From Desmodesmus armatus (taxonomy: Eukaryota; Chlorophyta; Chlorophyceae; Sphaeropleales; Scenedesmaceae), in NCBI GenBank assembly GCA_007449985.2, contig VIIQ02000056.1:372001-436000 (forward strand): DNA of 64,000 bases, written 5' to 3'. The notes under the pieces are model-generated. The model saw nothing but the letters and a program-made list of their open reading frames with translations. It made no database searches and had not been told where the DNA came from. This document shows, one piece after another, positions 1 to 64,000 of this stretch; positions within the stretch are counted from its first letter, which is position 1, and each line of letters begins with the position of its first letter. Made by a program: the position numbers and the translations under genes.

Positions 1-117
1 CTGTCAAACGGCGGTACTTCAATGTGCACAGCTATGCATTGTGGGATGCTTGCAGTGCTGTCAAGTCTGGGCCGCCACAGCAGTTGGACAGCTGCTGACA
101 TGGACTGAGCATAGTTA

Positions 118-173
118 GGCTCAACTCTCCTTTTGATGCACTGTTGGCTCAACTCTCCTTTTGATGCACTGTT
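118..173. repeat. 28-bp perfect tandem duplication
   Basis: Two identical 28-base units (118-145 and 146-173) lie end to end. They sit in the intron just before the first visible exon of the cupin gene and end 14 bases before its 3' splice site, so the second copy adds a further pyrimidine-rich stretch near the acceptor. Confidence 0.9.
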
Positions 174-187
174 GCGCTGTGTTCCAG

Positions 188-1484
188 GTGACGAACATTG
201 ATGGCAGCTACATCAACAAGGCTGATGTGTCAGTGTTTCCCGTTTCCAAAGAAATGTCAGGTGCTCTTGTGCGCATTGCCCCTGGTGAGCTGAGCAGTGT
301 CGGCTGTGTCACAAGCCATGGGAGGGCCTTAGCATTTGGATTGCGCGCACTCTGAAGAAGATCTTGTTCAGCTTGCTGCTGTGCCTGCATCTGCCACTAC
401 CACAAGCTTGTAGGTCCCTCATGTATGCACCCCAACCTGCCTAGCTGTGCTGTTTGGGTGACAAGCTTGCCGCTGGGACAGGCTTCCGTTGCGTGATTGC
501 GAAGAATGCAGCGGCGGCTGCACTGGACTGGTTGGCACATCAAGGCTGGTGCTACGGACCAGTGTGTGACCTAACTGAGCCACAGGTCGACATGCACTCC
601 ACACAAGTGCTGCAGTGTGGTCATCACGCGTGGTGGATTGACGACAGACTGGCAGAAAGAAAAAAAGACAGACTGGCAGTCTGTCGTCAATGCACCTCGC
701 GTGACATGCCTGTGGCAGTGCTTATGGCAGTCAACTGCACCACTGCTCAGTTGCTGGCCCATTTTGCCTCCTGCTACAGGCGGCATGCGTCAGTTGCACT
801 GGCACCTGAACTTTGATGAGTGGCAGTATGTGATCAACGTAAGTGTGATGCACCTCTGCTCAACACAGACGGCCCGTGATTGACTCACTAAGCACGCATA
901 CACCATGCAGACAGACACACAGCTGCTGCATTGGCACTGTGTACAGTTGATGTATCAGCGCATGGCTGAGGCGCAGTAGCGCAGGGCTGAAGCAATGCAG
1001 CACTGCGCACGCTGTGGGTCCTGGGTCAAACATGAGCAAGTCTGAGTCAGCAGATACCAGCAAACAGCTGCTGCACCAACTGCAGCAACCACACACTGCT
1101 TGTGTAGTAAAGCACACAAGACAAGTCTGTACATGTCTTGACCTGCAGGGCACTTTGGAAGTAGGTGTTTTCCTCTCCCCTGGGGAGTCAGCACGGGCGG
1201 TCATGAACGCTGGTGATGTCGGCTTTGCCCCACAGGGCAGTGGGCACTACCTGCAAAACCTGGGCAAGGAAATGGCACATGTGGTACTGATATTCAACAG
1301 CGGAGAGTTCACCAACGTGGATCTGAACAACTTCCTGGGTGTTTTCCCGCCCTCCTGGGTTGCTGCCAGCCTGGACATCAGCACAGCAGATGCTGAAGCG
1401 ATCAATTACAACCTGCCAGGGTTTGCGCCCGCACAGCAGCCGCAGCCAGATCAAACACAGCAGGAGCAGACACAGCAGCAGTAG
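188..1484 (+). CDS. Oxalate-decarboxylase-like bicupin, C-terminal domain (5' part off the window)
   Basis: Three exons are visible: 188-284, 780-838 and 1149-1484, joined by GT-AG introns (phases 1 and 0). Together they encode the last cupin domain of a bicupin. Metal-binding motif 1 reads LHWHLNFDEWQYVIN, with the two His and the Glu that bind Mn in oxalate decarboxylases; motif 2 reads GDVGFAPQGSGHYLQN and supplies the last His. The strand before motif 1 (FPVSKEMSGALVRIAPGGMR) also matches this family. The likely activity is on oxalate, or a germin-like storage or oxidase role; substrate cannot be read from this part. The C terminus is a short Gln-rich tail ending in TAG. The N-terminal cupin and any signal peptide are outside the window. 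Confidence 0.88.
621..706. repeat. Imperfect inverted repeat inside cupin intron
   Basis: Two arms of about 30 bases (621-651 and 676-706) are near-perfect reverse complements around a purine-rich spacer. The core arm, TTGACGACAGACTG against CAGTCTGTCGTCAA, is exact. The unit is about 86 bp, could fold in the pre-mRNA, and resembles a tiny MITE or foldback element. Confidence 0.75.
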
Positions 1485-1563
1485 CTGTAGCCGGCCACTG
1501 CCAGTGGCAGTGCCCTCAACAGCAATGGCATTGACCAGCTTGTGTAGTGTTGGTTTCCGTGGT

Positions 1564-1568
1564 TGTAA
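1564..1568 (+). terminator. TGTAA poly(A) signal, cupin gene
   Basis: TGTAA, the usual green-algal poly(A) signal, lies 80 bases after the cupin stop codon. A second TGTAA occurs near 1852. Confidence 0.6.
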
Positions 1569-3027
1569 GGTGTCTGCTGGTGTGTTCTGTTTATTGTGGG
1601 GCCATTGTTCCATTGCCTTGGCAGTTGTTGTTTTCAGGGCTTGAAGCGGGACCAACAGGCGCGCTGCCTCACATGCAGAGTTCAATCAATTACAGCTGCA
1701 TAGTGCAAAGGAGCTTTTGACATCATGGTCCAAGCATTTGTGCTACATATATGCCACATGCAGTGCTTTACTCCTGTATGCACCCAGTTGTCTGTGTTGT
1801 CCTGTTGTTTTATTGTCGCACCCCGCCGGGTCATACTGCACACACCAATGCCTGTAACTTGAGCCCCAACAGGTAGCTTGATGGGCTGTCATGGCTTACT
1901 AGGCATCAGTAGTGCTTGTGCAGCCAAGGAGTAAATTTATTGGCGGCCTCAGCAGGCTCCTCCAATGCACGCTCTGATCACAGGCACCCGTTACCAAGCT
2001 ACCAGCCCAACTGCCTTCAACTTCATTCCGTACGGCACCCTGCGTGTCGTATTGTACCCCGAAAAGCTGCAGGCTAGTGTGCCCAACCCCAGGGTATCAG
2101 CATGCCATGCAGCCACCAATCCCTATGCAAGCTGCTATGCAATCTTCTCACACGGCCGAGCAGCTGTACCCAGCATCTGACAATGACAGGTCTTTCACTC
2201 GCGGAAGCGGGGAGCGACAGGCCAGGAGCTGTCCGCAAGTGGTCCTAAACCTCTTGCACAGCGAGGCAAAGCACTCCATGCCGGCTGCAAGAGACCCACC
2301 ACAGCTCAAACATACAGCGCAAGCCCCACAAGATCATTCAAGTTGCGCTGACCTTGGTAGGCGTGTTTCAGCCCCACCTCTGGCTGCGCTGCTGGACAGC
2401 AATAGCTGCGCAGCATCATTCACATGAGCCTGAAGCCTGGGTGAAGCTTCCTGCCAGCCCCTCATGTCTGGTCAGCTGTACATACACGCACGCAGATGGT
2501 TCCGATATGTTAGTAATGACATGTGGGGCCAGGCCAGCTGGACCCCGTCAGGCAGCTGCTGCTGTCAGTCAATGTCCAAATGGTGGTTGGCACGCCGCAG
2601 AAATTGCAGCAGACAGAAGCCACACACAGACACAATCAAACACTCTCACACACACAGACAGCTTGTGCCACATATCAGCCCCTGTCAGCAGCCCTCCAAT
2701 GCAGAAATGATTCATTCCGGTCTTGTCACAAGTGGGTGCAATCCACCATGCTTAGTCGTCCATCCTGCAAAGAGCGCCTGATCTCAGCACCCTATACTCA
2801 CACAGCCTGCCAGCACATGCCAGCAAAGACAAGCAGCAGCACACACCGCTGGCGGCATCAACTCAAAATGCAGCAACAAGCAAGCATGCAAGTACGCTGA
2901 CAACAGCAACTCTGAATCCAATCCCTCACAACGCCAAAAGCTGCGGTCGCCTCCTCAAATTCCAGAAGTCCACCAAGCGATCAGCAACACGACCGTGCTT
3001 GCATCTATCCCAGGACCGAGCAGAACC
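1569..3027. other. Intergenic, no gene recognised
   Basis: Between the cupin 3' end and the 3' end of the next minus-strand gene. Open frames here are short and show no domain or splice pattern. The stretch 2620-2670 is rich in CACACA. Confidence 0.5.
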
Positions 3028-4916
3028 TCACAGTCCTGACACAGGTGTGGCGGACACTGCCTGCTCCTGCCCGTCAGGCGTCTGCAACACCATGCCGCCA
3101 TCCCCACTCCCACCAGCACTCCCACCAGCACCACTGCCCTGCTTTACACCCCCCACAGCCACCACCTGCTTCAAAGGAGACTCAGGCACCGGCATGGCAG
3201 CAGCAGCCGCAGGGTCCATCGACAGGTCGTCCATATCCATAGCCCCCGATGCTGCAGGGGGTGCAGGAACGGGGGTGGCGCCCAGCACAGCAGGAGCCTG
3301 ACCCGGCACTGGCACCCAGCTGCTGCTGCTGCCACCGGCCTGCGCCTTCACTGCTGTTCCCAGTGCCTGCTGCACGTCCTGCTGGCGGGCAGGCTGGGGC
3401 CCTGCCACCAGCGCTACAGGGGTCTCAGGTGCCCTGTGCTCACCCAGGGCCCGCCGCTCGGTCTGAGGGACAGGACTCCCGGTGAAGAACTTGCTGGGAG
3501 TGGGCGCCTCCTGCGAGGGCGCGCCAGCTGCTGTGCTGCTGCCACCTGCGGCTGCCGAGCCCCCGCCTGCGAGCGTGGGGACGGGCCCCGAGCCTGCGAT
3601 GGCTGGTGAAGGGGTGGGCAGCACCACAGGGGAGATCAGGGTCTGACCGCCAGGCAGCAGGGCACCATGTTCGTCACACAGGCTGAGCCTGAGGCGCTTC
3701 TGGGCACTGCCAAACAGCTTCCCTGCCTCCAGGTCGAGCTCAATGCCCTGACCCTGGGGGTCCAGCTCAGGCCCCACAGGAAGGCCCAAGCCCCCAGGCC
3801 TGCGCCGTTTGGGGACTCCAGACAGTCTGCTGCTGTCACGGGCTGCGCAGCAGCGGCGGAGCTGCCGCCGCCCACTGTTGAGTGCTGCCTGCTGCTGCCA
3901 GAGCCGTGGTCAGCGTCCGCATCTTCGTCCTCATCATCTTCCTCCTGCTGCTTGCGTGCGCGCTCGGCTGCTTGCCGCTCCGCCTGCTCGCGCACTTGAG
4001 GTGGCAGGCGGGACATCACCCTGGGCCGGTGCTGCTGCTGCGCCTGCCGGGGTGGAGGCTCGTCAGCGCTGCCCCCTGCTGCTGCGTGGGAAGCTGCCGC
4101 GCTGCTGCCTGCAGCGGCAGCAGCAGCGGCGGCAGCCTGCTGCTGCTGCTCCTGCTGCTGCTTGCGCTGGGCTTCCAGCTGCTGCTTCTCAATCAGCTTC
4201 TGCAGTGCTGCGGGCTCTATGTGATACCCTTGCCGCTTCTTGCTGGTTTTGCCATCGTCTGTTTCGATCACCTGTTGTTGGTTTTGACTGCCTGGCCGAC
4301 CTGCTGGCTGCATCATAGGGGTCCCCATCATGCCTGCCAGGAAGTGCGGGTATGCACCCACTGGACGTACCCCAGCGCCGGCCAGAGCCACAGCAGGAGT
4401 GAGACCCAGGGCTGCTGAGGCATCCGCAGGGCCCCTGAGTGCAGCCCAGGCAGCAGCGTTGCCACCAGGCGTCTGCAGGAGTGCGGCTCCGGCAGGCGTC
4501 ATCAGCAGGGGGTTAGGCAGCACGCCAGCTGTTACTGGTCCGGGCTGCAGTGCTGCTGCGTTTGCTGCATCTGCCATGGCTGCAGTCGCCTGTGCTGCAT
4601 CCTCACCCGTTTGATTGGCAGCGAGGGGGCGCAGCAGCACATTCGCACGCTGCGTGCCAAAATGGGCATGCTGCTGGCCAGTAGCAGACTGCGTCAGCGC
4701 ATCCAAGGCCGGCTGGAGCAGTCCCAAGCGTTGTGCCCTCTGCACACGAACACAGAAGCCGTGGTTCAGTCCCCAGCAGTAGCCTCTGCTGCTGTGCATG
4801 CTTGGGGGCAGCAAGCCTTGGAGAGCACGCCTGCTGGCTCGTCTTACCTCGTACTCGGTTGCCTCGGTTGTGCAAAGGTTAATCACGCGCTGTAGTTGAT
4901 TCGCGAACTCTGCCAT
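3028..4916 (-). CDS. Unrecognised Gln/Ala-rich protein, probably nuclear
   Basis: The start is the ATG at 4916 (context CTCACCATGGC). Exon 1 is 4848-4916, followed by a 108-base intron with a GTAAGA donor and GTGCAG acceptor; exon 2 starts at 4739. The intron length is a multiple of three with no stop, so reading through it gives a falsely longer ORF. Exon 2 encodes Ala/Pro-rich sequence, a basic segment (TSKKRQGYHIEPAALQKLIEKQ), a poly-Gln/poly-Ala tract, an Arg/Glu-rich segment and an acidic DDEDEDADAD run. Near 3800-3840 the coding frame must shift to reach the C-terminal part, which has a basic PKRRRP patch, then LFGSAQKRLRLSLCDEHG, then Gly/Ser/Pro-rich sequence to a stop at 3028. I could not place a clean intron there, so either a splice join or an indel is involved. 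The composition suggests a chromatin or transcription factor; no family was recognised. Confidence 0.55.
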
Positions 4917-5395
4917 GGTGAGCAGTGCAGTTCGGGCAAGCAGCAACACCAGTCGACCTAGAGCCTTCGTCAATGCCTTCACTGACGTTTCAAAGCAAGT
5001 TTGGCCAAATTAGAGTTTTAGTTGGAGTGCAGTTTGTCCAGGTGTCAGTGGTGCTGTATCTGCTGAGGCTCACACGCGTATCGTTGTCGTCCTGAGCATG
5101 CACAACGCCTTGAACAACACAGGACTTGTATGACGGCAGCCAGGTGGTACCCACAAGCGAGAGGATGAGTTTGGAGGACGCCAGGTTTTTGCCAGGGCGC
5201 CAGCCTGGGCCCAGCGCAGGGAGGAGGTCCACTCAGTGCACTTGGGTACGCCCTCAACAGCCTTATCACTGGGATCTGTCAGCTTGGACTGGTTGCTGGT
5301 GGTGCCTGCCAGATCTGTTGTGTTTCAAACCAAACCAGGTGGTACCGCCTGTAGCAGCACACATTACTGCTGCCAGAGCGATCCCCACAGTAACT

Positions 5396-5425
5396 CGCAT
5401 CTTGAGGCATCGCATCTTGAGGCAC
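5396..5425. repeat. 15-bp tandem repeat, two units
   Basis: CGCATCTTGAGGCAT is followed directly by a second copy differing only in its last base. Confidence 0.85.
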
Positions 5426-5592
5426 AAACACAGGCACACTTCACAAGTCTGAAGTGACATGCCCAAAGGTGTGACCCCCTTTGCAGGAGGCTGGTGCCCT
5501 GTTGCGGTTGAGCCATATGTGACACCACCAAAGCAAACCATACAACAATTAAGTCCCAGCCTGCCAAGCCAATGAGAACAAACTCCTGCTCG

Positions 5593-5620
5593 CCCACTTT
5601 GGTGAATGCACCAAAGTGGG
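5593..5620. repeat. Perfect 12-bp hairpin with AATG loop
   Basis: CCCACTTTGGTG and its exact reverse complement are separated by AATG. It lies about 190 bases past the ArfGAP stop codon and just beyond its poly(A) signal, so it may fall in or near the transcript end. Confidence 0.85.
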
Positions 5621-5641
5621 GGTTGGTAAACTGCGCAGGTC

Positions 5642-5646
5642 TTACA
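5642..5646 (-). terminator. TGTAA poly(A) signal, ArfGAP gene
   Basis: TTACA on the + strand (TGTAA on the minus strand), about 160 bases after the ArfGAP stop codon. Confidence 0.55.
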
Positions 5647-5806
5647 ACACAGTACAGCGCAGCTGCACGCTTCAAGACTGAGAGCACAGCACAGCCCTGC
5701 ACTGAAACACCCCGCTGCCCACCACCTGCTGGCTGACGCTGCTGACACAGCACCCTTGCTGCTCAGCTGACCAATTTCGGCCCGTTGGCCCAAGCACGAT
5801 GGCTCA

Positions 5807-8368
<2,562 letters not shown>

Positions 8369-9555
8369 GGCAGATGGCCCTTATGGGGTGGGGCAGTTTC
8401 CCAAGAAGCAGAATCGAACGAGCCTCGGAAGGGCCGACGGAATGATATGCAAAACACTACTTGTATCCGTCGGCCACGGCTGCAGGCTCACGAGCAAAGA
8501 CCGGCACAAAGGCAAGCCACAGTCCGGCAATGGTCTAGTTGATACTAATGAACCTTCTGCTTGAGTGATAGGGACTGCCAATCTCAACTACTGAAATGCA
8601 AGAATATACTTCAGTCAATTATCCGGGGTCTTGCCATCCGGGGTTGTCGGTTTTGGGGGTTTGCTGGTCACCTTCTCCTTGACTTCCTTGCTTCAACAAA
8701 AAGCTCACAACAAGACCTTGCTTGCCAGCTTCTGAAGCCACTGGCCCACTGCCACTGGGCCCCTCCACCCTGGCGCCCACCCCCGCCCCTTGCCACCCAT
8801 GGCCTGGAGGGGGCTGACAAGTTGATGCACGGCCATGGCCTGGCTGGTTGGGACAACCAGCACTGGCCACCAACACGTTTGGCATGCTTCCCCAGCATGC
8901 CGCACAAACAATGCCTTGAGGCAGGGTCTTGAAACTCCTCCATACATGCCTGCGTCTCTGCTGACCGCACCAGGCTGGTGCCATGCAGCAGAGGATGTAA
9001 TGTACAACAGCAACGAAATGCTGCTACGAGACCGTCACACTCAGGACACTCACAACAACAAACAGCAACCCTCTCATCCACTTTCCCACAACCAGCACTG
9101 CTTGATGAACTGCCTCTGCTGTCCTGCAGTGTCGACACACCGCTTGCAGCACAGCAGTGGACCGCAACACGCCTCCGCACAGACGGGGCCTCAACAACAC
9201 GGACAACTGCGCTGTGTCATGCAACAGCCCCCTCGTTGACTCTTGGGCTTCACCCTTGTCTGCACGCTCACACGCTCTCTACACCTGGTAGCAACGGGAC
9301 AGAACCAGCAAGGCTGGTCTGATGCGCAACTGAGGACCCAGTGCAAAACGGCTGCCTGGCTTGTGCAGGCACCTTCCCCTCCCTCTAAACCAGGCAACCA
9401 GCAGCTCTGCCATCTGCTGGTGCTGCCAGCGCTGTTGCTGTGGCTGCTGGTGCTAGCTGTCCATCTCCCTCAGCTGGGGTGGCACTGCTCCAGCTGCTGG
9501 CCCTCCTAGTGGTAGTGGACATGGTGCTGCCCTGCCTGCTTTCTGGCACACTCCC
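8369..9555. other. Intergenic: ArfGAP promoter side and 3' side of PDZ gene
   Basis: No gene recognised. An inverted repeat of 10-bp arms (GGCCGACGGA at 8432-8441, TCCGTCGGCC at 8466-8475) with a 24-base loop lies 64-107 bases upstream of the ArfGAP start and could be a regulatory palindrome or 5' UTR hairpin. Confidence 0.5.
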
Positions 9556-10877
9556 CTAACACCGCTGGAACTCCAGCGTAACCTCCATGTGTCCAGGATG
9601 CGAGCCAATGGCTGCAGACACCGTCTTGAAGGACTGCACACAGCACATAGTGAATGCAAGAACGAAAAGCAGGGAGGGGGTGATGTGCTCCACAAGCTGA
9701 ACAACAACGTGCGGCCAGGGTGGTTGGTGGCAACAAGCACACGCGGTCAACCGAATGCCATGGTGCTCATGACTGTCTGCCATGAACTGGAACAATTAGC
9801 AACTGCTGCACTGCCAGCGAGAGTTGCACTCCCCAACAGCAAGCTGCAATATGTGTCCTGAAGGTGGCACAGGCTTATGCAGCATCAGTGCGTTGCGAAA
9901 TGTTCCATCATGCAGACAGAGCAGTACCTCCACTGCCTGCAACTGACTGCTCCATAACACAACCCATATGCAGGTGCAGTTGCAAGTTGCTTCCATCTGC
10001 AAGGCACCAACACATGCTAGTGGGCCTGTCACACTGCGCTCACCTCTCCCATGACAGTCATGCGCACCAGTTGCTGCCCCATCTTGACCTGTGCCCCACC
10101 GTATTCCTCTGTCTTGGTGTAGATAACTCCACTGGTTGCAATCAACTGGTCACCCTGTCACCACGGCATGAGAAGCAGTAAGGTGGGGACTCCAGGGTTT
10201 TCAGGCTGCAGCACTTGACCAAACATGACGTGCATCGGCATGTGTACCTTGCAAGAGTGAGCTATGTATGCACAGCCCATGCACTGCTGTACATGTCTCC
10301 ACTCTTGCTAGTGACCCGGCAAACCACTTGCTACACGTGCCCCTAAGGCTGAGCAGTGCTCACCACTGCTACAAGCCCAGTCTTTGCTGCATTGCCCTCA
10401 GCTGCAATCTCTGCGATGGTGATCACCCCTGTGTCCTTGTTTTGCTCCAGCACGAGCCCTAGCGGCTTCTTGAGGGATATGCTGTAGCGTGCACAGCCCG
10501 GGGGAACAGCCTGTAGGTGGGTGGATGCATGATGATCATAGTTGGCAGGCCAGCCTGCTCAGCGTGCAGGAACTAGGGTGTAGCACAGACAGGGCTCCTC
10601 TGGCTGCATTCCGCTGCCTTGGGGGGGGGGGGGGGCATTGTGTGTGCTTTGAGATGGGCCCAAACAGCCTGAAGAAAAACTGTTGTGAGGCATTGCTTCG
10701 TGTTCAGCAAGCATCCAAACTCACATTCTCTTCTACACTGTTGGTTGCTGCCGTTGTGTCTGTCTGTGCAGCTCTCAAAGGCTTGACTGGCCTATGTTGC
10801 TGTGAAGACCTGAGGGGTAGACACCCTTTGGCTGGATGTCTGGTGGTCCATGAGCGTTGCATCTGCTGCATAGCCAT
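9556..10877 (-). CDS. Small PDZ-domain protein, probably plastid-targeted
   Basis: Four exons, all joined in phase 0: 10725-10877, 10364-10510, 10044-10154 and 9556-9633, giving 162 residues. Exon 1 encodes a 51-residue leader that starts MAMQQMQRSW and is rich in Arg, Ser, Thr and Ala with no acidic residue until near its end, like a chloroplast transit peptide. Exons 2-4 encode one PDZ-like domain: YSISLKKPLGLVLEQN (carboxylate-binding loop PLGL), IAEIAAEGNAAKTGLVAVGD and IATSGVIYTKTEEYGG, ending EVTLEFQRC. This resembles the PDZ part of thylakoid proteins such as ENH1 and MET1/TEF30, but there is no rubredoxin or TPR part. Intron 1 contains a G15 run (10621-10635, + strand). It shares an upstream region with RPS20. 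Confidence 0.82.
10621..10635. repeat. G15 homopolymer in PDZ-gene intron
   Basis: Fifteen consecutive G on the + strand inside intron 1 of the PDZ gene; length is likely to be polymorphic or misread. Confidence 0.85.
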
Positions 10878-11307
10878 TGACCTGGGTTGAGAGCTGATCA
10901 GGGCTGTTGAAGTGATTATCGACTGACTCTGCTGATCAGACAGGTTGGCACCCAGAGTATCCCCCAGCTATGACAAGATGATTATAGTGCATACCTGTCT
11001 GAAAGAGGGAAGACCCCCACAAGGAAACACCTAAACCACCTCACCCCCAAACACCCAAAGCAGCCTGCACGCGCTTCCCTCGCCCTTTTCGCTCTCATTT
11101 ACGTCCCTCAGTGACAGACTTCGCTTCTTCTCGAAGTGCCTGACTCGGGGACAAGGTGGGTGCGATGCTGGTTTTGCTAATCAAGGCAAAGCTACGACGT
11201 CTCATTACTATTGTTCCAAAGAAGCCTGCATGGATCGCTTCAGCCGCAGCACGTGCAGGCGACATGAACTGGCTGCTGACTGCTGCCGCTGGTGTGCTGC
11301 TGTGCAG
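10878..11307. promoter_or_regulatory. Divergent promoter region of PDZ gene and RPS20
   Basis: The two start codons are 430 bases apart on opposite strands. The RPS20 ATG follows a pyrimidine/CTG-rich stretch ending TGTGCAG directly, so a 5' UTR intron probably ends at 11307. A likely donor is GTGGGTG near 11156, downstream of a CT-rich stretch (11090-11135) that may mark the transcription start. Confidence 0.5.
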
Positions 11308-12528
11308 ATGGCAACCAAGCCCGCTGGAAAGCCTGGAGTGGAGGAGGACCTGCCTCAGGTGCACCGCATCAGGATCACCCTGACCTCCAGGAACGTGAAG
11401 AACCTGGAGAAGGGTGAGCACCTGTGTGAGGGAGGGGGGGCCCTTCCAGCAGCCGTATTGGAGCCAGTGGTGGCAAGCTGTTGCTGAAGAGGAGCTTCAC
11501 TCACTCTCACTCCAAGCAACTTCTGGAGTGCTTCACCAGCGCATGCTCATCAGCAGTTGCTCTGGCAGCTATCAGCGGTCCCAGCAGCTGTGTACGTTGC
11601 CAGACGCCACGGCAGTCTACACGGCAGCGGGCAACAGCTGTAGCCTCTGCGGATGGTTCCATGACTGCGGTGCATGTGCTTGCCCCTGCCTCGCTGTCCC
11701 TTCCCTGCAGTGTCTGCTGACCTGGTGAAGGGTGCCAAGGACAAGCAGCTCAAGGTGAAGGGCCCCGTGCGCCTGCCCACCAAGGTGCTGCGCATTACCA
11801 CCCGCAAGTCCCCTTGCGGCGAGGGTACCAACACCTGGGACCGCTTCGAGATGAGGTGAGTGCTGAGGACAGCACCTGGGGGGATTGTGAGAGGGCAAGG
11901 CGCTACTGGCAGCAGCCCGCAGCTGGCGTCAAAAGATGGACAAGGCACAAGGGTACGCAGCTGCGTTGGTGTTGGTGTTGAAGGCAGCGTTGCTGCCCCA
12001 CACGCGGCATGTTCCTTGCGCAGCACCGGCAAGTGTGACGGCATGCGCTTGATGTGCCCAGGTGGCCAACTGCTCACAGCAAAGTTTGGTTCTGCCGCTG
12101 TTGTGTGCCCTTAGGATCCACAAGCGCCTCATCGACCTGCACTCCCCTGCTGATGTGGTGAAGCAGATCACCTCCATCAGGTGAGGTGGTTGGAAGGATT
12201 CTGAGGATTCGGGTTTGGGGATTCGGTCGTGCTGACTGGGTCCCACAGCGTCTGCTGGCGCTGTAAGGAGTGTGCCTGACATGTTGCCTCTTTGCATGTG
12301 TTTTTTTTAGGCTCGCACACATGCCTGAGAAGCAGTCTGACATGCACAGTTGAGGGTGCTGTGTGATGTTTTGGGAGTGCAAGTATGTTCATTGATGCTG
12401 AGGCATCGCTGAAGCAACTTCAACTTGTTATGTGTGCTGCGCATGTTGCTGCCACTGCCGCTGCTGCTGTGTGTCCTTGCAGCATTGAGCCCGGAGTTGA
12501 GGTGGAGGTGACTGTTGCTGATGCATAA
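11308..12528 (+). CDS. RPS20: 40S ribosomal protein S20 (uS10)
   Basis: Four exons: 11308-11413, 11711-11855, 12115-12180 and 12483-12528, GT-AG with phases 1, 2, 2, encoding 120 residues. The sequence is strongly conserved: [17 protein letters not shown], then [40 protein letters not shown] and a C-terminal [14 protein letters not shown]. It is a small-subunit head protein of the cytosolic ribosome. The ATG immediately follows a probable 5' UTR intron acceptor. A TGTAA signal lies 63 bases after the stop. Divergent from the PDZ gene. Confidence 0.97.
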
Positions 12529-12590
12529 GCAGGCAGCAGTGGAGCAGCAGCAGTTGCTGCTGCTGCTGACAGCAGTACAGGAGTTGCAAT

Positions 12591-12595
12591 TGTAA
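12591..12595 (+). terminator. TGTAA poly(A) signal, RPS20
   Basis: TGTAA 63 bases after the RPS20 stop codon. Confidence 0.7.
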
Positions 12596-14040
12596 GCTGC
12601 AGTTGCAGTGTGCTGCTGTCAGGCCTCAGCGTTGTCCTAGCCATGGTGTAACCTAGGCAGTGGAGAGATTGGGATTGCCAGCCAGAGAGGGGGGAGGGGG
12701 AAGCCCTCAGCAGTGAGTGTGGCCTTCGCATGGCTGCACAACCTAGTGATGCTAGGAGCAGCAATATGACCAACAAATTATGCAATCGCATACCCGTCAC
12801 AATGGGCCTTGCCTGCTGCGGGTTTCGGGCAGGTGGCTGACCAGTGCAACTGTCAGCACCGCTGTGCAGTTACGCATGTTTCTTGTCAGTGGTGCATGAC
12901 ATTGCAAATTGCATTTGTGCAATTTGAAGTTTGCGAAGCAGAGCACAAAGCAGAACTACAACAACACTTGAAGAGAGAGGGAAATGCAAAGGTTTTTGCC
13001 AAATCATTGCAGAACACTGCCACCGGGACTGTGTCAACGTGTTGTATGCAATCTGGCAATGAGGATGCCTATTCATAGTATGCTGTGTCGCAGCTTTGGT
13101 CTGGACGCCTTCTATTGTACTGTGAGGTTGCTTTGTTAGGCTTTCGGTGCCTGGGGTGGCGGTGGGGGACCCAGTGCTAGTTACATTGTGTTCTGTGTTC
13201 CCATCTTTGTGTGTTCCCAGTGTCTCCACAGGAAACCTTGCTACCTCCCCGGTTCCGGGCACTGCCTCATAGTATGCTGTGGGGAAGCGTCTGAGTTGTG
13301 CTATTGTTGACATTCAAGCCAGTAGGGCCAGCACAGTGGCCATGTGGACTCGACAATGGCTGTCAATGGAAGACTATCAACCACACGCGCCATGCATTGC
13401 TGCATCTGTTGCAGGTGAGCAAATCTGGATGAAATTGGCGACCATCGTGCTCTCTGCAGCTGCAAGCCATATTGGTATGGTCTTTCAACCAGCAGATGAC
13501 ACCATGCACATGCCCTGTGTGTTTGAACATTAAGGCGACGGCAAAGCCTCAGCGACTGTTGGGTGCAATCATTGCACAGACCTCTTTGACGAGGCGCTCC
13601 ATAACCACCATAGTCTTGTCCCTCTGCTGCCCCTTTCACGGGGTTATGCTGCACAGGAGAAGGCTGCAGTCGCAGACATGTCCTGTACAGGCCTGTCTGC
13701 CTAGGCGGCAAACGCAGAGAGACTGGTCAAGTTGAAGAGTTGCGCAACACACAGCCACCATACAAAAGCCTGGTTCATGCATTCCCAAGCAACACACACG
13801 TACTGAAAGTCGTCATGCACACCAAATTCCACTTTGCTACAAACCAGCCTTGCCGAGTGCCGTCGCTCGGGTCTGTCCGACGTTTGAAACCGGCGATGAC
13901 TCACGACCTCGCTGCGACAAAACGTGAGGAGCAGTCATTTGTTTCATCATTTTGATATCCTGTACGTACGTGTCTGCCGACCCCGCTTTATCCAGCTGCG
14001 AGTTCGACGTGTCTGCTGTCAGATCACCTGTGGACAAGCT
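12596..14040. other. Upstream region of F-box/LRR copy A, part of the duplicated block
   Basis: No coding exon recognised. From about 13013 it can be aligned with 18839 onward, including GTAGGGCCAGCACAGTGGCC and the stretch around CCGTCGCTCGGGTCTGTCCG, which indicates shared promoter and 5' UTR sequence. Confidence 0.6.
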
Positions 14041-17000
14041 ATGTCTTCGTCGCCGTCTGTACAGGTGAGGCAGAGTCAAGCGGGGTCACTCACCTTCAAC
14101 CATTTTCACTGAATGTTGTCTTACGGTTAGCGCAGCCCGGATGCTCTTACTCTGCACCCGTCATGGCATCTAGATCTGCTGCTGTCTCATGAGCCTTCCC
14201 TGCTTCTTCTACTTGCAGGAAGGCGGTGCCCATAGTCCACAAGACCCACAGCTTCAAGATGCAGTGGTTGAGCGCATCCTGCGCTACATGCCCCTGTCCA
14301 GCCGCTTGACCACCTGCTCTACTGTATGCAAGGCCTGGGCCGCTGCTGCTGTCAGGGTCACTAGCACCGTGCAGTGCGCAGGGCAGCAGTGGGACCCTGC
14401 ACACATGCTGCCACACCTACAGAGCTGGTTGCACAACCCAGAGCAACAGTTGACAAGCCTGCGCATCGCACCACAAGATGACGGGCGGGTGGACGTCTTT
14501 GGCAAGCCCAACACCAGCCTCTTGGGCATGCTGCAGCTGCCGCACTCCAAGCTGGCACAGCTACAGGAGCTCAGCCTGGAGCGTCTTGAGATCAAGCTTG
14601 CTCCTGTTACTGCTGTTAGCATGGTGCAGCGGCAGCCGCTGCCCAGCATGGCGCTGCCTCTGGCAGAGCCCTCTGACAGCATCCCTCCTCAAATGGGCGC
14701 TGCTGCAGCACCCAGCTATGCCAATGCACAGCCAAATGCGAGCGGTGCCCTCTCTCTGCTGCCGGCCCTGAAGCGCGTGGACCTGCAGCATTGCACCCTG
14801 GACAAGATATCAGATCTTGTCTCGCTGGCACAGTCACCAGCCCTCACCAGCCTGCAGCTTTTGGGGATCAAGTCCAGGGACACAGACGTGGATAGCATTT
14901 GCTCGCCTTATCTGCCCCGCATGTCTGCTAAGTTCAGCTCAGCCATTGCCAGCTTGCTTGAGGGGCTGCCAGGCCTGCAGGTGCTTTCAGTGCAGGCAGC
15001 TGCCCCCAGTCTGCTGCAGCCAACAGCCCTCAGCAGCATCGCAGCCATGTCCGGCTTGCAAGACCTCAGCATGTGGTTCGGGGACCTGGATGCACAAGAT
15101 GAATGGCCCGCTGCACTGCCCCATGGGCTCACACGCTTTGATGTTGGACTTGGGTGCATGGTCTACGGAGGCGGCTTAAGGCACCAGCCCCACATTCAAG
15201 CATGCCTCAAGAACGTCCAGCACATGCAGCGGCTACAGGAGCTGAAGCTGCACCTGTGTGACTTTGACCCTGGCCTGTTGTGCAACATCACAGGCCTGCA
15301 CAAGTCGGCTGTGATTTGCTTCCAGGCCAGCAAGCAGGCATGCGCGCTCTGCTGAGCTCCTTGCAGGGCCTCACTCAGTTGCAGGCAATTCACCTGGCTT
15401 CAAACCACCGCTGCTCTTATGAGGCAAGAGCGATTCCGCTTGAGCTGTTTGCAGCCCTCACCGCATCAGCACAGCTCACGAGGCTAGAGCTTTGCGACTA
15501 TGATGTCCAGTCGCTTACTCCAGGTGCACTGCAGCGCATGTTCCCAATGGGGCGCAGCATGCCGCAGCTGCAGGTGCTGCACATCAGGGAACAATTCTAC
15601 AAAGGTAGTGATCGGAGTGGTTGGTGCGTGGGTGGCAGAGACATCGCTGCCATTGCCTCAGCTTGCCCAGGGCTGCAGGAGCTTGAGCTCATGCGTGTTG
15701 TGAGGCCAGGTGCCACGTTTGATGGGCTGCAGCGGATGCCGGACAGTTTGAGCAGCTTGACAGTTGGGGGCCCGGCATTTGACGATGCCGCAGCTGCTGA
15801 GGTTGCGCAACTCGTGCAGCTGCAGTCCCTGTCAGTAGAGCACGCACCTGAATTCACGGCAGTGGGGTTCGAGTGCCTGACAGCTCTGACCGGTCTGACA
15901 AGACTACATCACCGTGGCGACCGATGTGGGTGGGGTAATGGGACTTCCCGTGGTCATCACATCCCCATCCTGCAGAAGAGGGATATGCAGCTTTCCATTG
16001 AGAAGGTGAGCGTGTGTTTGAAGCTGGTGCAAGCATTGATACGTGCACACCCAACATGCCGCAAGCAACACTGTGCAAAAAATCACACTGCCTCTCACCA
16101 GCTCATCCATGAGCCAGCTTTGCTGACATACCGGTTTGGTAACATGGCTTACCAATGCCGCTGGCGTGTAGCTGATCCCTAGCCCGGGTTGATGATCCCA
16201 TAACTGGCCCAGGTTGATAATGATCGATGAAGAAGTGCCTTCGGGCAATTGTCGCAGTAATCAGCAAGGTGGCAGAGCGACTTTTCTGGCCAGCACGACA
16301 GATGTGAATGAGCCTCAGGCTCAGCGATTGGCTTGACTGAAGCTTGGGACAATTACAATTGCTGCTCGCTCAACCACTGTGTTTGTTGCTTGTGCTCTGC
16401 CCTTGCGTGATGCCCATACTTTTTGTTGCAGGGGCCCATTTGGCAGCAGGTACAGGACTTCTGTGAGCAACTGCCAGCTGCACAGGCGGAAGCAGACATG
16501 CAGGCAGACATTGACGCTGCGCAGCGCAGGCAACCAAGGCGAGTCTTGGTGACAGACCCCTTTTAGTGGATGCCAGGTAATGCCAGGACGGTCCTCAAGA
16601 CAGAATGGGACAGGACAAGATTTCTAGGGGGATTGTGCGAGCACTATGTGCTGAATTCAGGTGCTTAGGCATGGGTCTCCAACGCATGCCCCCTGTTGGT
16701 GTCACACCAATTTGGTGGTGGCCGAAGTAGCCCAGATCACACCATGTCATGTACGCATGCTGTCTGGTTGTCAAGTTTGGCTTGCGCTTGCCAAGCCAGT
16801 GGTGGGGGCTCCTTTCAGCTGCCAGTGTCGTTTTGCAGCGGCCTGCATCCGTCCTTCTGAGTTCTGATCAGCGTTTGGCCGCCAAACGGTGGCGGTGCGA
16901 TGCAGAGCAAGGTGGCTGCAATTGTTGGCATCCAAGCATTGCAGGTACTCCGGGAGTGTTGCTGTCCGTGCTGCTGAGCACCTTGTACTATGGTTTGGCA

Positions 17001-17430
17001 ACCATCAACCTGCAGCGTCCTGTGGCGCTGGCTGTACGCCCTGTGAAGAGGATCAAGTCTTGTGTGGTCGCCACTGAGCAGTGGCTGGCAGTGCAGTTTT
17101 TGTGCAATTACAGAGCCTGTGAGGCACGGTGTCATCATGGTATGATATCTGTTGTTGAGCTTGGAAGCAGATGCATTGTCACAATTGTGATTGGGTGGTC
17201 AAGTTGTTGAGTTCAGGATTGTTGAGCTCTCAGAGAGGTGTTTACACCACATGCAAAAGCACCGCGTGGGCTAGGATGGAAAGGTTGTTGGTGCCTGCAC
17301 TCTGATGCAGCGCCACTGGCAGGGAGGGACCATCATGGTGGTGCAATCCATTCGCATTTTTAAATTATACATCTTCAGCAGGCGGAGAACATTACAACCA
17401 ACAGATGGTTGTGAACCCCTGCTGTGGTGG
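13013..17430. repeat. Segmental duplication, unit A
   Basis: About 4.4 kb that aligns, with substitutions and small indels, to 18839-23275 in the same orientation. It carries the upstream region, the F-box/LRR gene copy A and its downstream flank. Boundaries are approximate, judged from the outermost matching words. Confidence 0.8.
14041..16566 (+). pseudogene. F-box/leucine-rich-repeat protein, copy A (frameshifted)
   Basis: Same exon plan as the intact copy at 19658: a 24-base first exon 14041-14064 (MSSSPSVQ), a large exon 14219-16005 and a last exon 16432-16566. The protein begins with an F-box (QLQDAVVERILRYMPLSSRL, then VCKAW), followed by irregular leucine-rich repeats. Against copy B there is a net 10-base deletion near 15305-15345, after the ITGLHK segment. 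Reading shifts to a stop at 15353-15355, after about 60% of the protein. The original frame resumes downstream and stays open through the remaining LRRs to a TAG at 16564. Splice sites of all introns are kept, so the break may be recent, or an assembly error. Confidence 0.8.
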
Positions 17431-18838
17431 AAAAAAATTTGGTAGGAATTCCGTTTCGAAAACATTGTCACTGGAGAGACTTGGCAAAGGCAGGACGACA
17501 CATGGAGGGGGCTGGGAGGAGGGAGGGACTTTCTCAAAGTGCTTGCTTGTCCCGGGATCAATAAGCACGGTGGCACGGACACAAATTAAATTCTGTGGGA
17601 ATCTGCATCGTACCGCTTTCGCCCCCACGTGGAATCACAGATAGCAGTATCACATGCTGCAGATGCCGTCGCTGGTTTGTGCAAGAACATGCATATTGAG
17701 TACCCCTCAGCAGCAGTGAGCAATGTACACAGGCACGATATCTGGTTGATGGTGTTGCATTTAGGTATCAGGGCGGCCAGGGGCATGGCATCACTTTATG
17801 GATAACCTCCTATTCGTGTGATCGTGTGTTCAAGTGCAGACATGTCCGCCGACACACACTTGTACTGGGCATACTGCACTGATGGAAGAGTGGACATGAC
17901 AGCAGTTGCTGCGCATGAGTCCAGCTGATAGTGTGGCTGCAGCTGGCCACATCCACTAGCCACATCATGTGAAAGTACTCAAGATAGGAAGAAGCCTGGA
18001 AAACGCGATCGCAAGCATTTTACACTGGCCTTCCTCCGACTTGGCAAGTCAACCTTGGAACTGACCCTCGGGTGGCCTGCGATTGTGCTAGAAGCAGCGA
18101 CACGCAGCCTCCCAGGCCACATTGATTCCTTGAAAGCGTTCCAGTAATACAAACCAAACAGTCTGTTCGTCGACGGTGGGGTTCGACGTCGTCCGTTGTC
18201 CGCCTCTTGCACGGCACACCAGCTGCATCATGTGCGATGCAGCAAGCTCGTCACGCATAGGGAAGCTATGCTTTGTTTCTTGTGAAGCGATTTCGTGCGT
18301 GCTTGTTTGCCAGCTTGGCAGGAGGGCTTGCATGGTGGGATGCTGTTGCTGTCCCCTTGCAAGTGCCTGCCAAGCGAAGCATCGAGGAGACTACCAACAC
18401 GAAAGAACAGACACAGATGCAGCAAAGCATGTATTAAGGCAGCTGGGATGCAGTCCAGCAAACCCCAGCAGCATGCATGCACACGCAGCTGCGCGCTGCT
18501 CTGATGTAGGGTGCAGCCGTGCAACAGCACAGGCTCTGCATCACATGGCATCCAGCCAACCTATTGCAGCTCCGGTGACTGCTGAAAGCCCCGCTGATCG
18601 GCCCACAGTGCGCCCAACACAGTGTGGAGGTCCATTGTAACATGTTATAACGGAGGTGGGGGGGGGCGCCCCCGGGGGGCACCTGGGCCTAAAATACAAC
18701 TTTGCACCATCGTTTCCAGCATTTTTTGTAAAAATATTGGTACAGACGGCACTGCAAGCTCATGCTACAATTGTCAGAAAACTGTGTTTTTATTTTTTTT
18801 ATTCATCCGTCAATAAGCACCCTAATAAAAATATGTGG
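16567..18838. other. Downstream flank of unit A and 1.4-kb spacer
   Basis: From 16567 to about 17430 the sequence aligns with the downstream flank of copy B (22168-23275). From 17431 to 18838 is a spacer with no recognised gene, including a strongly G/C-run segment (18650-18690). Confidence 0.5.
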
Positions 18839-19657
18839 ACAACTGCAACTGGGACAGTTTCAACGTCCGCAATCTGGCAGTGCGCTTTTCTATGGTGCAT
18901 GGTGTGGGGAAACGCCTGAGTTTTGTGCCTTGCAGACCAGTAGGGCCAGCACAGTGGCCATGTTGCCTCGACGATGGCTGTCAAGATACTTTGACTTAAT
19001 GCGTCATGCGTTGCTTCAACTGTCGCATGCCAGGTGAGCGAAGGATAGTGGACTTAGTGCAAAAGGCTCCCCAGTCCACTATGAAGAGCAGCGGCAAGCA
19101 ATTGTGGTATGGCTGTATCCAACAGCAGACAGAACCAAGCGCATGGGTGTACGGTAAAGATCAGTAGCCGGCAAAGCCACAGCAGCTGTTGAGCGCGTCA
19201 TTTCACAGACCTGGCTGTACACGGCATCCAGGAGCCACCATTTTCTTGTCCCTTTGCTCCCCTTCTGTAGGGTCATGCCGCACTGGAGAAGGTGCAGTCA
19301 CAGACAGCATGCAGGAGGCAAATATGACTGGTCAAGTTGGAAGAGTTGCACCACACACAGCCACATACAAAAGCCTGGTTAGTGCATCACCAACCAGCAC
19401 CACAGATGTCATGCACACTCATCACCACGTGGTGCACTGTGCAAGGTGCAAGCAAGTGCTTCAACCTGCCTTGCCGAGTGCCGTCGCTCGGGTCTGTCCG
19501 ACGTTTGAAACCTGCGATGACTCACGAGCCCGCTGCGACGCAAGAGAAGAGCAGCCATATTCAATCTTAGATGTTGATGTTCTGTACGTTGAGCCGATCC
19601 CGCTTTATCCATCCGCGAGATCGACGTGTCTCCTGTCAGATCACCTGTTGACAAGCT

Positions 19658-22167
19658 ATGTCTTCTTCACCGTCTTTACAGGTGAGGCAGAGTCAACTGT
19701 GGGACCAACCACGTTGACTTCTTGTTGTCTTACGGTCAGGGCTGCCCGGCTGCTTTCACGCTGTACCAGTCATGATCATGGCATCTGCTGATGCCGAATT
19801 TGCTGCCTCATGAGCCTGCCCTGCTTCTTCTGCATGCAGGAGGGTGGTTCCCTTAGTCCACAAGACCCACAGCTTCCAGATGCAGTCATCGAGCGCATCC
19901 TGCGCTACATGCCAATGTCCAGCCGCCTGACCACCTGCGCTACCGTATGCAAGGCCTGGGCTGCTGCTGCTGTCAGGGTCACTAGCAGCGTGCAGTGCGG
20001 GGGGCAGCAGTGGGATCCTGAACACATGCTGCCACACCTACAGAGCTGGTTGTCCAACCCAGAGCAGCAGCTAACAAGCCTGCGCATCGCACCACAAGAC
20101 GATGGGCCGGTGGACCCCTACAGGCCCAACACCGGCCTCTTGGGCATGCTGCAGCTGCCGCACGCCAAGCTTGCACAGCTACAGGAGCTCAGCCTAGAGC
20201 GTCTTGAGATCAAGCTTGCTCCCAGTGCTGCTGTCAGCAGGGCAGGGGCCTTAGACAGCAGGCCTCCTCAGAGGGGCGCAGCACGCAGCAATGCCAGCAC
20301 ACAGCCAAATGCGAGCGGTGCCCTCTCTCTGCTGCCAGCCCTGAAGCACCTGGACCTGCAGCATTGCACCCTGGACAAAGTATCAAACCTTGTCCTGCTG
20401 GCACAGTCACCAGCCCTCACCAGCCTGCAGCTTCTGGGGATCAAGTCGAGGGACACACCTGTGGTTACCACTTGGTCACCTTGGCGGGCTGATTACTCTG
20501 CCCATTTCAGCTCAGCCATTGCCAGCTTGCTTGAGGGGCTGCCAGGCCTGCAGGTGCTCTCAGTGCAGGCAGCTCAGCTGCCTGCACTGAGAGCACTGGG
20601 GTCGGACCCCAATCTGCTGCAGCCAACAGCCCTAAGCAGCACCACAGCCATGTCCGGCTTGCAGGACCTCAGCCTGTCCTTCGGGTCCATGGATGCGCAG
20701 GATGAATGGCCCACTGCACTGCCCCATGGGCTCACACGCTTTGAGATGGGTGTTCGCGGCATGGTGTACGGGGGTGGCTTGATGCACCAGCCCCACATCC
20801 AAGCATGCCTCAAGAACGTCCAGCACATGCAGCGCCTGCAAGAGCTGAAGCTGCAGTTGTGTGACTTTGACCCCAGCCTGTTGTCCAGCATCACAGGTCT
20901 GCGCAAGCTGCACCTAGCCAGCTGCGTGCTGCTGCCAGGCGAGCGAGCCGGCACGCGCGCTCTGCTGAGCGCCTTGCAGGGACTCACCCAGCTGGAGGCT
21001 ATCCACCTTTCTGCAAAGTGCCAGTGCTCCTACGAGGCAGACGTGGTCCCGCTTGAGCTGTTTGCAGCCCTCACAGCATCGCCACAGCTCACCAGCCTGG
21101 AAATTTGCTATGAAGACGTCCAGCCGCTGACTCGGGGTGCAGTGCAGCGCATGTTCCCACTGGGGCGCAGCATGCCGCAGCTGCAGGTGCTGCGCATCAG
21201 GGACCAGTACTATAAAAGGGGCGAGCGGAACGCTTGGTGTGTGGGTGGCAGAGACATTGCTGACATTGCCTCTGCTTGCCCAGGGCTGCGAGAGCTTGAG
21301 CTCATGCGTGTTGTGAGGCCGGGTGCCACATTTGATGGGTTGCAGCAGATGCCTGACAGCTTGACCAGCTTGACAATTGGGGGCCCCGCATTTGATGATG
21401 CTGCAGCTGCTGAGGTTGCGCAACTCGTGCAGCTGCAGTCCCTGTCTGTTGACCATGCACCTGAGTTCACGGCAGTGGGTTTCGAAGGCCTGACAGCTCT
21501 GATTGGCCTGACGAGGCTACACCACCGTGGTGACGCCTGTGGGTGGGAGAATGCATTCTTTGGTGAGCACATCCCCGTCCTGCAGACGAGGGACATGCAG
21601 CTCTCCATTGAGAAGGTGAGCTTGTGACTGGAGCTGGTGCAAGCATTGCCGTAGTAGTACTTGCACGCAAGCAACACTGTGTAAAGGTCGCACTCTGCAC
21701 TTCACCTGCTCATTGCGGAGCCAGCTTTGCTGACACACCGGTAGTGCCACTACCAGTGGTACCATAGCTCACCACTGCAACCCACTTGTAGCCCGGGTTT
21801 ATGATCATTAACTGGCCCAGTTTGATCAATAGTTGATGATCAAATATTGCAAAACTTAGCAAGAGGAACTTTTCTGGCCAGCACATCAGCGTTGAATGGA
21901 GCTCAGCTGAGCCTGCAGGCTCAGCGGTTGGCATGTGACAACAGCAGCTGGTTCATCAACCATTTTGTTTGTTGCTTGTGCTCTGCCCTTGCGTGATGCC
22001 CATACTTTTTGTTGCAGGGGCCCATTTGGCAGCAGGTACAGGACTTCTGTGAGCAACTGCCAGCTGCACAGGCGGAAGCAGACATGCAGGCAGACATTGA
22101 CGCTGCACAGCCCATGCTACCGCGGCAAGTCTGGGTATTGGGAGATGACTTTCCAGGTCTAGGCTGA
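19658..22167 (+). CDS. F-box/leucine-rich-repeat protein, copy B
   Basis: Three exons: 19658-19681 (MSSSPSLQ), 19840-21615 and 22018-22167, both introns in phase 0, total 649 residues. The short first exon and its GTGAGG donor are preserved in both duplicates, so I prefer this start to an ATG at 19810 that lies inside the intron. The N terminus is an F-box (QLPDAVIERILRYMPMSSRL ... VCKAW), then LRRs of the LxxLxxLxLxxC kind (for example LPALKHLDLQHCTLD and LRELELMRVVRPG). F-box/LRR proteins usually recruit targets to SCF ubiquitin ligases. No Skp1 partner is nearby. The last exon gives an acidic/Gln-rich tail (QVQDFCEQLPAAQAEAD). Confidence 0.82.
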
Positions 22168-23047
22168 CTGTGCGAGCACGATGGGTTGATGCAGGGGCTC
22201 AGGCATGGGTAGGATCACACCATGTCATGTACGCAGGCTGTCTTGTTGGTGTTTGCGGTTTTGGCTTTCCAAGCCAGTGGAGGGGGCTGCTTTCAGCAGC
22301 TAGTGTCGTTTTGCAGCGACCTGCATTCGGCCTTGAAGCTTTGGTTAGTGTGTGGCTGTGGCGGTGCAATGTAGAGCAAGGTGGCTGCAGTTATTGGCAT
22401 CCAAGCAATACTAATGGACACAGTATTTACTGTCCGTGCTTCTGAGCACCTTGCACTGTGGTTGGCAACCATCAAACCTGCAGCGTGCTTCTGAGCACCT
22501 TGCACTGTGGTGCTGGCTGTACGCCTTGTGAAGAGAAGCAGTCCTTGGATTGGCGGCTGATTGCCACTGAGCAGCGGCACTGTGGCACCTCTGTTGTTGA
22601 GTTTGGAAGCAGATGCATTGTCACAATTCTGATTGGGTGATCAGAGTTGTTCTGTTGAGGATTGTTGAGCAATGAAACGCTGGCCGCAACAGCAGCAGGT
22701 GTGTCCCATGGTGCCCTCAGAAGTCACCTGTGGTTTTGTTGGTCAGCCTGAGTAGGTGCCGTGGTGCATGAACCTGTGTGGTGTTTTGTGTGAGACGGTC
22801 TTGTTGCTTTCCGGGTGACGAGATGGCCCGTGTGATGCCAGTGGTGAGGCTATGTGTGCTAGCAGTACAGCCGGTGTGGACAAATGTGGTGCAGCAGGTT
22901 TTTGGCTTGCAAGTGCAGCGCGTTGCTTTGCAGACTTGCAGGTCTCCAGGTGGCTTTGTTTTGCTCTGTGGCCCTTGCTTGTGGATTATGCCCTATGAGC
23001 CTAGTTTGGCTCCAGAAAGGGCGGTCAGGCGTGGCCCTGACCCAGTT

Positions 23048-23095
<48 letters not shown>

Positions 23096-24169
23096 AAACA
23101 AGCGTTTACACCACATGTAAAAGTATCACAGGCGCTAGGGTGGATGGTAGGTTGAATGCTGCACTATGCAGCGCCACTGGCAGGGACCATCACGTCATCT
23201 ACTATGATGGTTACATCACAAATGTGTGTCACAGTGCAATCTCCACATGGTTGCCAACCCCTGCTGTGGTTGGATGACACTGCAAGTATAAGTGCGGCGG
23301 GAGTCTGCCCCCTGGTAAGCTACAACACAAAAAAAGGGACCAACAGCTGCGGTGACAACAATGCATCCCCCATAACCAGGAAACCATCCTGCCTGAGCAG
23401 AAACCAACAAACGCACATGCCTGTCAACACGTTGACCTTGGTGCATTGCCAACCTTGCAATTGGTGGATTGCCAGCCACGCACAATGTGCTTGCCAAGCA
23501 TGCAGCTATGCTGACGACTGCTGCCCAGGCGGAATGTAGCAGCAGACACCACTGCAGAGTGCTTGCCAATAAATTCAAAACACTGACAGAGATAGCTGTA
23601 ACGTCATGGGGTGTTCCTCTGTGCGCCAGGTCTGCTCTGCATTGTAATAAAGTGGTGGTCAGTGTTCCAGGGTGGATGTGTCTGCAGGAACAGGACAACA
23701 GCAGGACAACGGAGTGTGAGGCGGCAGGCAGCACGCGTCATGCCAAAAGGTATGGATCACAAACTGGCCAAAGGCATGATGACGTGTCAGTCAACCCACA
23801 TCTGCAATCCCTGAACCAATGAGCACACCTGTCGCCGCCGTCTCCATGATGTTGGTGGGGTGCAGGTGATGACACAGCCTCCAAGCATGACAGGACAGTC
23901 ATGGGAGCGGTGCGGCGGGGTTGACGGCGGGGCGCAGCCTATGCCACCAGCTGCAGCGTAGCTGCGACTTGTGATGTAGGTTGTTGATGGTCAGGGTAGT
24001 CACGCCAAGCTATTGGGGAGCTGCTGTTGCATGCAGCTGGGTTGCCAGTTGCTGTCAGGTCAAACTGGCAACAGGTTACTGCCCACCACTGTCAAAAGAA
24101 TGTAAGGCTGGGCACTCCAGAGCAAGCTGCGTCTTAGTCACATGCTGACAAAACAAGCCAGGCGCAGCA
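22168..24169. other. Intergenic, end of duplicated block
   Basis: Left half is duplicated flank. No gene recognised between the microsatellite and the 3' end of the RPAIN-like gene. Confidence 0.5.
23047..23094. repeat. (TAG)n microsatellite
   Basis: About 16 uninterrupted TAG/AGT triplets. Confidence 0.95.
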
Positions 24170-25967
24170 TCAGACCACCACGGACAGGCCGCTGCAGGTG
24201 GCACAGCTGCAAGTAAGCGCGTCACCACTGCCAAAGATGTCCTCTATCCGGAAAGACAGCTGGCCTGGGCAACCTGAGGCAGCATGTTCCTGCACGGCAG
24301 CCACACAGCATGCACAAAATAGTGGTGTCCCTGCACAGTGTCGTACGAGCCAGCAAGGGCCTCAGCACACACGGCAGCACGACTGCCTCCGCGCGCCAGC
24401 TCGCAGGAAGGTGTGCAAAACAGCAACTGCCTGGGGTTGGGGGCAGCCCATTGGCAGCACTCTCACTGCCAGGAGACAGCTGGTGTTGAACACTGTCGAC
24501 ATGTCAGACAGCCCCCCCTATCAAAACAGCACACAATGTCAACACACCTCGTATGCTCCTGCCAGGTTGGCCATGATGCTGTCCATGGTGACACCCTCCT
24601 TTGCCAGGTTGAGCCGCCAGCCTTCACTAGGACACACCAGCAGGCCCTGACGCTGCACCAGCTGGCAGGACTTGCACACTGGGCACAGCACACTGCCAGA
24701 TCCTGCGGCACCAACACACAACACGAGCTGGACATGATGCTTGTGCTGTACTGCACACCAGCAGGTGCACACAGACCAGAATCAGGCCAGACTGAGTAGA
24801 TGCCTGGGTTGTGCACAAAAGGGTAGGCTGGCGCTACAGCTGCGCCGACATGTACACACTGCGGTGGCTACTGCTGCTGGTGTGGTCCAGATGCTTACCT
24901 TGACCTGTGTGCTGCTGCTGCTGCTGCAGGTACTGCATGTGCTGCTCCACCATGTCGGCTGCATGCTGTAGCTGCTCCTGCTCCTGCCGCTCCAGCTCCG
25001 CCAGCTCTGCCTGTATCTCCTCCATGATCTGGGCCTCCATGTCTTGCAGCAACGCATCAATGTCAGCATCAGTCAGGATGCCTCCTGCAGCAAGCAAGCA
25101 AGCACGCATCACGCCTCATCTGTACAGTCTCTGGTCAAGTGCTTGTGTTGCAGCCTTCTAGTTGTAAGACAGGTCTGCTGAAGATGCAAGCAGCGGTCAG
25201 AGGCAAAACCTTCAATCCAGAACGAGCACAGCAGGTGACAAGAGGTAGCTGTGATGTTCATCAGGCCAGGGCAGCGGCTGTCACTATGAAGGTCAAGCTG
25301 GTGACTGTGCACAAATGGCAGCAGCAACAACCCTCGTCGTTGGATTCAAAGCACACTCACCATCGACCTCCGGCACCTGCAGCTGCGCCCTGATGGCAGC
25401 CATGGTGTCTGCATGGAGCTTGCCCTGCAGTTGCAACAGAGATCAAGTTGAGCTAGGTGCATCCTAGCTGCCTATACCCAAAAAAGAAGCTCCAGCAGCC
25501 ACTGCAGAGCCTGAGTTGCATCTCACCTTCAAGTCCAGGGGAGACAGGCTGTGTCTGTGCTGTTGCAGGATGGCATGCCGCTGCCGCCTACCAAACTCCT
25601 TGAGGGCCTCCTTGCGCTGCAACACACATTGTCATCCGCCGCAGGCAGGCAGGCAGGCAGAAACCAGGTTGTGTGCGTGTGACTACTGGTGTGTCCTTGT
25701 GACTACTGCTGGCCATGTGTTTGCAGAATGGGTAAATGCTAGAGCGGCGTGCGACTGTGTTGACAGCACACTGATAGTTGTGTGAAGCAATGCAACACGG
25801 GGCAGAAGGTGAGACTTGCAGAGCTGCAGAGAGGCCAGTGATTCTGATCTGCTGCTGTTGTTGAGTTGAAGTCTCGCAGGATAGATCCGCACCTTCGCCC
25901 GTGCTGTGGCACTGATCTCTCTACTCTTGATGTTGTCACGCGTGGGAGGCGTTGTGAAGCTTGACAT
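24170..25967 (-). CDS. RPAIN: RPA-interacting protein (RPAIN family)
   Basis: Six exons: 25893-25967, 25527-25616, 25361-25424, 24899-25084, 24548-24702 and 24170-24289, all in frame, giving 229 residues (human RPAIN is about 219). The N-terminal basic part (NIKSREISATARAK, RKEALKEFGRRQRH) fits the RPA-binding and import region. The middle is an acidic coiled coil (MEEIQAELAELERQEQEQL). The C-terminal zinc-binding region has LCPVCKSC, LVCPSEGW, SGCPGQLSF and LTCSCATCS, with Cys pairs spaced as in the family. RPAIN carries the single-strand DNA-binding complex RPA into the nucleus. An upstream in-frame ATG at 25982 is possible. It lies just downstream of XPO4 on the same strand. Confidence 0.87.
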
Positions 25968-25982
25968 GGCTGCTGGTGGCAT

Positions 25983-26400
25983 ATCTTTGAGGAATTCGAA
26001 TTGATGCTGTCGCCGTCAGTCAGGGACAGGTACAGAACACGATACGTCGACGTAATGTCTTGCTGAACACGAAGCATTGATGGAAGTGTCTGAGGGTGGC
26101 ATGTGCTGCATGCTGTGATGGTTGGCAACCGCTAGGGTTCAGCACAGCATGCCCCAGCATGGGGACAACCCCCGTCACCATCACCGTCAGTGGTTGCCTA
26201 CTCCCCGGCAGAATTACCAGTTACCAACACACAACCAACGACAAAGGATGCGGAGCCACAACACCTTGGAGTGCCACCTGGAGTCAGCCCTGAGGGCCTG
26301 TGCACACTGGCTGCAGTCTGCTATAGTGCTGCGTGCAGGTTGACCCAGACAGCAACACAGCAACACCCACAACAGGCACAGCACCGAGCTTCAGCATCCA
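25983..26400. other. Spacer between XPO4 3' end and RPAIN start
   Basis: This 418-base gap must hold the XPO4 3' UTR and the RPAIN promoter. No clear TGTAA signal was found in it. Confidence 0.5.
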
Positions 26401-29400
26401 CTACCGCATGCGTATCAACCCTCGGACGTCTGCCACAAGCTGACACAGCTGCTGCCTGAACTGCCGTGTTGCAGCGCGCATGCTGTTGCTGCTGGCTGCA
26501 GTGTCCCTACTGCCAACCAGCGCGGCCGCATGCGCCTCCAGTCCCTGACCCAACTGCGACAGAGCTGTCCCCACTGCTTGCGACGCACGTGCGTCACCCT
26601 GCGCCCCTGCTGCTTGCGCGATGGACCCCGACAGAGGCCCAAAGGCAGAGGGTTCCGACAGCAGCAGTGGCAGCAGTGCCACAGCTGACAGCTCAACGAG
26701 GTCTTGTGGGGTATCCTCCAGCAGCAGACGGCGCAGCAGCAGCTCCTGGAAGTGACTGACCACACTGCGGTTGCCTGCGCGGGTGCAGCATTTGCGCAGG
26801 AAGGGGTAAAAAATGACTCACAATGGTCAAGCTGAGCAGCATACAGCCGTAGCTTGAAAGCTGGCTGCCAGCAGGCATAACACCACTCAACCTATGCTTA
26901 TCGACCTGCCCTGCATAGGTGATGCCTGCCCACAGGGCTAGATGCAAGTTATTCAAGTCCAAGGGTCTCACTTGTTCCCCCTACTTGCTCACCTGCCGAC
27001 TGTCCCGCCAGCCCTGGGGCTCCTGTCTGCACTGCCTGGTACTGATACTTGGCCAGGCCCGCCAGCCCCTCCAAGCTGCAGTGCACTGCCACAGTGTCAG
27101 ACCCCAGCAGGCCCCACTCCAGGCTGGCCATGAGGCTGGCAAAGTGCTGCGGCGGCAGCTCCGCCACTGCCTTGGGGTACACCTCCAGCATGTAGCTCAG
27201 CAGGCTGTAGTACAGCTGGGCCAGCTTGGGAAACTTGAGCAGCTCAGCATTGATGAGGGGCAGCACGATGTTGAGCCCCACCAGCACCACTCGGCTGATG
27301 GGGCTGTCACACTTGGCGGGGGGCGAGGGGGCTGCTGGCGGGGCAGTGGGACCCGGGGTGTGGCCTGATGGCAGGTTGTGCAGCAGGAGGCAGCAGCAAC
27401 GGCAGGTTGTTGGGGGCTGGGGCAGTGACGCTGGCAGTCGCTTGATGGCAATCAGCATGCACATGTGGCAGAGAGCCATGCCCGGGTGGCAGCGTCATGC
27501 AGGTTGGGTCAGCAGCAGCCGCAATGCCTGCAGGCAGCTTCTATGGCTTCCAATCAGGTTTCACACTAAAAAGCTCTACTTGCAACACACCCAGTCGCAT
27601 GATCATGTGCACTACAGACAGTGATCACTAAAATTCACAGCCAAGCGTCACACGATGGCGACAAACATGCTCACAAACAGCAGGGGGCGCCCCCGCACCT
27701 GCTGGTGCCACCATCGCCACCGACTGGCCCAGTCCGTTGTCATCCTCATCGCCACCCGACAAGTCCGACTGTGTGATGTGTATGAGCAGGTTGAGCACGG
27801 CGCGCAGGTCCCTGCACTGGTCAGCAGCACGCTCCGCCTGCAGGGATTTGGCTGTCTGCAGCGACACCTGCAGGTTGAACGTGTGTTGTTGAAAAAGTAC
27901 AGCCAACACAGCAACTGCTGTCAGAAACAAAGAAGGCAAGGCAGTGACACACCGTCAAGCTGCGACTGGCACACAGGAGGTGCTCAGTGCCACTACGGTG
28001 GGTGTTCATTTCAAAGAACAGTGCCAGCCGTCGGCAGCAATTGCAGGCTACATGTACATAGAGGAAGGGGCAGTTCATATCGTCAGGAAACAAGGGCGGT
28101 GGAATACATGCATCAAGTGTGTGTTACTGGCGCGCTCACCTGCCACAGGTTGCTGTCCCTGTACTGTGCCAGCAGCTGCAGGACCCAGTTGAGCAGCTGC
28201 TCCTTCTGCTGGGGTGACTCCATGTAGCCAGTCATGGCCTCAACTATGTCGTCAGCCAGCTTCAGCAGCAGCGCTACCACTGGTGCCGTGTGCTTGAAGG
28301 CATGGTGTAGGGTCAGCAACGGGCCCAGCAGCCCACTGAACAGGCCCAGCAGGGCCTCAAACGTGTTGGGCATGGTTGCAGCAGCAGCACCCCGCAAGAC
28401 CTCCAGCATCATGCACACCTGCAGGCAGGGAGGAAGCAGGACCACACAACAACAGTCTCAGGAATTGCTCGCTAGGATTGCCATGTTTTGAACGAAGGCT
28501 GACAGAGATAGCAACGATGGGGTGATAGTACCCTGCTTTGACAGTATTAAACGAATATGGTAGATGCAGGGCGATGTCAGCAGCGTGGGCAGCTGCCAGA
28601 GCAGTGCAGGAAATAGCTTGACAATCCTGCAGGGCTTACCTGCAGCTGCACATCCGCTCGCTGGGCTGCAGCAGCCAGCTGCCGCTGCTCCTGCCCTGCC
28701 AGCCCCGTGATGTCCTTGGCAGTCTGCAGCAGCAGGTGGCTCACATACTGCTGCGCCTGGCCCTGCTCAGCAAAGCCGCTGGCAGCCAGGCACAGGCTCC
28801 TGCTGAGGGCTCGCTGCAGCTTCTGAGAGAGCTGCAGGCTGAGGGCCGCCTGCCGTGTGGCAAAGGCGTCTGCCAGCTTCTGCCAGCTAGGCAGCTCCAG
28901 CAGGCGGCGCGTGAGCGGCTTACGGCGGGCGAGGACCGGCAGCAGGCTATGGCACACCTGCACACATGGTGGCGGCAGACATGTGTGTCAACATGTTGTA
29001 CAGGAGGCGACTAAAATTATTTTGGGTGTTGGGTCAACACAGCTTACAGCGTCATCCTCAACTCCTTCTATATCCAAAAGCAAGCAGTATATACTGTGTG
29101 GCTGCGGACTCTGCGCCTCGTAGTCATGCCACTGTGTATTTCATGGTCCTGAGCTGCAGCCATCAGGCAAGAGAAGGTGCCTTGAGTAACAAACTCCAGA
29201 TACCTTGCCACCGACACACAGCATTCCAAGCCACCCACCTGCCGGTGCAGCTCAGTCTCGCCCTGGAAAGACACCAAGGAGTGCTGGCACACAGTCACCA
29301 GCATGTCCAGAATGTTGCGCCCATTCACACCACCAAACGCCGCCTGCAGCGGCTCAGGCAGCGGCTCCTCCTCCTCTGAACAAGGTATGCAGGCAGCACA

Positions 29401-32400
29401 GTACACAGTATAGATATTGAAAGGCATGACTCAGTTACCATTAGGCACTTGCCAGAGAGCCAGGGGCTCGCGAACTCCTAGCACTTGGTGTGACAAGTCA
29501 TCTTTGCGTAATTATACAAAGCACAACTGCACCACTTGTGAACAGTTCATCTGTATGTCCATAGATGGGCCCGTCATTGCCCACACAAACTGCAACAGGC
29601 TGCATCACCTTGCCCCAGACAGCCATACCCACTGCTGTATTACCTGGAAACAGGTACGTGTCAGCCCAGCGGGCGGCCGCCCACATGCATGCCTCCAACA
29701 ACCGCGGGCTGAACACGGGCGCTGCAGCAGGGTTGAGGCACAGGGCAGTCAGCTCCAGCAGCCCGCGTGACAGCCGATCCACTGCAGCAGCACCAGCCGA
29801 GGCTGCTGCCCGCTGCTGCTCCGGCGTCTGTTGCTGCAAGCGGTGTGTTGCAGCCCCAGTGCCTGGCGTCATGTGCATACAGTGTGCGCTGTTCTCGCCG
29901 ACAGCGATCAGCACTGCTTCGGGGGGCAACGGCACCTCGCCGACATTGCTGTCTGCTAGTGCATGGGCAGCCATGCGTGCCAGCCAGTACAGCTGCTCCA
30001 AAAGCTGACTGGGGTCTGCTCCTGCGCCTGCTGCTGCTGCCAGCGCCTGCTGTTTGCTGGCAAGTAGGTCAGCGAGCTGGTTGAAGGACTGGACGGGATT
30101 GGCGCGCAGCAGCACAGCTACACGTGCCATCCACTCCTCCTGGTGCACTGCACCAGCACCTGTGTCTTCATCATCATCAGCGTCCTGCAGGGGCCAGCAC
30201 AGCAGATAGTACATCCGACAAGGTCGTAAGTGCTGGATGGTGGTTATTCCTGTATGGAGTCTCCAATGAAGTTAAAGTTGTGCAGGACACCGCAAATTTT
30301 ATCAACATGAGGCTGGCTACCAACTCCACTGTTGCTTGCAAACCCGAACCTGCTGCGATCCTGCACACCCTAGCTGTACGACTTGTGAGCTACTACAGCA
30401 GTGACGTGCTGGCACACACCCCACCATGCCTCACAAGGCCACACCCATACCCCCACCCACCTCCAGGGCTCCAGCTGCTGCGTCTGCCAGTGCCGCCTCC
30501 ACCAGCACCGCAGAGGTGCACCCTGCACTCTCCACAGCCTGCTGTGGCGGCGGCACACTGACCATGTTGTAGCCACACTGCGGCGCCAGCAGCCCGCTCC
30601 AACACTCCAGCAGCATCTCAGTGCCCTCGTAAACCCACAGCTCAGGGCTGCTGGTTGCGGACACGCCGCCCGCTGCTAGGAAGCACTTGCTCAGCTCCTC
30701 GAGCGCTGTGAAGATGCTCACGGCATGCTGCTGCGGGTGCTGGCTGAGCGCTGCTGCGCTGGCTGCTTCAAGCACTCCCGGCTTGTGCCCTGCACAGAGA
30801 ATCGCAAGGAGTGTTTGTCAAACAGCATTCAAACAGCTACCCAGAACACCAACTGCAGCGAAGGTACGGGGCAGCACAAGCACAAAGTACCAGTGATCCA
30901 GCAGAACCCGCTATGTAAGACTCGCCAGCAAACGCACCTGCACAGAGGGCGGACAGCGCTCCGAGGGCATCGATAAGTTGGCCCTCATCCCCTGCCAGCG
31001 CCTGCTGCAGGACCTGCTGAGCCGGTGTCACCAACGGCAGCACCAGCCGCAGCATCTGGGCCACATACGCCACACGCACTGGAGCTGCTGGCACGTTCTC
31101 TGGCGCCCCTGCAGTTGGCGCTGTGGGGGGCTTGGGAAAGATGTCACCAGCCAGGGAGCAGAAGGCCACGACAAGCTGCTGGAGCGCCTTTGCGAGTGGG
31201 GTGGAGGCTGCTGCGGGTGTTGCAAAGGCGGGAATGAGGGCCAGCAGCCAGTCTGTGGTGTCGGGCGCCAGCAGCAGCTCGGCCCATTGGGAGCCAGGCT
31301 TGACTTGGGTGGTGTCGGGCAGGCCTTTACGGGTGGCCTGAGCAGCAGCAAGGGTTGCAGGAGGGGGTTGCATGACGGTTTGAACAAAGCTGGCATTCCA
31401 GAATGCCGAGTTTTGCAGGCGGGGGCGTGTATGAACGTAATACTGTGATGTGCAAGAACCGTTCTTGCGCCACGGTGGCGCTGGTTGTGAGGTGTGCTGG
31501 GCGTCACTTGGAGCACGTGTGCTGGCATGCATCCTTTCACGATGCACTGGCTGTGAAAGCAGTTGCAGCAACGGTGAGTGTGTGAGCACACTCACAACAG
31601 CAGCTGTCCAGCCTGCTCACCATTGCAGCAGTCAGCCCGGCAAGTGTTGCTGACATGAAGCCCAGGCTGCTGTTGGTGGCCCTGAAGTCCCAGGACAGCA
31701 CAGCCGTCATCAGCTTCATGGCTGCAGCTGCTGCAGCACCACTGGCAGCAGCTGCATCTGAGCCTGGCCCTGCTGCAGCTGCCTCTGAGGCGTACTGCCG
31801 CGCACAGTGCAGCGCATGCTTAAAGATCTGCTGGAGGAATTGCTCCTGCACAAAAAACAATGGCCGCAGGCAGCAGGCATGCAGGTTCAAGCAAGCTGGA
31901 TGCCATAGCTGTGGCGGAGAGTATGCGAGCACTGCTGTGTCTGTTGACGCCGCACAAAGCGCAGCTGGGCGCAAAACCAGCCTGATCTGTAGCATTCCTT
32001 TGCTACATTCGGCACACAGCTGCAGGAAGTCTCAGCTGCTGTCACAATACACTGTGGCTGTGGACTCTGTTGCTGCCGTTGATTTTGCTCCGCCTTGTCA
32101 GCACAGCTGTCGCTTCTCACCTCAAACACGTTCCTGCAGCTCTCATGGTACTCCCAGGACAGGCCGATGGGTGATGCTGTCACCAGGCTGAACTCACTGA
32201 CCGCTGCCTCCATCACCTGCAGCCCTACTACTTGCGCTGACGCACTGCCAACCGCCTGGCTGGATGCGCTAAGCTCCTGCAGGGCGGTCAAGGGGCCAGC
32301 ACACATAGTTCAGCTTCCAGCCAGGAGGCACAAAGGACTTTCAACGCTGGGCGGATCCTCCACACAACTGCGTACAGAGGACCCACTGTCACTGCATGTG

Positions 32401-32920
32401 CGCCTCACCACTGCTGACAGCATACACACCTGGAAGAAAGCTGCCCTGGCCTGCTCATCTGCATCCATCCAGCCACGCTTCAGCATTACTGCCAGCGTGC
32501 CCTGCAGGATGGAGCGCACCACCTGCAGCTGCGGCTCGGCTGCGTGGTGTAGCACGTACTGCAGCACATACGTGCGCAGTGCTGTGCGCTCCTCAGCAGG
32601 CAGGGACGCCCACTCCCTCAGCACGGCCTCGCGCAGGGCGCAAGCTGCATGGAAGCGCGCCTCTGCGCTGGCAGACTGCTCCAGAATGTGCCGGCATGCT
32701 GGCAACACACCAGGACTGCGCCTGAACTGCAGCAGCACCTGCTCTGCATGTGCTTGCGTTGCTGGGTGCTGCAGGGAAGCAAGAAGGAAGGTTTTGTGTT
32801 GCAGCAATGTCTGTTGCTGAAGGACGAAGTCGTACCGCAGACAGCAGGTGCCAACAGTACCTGAAACTGTTCACATGCCAGTTCTACGGTCGCTCTAGCC
32901 TCTGCCAGCGACATACTCAT
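26401..32920 (-). CDS. XPO4: Exportin-4
   Basis: Thirteen exons: 32861-32920, 32430-32768, 32121-32276, 31621-31845, 30938-31442, 30563-30789, 29644-30184, 29239-29375, 28640-28957, 28140-28418, 27699-27867, 26993-27364 and 26401-26774. Every junction is GT-AG and keeps frame, giving 1233 residues (human XPO4 is 1151). The N terminus is an exportin helical repeat (ATVELACEQFQ, FHAACALREAVLREWASLP). Further family segments are LSWDFRATNSSLGF, GRNILDMLVTVCQHSL, LLNWVLQLLAQYRDSNLWQ and HFASLMASLEWGL. It exports cargo such as eIF5A and SMAD-type proteins with RanGTP. Ala/Gln-rich insertions add length. The least certain join is the start of exon 5 (31442); the 27364 acceptor was chosen because nearer AGs break the frame. 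Confidence 0.9.
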
Positions 32921-33357
32921 ATCTGTGCTATTGATTAACTGGCCTCACAGGTATTCAGATGCAGAATGACGAAATCTTCTTCATTGTTGGTGGGTTGCTG
33001 CTGCTGCTCGTGGCAACTGGGTGGCAGAAGGGGCAATAATGCAGATGATTGGCACCAGCACGAATTCACAAACAATTCAAAGGACTGGGCCCTGAACAAA
33101 GCAGTACCCAGCAGTTGAGGTTTCTGTAGATCGTCAGATCAGCGTCACGAACCCACCAACTTGCCACAATGGTTGGCTTCAAGCCTTGCACTCAAAAACT
33201 GCTTCCTCAGCCAGTCTGCTGTCGGTTCGATCACAACGAGGGATAAGTCCTGCACAGGGGACACAATGGCTACTTTTCAGTGTGATGATGCACATTCTGT
33301 TGCATCTACAAAGTATACTTTAACTGCAATTGTCCCCATCATTCAGCATCAACCTGG
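32921..33357. promoter_or_regulatory. Divergent upstream region of XPO4 and J-protein gene
   Basis: The two start codons point away from each other across 437 bases. No specific box recognised. Confidence 0.45.
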
Positions 33358-34209
33358 ATGAGCCCGGCCTGTGCAGAGTTTGCACATTTGCTCACTGCAG
33401 CGCAGCAGGCCGCTTTGCAGGCTGACTGGACAGCCGTCCAGCATGCAGCTGCTGCAGCACTCCAAGCCATGCCTTCTACAGCAAGCAATCCAGAACTTGC
33501 TGTCAAGCTACTCCTGTTGCAGTCTCAGGCTCACCGCCACCTGAACCAGTTGCATGAGGCTCTCAAGGTTGGTGACCGCTCCTTTTCGACATCCGGGCTC
33601 TTGTGCTCAACCCACAACTCTTCCTTGCAAACTTTGACACGTGCCGCAAGTGGTTGTCTCCCCAACGTTTACTTCAACTACCTGTCTGCACCTTTGTTGT
33701 TTGCGTGCTGCCAGAACCTTGACCTTGCCCTGCAGTTGACGCCCATGTGCACAGAAGCCCTGTGGCTGCGAGCAGCAGTACATGCAGCCTGCGGGCACCA
33801 CACAGCCAGCTTCATGGACCTGCGCAGCCTGGAAACACAGCAACCCACCTACCCGGGCCTAAGAGAGGCACTGCAGACAGCAGCGACAGCACTAGCGCAG
33901 GAGCGTGCTTCACACGTGACAGCCAAGGCCCCACCCCGCAGGACATATACACACACCACACGCCGGGACGCTGGCAGCAGCTCTGGCATATGCCAAGGAC
34001 CCTCAGCACAGCAGCAGGCTTACGCTGTGCTGGGCCTGCAGCCTGGTGCCGGCTTGCAGGCTGTGCGTCAGGCGTACAAGCAGCGTGCCACACAGCTACA
34101 CCCTGACAAATGGGTGCATGCAGCAGCAGAGCAGCAGGCTGAGGCAGAGGAGCGTTTCAAGCAGCTGGCAGCAGCTTACCAGAGCATCATGGATGCTTTA
34201 CAGCCATGA
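33358..34209 (+). CDS. J-domain (DnaJ-like) protein with TPR-like N terminus
   Basis: Two exons, 33358-33567 and 33715-34209, 234 residues. The 147-base intron is a multiple of three without a stop, so it could be read as coding, but it has a GTTGGT donor and a TGCCAG acceptor, and removing it joins two helices of a TPR-like repeat (HRHLNQLHEALK to NLDLALQLTPMCTEALWLRAAVHAACG). The C terminus is a compact J domain: AYAVLGLQ, AVRQAYKQRATQLHPDKW with the HPD triad, and EERFKQLAAAYQSIMDALQ. It should stimulate an Hsp70. The arrangement recalls DNAJC3/DNAJC7 with fewer TPRs. No signal or transmembrane segment, so cytosolic or nuclear. Confidence 0.85.
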   Translation: MSPACAEFAHLLTAAQQAALQADWTAVQHAAAAALQAMPSTASNPELAVKLLLLQSQAHRHLNQLHEALKVGDRSFSTSGLLCSTHNSSLQTLTRAASGCLPNVYFNYLSAPLLFACCQNLDLALQLTPMCTEALWLRAAVHAACGHHTASFMDLRSLETQQPTYPGLREALQTAATALAQERASHVTAKAPPRRTYTHTTRRDAGSSSGICQGPSAQQQAYAVLGLQPGAGLQAVRQAYKQRATQLHPDKWVHAAAEQQAEAEERFKQLAAAYQSIMDALQP

Positions 34210-35371
34210 GGCAGAGACAGTAGAGGCAGTTTTGTTATGTGTGAACGGCGTGGTCACCAGCACACGATAGGCCTTTTGGACATTTGTGGTGGTCACTTGC
34301 CGATACTGTTGCAGTGTCATGCGTCAATACAGTACTGGATTCTTCAGCAGTACTGTTGGCGCGCTTTTGTTGGTACACTGCTGCAAATTGCTGGAGATGC
34401 CTCTTCATGATCACAGATTGGGTTCATTGTGTTACCTCGACCAGGCCAGACCTTCACTCAGGCCCTGACTGACAAGCACACCCTTACCAGAAAAGCTGGA
34501 GCACACATAGCGGCAGCTGAACCACGGATGACCATTGGTACAACCAGCTGCATCCATGAGTGTACAATTATCGAAGCCGGCAACGCAACAGCAACACAAC
34601 TGCAACAGCACACATATACAAAATTGCCCTCAGCAGAATAGCCGCTGACGTAATCTTGCATCCCTAATCGCGATGTCCACGCACAACCCGCAACACACAA
34701 GTAATAGGTGTTGGCGTCAACCGGCTGACTACGTCTTCCTGGTGTGGTATATTTACAACGCTCCAGGGGACCCACACAGCCACCAGGTTTGGTGTGAATG
34801 TGATCCCTCTGGCAGCACACAACAACACTGAACACCACCCTTGTGCCGTACGGCATGCGTGCATGGCAAAACAACACATTGTCAGGCACAGGGTGGTGGT
34901 GCATGAGAGCAGGCCTCACATCAACAACAAGCATCATGCCACTGTATAAGGCCTCTGCAACAATTCACAGTTGCAGGACCTGCCTTGCTTATGCAACACA
35001 GGCTCGCAGGGCGCATGGCAAGTCACGAACAGGCCCCGGAAGCTCAAGGGAGTGTACACGGCTGGTCTGGATCCACCTAAGATAAGGGTGGCCTTGTTGA
35101 GATACAAACGAAACCTATCAACATGTGAGCCACATCTCACAGGCAGTGGCCCGTGCAAACAGATCTAGTAAACCCTTTCAGCAAAGCTGCCCTCCCAAAA
35201 CGTACACTGTGGCGAAACCTCTCAATGCACTCAAGCCAGCAATGCATACATACCAGTACTGCACGCCAGTGCATACATACCAGTACTGCACACCAGTGCA
35301 TACATACCAGTACTGCATCTGCAGTCTGCCAGCGGCAGCACTCTCTCTGCACACTACTGTGCAAGTGCAAT
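34210..35371. other. Convergent intergenic region
   Basis: Between the 3' ends of the J-protein gene and the symporter gene. Contains a 27-bp tandem repeat (35244-35317). No gene recognised. Confidence 0.5.
35244..35317. repeat. 27-bp tandem repeat, 2.7 units
   Basis: Units start at 35244, 35271 and 35298 (GCATACATACCAGTACTGCA followed by a CRCCAGT spacer). It lies 55 bases past the symporter stop codon, probably in its 3' UTR. Confidence 0.9.
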
Positions 35372-38300
35372 CTACAGTGGTGCCTTGCTAGCAAACATCT
35401 GCCGGCCTGCATGAGCAGAGTCATCTGCCAAATGGGGCCTCTTGCCCGCAGCAGCACTGCCGCCCTTCTTCAGCCCGTCAACATCCTCCACAAAACTGCC
35501 GTCAACCTCAAACCCTGCTGGTGCAGCAGCTGGATCCTTGCTGTCGACATCAGGCATCATCATGCCAGCCTGCGTCTCAAGCAGGGCTTGCTCATCAGCT
35601 AGCTGGTAGATGGGCTGGGTATCCCGCCAGGACTTAGGGATGAAGAAGAGGATGTCACGGCCAGGCATGCAGCGCTCCAGGGCCCACACAGAGACCATCA
35701 CAGCCAGGCAGAAGAGCGGGCTGAGCAGTGAGTCAAAGCCTGTGTAGTCCCGCATGGGGGCTGCGCGAAAGAAGACAGCAGAGGACGCAGGAGATGCAAG
35801 GATACAGTCAGTGCTGAGCTCATGACGTAGTCGAGTTGTGTTTGTGTCTTCATGACAGGTCAAAACGATGGATCGCTTCCCAGTACGCCAGCTTGCTTCA
35901 CAGTACGCCCCCTGTGTTCTTCTTGCAGGGGTGCAGGCCACCCCACAAGCCAGTGCTTTTTTGCTTAGCCTCCTTAGCCAGGGCTGAACTCATGTGCTGC
36001 CCTGCCCTAGCCGTAATGAATTCATGCGCTGCTCACCTTGCTGGCAGGTGTCCTTGTCTGGGTTCCACAACAGGTTGCTGTTGCCCTCAGGAGTGACTTC
36101 CATGAACGTGGGCAGCCCAGCGACAGCCTTGCCAAACTGAAGGGCATAGGTTCCAAAAGCCACCAGTGACCCGTCCTTGGGTAGCAGGAACTCTAGCAAG
36201 ATCCTCAGGGTGGAGCCACACACGCAGGAGATCAAACCTGCAGGGAAGGAGAGATGGAACATCTTCTTGCACACTGTGTCTGGCAGAGTATGCATTTTGT
36301 GATGTCTTGCAGCTGGCCTGTGTTTGATATCCCCTAAGAGCGCAGCAATGCTTTGCGAGCGCAAGAGGCTGAGCTTACTACAAAAGATGGCTGCACCCAA
36401 AACGGACGGCGGCTTGTCTAAGGAACATTGTCATGGGCGAGCCCCACCGCGTGACCTCTGCCGCACAATGCAGTGTCTGGCCCACATGAAAGCCTACAAG
36501 ACCTTCAGTGACCCCATCAAGCCCCCAGTGAACCCAACCCCACAAACTGAGCCTTGCTTGCCTGCATTGGGTGTCATGCTGGGCCAGTAGACAGCGGCCA
36601 GCAGTGGCACCAAGCATCCTGCCAGCACAACGTCAAAGGCCACCACCAGCAGGTAGCCTGGGTTGTAGGCCAGTGCAGCAACCATGCAGGCCAGGCCAGT
36701 CATGGGGACGGCAAAGATACGGGCTACCATCAGCAGGTTCTTGTCCTGGGTGCCGACCTTGGGCACCTGCAGAGGTCAGCATCGCCAGCAACACAGCAGT
36801 GTGTCAGTCAATGGCACCGGCCGCATCACCTTCATCATCTAAAGCCCTGAGCCTAGACCACCGGCTCTCCTGCTGTGCCTCCTTCTCCTCTTCTTCAGTC
36901 TCTTCAAGGACATATAGCCACACAAGGAACTTCAACACCCTAGGTAGCTGTCAGCCTTGGCGCTATGTAGCACCGTGCTTGCAGCATCAGCGATCAGACA
37001 GAAAAGCTATTGTGAGTTGCTGTTAGTTGACGGTGTTCATTGTCATCCCGCCGTGAGTCTCAACTCTTGTGTGGGCCTGTGACGCAGATGTACTTGCTGC
37101 ATGTGTTCATGTACGCACAACATGACCATGCTGCCAGCAGTAATCACTCGCCTTCCTGAAGATGTTGTGTGCCATGACCGTGGACGTAGCGAGGATAGCT
37201 CCAGTTGCCGTTGACATAGAGGCACACAGAATGGCAAGGACTGCCCATCCTCCCAGGATCTGCACAGGCAAGCACAGGTGGGTCACCGTTGAGAGCCTAG
37301 TGACACGTTTCTCGCAGAATTTGTCATCACAGCAGGAGTCCACGATGCAAGTTTGAAACGCCAGTAGCTGGTACCACCTTGCGCGCTAGCTGACGCCCGA
37401 CTCAAAAAGTAACATGCCTAGGGCCTTGCTCACCCTTAGCACGCGCTCCCACAGGTACTTGAACAGCACAAACTTGTCATCAGGGACCCATTGCGCACAC
37501 GACGGCAAGCCCAAGGGGGCCGAACACGTATCCGCCTCAAAAGCAGCGTACGGCGAGTCGGGCCCATGGTACTTGCGCGCATAGCCACCCAACAGGCCGA
37601 AGGGCACACAAAATCCGATGAGGACAATGCCTGCGATGATGTTGCCCCACCGAGCAGTGCGGGGGGTCTTGGCTGCCATGCTGCGGTTCTGGAAGTCCAG
37701 TGCACACAGGTTGCCCAGGCTCAGCACAATCAGGGTAGCCCCTGCACAAAACACACAAACACATACACAGGCTGGACTGTCAGTGTCTGTGTGACGCACA
37801 TGTGGTTGCCAGTTTCAACCAACCTTACTGTAACTGTAACTTATTGACGTGTGCAGTCAAGTGCCCACACAACATGGTGAGGTGTACACTGCCACCTGGG
37901 GTGGTACGTGAAGGGAGCACGCGACCAACATGGTGGTTTGACAGGGACTGTAATGCTACAGGCAAGCAAAACCAGGTGAAGCCACCACCAGCAGTACTCA
38001 CAGTTCATGATGATGGCATTTGGGAAAGGTGCGTAGGCATCCACATCAGTCATGCCCTTGGGGTTGACAGTCATGTCCCCAGCAGCAAAGGCAAAGTTGT
38101 CGCAGGCGCGGGCTCCTGTCACAGGGTCTACGCAGTCAATGGGACCGGTAAACCCTGGTGTCCTGGCCACCAGGCCATCTCCAAGGTCTAGGGCAAAGCC
38201 CTTGGAGGGGAGGGCATGCGAAGGGTGGTCTGTCGCCAATGCATAGATGGTGACGACCATCAAACCTGTTAAGCCTAGGGCGGCCTGGGTGCAGCAGCAG

Positions 38301-40636
38301 CAGCACGAGTAGGAGTAGGGTTGATGTGGGTTTGTTGGCTGCAAGAAATGAAGGTCAGTTGGCACCTTGCTTTCATCATTCAAACTAAACAGGCACAGCT
38401 GTTGTGGGTGCCAACGTGACATGCTCCAAGCCTTACACAACTCCCTCAGTGGCTTGCAAGGTCTGCATGCATGCGTTGCAGCACTGAAGTTGCCCAGCTG
38501 GAAACATATGTGCATCAGAGCCTCTTGCAAATGCATGGCCCACCAAGTCACTGTGTTACGCACAAAGCAATTGACAACTCCCTCACTCTCTTCCTCCTGT
38601 GACCCCTGACTGAGCCTCAGTCAGGGGTTACAGGAAGAACCCTGGGCTGAGCTCCTGCAGCCAGCAGCCCTACACCTTGACCTCAGCCCCACACCTACCT
38701 GCGGGATGTCCACATATGCAATCGAAAACAGTCCACCGGCGATGGTGAAGACAGCCATCAGGATGCCAGACACCAGCACGCCAACCCACTGCTGCACCCC
38801 GAATAAGAATTGCAGCATCAGGCTTGTTCCCACCAAGTTGCCGGCAAGGAGGCATGTGAAGGACACCACCTCGATGAGGGACACAATGACCTCCATCAGA
38901 GCCCCATACTTGCGGCGGAACAGGTCTGGGAGGGTCAGCAGGCCCATGCGATTGAGGTGACCTGAGAGGGTCAACCCATTCTGCAAGGACAGGAGTGGCA
39001 CAAAGCAGGGGCAGGCACCACAGACAGGCCAGGCTCATGTGTGCAGATGCCTGGGGTTGAAACATCAACAAACACGCGGCTGCAAGCCGCTTCCTAGACT
39101 AGTGACAGCTGTTTGCTACCACATGCTGAAATTCTGCCATGTGCAAACAGGAGCAGCAAAGACAGGTCTACACAGAAGCGGCTGTGCTGCTGTGATCATA
39201 CTCACGATGATGAGGGAGATGCCAAGGCCCAGCGGCAGCATGGCTCCGTCCCAGAAGGCATACCTGCATGCAGCAGCAGTCAGGACACTCAGCTGTCGTT
39301 GGTAGGGATGGCTGAAACAACAGCGTAACATGTGGCTGCAGACCCTATTGGGAGCCCTTCCAAGTGCAGGCATTGTGCAAGGCCGAAAGTTGCAGGCAGT
39401 GGCCGCCCTCAGGAGGCAGACTTCCTAACAAGCCAACAAACACTCAAGTAAAAACAGTCATTGGGTGACCCTGCGCAACAGGTTCGCAAATGATGCCAGC
39501 CTGGTGCTGGGCGCCAGACTGGCACACGTGATGCAGGTGGCTTACTTGTATGACAGGGCCACATTGCCCAGTGTAGCGTTGGAGTCAAGGCCTTGGGCCA
39601 GCAGAGCAAACGTCACAATCCACAGCGGCAGCGATCTTGCGCAAACAAAGAAGTTCTGCAAGGCAGGTCACCACACAGCAGGAGGTCAGTAGCCACCAAC
39701 AACATGTGAGCTGTGCATCAGCAGCAAACAGGGACAGCACGTGTGTGCAGGTTCCCAGCCTTGAAGTGCAAGTAAACTGTTGGACTGGGTCGGTGCAGTG
39801 AGCTGTGCCGTCAAAGTGTGAAGCTGACAAACACTCAACATGGCATGGCATGGGTATAGCAGTTGAAGTGTGGTAAATCCACAGCCTGTGCCAATCTGGC
39901 AACGGTCGTGTTGTGAGGCCCAGTCTCACAGAGGCAAGAGATTTTGCCGGGTCTGATATAGTATGCATATTGGCACTCTCACCTTGTATTCGCCTGCAAC
40001 AAGCACAAGAAACAGCAGCGGCAGCAGCAATTAGGTCGGTTGCACTCCGTACAACATATGAGAACACCGGACTCTCCAGAATCAGCTCGTGCTGACAAGG
40101 GGTAACACGTTATACTTTTTCGCCAAGATGCTGCAGATACATCACGCCAAGTAAGAACTGACAGGTTGTGCAAGGTATCAGAGGCTGTGCTGGACAGCAG
40201 CCTGCACTCACCCTTGACTGTCTTGAAGCCTATGATGATGCCGGCCACGATCATGGCCACAGCAGCCAGCACAAATGGAACACCCCAAGAGACATTCAGC
40301 CCAGACTTGTCGACCTCCTGCAGACCAGAGAGCAGCCAGTTGGGAGGCAGTGTGTGCCTTCAAGTCCAACATATTGTCAGGCCGTGTGCTGCAGGCAATC
40401 AACACTGGGCTCACCCAGAGTTGCCTTGTTTGTCACTACCATGCATGCAGAGCATTGCCTCGATGGCTAGAACGTCTCCCTTTTTACTTCCAAGCACCCA
40501 CCTTTGGACAATCGATGCCGCAGACAAACTTCTGACAGCAGCCATACTCCTCCATGCTTTGCAGCACATCTTTTGTGAAGTTGTGGGTCCAAACGCCCGG
40601 CGAAATCTCGAAGTTTGCTTCTGTGCAGAAGGCCAT
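35372..40636 (-). CDS. Sodium:solute symporter family (SSF) transporter
   Basis: Twelve exons: 40502-40636, 40212-40317, 39983-39993, 39546-39655, 39206-39263, 38699-38980, 38002-38284, 37434-37741, 37152-37259, 36562-36766, 36037-36237 and 35372-35760, giving 731 residues. Exon 3 is only 11 bases (with flanking bases it codes GEYK). Introns 9 and 10 have GC-AG borders. Hydrophobic helices recur throughout (VPFVLAAVAMIVAGIIIGF, LPLWIVTFALLAQGLDSN, YGALMEVIVSLIEVVSF, WAVLAILCASMSTATGAILA). SSF hallmarks include LDSNATLGNVALSYKYAFWDG, HLNRMGLLTLPDLFRRKYG and AGGLFSIAYVDIPQAALG. A hydrophilic Asp/Ala-rich tail follows the last helix. It probably couples Na+ or H+ to uptake of an organic solute; urea (DUR3-type), proline and others are possible and the substrate is not evident. 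Divergent from agmatine deiminase. Confidence 0.9.
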
Positions 40637-41165
40637 GGTACTGAACGATGGCCCGAACTGCATGCGTCAGGTAAGCAACCAAGCAATGCAAGATGGGGGG
40701 TACATGATCAGTCAGGGTCACATGACTGCTACAGCCCACGTGACTATGATAGTCGCAAAGAATGCATACTTTTGATGGTCAGGCTGCAAGTATAATACAT
40801 TCACCTGCGGATGGACGCACAAGGGTTTGCAGCTGTGGCTTGAGGGTCCAAGGGGCAAATTGAAACAGCGACGCACACGATGAAGTTCGAGTTGGAAGCT
40901 TCAAGCAACTATACGCCTTCAAACTAACTGTAGACCCCTTCGCCCCAACTCAATTCACCCTCCCACGCAGCTGACGCCAATAACGTAAAGTACGCGCTTC
41001 ACAGAAACATCACATGTCACACTACCAGAGGGTTAACCACAGACTTATAAGGCTTGCTGAATCACATTCCAGACCACAGCCATCGCAAACTCCCCAACAG
41101 TGCAAGCAACCCTAGCTGTACAGCTTCTGCTCCTGCGCACTCCGCAAACCAAACCACCCATCATC
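40637..41165. promoter_or_regulatory. Divergent upstream region of symporter and agmatine deiminase
   Basis: The start codons lie 529 bases apart on opposite strands. No defined box recognised. Confidence 0.45.
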
Positions 41166-45001
<3,836 letters not shown>

Positions 45002-45677
45002 GCCCTGTGCTGACCCCTACACAGCGCTCACCACCTGGCTGCAGCACCAGCCGCTTGCCAGGCATGTAGCAGCTGAGCCAGTCACCACCCTGGGTGATGG
45101 TCCTGAAGTTATGCTGCGGGAGCACTGACTCCGTTTCTGTGATGTCAGCAGTGTGTTGCTGCCAGCGGTTGCCATGTTCTGATGTCGCTGTGCGGCGCTG
45201 TACAGCAGTGTGTGGTTGAGCTGCATTGCAGTGGTGCACCCTGTGGCAGCCCACTGGTTGTTTGGCTTCAGCACGAGTCGCTGTGAGGCGCAGCCTTGGC
45301 AGGCGAGGCGCTGCTCACTGCAAGTCCCTGTGCTGCAGGTGGGCAAAAACTGTCACCACCTGCAGCTGCTCTTCTGGTGCTACAGGAGAGAAGCACACCA
45401 TGTACAGCCTGTTTGGTTTCTATACTGTTCGAGTGTTCACAAAGTGCCTATTTGGCAGAAACAGTGCTGCATCTGTCCAAACACAGCAAGCCACTGAAAT
45501 GTGGCTGTGCAGGCCATGGTATCATCCTGTTCTGTGCGCATCTCATGCACCGCCATTGTTGCTTGTTTTCTTATGCCAGCCCGTCACCGGGTACCTTGCA
45601 AGGGCTGAGTTGCGCAGGCGGTACTAGCCCACTCCTTGCAAGTTGTTATCAATGTGATTACGTCATGTGCGGGGTTT

Positions 45678-45682
45678 TGTAA
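45678..45682 (+). terminator. TGTAA, possible AIH poly(A) signal
   Basis: First TGTAA after the AIH stop codon, but 677 bases downstream, which implies a long 3' UTR. Confidence 0.4.
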
Positions 45683-46398
45683 CTTGTTGCGTACCTTCTG
45701 TTTCTGCCACAACCCTGCATTGCTTTGCCAGCAGTGGTTACCAACAAACAGCTGATGCAGCATCATGTCCATGACTGGAAGGAACCCACGTATCAGCGGC
45801 ACTGCAACACCCATCTTGGGCAAAGTGCTGGAGTGAAAACACAATCTCCTGTTGTTCCTGACTAGCTGTGAATCCAGACCTCTCTGTTCAGCACGCGTCA
45901 CTGCAAAGGATTTGCTGGTACAGCTAGCCCCAATGGGTCTGGTGACTCGCTACAGTGTGCTGGCAGAGACAAGTGACGGGGCCAGCAAGTGGAGTATCCT
46001 GTGGCTGCGAAAGCCATGTAATGTAGCATGTGTCTCTTGTATGACATGGCCAGCAGGTGTAGTTTCTTGTGGCTGTGAAAGCCAAGCGATTTCCTGCAGT
46101 AGCAGCAGCACAATGCCCTTCAGCTGCTTGTACCGCTGCTTGCGATGGCAGTCATGTGTCCCACAGCAACTCTTGCTGTACACCTTCTGGGGCCCTTTCT
46201 GCTCTGCTACACAGATGCACAGCAACTGCCTTGCGCATCGCCAGGGAGGGGTGAATCGCCTCATGACCCAGTATTTCCAGTATACCAGTACAGTTGAATG
46301 GTCAAGCGCTGCTTGACATGTACTACAGGAAGCCAAATTCACCGGTGTTGCTGGTCGGGACACCATACAATGCACATGGTTGACAACAGAACCTGGTG

Positions 46399-46403
46399 TT
46401 ACA
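46399..46403 (-). terminator. TGTAA, possible Alba-gene poly(A) signal
   Basis: TTACA on the + strand, about 360 bases after the minus-strand Alba stop codon. Confidence 0.4.
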
Positions 46404-46637
46404 AACCGCATCCATAGTCAGTCACGGATGAACCCAGTGACACACTCTTTCTCAGTCTGGCTGCTGGTCCCATCCCCATCTACTTCTAGACACCTGGCGG
46501 GTCAGGAGGGCCTCACCCGCCACCATGCCTACCGATCGCCGCTAACGCTGCTCTGACCATGCAGCACATATGGTGGCACCCATGCCTTCCTTGCAGGTGA
46601 AGGCCTTCCGTCGTGCAGCATCGGAGCTGCAACGGTG

Positions 46638-46667
46638 CCCCCCCCCCCCCCCCCCACACACACACAG
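46638..46667. repeat. C18 run followed by CA repeat
   Basis: Eighteen C, then CACACACACACA, downstream of the Alba stop codon. Confidence 0.9.
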
Positions 46668-46764
46668 GCCTACACCCCACCTGGGCATTACCAGGCTCCT
46701 TCACCCACACAATGCCTGCTGCTGTCACCCGCAAGCTGCTGCAACATTTACCCCTGTCTCCTAT

Positions 46765-47735
46765 TCAGCCTTCCCGCTCCTTCTCCGCTGCTGCAGCATC
46801 AGCCTCTGCTGCAATGATGGCATCAAAGTCGGGGGACTTTTTCAGTGCTATCTCCATCTTTGCTTTCTGCACTGGCCGCTGCCTGTCCTCACCCAGCACC
46901 TCCATCGTGGTGGACAGACCTGCAGACACATAACAGGTGTGCAAGGAGCACAGCAGTGGTTAGTCACACTGCCTCACTTGCAAAAGGCCTGTGGCCTGGT
47001 GCCTTGTGACTAAAGTCCTTGGTGAGCTGGCTGCAATCAGTCATGCGCAAGCATACTGCAGCCCCACACCTCTGCGCAGCACCAACAACAGCCCCGCCTC
47101 CACTGCCTGAACATGCTGAATGTCCTGCAGCACAGCTGCTGTGGATGCCCCTTCAGTGTGCTTACGTGTTTCCACCGCCAGTCCATCCTTCTTCAGGATC
47201 TCCACAATGGACACCATGGTTGACACTGCCATGCCCAGGGCAGACAGGTGCACCTCTTCATGCTCACCCAACAAGCGCTGCAGCCATGGGGGAACGACGT
47301 TGCAACACATCTGAGTTGTGAGAAGGGAAGACTCAACAAGGACCACCAGCCATTGATTGCTGAACTGACATTTGTGTTGACACAGGGTGTGGACCATCCG
47401 TCTGCAACTTGCCAGGTTGCAAAGCAAGGGATCTTCAGGAGGTTCAAACACAACACGCAGCATACCTTTGCTAAGTTGACATAGAAGAACAGCGGCTTCT
47501 TTGAGCTTGACACCTGGATACGGTTGCTGCACAGCACAACCATGGACAGCAGCCTCAGCAGGCAAACCTTCTCAACAGACACTTATGGCTGCTCCTGACA
47601 GTTTACGCATAGCATCCCCTACAGTGCAGCAACCAACAGGCTCGGCTGACAAACAGCTGTAGTGATCTGGCTGCCCTACCTGCCCCTCTCCCTGGGCTGC
47701 TTGCCTTGCGGACTGTCAGGCGCTCCTTCAGACAT
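46765..47735 (-). CDS. Alba-family DNA/RNA-binding protein
   Basis: Four exons: 47680-47735, 47466-47526, 47166-47277 and 46765-46919 (phases 2, 0, 1), 127 residues. After a short Pro/Gly/Lys-rich N terminus (MSEGAPDSPQGKQ) comes the Alba signature NRIQVSSSKKPLFFYVNLAK, with the basic KK and the strand that contacts nucleic acid. Next are EVHLSALGMAVSTMVSIVEILKKDG (dimer helix and strand) and VQKAKMEIALKKSP; the tail is acidic and Ala-rich. Plant and algal Alba proteins bind RNA or chromatin and R-loops; this short form matches the Rpp20/MDP2-like single-domain type. Start chosen because the ATG exon splices in phase to the conserved part and its donor is GTAGGG. Confidence 0.92.
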
Positions 47736-49639
47736 GATGACAGGGAGAGGTGGATGCTTGCTTCGCTAGCTGATACGTATGTCGCTTCCGAGCTTTGATC
47801 AGGCTGGACGAAATGAAACAGCAGACGAGTGGCTGCTTGAATGATCCACTGCGTGTAGATAGCACTACAACATCTTTCCGGAACATTCTGAGCAGTATAG
47901 CGCAAAGCTGCAACACGGTTCAGGTCATGAGTTCAAGCGGTCCAGGTTGAGTCAGCTGGCTGTGTATGTAGGAAGGGCAGGTTGAGCCTCAAGCATCGTT
48001 TACAAACGAGCATGAGGCATACCACACACAGTGACGTTGTAACCGCATACCACCCTTCGGTATGGGACGCTTGACAGTCTGACCTGCCAGCCTGGCAGTG
48101 CCAGGCGGCAACACGCCACAACAACTCGCCTCTCACATCCAGTCGACCAGGCTAGCTGCATCAATATCAAAGAAGCAGGAAGCATCAGGAACGGCCAAAC
48201 ACTCACGCTGGGCAAGCCGATAACCAACGCCAGACTCAGGCTGAGCACATGCACACCAGGGGAGTCCTGCAGGTCCTGCACAGCAACAAGCTGAGCTAAG
48301 ACTTTGCAGAGTGCCAGGCATGCTGCACAGCTTCCAGCATTCTCACAGACCTGCACCAATATGCAGCTGTGCCAGCAGCCCTCAGCCCCGTTTCGAAGGA
48401 AGGAAGCTGCAGGGCCTGCCTGTCGAAGCGGCAGCCGACTACGTCCACTAACACAGCAGTGTCATGCGATGTGTCCAGGCAATGCCCAACTGCCTGAACC
48501 ACTGCGTGTCGTGCGGTAGCCAAGCAATTGGTTATAATGCCAAGCATCATGTTGTACCGCTCAACACAACAGCCCGTGCTGAATGTACTGCACCCTGTCT
48601 GCACAGAGCAGCACTAACAGCACGCAGGCACACTGCCTTATCAATCGTGCTGCCTGCTCCCAAACCCATGATGGCAGCAGCAATGCCCAACTGCTCCCCT
48701 GCCAGAACCACACCTATCACGACAAGCCATGCACAGGCAGCTGACTGTCCGCTGCTCAGGCAACCAGAACATCATGCCCACCACATGAATAGGAACCAAC
48801 CTTGCGGCTGGTTGTGGGCACCAAAAGAGGCAGCACTAGCAGGCAATGCCCAACCACCGCCAGCGCCTTCTGAATGTCTTGAATGACTCTGGCCCACAAA
48901 CTGCTTGCCAAACCAGAACCCAGACCAAACCAACATGTGCTTCGGGCATCAAGCTTCACAAACATCTCACCCCCCCCCCCCCTGGGGCCCCTGTATCCAA
49001 CCAGTACCCACCAACATATTGAACGAATACAGCAATGCTCAGTCACCCTTCCCCGACCCACAAGCGACAGGATGCACGAGCACCTCCCCAGTATGTCCAT
49101 GCACAAGGGTTGCATGGCCAGAGGTGCTCGGCCTATGATACAGATCAGCGTCATGCGTCAGCACAAGTCGGCACTAGACCCCACCTCTGCAGCTCACACG
49201 TCCATGACCACTGTTCGGGACAGCCAGGAGTGCTGTGCACACTGGAGTGGTGTATGTGTGTGGGTGTGCACGACATGTGCAGCAGTGCCCGCTGCAGTAG
49301 CCCCAGAGCAAGCTGCAGCTGTGTCACATGTGCAGTGCGCCACACAGGCGCAGCATGCGCTTCAAAGGCTCTCTACTCTTCAGGAGTGTTGGCAGGTCAA
49401 CTACTAACCTGCCTGCACAGGATGAACAAACCAATGCAACTATGCAAAAGAAGCAAAACAAGCCGACTGCGGCCTCCCAAGATAGGCAAGCCGCCTAGCA
49501 GGCAGGGCAGCAGGCTGTGCTGGGCTGCAAAGGCAGCCCATGGCCGCTGCAGCTGGCAGCAGCCTGCAACAGCGCACAGCCGTGCACCTGCGGTATCAGG
49601 TCACTGCACTGCTCACCACTGACCACTGCTGCTGCTGCT
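47736..49639. other. Intergenic, no gene recognised
   Basis: Holds the Alba promoter side and the 3' side of the hydrolase gene. It contains a C13 run (48970-48982), and the word AATGCCCAAC occurs three times within 48480-48860. No convincing exons. Confidence 0.5.
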
Positions 49640-52031
49640 TCAGCGCCGCCGGGTGCCTGCCTTTGCCCGCTCAAGGTGCAGGTCAACCGTCCCAAAGCTG
49701 GGCGCCATGATGTCAAACAGGCCACCTGCAGCAGCCACACACAGGAACAGACACAGCATCGGCAGCAGTGTCGAACAGCGAGTTGGCGCTCTCTGCTGGC
49801 CAGTCGTAGCAGGAAACAGCGGCGGCTGCTGCTGCTGCTGGGCTGGGCTCCAGGGGAGCTGATTTGGGCGTTCCTGCTGCTGCTGAGGAGGACGCAGAGT
49901 GCTGGCTGCTGCTGGCTGCTGCTGGCTGCTGCCATGGAGACACCCCTATAACTCCAGGCTATGTTGTTCGCAAGCCTGAGCAAAGACAGATTGACCACCT
50001 GCTGCTGCCGCTGCATCTAAGGCTTTCTTGCGCCGTCCCTGCCCCTCTGTGGCTCACCTGGGTTGTCCTGGTGCACCACATGCCCCGCGTCCCTCAACAG
50101 GTGCACCCTGTGGCCCATGGCCTGCAGGTTCTCCACCACGCCGCCCTCCCACCGGAAGCTGCTGCGCTCTGCCCGCACAAAGTCCACGCTGAGGCCCTGG
50201 GGCGGCTGCTGCAGCAGCTCCCACATGCTGCTGTCCTCGTAACTGTCATACATCTCAGCAATACCGTCCAAATCAAACGTCCAGCGCAGCTGACGGCTGC
50301 CGGGCATTGGCCGCAAGTTGGTGGTCACCCACTGAGCCACAGGCTTGGTGAAGCCTGCACGCAACAGCACCAGCAGGGGAGCAGCAGTGTTGAAACCTCC
50401 AAGTGTGCGAAGCCTGGCAGGGACAGCGGGCAGCTGGTGTGGAGGAACAACAGTACACCAGCAGCATGTGCTGGTGCTGCAGACGGCTGTGAGTGGCTGG
50501 CATTGCAGGTGTCCGTACATGCAGCTTTCAACTGCTGTTGCCTGCAGCCCCTGCCCCTGCTGTCATATTGCTGCCGCTGCTGCTACCACCAGCTTCAATG
50601 CACACCTTGGTGCAGCAACGTGTCCAGCACTTGGTTCCTGGTGTCAATAGGCTCTGGGATCTCCCGCAGTGCCTCGATGAGCGCACGAGGGTGGTCCAGC
50701 GCTGCACCTGCTGGGCCACCCCCGTGGCCTGATGGCACCTCGGCAGGCACTGTGTCAAGCACCCACGCCTGCAGTCACCAGGCACCACCAAAACTGAGCG
50801 AAACAAGGTTCACACCTCGTGTTCGGCAATGGAATCAGCAGCTGCATCAGCCATACTTAAACACTGATCAAGAGATCCGGTCCTGGTTGCTGCACACAGA
50901 CGTGCTTTATCACACCACTTATGCACTACTGCTCCTCTGCATTGTGTCCACGCACCTGCACCGGGCGAGGCAGGCTTGCACCAAACTGGTGAGCCATGCT
51001 CATCACCACCTTGCCCCCAAAGGAGTGCCCCACCAGCATGTGGGGGAACATGCGCAGCTCCCGCAGCAGGTTCAGCACATCCCGTGCTGATGAGTCAACT
51101 GTGTGTGGACCAACTGCTGTGTGGCCACCAGCTGCTGCTGCTGACTCCCCATGGCACCGCAGATCCACCACAACCACCTGCCAGGTGGGGAAGCCCTGTG
51201 GGGTGGAGGAAAGGGTTAGGCGGACAGGCAAGCAGCGGCAGCTTGGCTTGCACACGCTTGATTACTGGCGAAGTAGGATCGGTCAAAGCAGGAGTGCCAG
51301 CAAACTGCAACCCCTTTCTCAACCAGGCAGATGCTGCTTGTGTTGCCACAAACTCATACGCTGCCAGTCCACTGAAACATAAGCGCTCTGCACACTCCTG
51401 CAGCCAGAACACACTCAGCAACGCACCTCAACCAACATGCGTGCAAAGCTGTTGAGGTTGCGCTTTGACCCCAAGATGCCGTGTACCAGCACTGCTGTGG
51501 GCACATCCTTGGTTGGGGCATCCGAAGAGAACCGAACCAGGTTCCCCTGCAGGAGCTCATACGCCTGTGACAGCAGCAGGCAGCAGGAACAAACAGCAGG
51601 CATCAACAGTAGGCATCAACGGCAGCATGAGCACCTGACTTATGTGGTGTGATCAGGACTGCAGCTCACAATCAAGGTATTAGACTCACACTACCATACG
51701 ATTGCAGGCTCTAGAGGAGCAGCCCTTACGAAATCCTGCCTTTCTGCTGCATGTGCTGTGGATGGCGTTACCCACACGCATTGACTCACCAAGGGCGTGG
51801 GAGGAGCTGGTGATGAAACAGTTCTGCGAGGCAAGTCTGATGCCTTTTGGATGTGAGGCACCGGGCGGGCAAGGGTGATCCCTGCGTTGGTTTGGGCTCG
51901 TGCCTGCGATGATGGCTGCAAAATATGAGGACCCAGCACAGCACAGCTCAAGAAAGCTCCAGATACCTATAAGCACCTACCCTCACGCATCGTGAGGCTC
52001 CAGGACGAGCGCTGTGCTGCGCCAGCGCCAT
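49640..52031 (-). CDS. Alpha/beta hydrolase, ABHD11-like, organelle-targeted
   Basis: Seven exons: 51981-52031, 51790-51915, 51427-51564, 50956-51195, 50606-50768, 50058-50354 and 49640-49725, 366 residues. Exons 1-2 give a 59-residue leader (MALAQHSARPGASRCVR, then SSQARAQTNAGITLARP) rich in Arg, Ser and Ala, so mitochondrial or plastid import is likely. The core has the oxyanion loop VLVHGILGSKRNLNSFARML, VVVVDLRCHGES, the nucleophile elbow LVGHSFGGKVVMSMAHQ, AWVLDTVPAEVPSG and HLLRDAGHVVHQDNPG with the catalytic His. The layout follows ABHD11/YbfF-type hydrolases. ABHD11 acts in mitochondria near the oxoglutarate dehydrogenase complex in animals; the algal substrate is unknown. The last exon adds a short tail (FDIMAPSFGTVDLHLERAK). 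Confidence 0.9.
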
Positions 52032-52803
52032 GTTGCTCCTTGTCCTTGTTCCGAGCCGAAGTGCTGAGCTGCCTACGGGTCAGAATATGCTGCGGCCTCA
52101 ACCAGTTGTGTACAAAGATGCAACAATCTTAGCTCGCTTGGATCGGCAAGGAAGCTGCAAGCAAACCAGTTGAACACAGCTTCTTCCCAGAAGGCTTCCT
52201 TTTGCCTTAAGGGTTGCTTGTTGATTGATTAAGACTGTAGGGATCTTGTGCTTGATCGTAGACAACGAGCACAGAAGCAGAATACCAAGGGACACAAGAG
52301 CAGAACTAGAAAATCAAGCGGGATTCTTGACAGAGGTGCTCATTGGCTGTTCAGCTTCCTTTATGGCATCTAATAACAGTCTGTATCGCCTCCTGTGGCC
52401 GCTGCTAGCCTCTTCTTCCCCTCCACCTTGCAGTCACCCTCAGGGCCTGGCCCTCACACACACGCGACCAATCCTTGCTCTCAAGTAGGGTGCCAACAAG
52501 CACCAAGAAATGTTGCACCTGGTGGCAATGTGTACTTTGCAGGGATTGATGTTGGTCATGACTAAGGTTACCTGGCCCAATTGTCTGTGGTGTGGGCCAG
52601 CGGTCGGGAGGCTGAACATTGGGGGCATATGCATGTGTGCTTTTCTCAGGAAGGCTTGCAACCGAAGAGACCAAGCATCTTGTGTGCATTGAGTGTTGAC
52701 TTTGAATCACAGTGGGATTGGATATTGCTGAGAGGTTGGTCTGCGACCATACAAAAGCTGCATCAACACGATGGCATCAAGTGGTGAACGGGCTGACCAC
52801 TGG

Positions 52804-53130
52804 GCCAACTACATGCCCCACCCACCGGGGCGGGCATGTAGCTGGCTGTACTACTGCTAGTAGCTTGCCGAGGAGCCTGCACCAGCAGCTTGGACATGAT
52901 TCGAAGGCTCTAAAGCGCAAGGCAGTTACATACAGCTACATGCAGCAACAATCTACGGCCCAAGATCGTGGCTGCCCAGGGAACTGGCTACAAGCTACAG
53001 GATGCGGAGCTGCTGTGTGGGGGCGTGTAGCCAGCACCTTGTACCTGGCCAGCTGTGTGAAGCTGGCTACACGCCAGGCAGTGCATCCTGCTGGCAGCAC
53101 AGCTACGTGTAGCTACACCCAGCTACAAAG
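52804..53130. repeat. Cluster of AGCTAC/GTAGCT repeats with palindrome
   Basis: Inverted arms of about 15 bases with one mismatch (52804-52818 and 52832-52846; core CTACATGCCC / GGGCATGTAG), followed by many direct and inverted AGCTAC, TAGCTGG and GGCTACA words up to about 53130. Confidence 0.6.
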
Positions 53131-54395
53131 GTGCTTGCCTGCCCTTATGACGCAGCCAGGCTGCTGGGCTGCCCAAGACAGCCTGTCATCGTGCGGTGCA
53201 AGTATACATGCCCATGCTTATTGTGTTGTGTTGGCTGACTTCACTCGATGAGCCATTACAGGACAGCCTGCTATGTGTTGTGCGGCGCAGCCGCAGGTTG
53301 ACTCATGTGTGGGCTTCATAAGCACACGCTCCATGCCATCCCAAGGCTTCCATGGCTGCTGTTGTTGGGTTGGACCCCCTTAGACCCCACCATATAGTGC
53401 ATGTCTTGCTGTCATGGCAGCCGTGTTGCTGCTGCGCACACTTTCTGGCCAGTAATGTTTTTGCATCTGGCATCCCTACAGGCTGCTTGTGAGCGCTAAG
53501 CCTGTTCAGGTTTATGGTGCTGCATCCAGCTGATGCTGCTGGTCCTTAGGTCTCTTCATCACCGTTGCCTTTCACGTTACATGCCAGTCAACAACAACCA
53601 ACAGCACCAACCATGCTTCGACTCTTCAAGGTATGCAAGGGCATGTAACCCAATGCAGGAACAGCAAACAAACATCAACTTGAACAACCGACGCGGTTGC
53701 GTGATTACTAAGGTCACTCTTCAAGCGCCACTCAAAAAGCCGCATGCAGCAGTTTGGACTGGACACCCACCCACCACCTTACAGCAGTTCTGCTTTCTCA
53801 ACACCTATACAAAGCAATCTGGTCTGTCCGGGCACCACTGCACACTCTGCACACACTGTCAGCACACCCATATGAACCTCATGCACGATCACACTGCTGC
53901 AGCGGGGGGGTAGAGATAAATGAATAGGAGGAGGAGGAAGAATGTTGGGAGCACTCAACCACCGATCAAGGTGGGAGCAAGAATTGAAGCAGGTCCCCGG
54001 CAACAGCAGCATCACGCGAGAGGCAGGTCTGAACAGGAGGATGAACACAGCAGCAGTGGCAACCCATCAGACACAGGCACACAGCGTTGATCAACAGACT
54101 ACAAGCCACAGCAAGCTGAGCAGGTGGGACAGCCTGGCTGCACCCACACCACACGAGCAGCAGCTGCTGCCGTGAAGCTGGGGTGCAGCACTGCAAGCTG
54201 CCTGCCACGCTGCCTGCAGCAGCAGTGGCCAACAAAAAGCGCTCTTTGGCAGCACGTGCGGACTGCACATGTGCCCACCCAACGCCCACCACGCTCAGGC
54301 TTCACATATCGTTGTGCACACCCAACAAAGCATCCATACATGTGTGTATGTATGTAGGCGCAGCCGCAGACATGCAGTCAGATGCGCCCAAAGGT

Positions 54396-54419
54396 AGGGT
54401 TTAGGGAACCCTAAACCCT
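54396..54419. repeat. Inverted telomere-like motif
   Basis: AGGGTTTAGGG followed by AA and the exact reverse complement CCCTAAACCCT: plant-type TTTAGGG telomere words meeting head to head. Confidence 0.85.
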
Positions 54420-56003
54420 GTACACGCGCCCAAAAAACACCACCACCCGAGAGGCGTTGCCGCCCCGTCGACGAGGGACCCTGACCTCAGTGCAGTCATA
54501 GCCATGGCTGCCAGGCGGAAGCACCAGTGCTCATTGCTGAGCATACACCACAGAGGCCGCCCGCACGCAGCCAACCCACTCTGGGGACACTGTCGCGTTG
54601 CGTTGTAACCGTCACCATCACAACTCACACCACCTCCCACACACATGCAGGTGGGGACTACCACCACCACCAAAACCACAACAGCAAGGTGGGTCACTGG
54701 ACTGGTGCCGACACAGTCTTGCCACAGCTCTGCATGGCTGTATGCCTGTACAGCCAAAGTAGATAGGGCGGAGGGTTGTATAGTGCCTTGTTTTGTGCCT
54801 ATCGGCAGCGATGGGCCCTTGACCCTCACACCCTAAGATCAAACAGGCATCAAGATCAAACAGGCTGCGTGCTGGTCAGCCCAGCACGTGGCACCACCCA
54901 TCCACCATCCTTTGCTTATGCTCCACCACAACACATACTGGACCACACATGCAGGAACATCCAACCTCGCTGCATGCCATCCATGCCACTAGATGGCTCT
55001 CAACCTGACGCATCTGGGGCTTGCTGCTGCTGTGCCAGAGGCCAGCACAGCACAGGGCCAACCAGAGCGCTGCATCCATTCAACAGGGGAGCTGTGGGTG
55101 TGCAGCAGGGCACTTATCCACAAGGAGGCTGCGACACAAAACACCTCCCTGCGTCTCAACAGCTGGGCTGCCAGTAAGCAGCACCTGCGGCTATTTGAGT
55201 GTGTGTGCCCTGCATGCGTGGGAGCCAACCACTGGCCGGCCTGCACCTCAAGAGGAGGAGCGGGGCACAGCCAGTGGGGCAAGAATTGACGTGCATGGAA
55301 GGTAAAATGACAAAGGTGCAATGACGTAAATCAATCCGCAAGGCCCATGCAGTCTATGTTGTACACAAAGCGGCAGCGCAGGGGGTCATAGCAAAGCAGC
55401 GCGAAGCAGACAGGCAGGCTGCTGCCTCATGCTGCTGTCATATCCACCACACATGGCCCCAACCCCCAGCGCTGCTCCCATGCTAAGGGCACGAGGAGAC
55501 AGCCTGGTGACAGAAGGGACACGTGAGCGATCATGCCAAACCTGCTGCTGTATTTGCGCCCCACACCAGTCAACTCCATCACCACCTGCGAGAATCTTGT
55601 AGCAAAACTGCTAAATCCAAGTAGAGCCCACTGGGCAAGCAAGCAAGGTCACAAACAAACGTCAGCACAAGCCTCGGCATGCTTGCAAGGTACTACTGAT
55701 ACACACACCCCAGATCAACAACTTGATCAACAGGGCCCATAAAGCTGGCTGCCCAACACACCAGAAACGGCTGCACGGTGAAGATGCGAAGGGGGGTCAG
55801 AACACGCTGAACCACAACCCAAGGATGAGAGAGTGTGCTACTACTTGGACTAGGGCCATATGGGGCTATCAGCGGCAGGGATGCTGCCGCCAGCCCACCA
55901 GCTGATTCTGCCTGGAGCAACCAATGCCTGCGGTGCAGCTGCTGTCCGGCAGTGAGCACACGCAAGGTCACACTTGCTGAGGCAGCAGCGGTACCGGCAG
56001 TGC

Positions 56004-57457
56004 TCACTGCATGCGGTACTGCTTCCACATGTTCTCCACGCGCTGGTGCTGTCCCACAGTGAAGGAGCGCATACAGCTGTCATCTGAGTAGTCCATGAAG
56101 TTACGCACGGGGTCGTTGCCGGGCTGCGGGCATGTGTCCTTAGTGGCCGGGCAGCCCTCGGTGGGTGCAGCACAGAAAGGTGTGTCCTCAACAGCATCGC
56201 CACCACCAGTGCAGCCGTTCTGGAATGTGTGGTAAAGACCCAGCCTGCAGAGTGATACAGGGCAGCATCAAGAAGCAGCAGTTGGTCAGTCAGACACATC
56301 TCTCCAGCAGGTGCTGATATATTGAGGTAAGGTGCAGCCAGACTGCATGAGTATGTAACTGAGCTCAAAGCCACCCCCCGAGACACACACTCTACCACTA
56401 CGAACAGTCTCTGTGTGAGGTGGGTGACTGCGCAGTGGTGTCATGCTCACCAGTGGCCGATCTCGTGCACTGTGGTGCGGCCCATGTTGTATGGCTTGTA
56501 GTTGCCTCCTGGCAGTGTGTCGTAGTGAATGACCACGCCGTCCATCACCAGACCCTTCTTGCTCAGGTCCCAGGGCCAGCTGCTGTAGCCCAGCAGACCA
56601 CAGGCAGACAGGTCGGTGATGTACAGGTTGAGCGCGTTGGAGGCACCCTTGCGCAGCTTCTGCTTCATCTTGGCCTCATTGCCCTGGTCACACATGTCTG
56701 GCCCGGTCACTCGTGTGATCTCCTTGACCTGGAACACCCACTGCATGCCTGCCTGGTCGGAGGCAGTTGAGTAGGCCTCGTTCAGGGCGTTCAGCTGCTT
56801 CTCAACAGTGGACTTTGGTACGTCGGCAACCTTTGTGCCGTCGTCAGCGACCACGATGAACACGTGGGTGGGGATGATGTACTGCTTCACACCCCCGGTG
56901 GCAACCTGCGCAGACTCCTTGGCTGCAAACACTGCGTGCTTGTACTCCAGGCGCGCGATGCGGGCGGGCTCGGGGTCCAAAGTGCCACACCTGGTAGCAG
57001 CGACGGCGGCAGTGGCAAAGGGCGGAGATGGCGGTGGCAGGGGGACGGCACGGGCGGGCGGGCGGGCAAGTGCACAGGTGGTCAGATAACGCGAGGTACA
57101 ATGACATGGGAGGGCAGCATACAGTCTTGGCACGCTACAGCAGCACACGCACTCAAAAAGAAGCAGCGCAGGTTGTATGGACAACATTTTCAGGGCTGGA
57201 TGAAGGTTCCGCTCATCTTCCTGCCCAGGCCATTGCTGTGCTGAGCCCAGCCCCGTCCAGCTAGTCGCTGCGAATTCTCACCTGCGACCCTTGAAGGATA
57301 GCAATGAGCGACGTCTGCCATGCACCTCAACTGTTTTCTGCCATGCTGGTGTGCTGCCATGCTCCCCGCACGCGCTGACTTCCAGCACTTGCAGGGCAAG
57401 CAGCAGCAGCCCCACGCATAGGGCAGCCTTGCTGATTGCAGAACCACCACACTGCAT
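56004..57457 (-). CDS. Secreted zinc metalloprotease, M43 (pappalysin/cytophagalysin) type
   Basis: Three exons: 57282-57457, 56451-56990 and 56004-56244 (phases 2, 2), 318 residues. The N terminus is a clear signal peptide (AALCVGLLLLALQVLEVSAC), then a basic, possibly pro, segment with GRRRS. The catalytic domain has the full HExxHxxGxxH motif, HEIGHWLGLYH, interrupted by the second intron inside the Trp codon. After it come TFQNGC, EDTPFC and NFMDYSDDSCMRSFTVGQ, where the Met-turn (FMDYSDD) and Cys residues match the metzincin family M43. It likely acts in the cell wall, periplasmic space or outside the cell. Start is the ATG at 57457. Confidence 0.92.
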
Positions 57458-57841
57458 CAAGCTCAGTGCCTGTGTGTGTCACAATTGCAGACGGAGGACA
57501 GCAGCAGCTGTTTGGTGAGTACTGGAGCGGTGTGAGGGGTGCACTTTGGGTCCCCCTTTGGTCTGTACCACAACACCGACTGCTACAGGCCAAGGGCCCC
57601 CAGCATGCCGAGCCAGCTGGCCAGTCATGAATGCCATACAGGAGAGCTCTGGCATGTTGATGCACCTGCGCCGCTGGCCTGTGTGGTGCGGAGCAGTATC
57701 GGCGGTCTCAGCGATGGTGAGCAACGTGAGGCTCCACCGGCCCCGCACGTGAAGAGGGTGAAGCTAATGCAAAGCTTGCTGTAACTTTGCTGTTGTGCTG
57801 CACCGTTGCTCCGTTGCTGCTGGTCGGCAGCTATCGCACTG
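57458..57841. other. Spacer between protease gene and repeat-flanked element
   Basis: Upstream region of the metalloprotease; nothing else recognised. Confidence 0.5.
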
Positions 57842-58502
57842 TCGCTTTGGCAGCAAGTAGTCAGACCGTCACTGGGACCACAGGCTTGAAATGCAGGGAC
57901 AGATGGGAGGGGTCTGCACACAGCTGGCTAGGGCTAACAAGTACCTACCAGATCGTACAGGCAGCTGCAGTGCTTGCCTTGAGTGTCTGCACAGCAGCTG
58001 CATGTGAAAAATGGGGTCTGTCAGCTGAAAATGGCCAGGAGGGGACCAGCAGCTGCTGCCTCAACAACATGCTGTAACAGCAGCTGCATGGCTTGTGCAC
58101 CCACCCACGCACCAGCAGGGAGCTGACTCTCAAGCAGCTTTTTGAACGCCAACAGCAGCAGCGAGGCCAGGCTGTCTCAGTCTCCAACAAACTGTCTCAC
58201 AACAAGGCAACAGCAGCAGCTCACAACCCAGCGCTGATCAGGCAACACACAGGCACATATGCCCCTGGGATTCAAATCTTGATTGCTCTATCCAGCTGTA
58301 AGCTGCTCTGGAGCTTTGAACGCAAACCTCACTTTCTCATTCAACGGCCATAATGTCGTCCGAACTGCCATGGGGCAAAAGGGCCCAGTTGCGCCCTAGC
58401 AGGGCCCCATAGGGATTCTTTGTTACGGAAAAGCATTTCTCTGCACTTGTCGACCCAAGACAGCAGCGGTGACCTTCCACCTGGCTTACTTCTGCCGAAC
58501 TG
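57842..58502. repeat. 661-bp direct repeat, left copy
   Basis: Identical by eye to 62022-62682. The ends are weak inverted repeats of each other (TTGGCAGCAAGTAG near the left end, CTTACTTCTGCCGAA near the right end). It contains an 86-codon frame (58093-58353, with TLKQLFERQQQQ) that may or may not be used. Confidence 0.9.
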
Positions 58503-58602
58503 AAGGTCTCACATGTGTGACCACCCCCCTGATTAAACCCCATTTGAACCCTAGCCCCAGCCCATTGGGCACTGCTGCTTCAGTGCTTTCAAATGCACCC
58601 TG

Positions 58603-60827
58603 TTGCTGTTTTCAACCACGCGCAGGGCACCAGCTAAGGAGGAGCCTGTGCACAGCGGTCACAACCGCCACACCCCGGCCACCAGGAAGTCATGCGTCGT
58701 GGCTTGCGCCCAGGCTCTCGTCGACGGCAAGGTCGATTATGGCCTTGCCGGCAGACTATATAAGAAGGTGCGCAAGCAGCTTGGTGGTGACAAGCTGGCA
58801 GAGGATCCCAAGCCTGTATTGAAGGGCAGATGGGACCACTTTGTGGAGTACGGTGACGTCGAGGACAACCTCCGCACAGGCCGCCCTGTCCTTATCAGCA
58901 GAGAAGATGCCCTAACAGCTAGTACAGCCATCAAGGCAGGAAGGCTGCACACAAAGACCCGCAAAGGACACACCATCACCCTGATATCCTACTTCACCAC
59001 AGTGCGGCAGGCGACGGTGGAGTCTGATGCTGTCAAGGGTGTCATGCAGAAATACAACTGCACCCCCCACCAGCTGTACAACGCCATGATGAGGGAGGAT
59101 CCCAACCTCGGGCGGCGCAGTTTTGCGTTGAAGTACCGGCTGACAGAAAAGGAGAAAGCTGCCCGGAAAAGCTTCTGCAAGCAGCTGCTGGCAGAGTGGA
59201 ACGTCGCACAGGCGTTGCTGAATGCAATCCTAGCTAGGATTGTGCAGTGCGACGAGGGCCGCTGGACATACAACACCTACACCCATGCGCATGTCAGGGC
59301 ATATGTGGACCTGCAGCACCTCCCCCTGCACGACTACGTGTCGCTGCCAACGATCAAGGGGGACAAGCAGCAGACAGTTCACTTCTTCATATGCGTGTCA
59401 GCACACCCCAGCTTCAGCGACAAGAACGGCTTGGTGTACTATGAACTCACCACAGGCACCACCCACATCCTCCGCTGGTTCAACAAGCTTGGGCAAGAAG
59501 GCAAAGAGCCCTTTGTCTACCAGGTGAGCACAGTTACAAATTGACCAGCTGGTTTCCAAAGGCATCAGCAGCAGTTGCTGCTGCTGCTCCCACCCCAGCA
59601 CACAGCTTCTCAATGTGAGGCTTGCCAGAAAGCTCGTAGCTGGCAGTAAAAACAACACCCTTATGCTGCGATGCATATTCAACAGCTGCCATAACAATAT
59701 CTGGTGCCGCGAGGTCTGCATGATGCGCGCGTACGAGCGCCAGGCGGCGCTCGCAGCATACCTTGCTGCACTTGAAATCACGCTCAAATGCCTTATTCTT
59801 GCAACCATCCCTGAAGTGATAAGAATCGTCAACTTGTAGATACACGTCGCGCTTCCAGTTGTAGAAATCAATGCGACCATGGCAATCGGTCAAGTGCACC
59901 TGCCAACACCACTCCTGTGACTGCTGCTGCTGCGCAACTAGCTGCATGAACTTCCACTCTGCAGGGGGGATAACAGGACGGCCAGCAGCCTCCCATGCCC
60001 CACTTTCATAAGTGCAGAAGCAGCACATGAGTGCGACAGGCTTGCGCACAGCGTCAGGGGTGCACAACTTGAAGTGTTGCACCTTGTCCCGACACTCCGT
60101 AGTGCACCACATGAACTGCTGCTTCTTCTCTGACTTGAGCAACTTATACTCATTGCCAGCACGGTCCACCCACGTCACTGCTCTGTTGTGTGGCTTCTTC
60201 ACCCTGATCCCCCCCAGTTGATGTGCTGCCAAGGCCTTCCTCATCAATGCCTCCCTCCCTTTGCTGTTGCCGTGCTGTTGCTCCGCCATGCCGTGACCTG
60301 CAGAGGAAGGATGGAGCAGACGCAGCAAGCACTGTTACTGATGAGGTAGCTGACAACCTGTACAAGATGGTGGAGAAGTTTAGGAATGTGACTGGTGAGG
60401 ACCCCATCATCATGATGGACAACGTCCGCATACAGGCCAACATCCCGGATAAGATCATCGAGTCCCGCTACGGCACCATCACCCTGCCTGAAGGCTGCCG
60501 CCTTCGCTTCCCCCCCCACAGCTCAGACATTGATCAGCTGGTGGAGCACTCCATTGGTGCAGTCAAGGGAGCAGCAACAGACAAGGTGTTTGATGAATGC
60601 TGCCATGGGGTTGTGTTCTCGGGTGAGTCCCTGCGGCGCATCTTCAAGGGTGTGTTTAAGAGGTTTGAGAAGGGGAGCTGTACCACCGGGGGGTGGAGCG
60701 CAACATGCGCAAGCTGCCCACTGTGTTGAGGATTATCGCATCCGGAGAGGATGAGTGGTTCACAGATCCAGATGGCAAGCAGCACCATGGCAGCAACGGC
60801 GACTGGCCGAATGCAGGCGACCGCTAA
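58603..60827 (+). CDS. Tc1/mariner-like DDE transposase, intron-containing, C-terminal frameshift
   Basis: Exon 1 is open from about 58603 to 59523 and exon 2 starts at 60304; donor CAG|GTGAGC and acceptor CTGCAG|AGG join in phase 0 (FVYQ to RKDG). There is no ATG at the left edge of the open frame, so the true start, perhaps in an upstream exon, is unknown. The N-terminal third is basic with helix-turn-helix character. The catalytic triad is visible: Asp at 59251 (QCDEGRW), Asp at 60418 (MMDNVRIQ) and Glu at 60544 (DQLVEHSIG, matching the NPIEHVW box), with 41 residues between the last two. At about 60672-60680 the frame slips in a G-run: the direct frame ends at 60729, while a neighbouring frame continues with plausible coding (LYHRGVERNMRKLPTVLRII) to a TAA at 60825-60827. 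This copy may therefore be inactive. Confidence 0.75.
59524..60303 (+). other. Transposase intron almost filled by an antisense ORF
   Basis: 780-base GT-AG intron. The minus-strand ORF 59534-60289 occupies 756 of its bases, leaving 10 bases at one end and 14 at the other. Confidence 0.7.
59534..60289 (-). CDS. Putative Vsr/DUF559-type PD-(D/E)XK endonuclease nested antisense in the transposase intron
   Basis: An intact 251-residue frame from ATG at 60289 (context CACGGCATGGCGG) to TAA at 59534, with no introns. Residues 108-160 resemble the Vsr/DUF559 restriction-endonuclease fold: a helix Glu (PPAEWKFMQLV, E111), the strand RIDFYNW (D141), YLQVDDSYHF (Q152, D154, D155, H158), then D171 and the GRxxxxR-like segment CCERRLALVRAHH. 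Family members usually read IEVDG.QH at the second strand; here it is LQVDDSYH. Cys clusters at 62/66/76, 89/90/92 and 163/174/178/179 suggest bound zinc. A basic N terminus (KKPHNRAVTWVDR) may contact DNA. It may be a homing-type nuclease or an accessory factor of the element. The fold is inferred from motifs only. Confidence 0.6.
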   Translation of the reverse strand: MAEQQHGNSKGREALMRKALAAHQLGGIRVKKPHNRAVTWVDRAGNEYKLLKSEKKQQFMWCTTECRDKVQHFKLCTPDAVRKPVALMCCFCTYESGAWEAAGRPVIPPAEWKFMQLVAQQQQSQEWCWQVHLTDCHGRIDFYNWKRDVYLQVDDSYHFRDGCKNKAFERDFKCSKVCCERRLALVRAHHADLAAPDIVMAAVEYASQHKGVVFTASYELSGKPHIEKLCAGVGAAAATAADAFGNQLVNL

Positions 60828-62021
60828 GGCGTCAGCGCATGCAGCAGATGCAGCAGCAGCATGGCAGCAGTTTGCTGTCCAAGCCTGCACATGGCTGCGC
60901 ATGGGGTGTGTGTTCCCAGGGTATGCCACCTATAGGGTTTAGGGTTCAGCTGCAGCCACTGCTGTGGTGAGCATCAGTGTCTTCATGATCTGTGGCCAGT
61001 GCATCCGCTGAGCTAACAAGATGTAGTGCAGCCTGTGTTTATTCAAAGCACAGCCCTCAATGTAGTTGTTGCAAGTTTGATCAATGTAGTTATCAGGGTT
61101 GTGTGTGAGAGAGGGTGTTGGAAGTGCCACTGGCCCCCACCCAGGTGTACTGTTGGGCAGGCAGCACACATAGCAGCTGTCCAATCATTGATTCTGTCAC
61201 ATAAACTGGTATGTGTGGAGAGAGTTTGCAGCTTAGATGCCCCATCTTTACCTCATTGTGCTTGAGACAGGCACTACTGGGAGTTATGTCATGTCAACTG
61301 TGCCTGGTATTGCACTGTTAGCAGCTGTGCTTTCACAGCTGTGCAACCAGGCATGCTCGAGGCCGAATGCTATAATATTGAGTACGAAACGAGTTCATTT
61401 GCTGCGCAAGGAAAGCAACCTGGAAGCATCCAAGCCAACTTCACCCCTGTTCAAAGGCCAATGGTCCGCGCTTACATCAACATCACCCTCTGTAGCAACG
61501 TCAGTTTGTAGTAAATCAAGCATTCAACGAACAGCAGGCGTCTAGAGAGCAGCCGGTGCCCACAGCAGGAACAGCAAGCAATCTGCAGAGACTGCCAGCT
61601 TTCCAGGTGTGGCGGGCTTGTCGCGATAAGGCCAGTGCCAGTGTGACGTGCTTGACAGGTCCTCTTAAAGCATTCATAAGTCATTCATTTTGCTTTCGAG
61701 AGCTGCACGCAAGCCCTTTGGAAGTTTCGCGCCAGACATCACTAGCATCTGCTCAAGTCTGAAGTCAGCTGAGGCGTCTATGGCCCCGCTGCACCAGATA
61801 GACTCTCACAATGCACAAAAACACACATTTTGGTACACGCACCGCTGCGGATTATGCAGGTCCGCGACACCAGCCTGCCTGGAACGCTGCAGCAAGATGG
61901 GCAAAAACAAGCGCAGCAGAGCGAGTGACAAGTGAGTGCGATCAGATCTGCCCAGGTAGCACTGCAGCCTGGCACAGCTTGCGGGCGAGCAGCTGCACCA
62001 ACGGCGAAAGTCAACCAACCT
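60828..62021. other. Right-hand internal part of the element
   Basis: No further gene recognised between the transposase end and the right repeat. A short telomere-like stretch (60933-60946) lies here. Confidence 0.45.
60933..60946. repeat. Two telomere-like TTTAGGG units
   Basis: TAGGGTTTAGGGTT, about 105 bases after the transposase end. Confidence 0.7.
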
Positions 62022-62682
62022 TCGCTTTGGCAGCAAGTAGTCAGACCGTCACTGGGACCACAGGCTTGAAATGCAGGGACAGATGGGAGGGGTCTGCACA
62101 CAGCTGGCTAGGGCTAACAAGTACCTACCAGATCGTACAGGCAGCTGCAGTGCTTGCCTTGAGTGTCTGCACAGCAGCTGCATGTGAAAAATGGGGTCTG
62201 TCAGCTGAAAATGGCCAGGAGGGGACCAGCAGCTGCTGCCTCAACAACATGCTGTAACAGCAGCTGCATGGCTTGTGCACCCACCCACGCACCAGCAGGG
62301 AGCTGACTCTCAAGCAGCTTTTTGAACGCCAACAGCAGCAGCGAGGCCAGGCTGTCTCAGTCTCCAACAAACTGTCTCACAACAAGGCAACAGCAGCAGC
62401 TCACAACCCAGCGCTGATCAGGCAACACACAGGCACATATGCCCCTGGGATTCAAATCTTGATTGCTCTATCCAGCTGTAAGCTGCTCTGGAGCTTTGAA
62501 CGCAAACCTCACTTTCTCATTCAACGGCCATAATGTCGTCCGAACTGCCATGGGGCAAAAGGGCCCAGTTGCGCCCTAGCAGGGCCCCATAGGGATTCTT
62601 TGTTACGGAAAAGCATTTCTCTGCACTTGTCGACCCAAGACAGCAGCGGTGACCTTCCACCTGGCTTACTTCTGCCGAACTG
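62022..62682. repeat. 661-bp direct repeat, right copy
   Basis: Same sequence and orientation as 57842-58502; identity starts at TCGCTTTGGC and stops at GCCGAACTG in both. The offset is 4180 bases throughout, with no indel seen. Confidence 0.9.
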
Positions 62683-64000
62683 TGTGATTGCTTCGCTGGG
62701 AGCGCCGCTGACTCTGCATGCATTACAGCCACAGAGCCTGCCATAGTCTAAGAACATACACAGCGTACCTTGTAGACGGTCCTCTAGCTCTGCTCACAGG
62801 CTTGTCGGGCCTCCGATAGCAGGCAAGTGAAGTGACTTCCTGTGCTGGGATCTCGGCTGGAAGACTACGCTGTGTAGCTTATCAGAGCTTCTTAGCGTAA
62901 CGGATGCTTAATTTGGCGAAGAAGAGCAGTGAACGAAAAGTTTGCTTGTCTAGGCCGATCGAGGGTCAACTAGGTTGAAATATAGGTATTTGGTGAGTCG
63001 TCAGAAGAATGAAGAATAGCCTATCGTGACACGGGCCGCGGACATGGCCTGTCGAAACGCGTGAGGTTCAGGTCGGTTTTTGCACCGGAGTTCCCCCAGG
63101 CTTCTGGTGAGCATCAAATCGCACTGGGCGTACGACTTGCGTTCACAAGTACATTCATTAGCCTGCAGACGCCGATGGTGGCGTTGGGGGTGTGAATCAA
63201 GGTACAAGTACTGTCTGGGGTGGGGAGCTTCGGTGCTTGAAGCACTCGTGTGAACGAAAGGCAAAGATGTATGGCTGTCACAGCTTTCCCACTGGCAGCG
63301 CGTCAGTCACTGCATGTGCTAATCCTGGGCCCTGGAGAAGTGCTTGCTGACACATGGACATGGACACTCGCATGCATACTATCTGTTTGCTGCATGGATG
63401 CTATCACAGCATGAAAATCGTCACCTGCCTTTGGTTTCTGGGTTGTGGCTGTAAAATAGTCGCGGGGCCTTCTTTGGCGCAGTTGCGTCAGCCTTGCTTG
63501 ACAGTTTTTGGCATGACACTGCTGGCACTGAAGCCTGCTGGCATCCTGTGTGCACAGTAGTGCTCGAGAATACCTCCTCTGCCCCACTGGTGCTGAATCT
63601 GATGCGGCACTGCAGTGGCAGGCTCACAAGAGGTACAAGAGCTACATGGGGGCTGCCCCCTGACTGATCAGTCAGCGCCCTCATGATGGCCCTGATTTTT
63701 GGTCACAGGCTCGACGGTGCTGCATACATGCCCTCTGCACATTTTGCTCCACAGGGAGGGGGGGCTGGCGCTGTTATGAATGTGAGGCAGTGCACGTTGA
63801 CAGGCTGCAGCTGTGTTGCTGATGATCGTCACAATGCTGACGCATGCATTGTGCGTTTGACGATCAGGTGCAGGCAGATGCTTCAAACGGCAGAGGCACA
63901 CAGCTGGCGCAGCCTGCACGCACGCACACGCAGACTTCAGAGTGCTTCACGAGGCCCGCCTGCACCAGCAGCATACATAGTGCACGCCAGGGGGTCCGAA
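62683..64000. other. Right edge, no gene recognised
   Basis: Only short open frames without domain or splice support on either strand. Confidence 0.45.

Follow-up and report, generated by a model that had tools for sequence, protein, structure and literature searches.

A composite-like transposon of Desmodesmus armatus with a predicted nuclease gene antisense within the predicted intron of its transposase

Results

The window analyzed here is a stretch of 64,000 nucleotides from the genome of Desmodesmus armatus. Positions 57843-62682 form a composite-like transposon in which two long terminal direct repeats (LTDRs) enclose an internal region (INT), in the arrangement LTDR-INT-LTDR. The internal region carries a putative transposase gene on the plus strand and, within the predicted intron of that gene, a putative nuclease gene on the minus strand; this predicted intron and its reverse-strand gene are parts of a multi-copy mobile element. 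The features are as follows.

57840..57842, no strand: left target-site duplication TGT, from the flanks read
57843..58502, plus strand: left LTDR of 660 bp, which ends in short, imperfect inverted repeats and matches the right copy at 100% identity
58503..62022, plus strand: internal region (INT), about 3.5 kb
58627..59523, plus strand: left-hand (upstream) transposase coding exon, from the ORF, a homologue alignment (A2) and DDE residues
59251-59253, plus strand: predicted first catalytic Asp, from the DDE residues in the alignment
59524-60303, plus strand: predicted spliceosomal intron, 780 bp, phase 0, GTGAG...CTGCAG, at the same position in three further families
59534..60289, minus strand: putative nuclease gene, 251 codons plus stop, entirely within the intron, from the ORF, homologues, model and fold
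60304..60729, plus strand: transposase downstream exon, from the ORF and the four-family comparison
60418-60420, plus strand: predicted second Asp, in the downstream exon
60544-60546, plus strand: predicted catalytic Glu, in the downstream exon
62023..62682, plus strand: right LTDR, 660 bp, identical to the left copy over all 660 bases
62683..62685, no strand: right target-site duplication TGT, from the flanks read

Elsewhere in the window, a direct repeat of about 2.8 kb (82-94% identity) occupies 13721-16550 and 19326-22136. A minus-strand ORF adjoining the insertion (56447-57277) ends in HEIGHW, which we take to be a zinc-metalloprotease-like motif.

A first-pass annotation had proposed a 780-base transposase intron with clean borders, 97% of it filled by an antisense ORF of 251 codons that starts 14 bases from one splice site and stops 10 bases from the other, and these particulars are exact. 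The predicted borders are GTGAGCACAG...GACCTGCAG, and joining 59523 to 60304 leaves the transposase frame open, with FVYQ followed by RKDG at the predicted junction. The nuclease ATG lies at 60289, 14 bases from the acceptor end, its stop at 59534-59536, 10 bases from the donor end, and the ORF takes up 756 of the 780 bases. Because the predicted intron separates the first catalytic Asp from the second, unspliced RNA should yield no active transposase core. The N-terminus of the upstream exon (58555-58630 region) has no ATG, and a further 5' exon, perhaps beginning within the LTDR, is likely. Past the catalytic Glu, the downstream exon frame at 60660-60729 diverges from the C-terminus common to the other three families; all 30 matches of the window's own family (F1) in the loci retrieved agree with the window here, so the divergence belongs to the family and does not reflect an error in the window copy.

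From weak matches, the transposase was provisionally assigned as IS630/Tc1-mariner-like. At E values up to 1, HTH_32 was matched in 7 of 18 transposase members, the best at 3.1e-6; the exon of the window is not one of these seven. The F3 transposase matched HTH_32 and DDE_3 and that of F2 DDE_3, each under the curated cut-off, and matches to SETMAR were at 0.012 and 0.15. The nuclease is provisionally of the PD-(D/E)XK type, with a Vsr/EDxHD-like core fold predicted for residues about 100-250. It has conserved Glu, Asp and His residues and an extra conserved N-terminal region of Cys and His. A sequence search against solved chains gave none at E 1 or better (best 1.3).

How unusual such an ORF is was estimated from 2000 dinucleotide shuffles of the intron, in which the longest stop-free run averaged 123 codons; with all six frames considered, four shuffles contained a run of 240 codons or more. 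The surprise over chance in the single sequence is therefore modest, since GC-rich sequence makes long stop-free runs common. The same predicted nesting in three other families is decisive against chance, and the earlier contention that random sequence would not give this layout holds through that recurrence, with the window's intron adding only modestly to it.

A search of the genome (115.8 Mb, 831 contigs) revealed at least 67 full-length F1 nuclease copies with 99-100% identity and no stop. Many F1 copies lie head to tail in arrays, with a period of about 4180 bp where an LTDR is shared or 3522 bp where it is missing. Pattern searches found 85 exact LTDR 3' ends and 77 exact 5' ends, while a longer exact pattern running from the LTDR 3' end into the start of INT occurred 57 times; solo LTDRs are also present, for example C165. 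The first-pass annotation did not include the 660-bp LTDRs, the target duplication or the more than 60 copies, many in tandem arrays. On a 573-kb contig of the same genome, the RuBisCO small-subunit gene gave three separate exon-like matches, and the host is therefore photosynthetic.

For 12 F1 insertions, both flanks were read and lie outside the family; 11 of these have a 3-bp direct duplication. Eight are single elements, i.e., that of the window (TGT), C1 (AAG), C60 (CAC), C151 (CAA), C6 (TCT), C190 (ATC), C739 (TAC) and C546 (GCT), the last about 1.5 kb shorter. Two are arrays (C529, GAC; C318, GGG) and one is the solo LTDR C165 (TCT); array C672, with both flanks read, has no target duplication. 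Excluded from the 12 were C581, C647, C8, C572, C279:22885 and C351, which have INT or INT-like flanks, and C671, C551, C648, C80, C704 and C612, for which a single outer end was read or the LTDR is cut. A TA target-site duplication is a defining feature of IS630/Tc1-mariner elements. Instead of the expected TA, the F1 insertions show a variable 3-bp duplication, and for this reason we do not place the element in Tc1-mariner. The LTDR boundary of F3 reads TA...TA.

Ten INT-INT junctions without LTDR were found in F1 with a strict pattern (loci L009-L049). Compared with the INT-LTDR and LTDR-INT junctions, they retain CG (seven), CGG (one), TG (one) or CTG (one). The outermost left end of the LTDR is CG and the outermost right end TG/CTG, CGG being CG plus one G. 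The ten junctions are not ten events, as some may be alleles of each other or copies made within arrays, and the four kinds of scar suggest several separate excisions. The LTDR-less junction of F2 carries CG, and that of F3 has one TA in place of the TA...TA seen at the junction with an LTDR. Mariner transposase is reported to cut the two strands 3 bp apart (PMC5714172), and a footprint is described for Tc1/mariner transposition (PMC3408717); scars of 2-3 nt thus fit a mariner-type transposase. The commonest F1 INT-INT junction, CCTTCGAAGG, and that of F2, GTGCGCAC, are perfect palindromes, with no obvious palindrome at the INT-INT junctions of F3 and F4. The palindromic F1/F2 junction, which an LTDR interrupts, could be recognized by a dimeric nuclease.

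Three more families with the same gene plan were found in the genome, F2 (L029), F3 (L030) and F4 (L036), which form arrays too. The LTDRs measure 660, 675, 674 and 653 bp in F1 to F4; their inverted ends are a perfect 22 bp in F2, whose LTDR begins CAGTG, and imperfect in F1, F3 and F4. An AAGT core about 12-16 bases inside the inverted LTDR ends is common to the four. The predicted introns of 780, 799, 799 and 848 bp are all phase 0 at the same residue, behind a Tyr-X pair, with donors GTGAG in F1-F3 and GTGGG in F4. All predicted acceptors are CTGCAG, that of F4 having been picked from four in-frame AG sites for its fit to F1-F3. Counted inward from the donor, the nuclease stop is reached after 10, 9, 9 and 21 nt (F1-F4), and the nuclease start lies 14, 22 and about 32 nt from the acceptor in F1, F3 and F4. 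In F2, no ATG precedes the part alignable with F3 and F4, and this nuclease might have an upstream exon. The acceptor hexamer (60298-60303 in the window, the same in F2-F4) is palindromic and so also places an acceptor-like CTGCAG on the antisense strand ahead of the nuclease start.

The joined exons of the four families align across the junction and conserve D, D and E. In pairwise comparison, the transposases are 28.4-44.5% identical and the nucleases 23.9-35.3%. The pair, the intron position and the strand relation are thus kept in four diverged families, in line with the two-gene transposon that the first-pass annotation had offered as one of two alternatives, and the minus-strand frame is conserved, its protein being recognizable in all three other families. 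For both proteins, pairing F3 with F4 and F1 with F2 gives the highest identity sum, which, with four families and small differences, weakly favors a common descent of transposase and nuclease. Because it recurs in four very different families, the nesting would be an old and kept two-gene design rather than an accident, and the nested layout as predicted is well supported.

Two arrays depart from the regular spacing. In the F4 array C246, one pair of nuclease matches is 4669 bp apart against 3658 bp elsewhere, a difference for which the 653-bp LTDR accounts only in part. In the F3-derived array C193 (L035), nuclease matches lie 2502 bp apart among the matches listed; the unit that was read has an LTDR, the upstream transposase exon and a nuclease frame that is kept without its own ATG, and exon 2 is missing. 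C193 is an array of a non-autonomous F3 derivative. With its unit incomplete, arrays can grow without a complete local pair, and such growth would be accounted for by action in trans or by simple unequal crossover.

Besides the window's own protein, the database search returned 11 nuclease relatives, which align over 72-100% of the query with local identities of 46-68%, and a profile search ten more at 25-30%, one of the profile-search relatives (P0029) being 98.9% identical to F4. For the transposase, 16 matches cover 57-68% of the joined protein, which is the length of the upstream exon, and no match among those listed spans both exons. In all 15 homologues aligned in A2, i.e., the 16 without P0013, which is 97% identical to the window, the conserved Tyr-X is directly followed by Val, the donor codon read through. 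The database and genome searches made here turned up no empty-site or intron-less transposase relative and so lend no backing to the other alternative of the first-pass annotation, in which a mobile nuclease gene came in as the intron; an event of this kind may have taken place in the common ancestor of the four families.

Discussion

Our best explanation, which we consider probable, is that the element is moved by its transposase and that breaks made in element DNA by the nuclease lead to array expansion by homologous repair. The transposase would cut the LTDRs at their inverted ends and so mobilize a monomer, a solo LTDR or an array, and its action would produce the 3-bp target duplications and the 2-3 nt scars, both of which are seen in the sequence. 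The nuclease may introduce double-strand breaks in element DNA, at the LTDR or the LTDR/INT junction, and repair from a neighboring copy would enlarge arrays and offset the loss of LTDRs through excision. Nesting in the intron would let two opposed genes share DNA while their mature coding sequences do not overlap.

An unlikely alternative is a parasite on a parasite, in which the transposase intron was colonized, in the common ancestor, by a homing endonuclease gene of the Vsr/EDxHD type that has been carried along since, helping itself by homing into nuclease-less copies rather than helping the transposon. Losses are expected of such a purely selfish gene, yet no empty or nuclease-less intron occurs in the four families read, and a genome search that allowed up to 2 mismatches returned no F1 exon-exon junction. 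The database transposases, whose matches end at upstream-exon length, point the same way where they read past the donor into the intron, as the 15 aligned ones do, and the family pairing favored by both proteins speaks weakly against this reading. It is quite improbable that the nuclease instead acts together with the transposase on the ends, like TnsA with TnsB in Tn7: its fold score with TnsA is below those with Vsr and I-Bth0305I, and the 2-3 nt scars fit a transposase of the reported Tc1/mariner type that cuts both strands alone (PMC5714172; PMC3408717). A free origin of the antisense ORF in GC-rich sequence, common as long stop-free runs are there, is refuted by protein conservation, the encoded protein being recognizable in three other families and in the 11 database proteins with their invariant nuclease-like residues.

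Relation to known systems

The closest parallel is KolobokP, a group of animal transposons (Kojima and Bao, 2022; PMC9587614). As described there, KolobokP has the arrangement LTDR-INT-LTDR with LTDRs in the 660-bp class that bear their own short inverted ends, as found in F1-F4, and shares with the algal element solo LTDRs, LTDR excision, short target duplications and (LTDR-INT)n-LTDR and LTDR-(INT)n-LTDR arrays, matching the multimers with shared LTDRs and INT-INT junctions seen here. Its INT likewise encodes a DDE transposase and, on the complementary strand, a nuclease, which its authors propose to induce unequal crossover. According to the same account, however, the KolobokP transposase is of the Kolobok type and its nuclease a His-Me finger enzyme encoded downstream, whereas the algal element has an IS630/Tc1-mariner-like transposase with a predicted Vsr/EDxHD-like nuclease inside the intron, and the hosts are animals in one case and a photosynthetic eukaryote in the other. 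The Kolobok C/DxxH motif is absent from the stretch between the second Asp and the Glu in F1-F4, in an alignment read by eye. The nuclease fold matches were Vsr/EDxHD-like, in a list from which the absence of a family excludes nothing. Given the missing motif, the other predicted fold and the position within the intron, the element works like KolobokP but is not a member.

Other systems share single traits. With IS630/Tc1-mariner, the element has in common a predicted HTH N-terminus (in some members) and a predicted DDE core whose Glu lies in a PxxSxDxxxxxEH-type motif, together with short inverted ends and 2-3 nt scars, and it differs in the terminal direct repeats, the second nuclease gene and the variable 3-bp duplication of F1. 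The nuclease resembles Vsr and the EDxHD homing endonuclease I-Bth0305I in predicted core fold and conserved Glu, Asp and His, but has the additional N-terminal Cys/His region and is transposon-borne. Coe1 of sugar beet, as reported, likewise carries a DNA transposase gene flanked by putative long terminal repeats; unlike F1, it is described with an En/Spm-type transposase, eight exons and retroelement-like parts (PMC2426827). Nuclear group I introns with antisense homing endonuclease genes likewise hold an opposite-strand nuclease, but the cases described involve a ribozyme intron, rDNA and a His-Cys enzyme (PMC9548176), whereas here the interrupted gene is that of a transposase and the intron is predicted to be spliceosomal.

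Whether the element represents a second, independent origin of a composite-like, nuclease-carrying DNA transposon, in an IS630/Tc1-mariner-type lineage, is to our mind an evenly balanced question. Such an origin would have arrived at the KolobokP-like LTDR length class, multimers, excision and opposite-strand nuclease via an unrelated transposase and nuclease, with the nuclease fixed as an obligate gene in an intron that splits the transposase catalytic core. The conservation, in four diverged families, of a gene that lies inside a transposase intron on the opposite strand also bears on how compact elements place opposed genes. Its authors describe KolobokP as different from every other DNA transposon and regard its proposed dual replication, by transposition and by nuclease-induced unequal crossover, as speculative (PMC9587614). 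If the independent origin is true, the repeated design would speak for array expansion driven by the nuclease as a genuine second way in which DNA transposons replicate. A different transposase and nuclease with the same repeats, arrays and scars form a natural replicate that makes the KolobokP model testable.
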